In this document: in pieces, positions 1 through 5,193 of the stretch | How the letters are laid out: every line of letters begins with the position of its first letter | How positions within the stretch are numbered: the first letter of the stretch is position 1 | NCBI RefSeq assembly: GCF_030651745.1 | Contig: NZ_JAUSCC010000008.1 | Coordinates: forward strand, 1 to 5,193 | Direction: 5' to 3' | DNA: 5,193 nt | From: Methylophaga sp. | GTDB lineage: Bacteria > Pseudomonadota > Gammaproteobacteria > Nitrosococcales > Methylophagaceae | The notes under the pieces: model-generated | What the model was told of the DNA's origin: nothing | Seen by the model: the letters and a program-made list of their open reading frames with translations, nothing else | Databases searched by the model: none | Program-made: the position numbers and the translations under genes

Positions 1-48
1 CGCAGACTCGCGCGAGCGTACAACTGTTGATTGTGTATCGTAGTTCAT
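1..48 (-). CDS. Probable YccA/Bax-inhibitor-1 family membrane protein, N-terminal fragment
   Basis: An open frame starts at ATG 48-46 and runs off the left edge after 16 codons, reading MNYDTQSTVVRSRESA. A GGAG ribosome-binding site at 59-62 lies 10 bases upstream. The other two minus frames give only very short ORFs here. The short polar leader ending in a Ser/Arg/Glu-rich stretch resembles the start of gammaproteobacterial YccA/BI-1 proteins, seven-helix inner-membrane proteins (in E. coli YccA is a substrate and modulator of the FtsH protease). I also recall a tRNA-Ser next to a yccA homologue in Pseudomonas. No membrane segment is inside the window, so the identity rests on 16 residues plus context and is tentative. 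That a gene starts here is more secure than its name. Confidence 0.5.
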   Translation of the reverse strand, partial: MNYDTQSTVVRSRESA

Positions 49-134
49 CAGTTTATTTCTCCATTACTCAGTAAAGTATTGATGATTGGTGATTCATCCA
101 ATGGACATCATCCTACCGGATAAGTTCTAAATGG

Positions 135-170
135 CAATAGCTATATAAATTTTGCATTCACTGTTGTCAG
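135..170 (-). promoter_or_regulatory. Candidate sigma-70 promoter for the leftward (YccA-like) gene
   Basis: On the minus strand CTGACA (plus 165-170) is followed after 17 bases by TATATA (plus 142-147), giving 5/6 and 4/6 matches to the sigma-70 boxes with ideal spacing. Transcription would start near 135, leaving a leader of about 87 bases before the ATG at 48. A second weaker possibility lies closer to the gene (TTGCCA, 16 bases, TAGGAT). The first candidate's -35 box physically overlaps the -35 box of the tRNA promoter on the other strand. This is a pattern match only. Confidence 0.35.
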
Positions 171-202
171 ATCAAGTCATTCCTAGTAATATGCCGCGTC
201 TT
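164..202 (+). promoter_or_regulatory. tRNA-Ser promoter with GC-rich discriminator
   Basis: TTGTCA at 164-169 (5/6 to TTGACA) and TAATAT at 187-192 (4/6 to TATAAT) are separated by exactly 17 bases. The discriminator that follows, GCCGCGT at 193-199, is GC-rich, the hallmark of stable-RNA promoters under stringent (ppGpp/DksA) control. The expected start near 199-200 leaves a leader of only about three bases before the mature tRNA. AT-rich sequence at 141-155 could serve as an UP element or a Fis-binding region, but I see no convincing site. Confidence 0.65.
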
Positions 203-293
203 GGAGGGATGGCAGAGCGGTTGAATGCACCGGTCTTGAAAACCGGCGTGGGTTTATAGCCTACCCAGGGTTCGAATCCCTGTCCCTCCGCCA
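203..293 (+). tRNA. tRNA-Ser (anticodon UGA)
   Basis: This is a complete class II tRNA with all arms visible. The acceptor stem pairs GGAGGGA (203-209) with TCCCTCC (283-289), followed by discriminator G and an encoded CCA (291-293). The anticodon stem CCGGT/ACCGG encloses loop CTTGAAA at 235-241, with anticodon TGA at 237-239. A long variable arm forms a 5-bp hairpin (248-252 with 260-264), as expected for serine. The T arm is CAGGG-TTCGAAT-CCCTG (266-282). It reads UCA and, by wobble, UCG and other UCN serine codons. It appears to be a single-gene unit with its own promoter and terminator. Confidence 0.97.
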
Positions 294-302
294 AAACAAA
301 CT

Positions 303-325
303 AACGGACTTCGGTCCGTTTTTTT
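303..325 (+). terminator. UUCG-hairpin intrinsic terminator, probably bidirectional
   Basis: AACGGAC (303-309), a TTCG loop and GTCCGTT (314-320) form a perfect 7-bp stem with the extra-stable C(UUCG)G tetraloop. T residues continue through 325, interrupted only by one G before TTT at 327-329, so this is a textbook rho-independent terminator for the tRNA ten bases upstream. On the minus strand the same stem has loop CGAA and is followed by AGTTTGTTTT, a usable U-rich tail. It can therefore also stop the convergent cydDC transcript about 150 bases past the cydC stop. No better terminator for cydC is visible nearer the gene. Confidence 0.9.
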
Positions 326-470
326 GTTTCTAGCGTTTGCAAAACGTGATTTTAGGCTCCATGTATTTAGGAATTATTTCAGGCAGTAGCGTCCCATCGG
401 TACCGCTGCTAACGAGTTGCCTCTGCGTTAACGCGATCATCAAACAAAACAGTCTTTATCTGGCTAATAC
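326..470 (-). other. Gene-free stretch; structured 3' UTR of cydC
   Basis: No credible gene lies between the tRNA terminator and the cydC stop. On the minus strand this would be transcribed as the cydC 3' untranslated region. It contains an imperfect hairpin at 381-422: AGGCA/TGCCT outer pairs, an asymmetric bulge, GTAGCG/CGCTGC inner pairs with one G-U. It also contains a perfect 10-bp palindrome GCGTTAACGC at 425-434 and a small inverted repeat CGTTT-gca-AAACG at 334-346. None is followed by a T-run, so they are not intrinsic terminators. They may protect the mRNA 3' end or be unrelated. Confidence 0.4.
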
Positions 471-2183
471 TTACGGTTCAATGTTTAACTTCAGATCCAG
501 ATTGATTTCAAAACACTGTTGGTTATCAACCTCGGGGAAATAATCTGGCCGCTGGTGCATCAGTACGATCAGCATTTTGTCCTGCCAGTATGGATATAAA
601 CGCTGCCAGATGCGTTGTGCCATTTCTGTGTCTATGCCGTTAAAGGGTTCATCCAGCAGAATCAGCCCGGGGGTTCTTAACAATAGCCGGGCCAGACAAA
701 TTCGGCGGGCCTGACCTCCAGAGAGTTGACTGCCGGTATCACCCAGCCAACTATGTAACCCTGCTGGTAATTGCTTTGCCCAGTTTTCCAGCTCTACCAA
801 TGCCAGTACCTGCCAAAGCTGTTTTTCATCAATGTCTTCTAGACCCAGAGTCAGATTGCTATATAACGTTGCGGCGATAATGCTGTTTTGCTGGGTTAGA
901 TAGCCAATCTGCTGATGCCAAGCTTGTGTTTGCTCTATTCGCAGGGGAATGCCATTTACCAACAACTGATAAGGTGTGTTCGCTGAGTCGGGTATTTCCA
1001 GTCCCGCAATAATATTAGCCAAGGTGGATTTACCGCTTCCGGATCGTCCGGTTATAAGCAAACATTGTGGCTCGCTTAATTCAAATGCAATCGCAGTATC
1101 CATAGTGCTAATAACTTTCGGATGCTCGGCTAGCATCATCGACAAGCGATGAACTTCGGCTAATTCCTGTGATTTCAGTGGTGTATGTTCCGCTAATGGT
1201 TGCAACCGCTCTGCAGCATAGCGGGTTCTCCCCCACTGGCCCAACTGTCCCGGCAGGTTTAGCAAAATTTCAGCTAAACCAAATACCGCCAGAAACAACA
1301 TAACCGCAACAGGCCCACTGAATATCCCATTCTGGTAAGCAAACAAAGCAGCAATGGCGACCATGATGACCAGCAAACTATGGCAGATATTCACCACGAA
1401 CTGTGCATTGGCAATAAGTTGATTCAGCTTGAGTTGCAAAGCGCCAATCTGATTGAGCGACTCGTTTAGTTGTGTTTGATGCGCTTTATGCAAATGCGCA
1501 GCCTGCAATTCTAATTGTCCCTGTAAATGTTCAATGGTCAGTAATCTGGCCTGATTAATCTGGCTGGCATAGTCACTGCTGATTTGTGATGTTTTACGAG
1601 TAAACAGACTGAAATAAATCATGCCCGGTATCAGGGTGATAAGAGCGAATAGCAAGCCTGCTTTGGCCCAGAAGAAGCTGATAAAGACGGCAATCAACAA
1701 CACACTGAAAATAGCGACCAATGGTGGCAGTAGTAATCGTAAAACCAGACTGTCCAGATTATCCAGATCAGCAGTTAAGCGGCTCAGCCATTCACTATCC
1801 TGTGTATTTCGCAGATCTTGAACAGGTAAAGCCAGCAGCCCGCCAAACAAGCTGCCACGAAATCCAGCAATCACGCGTAACACCATATCGTGATTGTGTA
1901 ATCGTTCGAAATAGCGTCCAACCGTTCGACTTAAGGCAAAAAACCGAATACCACCACCGGGACGATAAATATCCAGCATCACCGCACTACCCGCAGTAAT
2001 CGCCAGACCGGTTATTGCCGTAGCGGTTATCAACCAGCCAGACAACGCTAACAATCCCATCGCAGAAACAGCGGTGACTAATGCCAGCAATAAACCGATT
2101 ATTAAGCGTTTTTTCTGCTGTGCGAGAACTTTGTCGAGCCAGAATCTAATCGGTGAAACCGTATTTGGTGGAGTATTCAACAT
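471..2183 (-). CDS. cydC: CydC, subunit of the CydDC ABC exporter for cytochrome bd assembly
   Basis: This is a 570-residue half-transporter (E. coli CydC is about 573) with an N-terminal six-helix membrane domain (about 28-310) and a C-terminal ATPase. ATPase motifs are Walker A GRSGSGKST 379-387, Q-loop around Q431, signature LSGGQ 487-491, Walker B LILLDEP 507-513 with catalytic E512, and switch H543. The YFERL..HD motif is conserved: R94 and H98 align with E. coli CydC R81 and H85, reported haem ligands of CydDC. CydDC in the inner membrane is required to assemble bd oxidase, by haem transport in recent structural work and cysteine/glutathione export in older assays. Oddities: the usual A-loop aromatic before Walker A is missing (about 341-365), and the protein ends about 27 residues after the switch His. 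ATG 2183 lies 2 bases after the cydD stop with no clear ribosome-binding site, suggesting translational coupling. Confidence 0.95.
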   Translation of the reverse strand: MLNTPPNTVSPIRFWLDKVLAQQKKRLIIGLLLALVTAVSAMGLLALSGWLITATAITGLAITAGSAVMLDIYRPGGGIRFFALSRTVGRYFERLHNHDMVLRVIAGFRGSLFGGLLALPVQDLRNTQDSEWLSRLTADLDNLDSLVLRLLLPPLVAIFSVLLIAVFISFFWAKAGLLFALITLIPGMIYFSLFTRKTSQISSDYASQINQARLLTIEHLQGQLELQAAHLHKAHQTQLNESLNQIGALQLKLNQLIANAQFVVNICHSLLVIMVAIAALFAYQNGIFSGPVAVMLFLAVFGLAEILLNLPGQLGQWGRTRYAAERLQPLAEHTPLKSQELAEVHRLSMMLAEHPKVISTMDTAIAFELSEPQCLLITGRSGSGKSTLANIIAGLEIPDSANTPYQLLVNGIPLRIEQTQAWHQQIGYLTQQNSIIAATLYSNLTLGLEDIDEKQLWQVLALVELENWAKQLPAGLHSWLGDTGSQLSGGQARRICLARLLLRTPGLILLDEPFNGIDTEMAQRIWQRLYPYWQDKMLIVLMHQRPDYFPEVDNQQCFEINLDLKLNIEP

Positions 2184-2185
2184 AA

Positions 2186-3886
2186 TCAGTCAGCTTTTTT
2201 ACATTCAAAATGAAATTGCTGATCGGCAAGCGCCAACACCTCTGCATCATGACTCGATATCACTAAAATACATTGTGGTTTTAAAGCCAATAGTGCTGCC
2301 AACACGTATTGTCGACTTTCACTATCCAGGCTGGCCGTTGGTTCATCCAGCAATACCAGTGATACAGGTGAAAGTAATACTCTCGCCAGTGCCAAGCGTT
2401 GTAATTGACCACCAGAAAGCCCATCACCATGCTCATTAAGTAGACTATCTAAACCTTTGTCTCTATTAGATATTAAGCTTTTCAAACCTAACTTAGTTAA
2501 TACCTGTTGCATCGCTTGTTTAGTTGCATCAGGTGCCAGCACCGACAGGTTATCGGCCCAGCTACCGTTAATGATCCAGGGCTTTTGTGGTAAATAGCGA
2601 ATCGCTGTTTTACCTATTGGCTGCTTATTTAATAACAGCTCACCGGACACTGCTGGCAGATAACCCGCCAAGCTATGCAACAAGGTGGTTTTACCGCAGC
2701 CAGAAGCTCCGCTAATCACCAGACACTGCCCCGTAGATAACTCGAAGTTTAAAGGCCCCTGTAAAACCTTACTGGCCTTATAACCAATAGTGAGTTCAGT
2801 GACCACCAGATTTGACAGCGCTGCAATGGATGGGGCTTCCGGGTCGGAATCGTCAGCTAGCAGTTCATTATTTTCAGCCGGATCCAGGTATGTAGCAATT
2901 TGAGTAGCAGCTGCCAATGCTGCAGCCCGATCATGATAGAACTGAGAAAGATTTCGTAATGGCTGAAAAAACTCCGGAGCCAGCAGCAATATGAATAAAC
3001 CACTAAATAAAGTGATATCCGCCGCGGGGCCCCAACTAATCGCACCAAACAGGGAAAAACCAATATATATCGCAATACTGGCAATCGCCACACTGGTAAA
3101 AAACTCTAAAACGGCTGACGATAAAAACGCGAGTTTCAGTGTTTTCATCACCACTTGCCGGTAATCCTCACTGCGCGCATTCACATCATTGAGTGCAGCA
3201 GTTTCCGCCGCAAACAGTTTTAACGTAGTGAGATGTTTAACACGATCCAGAAAATGCCCTGCCAGACGTTGGCGTTGTTTGAAAAAACGTTGATTAACAC
3301 CTTCTGCACCCAACCCCACCAACACCATAAATAATGGAATCAATGGTGCTGCCACCACCAAAAACAACGCAGCCAGCCAGTTGTAATAAAACACCACTAT
3401 CACAATAAGGATGGGAGTGAATAAGGCTAATGACTGCTGCGGCCAGAACCGGGCGAAATAACCATCCATCGCTTCCACATCTTCAATCAACTGACTGGCT
3501 GAAGCACCAGATGAACGTTGACTGTGTTGCAAGGCGCTGATGGTTTGCCATGTGCTGAGGATCTGCTCACGCAAATTCTGACGTGCCTGCAAACTTGCCA
3601 ATTGGGAATAGTGATCCTGGGCTCTGACCAGCACGGATCTCAGAATAAGCCCCAGAACCATCAGACTAATCATTAAGGGTTGCTCAACCAGCGATTGCTG
3701 TTGAATGATTATTGAATAAGTTAATTGTGCCAGCGCATACCACTGCACAATCATCGCAATCGTTGCCAACAGACCCGCGATAATAGCTAGCCGTAATCGG
3801 CTTCGCTGCTGCTGCGTCAGTTGCTTTAACAGTAAACGTCCGGCTTTAGCTAAGGATTTATCAGTGTTTATTGACTCATTAGGCAT
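2186..3886 (-). CDS. cydD: CydD, subunit of the CydDC ABC exporter for cytochrome bd assembly
   Basis: This is 566 residues from ATG 3886 (E. coli CydD is 588). The membrane domain is about 31-307: helices near 31-55, 71-90, a pair in 152-190, 252-281 and 291-307. The LAPEFFQPLR..S.FYH motif is conserved; Y317 and H318 align with E. coli CydD Y311/H312, the latter reported at the haem site. The ATPase has Walker A GASGCGKTT 393-401, Q-loop Q434, full LSGGQ 490-494 (E. coli has LSVGQ), Walker B with D514/E515, switch H546, and Y369 as likely A-loop aromatic. It pairs with CydC, encoded 2 bases downstream. An in-frame TTG at 3946 would add 20 residues, but it lies inside a palindromic repeat and has no ribosome-binding site, so I use the ATG. 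That ATG also lacks a good site: the nearby AGAGG serves an overlapping 13-codon ORF. The protein ends shortly after the switch His, lacking the usual tail. Confidence 0.94.
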   Translation of the reverse strand: MPNESINTDKSLAKAGRLLLKQLTQQQRSRLRLAIIAGLLATIAMIVQWYALAQLTYSIIIQQQSLVEQPLMISLMVLGLILRSVLVRAQDHYSQLASLQARQNLREQILSTWQTISALQHSQRSSGASASQLIEDVEAMDGYFARFWPQQSLALFTPILIVIVVFYYNWLAALFLVVAAPLIPLFMVLVGLGAEGVNQRFFKQRQRLAGHFLDRVKHLTTLKLFAAETAALNDVNARSEDYRQVVMKTLKLAFLSSAVLEFFTSVAIASIAIYIGFSLFGAISWGPAADITLFSGLFILLLAPEFFQPLRNLSQFYHDRAAALAAATQIATYLDPAENNELLADDSDPEAPSIAALSNLVVTELTIGYKASKVLQGPLNFELSTGQCLVISGASGCGKTTLLHSLAGYLPAVSGELLLNKQPIGKTAIRYLPQKPWIINGSWADNLSVLAPDATKQAMQQVLTKLGLKSLISNRDKGLDSLLNEHGDGLSGGQLQRLALARVLLSPVSLVLLDEPTASLDSESRQYVLAALLALKPQCILVISSHDAEVLALADQQFHFECKKAD

Positions 3887-3909
3887 AGCAGGGTCTGTTG
3901 CTCTTTCAT
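3868..3909 (-). CDS. Candidate 13-codon leader ORF overlapping the cydD start
   Basis: ATG 3909-3907 opens a frame encoding MKEQQTLLCLMSQ and ends at TAA 3870-3868, inside cydD codons in another frame. It is preceded by AGAGG at 3915-3919 with five bases of spacing, the best ribosome-binding site anywhere upstream of cydD. The cydD ATG lies 23 bases downstream of the leader ATG and has no comparable site. Translation of the short ORF past the cydD start could deliver ribosomes to it, but the arrangement could also be chance. The peptide resembles nothing I know and shows no attenuator-like codon run. Confidence 0.3.
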   Translation of the reverse strand: MKEQQTLLCLMSQ

Positions 3910-3919
3910 AGCCGCCTCT

Positions 3920-4020
3920 GTTGTGAATTGAAAAAACATCACACAAGGCGCAAGGATTGAAGTTTAGCCATTCTACAATGAATGACGAGCAACACAGGGT
4001 GGTGTTTTTTCAATCACAAC
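3920..4020 (+). repeat. Palindromic intergenic repeat, copy 1
   Basis: Long complementary arms at 3920-3944 and 3997-4020 enclose a shared core. The inner part of the arms is TTGAAAAAACA on the left and TGTTTTTTCAA on the right; over 24 bases the arms pair except for one inserted A and two mismatches. The core (3944-3997, 54 bases) carries CAAGGCG at 3944-3950, TAGCCATTCT at 3965-3974 and CAACACAG at 3990-3997. The same three blocks at the same spacing recur inverted in the neighbouring copy. It is non-coding, lies just upstream of cydD, and would fold into a long hairpin in the cydB-cydD transcript. The style recalls small dispersed repeats of aquatic gammaproteobacteria, but I cannot name the family. 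Confidence 0.75.
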
Positions 4021-4031
4021 CCGAAGGTTGG

Positions 4032-4118
4032 GACTTTTTCCGTCCAACTGCGTTGAAAATGACTTATGAAGAATAGCTACATTGCATCATTTACGCCTTG
4101 CTGGACGGAAAAATAGTC
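4032..4118 (-). repeat. Palindromic intergenic repeat, copy 2 (inverted relative to copy 1)
   Basis: A perfect 12-bp inverted repeat, TTTTTCCGTCCA at 4035-4046 and TGGACGGAAAAA at 4102-4113, encloses further pairing: GCGT 4050-4053 with ACGC 4093-4096, and AAATGA 4057-4062 with TCATTT 4087-4092. On the minus strand the core (4100 down to 4048, 53 bases) carries CAAGGCG, TAGCTATTCT and CAACGCAG. The first two blocks are spaced 21 bases start to start, as in copy 1, and the last two 24 instead of 25. The arms differ from those of copy 1. The T-run precedes the stem and the A-run follows it on both strands, so it is not a canonical terminator. It begins 23 bases past the cydB stop and may affect mRNA stability or separate cydAB from cydDC expression. 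Confidence 0.8.
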
Positions 4119-4140
4119 TCCAGCAGTGGTGGCTCAGGCC

Positions 4141-5139
4141 CTAGTGATAACCACCTTTTACCTTGCCGCGGAAAATCCAGTATGACCAGGCGATATAGCC
4201 CAGCACAAATGGGATGACAAACAGGAAGCCTAGTAACAGAAACAGTTGCGATTCATAGGCTGAAGCTGCATCCCATAATGTGTAGTCAGGCGGCACCAGA
4301 TAAGGCCATTTACTTGCCAACAAACCCAGATAAGTGAATAAAAACAGCCCCATAGTGGCAACAAACGGCAAACCTTCCTGCTGTTTTTTAACTGAGCTAT
4401 AAATCAGATAAGCACTATAAAGCGCTAGCAGTGGTAAAAACCAAATGATTGAGAAACCATGGAACCACCGCTCCATTACGCCTGTATCGACAAATGGTGT
4501 GTAGATACTGATGATGGCAAACACCAATAACACCAGCACTAACAGGCGAAGTGTGACGCGATACGCCCATTGCTGTAGTTCACCCTCGGTTTTCATAATT
4601 AACCAGGTACTGCCCAACAAAGCATACCCCGCCACCAAACCTAAACCGGTAATCACTGTGAAAGGCGTTAACCAATCAAACGGGCCACCTACATAGGCAA
4701 AATTATTGGTTTCAAACCCCTGCACATAAGCGCCAACCACCGCGCCCTGAGCAAATGTTGCCACGAAGGAGCCCCCGGCAAAAGCCCAGTCCCATATGTA
4801 TTTGGTAGTATTTGCCTTAAAACGGAATTCAAAGGCCACGCCGCGAAAAATCAAACCAGCCAGCATCAGAAACACGCCTATATATAAAGCAGGCAGAAAT
4901 ACCGAATACACTAACGGGAATGCCCCTAATAATCCCGCACCGCCCATTACCAGCCAGGTTTCATTACCATCCCATACTGGCGCTACCGAGTTCATCATCA
5001 GGTCTCTAGAATGATCATCCGGTGCAAAGGGATACAGAATCCCCTGCCCCAAATCAAAGCCATCCATCAACACATACATCATCACCGAAAAGCCAATAAT
5101 GCCGGCCCAGATAATCACTAAATCAAATGGCTGTTCCAT
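4141..5139 (-). CDS. cydB: Cytochrome bd-type quinol oxidase subunit II (CIO-type CydB)
   Basis: This is a very hydrophobic 332-residue protein with roughly nine membrane helices. It is the structural partner of CydA in the cyt bd quinol:O2 oxidoreductase of the inner membrane. Hallmarks are MDGFDLG near residues 25-31 and VAPVWDGNETW at about 52-62; the Asp after Trp matches E. coli CydB D58, implicated in proton delivery. The length and the WDGNETWLV, FRGVAFEFRFKA and GGPxDWLTPF motifs match Pseudomonas CioB (about 335 residues) better than E. coli CydB (379), so this is a CIO-like enzyme; cyanide insensitivity cannot be inferred. Two adjacent ATGs (5142 and 5139) are possible starts. GGAGGT at 5145-5150 is only 2 bases from the first but 5 from the second, so I chose 5139. 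The upstream cydA stop overlaps this start, indicating coupled translation. No CydX or DUF2474-like small subunit follows. Confidence 0.95.
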   Translation of the reverse strand: MEQPFDLVIIWAGIIGFSVMMYVLMDGFDLGQGILYPFAPDDHSRDLMMNSVAPVWDGNETWLVMGGAGLLGAFPLVYSVFLPALYIGVFLMLAGLIFRGVAFEFRFKANTTKYIWDWAFAGGSFVATFAQGAVVGAYVQGFETNNFAYVGGPFDWLTPFTVITGLGLVAGYALLGSTWLIMKTEGELQQWAYRVTLRLLVLVLLVFAIISIYTPFVDTGVMERWFHGFSIIWFLPLLALYSAYLIYSSVKKQQEGLPFVATMGLFLFTYLGLLASKWPYLVPPDYTLWDAASAYESQLFLLLGFLFVIPFVLGYIAWSYWIFRGKVKGGYH

Positions 5140-5193
5140 CATAGACCTCCGTCTAAATTGGCATTGGCTGCGGATATCGGCCGTTGGGCTTTT
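5139..5193 (-). CDS. cydA: Cytochrome bd-type quinol oxidase subunit I (CydA), C-terminal fragment
   Basis: A frame enters from the right edge and reads KAQRPISAANANLDGGL before TGA (5141-5139). The polar, disordered-looking tail is in keeping with the cytosolic C-terminus of CIO-type CydA. The frame sits directly upstream of cydB, where cydA is expected. Its stop shares one base with the preferred cydB ATG (TGATG) and four with the alternative ATG. CydA carries the three haems and the quinol site, none of which falls in this window. Identification therefore rests on position, overlap and tail composition. Confidence 0.75.
   Translation of the reverse strand, partial: KAQRPISAANANLDGGL
5145..5150 (-). 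promoter_or_regulatory. Ribosome-binding site of cydB
   Basis: GGAGGT on the minus strand is a near-perfect Shine-Dalgarno sequence lying inside the last codons of cydA. Its distance to the two consecutive ATGs is 2 and 5 bases, which favours the second ATG (5139) as the initiation codon of cydB. Confidence 0.8.

Follow-up and report, generated by a model that had tools for sequence, protein, structure and literature searches.

The 254-bp gap between cydB and cydD in the window (the whole 5,193-nucleotide stretch of Methylophaga sp. DNA analysed here) was filled entirely by one repeat unit composed of two hairpins, a linker hairpin, and outer arms, which is probably a copy of a non-autonomous, MITE-like repeat of an ERIC-related superfamily, and not ERIC in the strict sense. 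Note that "ERIC-related superfamily" is a grouping proposed in this analysis. The unit extends from the cydB stop codon (4143-4141) to the cydD start codon (3886-3884), and the following parts were assigned (R1 is the covariance model described below).

3887..4143, minus strand: whole element, which starts with TAGGG at the cydB stop codon and stops just 5' of the cydD ATG; about 257 bp, the exact right end being uncertain.
4119..4143, minus strand: outer arm beside cydB, TAGGGCCTGAGCCACCACTG.., of which the TAG is the cydB stop codon; pairs with the other arm in the predicted fold.
4048..4099, minus strand: core of hairpin A, running from AAGGCG to AACGCAG; the whole R1 match spans 4028-4119 (70.1 bits, E 1.6e-13).
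4017..4030, minus strand: linker mini-hairpin CAACC-TTCG-GGTTG (CAACCTTCGGGTTG), between the two hairpins.
3945..3997, plus strand: core of hairpin B, running from AAGGCG to AACACAG in the orientation opposite to A; the whole R1 match spans 3925-4017 (62.3 bits, E 1.1e-11).
3891..3923, minus strand: outer arm beside cydD, ..CAACAGAGGCGGCTATGAAAGAGCAACAGACCC, which by the predicted fold exceeds the cydB-side arm by about 12 bases.

The whole element was assigned on the basis of the gene strand from 4146 to 3884, which gave one closed predicted fold (-86.4 kcal/mol). Each hairpin has a stem of about 20 bp followed by AAGGCG on the 5' side, a second stem, the tip TAG-YYATT-CTA, and AACRCAG on the 3' side; the loop signature common to both hairpins is thus 5' AAGGCG, this tip or a paired variant of it, and 3' AACRCAG. 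The fold z-scores of the motif strand were -3.37 for copy 1 (hairpin B) and -4.71 for copy 2 (hairpin A). The architecture is that of the composites in other genomes, in which the linker position was occupied by CCCNNNGGG-like linkers. The outer arms pair with a bulge in the window, because the arm on the cydD side is the longer one, and near-perfectly in Aliikangiella, Thioalkalivibrio, and Thiohalobacter. An imperfect direct repeat (82%; 3884-3900 and 3907-3923) lies within the cydD-side outer arm and may be the source of the bulge. As for the ends of the element, TA was found on the cydB side and CCCTGCTA on the other; at the right end, CAACAGACCC ends at 3891 and a TA occupies 3887-3886, so that CCC is followed by TGCTA and not directly by TA. 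The Rfam search of 3700-4300 gave two matches, both far under the gathering scores and both outside the element.

An earlier note had described two inverted copies of a core with three shared blocks in this gap, and these are present as claimed: in copy 1 (plus strand), CAAGGCG is located at 3944-3950, TAGCCATTCT at 3965-3974, and CAACACAG at 3990-3997, and in copy 2 (minus strand), CAAGGCG starts from 4100, TAGCTATTCT from 4079, and CAACGCAG from 4055. The block spacings, measured start to start, were also as described (21 then 25 for copy 1; 21 then 24 for copy 2), and a repeat search recovered this pair as an inverted repeat of 34 nt with 71% complementarity. The inverted arrangement is therefore real; however, it is not one of two separate repeats lying side by side but a recurrent, fixed arrangement, and the pair, which the note had placed in the gap as filling most of it, belongs to a larger unit taking up the whole gap from stop codon to start codon. 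Beyond the original description, each copy proved to be a hairpin having a stem of its own, and this larger unit comprises both hairpins.

The genome collection was searched with the pattern AAGGCG-N12..16-TAGCYATTCT-N11..20-AACRCAG, which was found exactly at 38 loci in genome contigs and at no locus in viral contigs. Since the exact pattern recurs at these 38 loci, the arrangement of the blocks is not due to chance, as had been argued from the matching distances. The covariance model R1 was built from 22 hairpins (the two of the window and 20 of the 38 pattern loci). It matched 37 of the 38 pattern loci, including 17 of the 18 loci outside the model, many of these 17 being near-identical copies from two MAGs. 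The remaining pattern locus (L014, Desulfobulbaceae) gave no R1 match and is probably a chance occurrence. All 20 seed genomes, which were picked for carrying the pattern, had R1 matches, at 3 to 134 each (150 candidates were scored per genome, so that the high counts are lower bounds). Surveys of even samples, with about 17-21 candidates scored per genome, gave R1 matches at E 0.001 in 95 of 197 genomes of the order of Grimontia and in 82 of 229 genomes, seeds included, of the class of Thiomicrorhabdus (presumed Gammaproteobacteria); in the class of the Paracaedibacteraceae seed (presumed Alphaproteobacteria), 3 of 240 genomes had a match, one of them being the seed itself. In this presumed alphaproteobacterium (G020; L036, Candidatus Paracaedibacteraceae) the hairpins form a convergent pair, which reflects either horizontal transfer or a contaminating contig. 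Family members adjoin unrelated genes in many genomes. The suggestion of a dispersed small repeat family was thus borne out by many copies with conserved spacing in other genomes.

Elements of this family have moved at sites other than that of the window. At a Shewanella site, the element was present in three sequences (L004, L117, and L118), L120 had a plain join, and L121, L122, and L124 had no element, in agreement with R1; the one clear join had a TA-like target. In L119, near 2368, the outer arms were kept and the hairpin core was deleted. At a Grimontia site, a single-hairpin element was present in L011, L147, L148, and L149, and R1 gave no match in L151-L155; elsewhere in the genus, this element was found with mostly 89-96% DNA identity among the matches listed. 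The relative L150 had a different, two-hairpin element (1271-1466) adjoining the same place, which is perhaps a preferred landing site.

For the window's own site, the cyd loci of relatives were compared. Among 274 genomes of the class, five had a CydD match at E 1e-100, with at most 44% identity, and the cydB-cydD gap, readable in four of these distant relatives, was 9, 21, 277, and 279 bp. R1 had no match in the cyd loci of all five, so the single fixed leader in relatives, which the earlier note had named as refuting a repeat family, was not seen, and the gaps of 277 and 279 bp consist of other sequence. With two distant relatives having similarly long gaps of other sequence, the gap length alone proves nothing. 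It is very improbable, in our estimation, that the window sequence is a fixed regulatory RNA (leader or attenuator) of the cyd operon that is merely repeat-like: its strong fold and its location exactly between two operon genes would suit such an RNA, but elements of this architecture occur next to unrelated genes across many genomes, and these distant cyd loci lack the R1 match. A structured gap within an operon can be a repeat insertion instead of a leader.

By comparison of the aligned hairpins, the stems are preserved by pairing and not by letters. Of the stem cells, 80.2% were paired vs 53.7% after shuffling, and both sides had changed in 237 cells vs 92.6 in the shuffled data; however, double changes were not in excess when counted by pair (28 vs 26.9 shuffled). 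Sliding of the partner strand lowered the pairing to 38-45%, where the structure, being drawn from the same sequences, is favoured over its slid versions. In a second set of 56 non-redundant hairpins, which was selected partly for pairing with a filter treating G-T as paired, stem position 11 was Watson-Crick in 56 of 56, with all four bases present. G-T mismatches exceeded A-C mismatches (86 vs 43 in 42 hairpins; 65 vs 21 at positions 0-17 of the second set), which hints that one folded strand matters, but the excess in the second set lay mostly (31 of 44) at positions 5-7, and 32 G-T vs 19 A-C were left without these positions. The cluster of G-T wobbles at stem positions 5-7 (33 G-T vs 2 A-C) is located 6-8 bp below the internal loop.

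The superfamily of Gammaproteobacteria to which the window element belongs appears to include the ERIC repeats. The window element carries AAGGCG and AACRCAG on one strand, around the inner hairpin and within the outer arms; in the published ERIC consensus (PMC2759123, as far as given in passages of that paper) and in four E. coli ERIC loci, AAGGCG and AACGCAG likewise lie on one strand. The arrangement TATAC..AAGGCG..AACGCAG was found in 43 of the 197 genomes of the order of Grimontia (214 matches vs 3 for the reversed control), and these matches include ERIC-like units in G541 (15 matches) and, in several genomes, two-hairpin elements ending in TATACCC..GGGTATA. In the 30 loci read, 6 to 22 of the 24 positions of the left arm were identical to ERIC; six of the left arms exceeded 17, the best value among 141 TATAC sites taken as background (some of which may be family members), and the right arms, where read in the better loci, were identical at 17-18 of 24. 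Elements combining two R1 hairpins with an ERIC-type end were observed, with left ends identical to the ERIC consensus at up to 21 of 24 positions; in the G477 element, a left arm identical at 21 of 24 accompanies two R1 matches (E 5.0e-11 and 1.6e-9) that are convergent and spaced 104 apart.

ERIC (also IRU or RU-1), described in passages of two papers as a 127-bp enterobacterial repeat (PMC2229807, PMC2759123), is similar to the window element in being an imperfect palindrome that is intergenic and multi-copy, with terminal TA, in having AAGGCG and AACGCAG flanking an inner hairpin on one strand, and in that the two-hairpin sister elements carry its TATACCC..GGGTATA ends. However, by the same passages, ERIC has half the length and a single hairpin, its inner hairpin being another one (the ERIC1R/ERIC2 core), and it ends in TATACCC, whereas the ends of the window element are TAGGG..CCC and its hairpins, two in number, carry the TAG-YYATT-CTA tip. 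The 7-bp TATACCC/GGGTATA termini, absent in the window element, were present in the sister elements L206, L210, L211, L214, L226, and L227; as for a length of about 127 bp with the ERIC1R/ERIC2 central core, the window element is about 257 bp and its cores are without that sequence. With R1 at its default filters, none of the four ERIC loci of E. coli was called up to E 10. With the filters off, these loci scored 6.7-6.8 bits (E 2.3-2.5) and L208 scored 14.3 bits, unrelated stretches reaching 11.0. The fold predicted for E. coli ERIC has the GCG of AAGGCG paired to a CGC further along and not to that of AACGCAG. The window element is thus ERIC-like but is not ERIC. The two-hairpin form may already be in print.

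The inverted pair recurs as one unit. In the window, the hairpins are convergent on the gene strand with an offset of 102; a 3.06-Mb Thiohalobacter contig had 51 R1 matches, among which were 18 convergent neighbour pairs 102-123 bases apart, one divergent pair 779 apart, and 15 matches that were unpaired at that threshold, some with weaker partners. The Aliikangiella arm (TAGGGCGTGTTTATC..) was searched for in one genome with up to 3 mismatches, and 16 of its 20 matches made eight pairs (268 bp for six of them, 283 and 298 bp for the remaining two), the other four matches being unpaired. TA was found at both ends in 6 of the 7 readable Aliikangiella elements (10 loci tried). Single-hairpin forms also exist, e.g., in Grimontia. 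The arms differ from genome to genome and also inside single genomes, whereas the inner hairpin is retained. In Thiohalobacter (L074-L080), several distinct arm sequences, each well paired, surround the same kind of hairpin within one genome, as if the arms were swapped as cassettes.

The terminal inverted arms, together with TA at both ends of those Aliikangiella elements and the TA-like target in Shewanella, would be accounted for if the element were a MITE of a TA-target DDE transposon (IS630/Tc1-mariner or similar), moved via its terminal repeats with the inner hairpin as a passenger. We regard this as possible but do not favour it: DDE_3, the TA-target family searched for, was matched in 7 of 20 carriers (six over the cut-off) and not in Grimontia indica, which has at least 104 R1 matches; the arms change while the inner hairpin stays; and none of the 20 Aliikangiella arm matches in that one genome, with pairs 268-298 bp apart, belonged to a full-length IS or a transposase-bearing relative. 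The likeness to MITEs such as NEMIS/Correia, RUP, and QMITE, as characterised in passages of PMC10969869 and PMC2229807, is that they are small and non-coding, with inverted ends, stable folds, TA-type targets, and many copies; the difference is that in this family the internal hairpin, and not the termini, is most conserved between genomes, with no parent IS found in the Aliikangiella arm search.

Movement of a REP/REPIN-like repeat by a RAYT (Y1_Tnp) recognising the hairpins as single-stranded DNA was also considered, and is improbable. The inverted hairpin pairs and the conserved loop would fit, and Y1_Tnp was matched in 15 of 20 carriers, but the other five, including Grimontia indica and Shewanella insulae, had no match (some assemblies being incomplete), the units are far above REP length, the stem sequences are not conserved, and no recurrent gene was recognised beside the elements. 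REP, BIME, and REPIN sequences are, in passages of PMC3733652, likewise extragenic inverted hairpin pairs in many copies; however, REPs are given there as 20-40 bp with GTAG or CGTC tags, whereas in the present family each hairpin measures about 92 nt, the stems vary, and the bases of the stems share no tag. For the search for a partner gene, 852 frames of at least 90 codons from 49 sources were compared all-vs-all; seven clusters over 3 to 6 loci were obtained, some overlapping the repeats themselves, and none was domain-annotated. Y1_Tnp and DDE_3 were rejected as universal mobilisers on the 15 and 7 of 20 carriers with matches, although draft genomes may miss genes; Grimontia indica matched neither.

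For the ERIC-related element proposed here, we tentatively suggest, though with considerable doubt, that ERIC and its kin constitute one Gammaproteobacteria-wide class of mobile repeats moved by structure, the signal being the folded single strand (the AAGGCG/AACRCAG internal loop with the tip) and not the terminal repeats. In passages of a 2007 review (PMC2229807), experimental support is given as absent for how such bacterial repeats, including ERIC, move. A much wider family, in which the internal loop is constant while arms and stems change, marks the part that a mobilising machinery may recognise, and offers many genomes in which to seek that machinery.

As for the mode of movement and the role at cydB-cydD, we infer that the window copy was moved by machinery encoded elsewhere and inserted at the TA of the cydB stop codon. 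CydB is of usual length and end, the 15 of 15 relatives inspected having 332-333 aa and ending in GYH or GYY. The protein matches nearest to the window suggest a Methylophaga-like host, the nearest relatives carrying a 90% identical CydD (P0001). The element would now be in the cyd message, where its hairpins may alter the processing or stability of the cydB part vs the cydDC part. Co-transcribed ERIC copies in Yersinia alter message stability in an orientation-dependent manner, according to passages of PMC2229807; by analogy, the element may uncouple cydB from cydDC. A scan of 3850-4180 found no promoter-like site; the two terminator-like sites that it gave overlap each other and lie on the non-gene strand. 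Downstream of cydC, at 207-315 (plus strand), a putative serine-type tRNA gene and a terminator-like hairpin (ACGGACTTCGGTCCGT followed by a T run) were recognised by eye.
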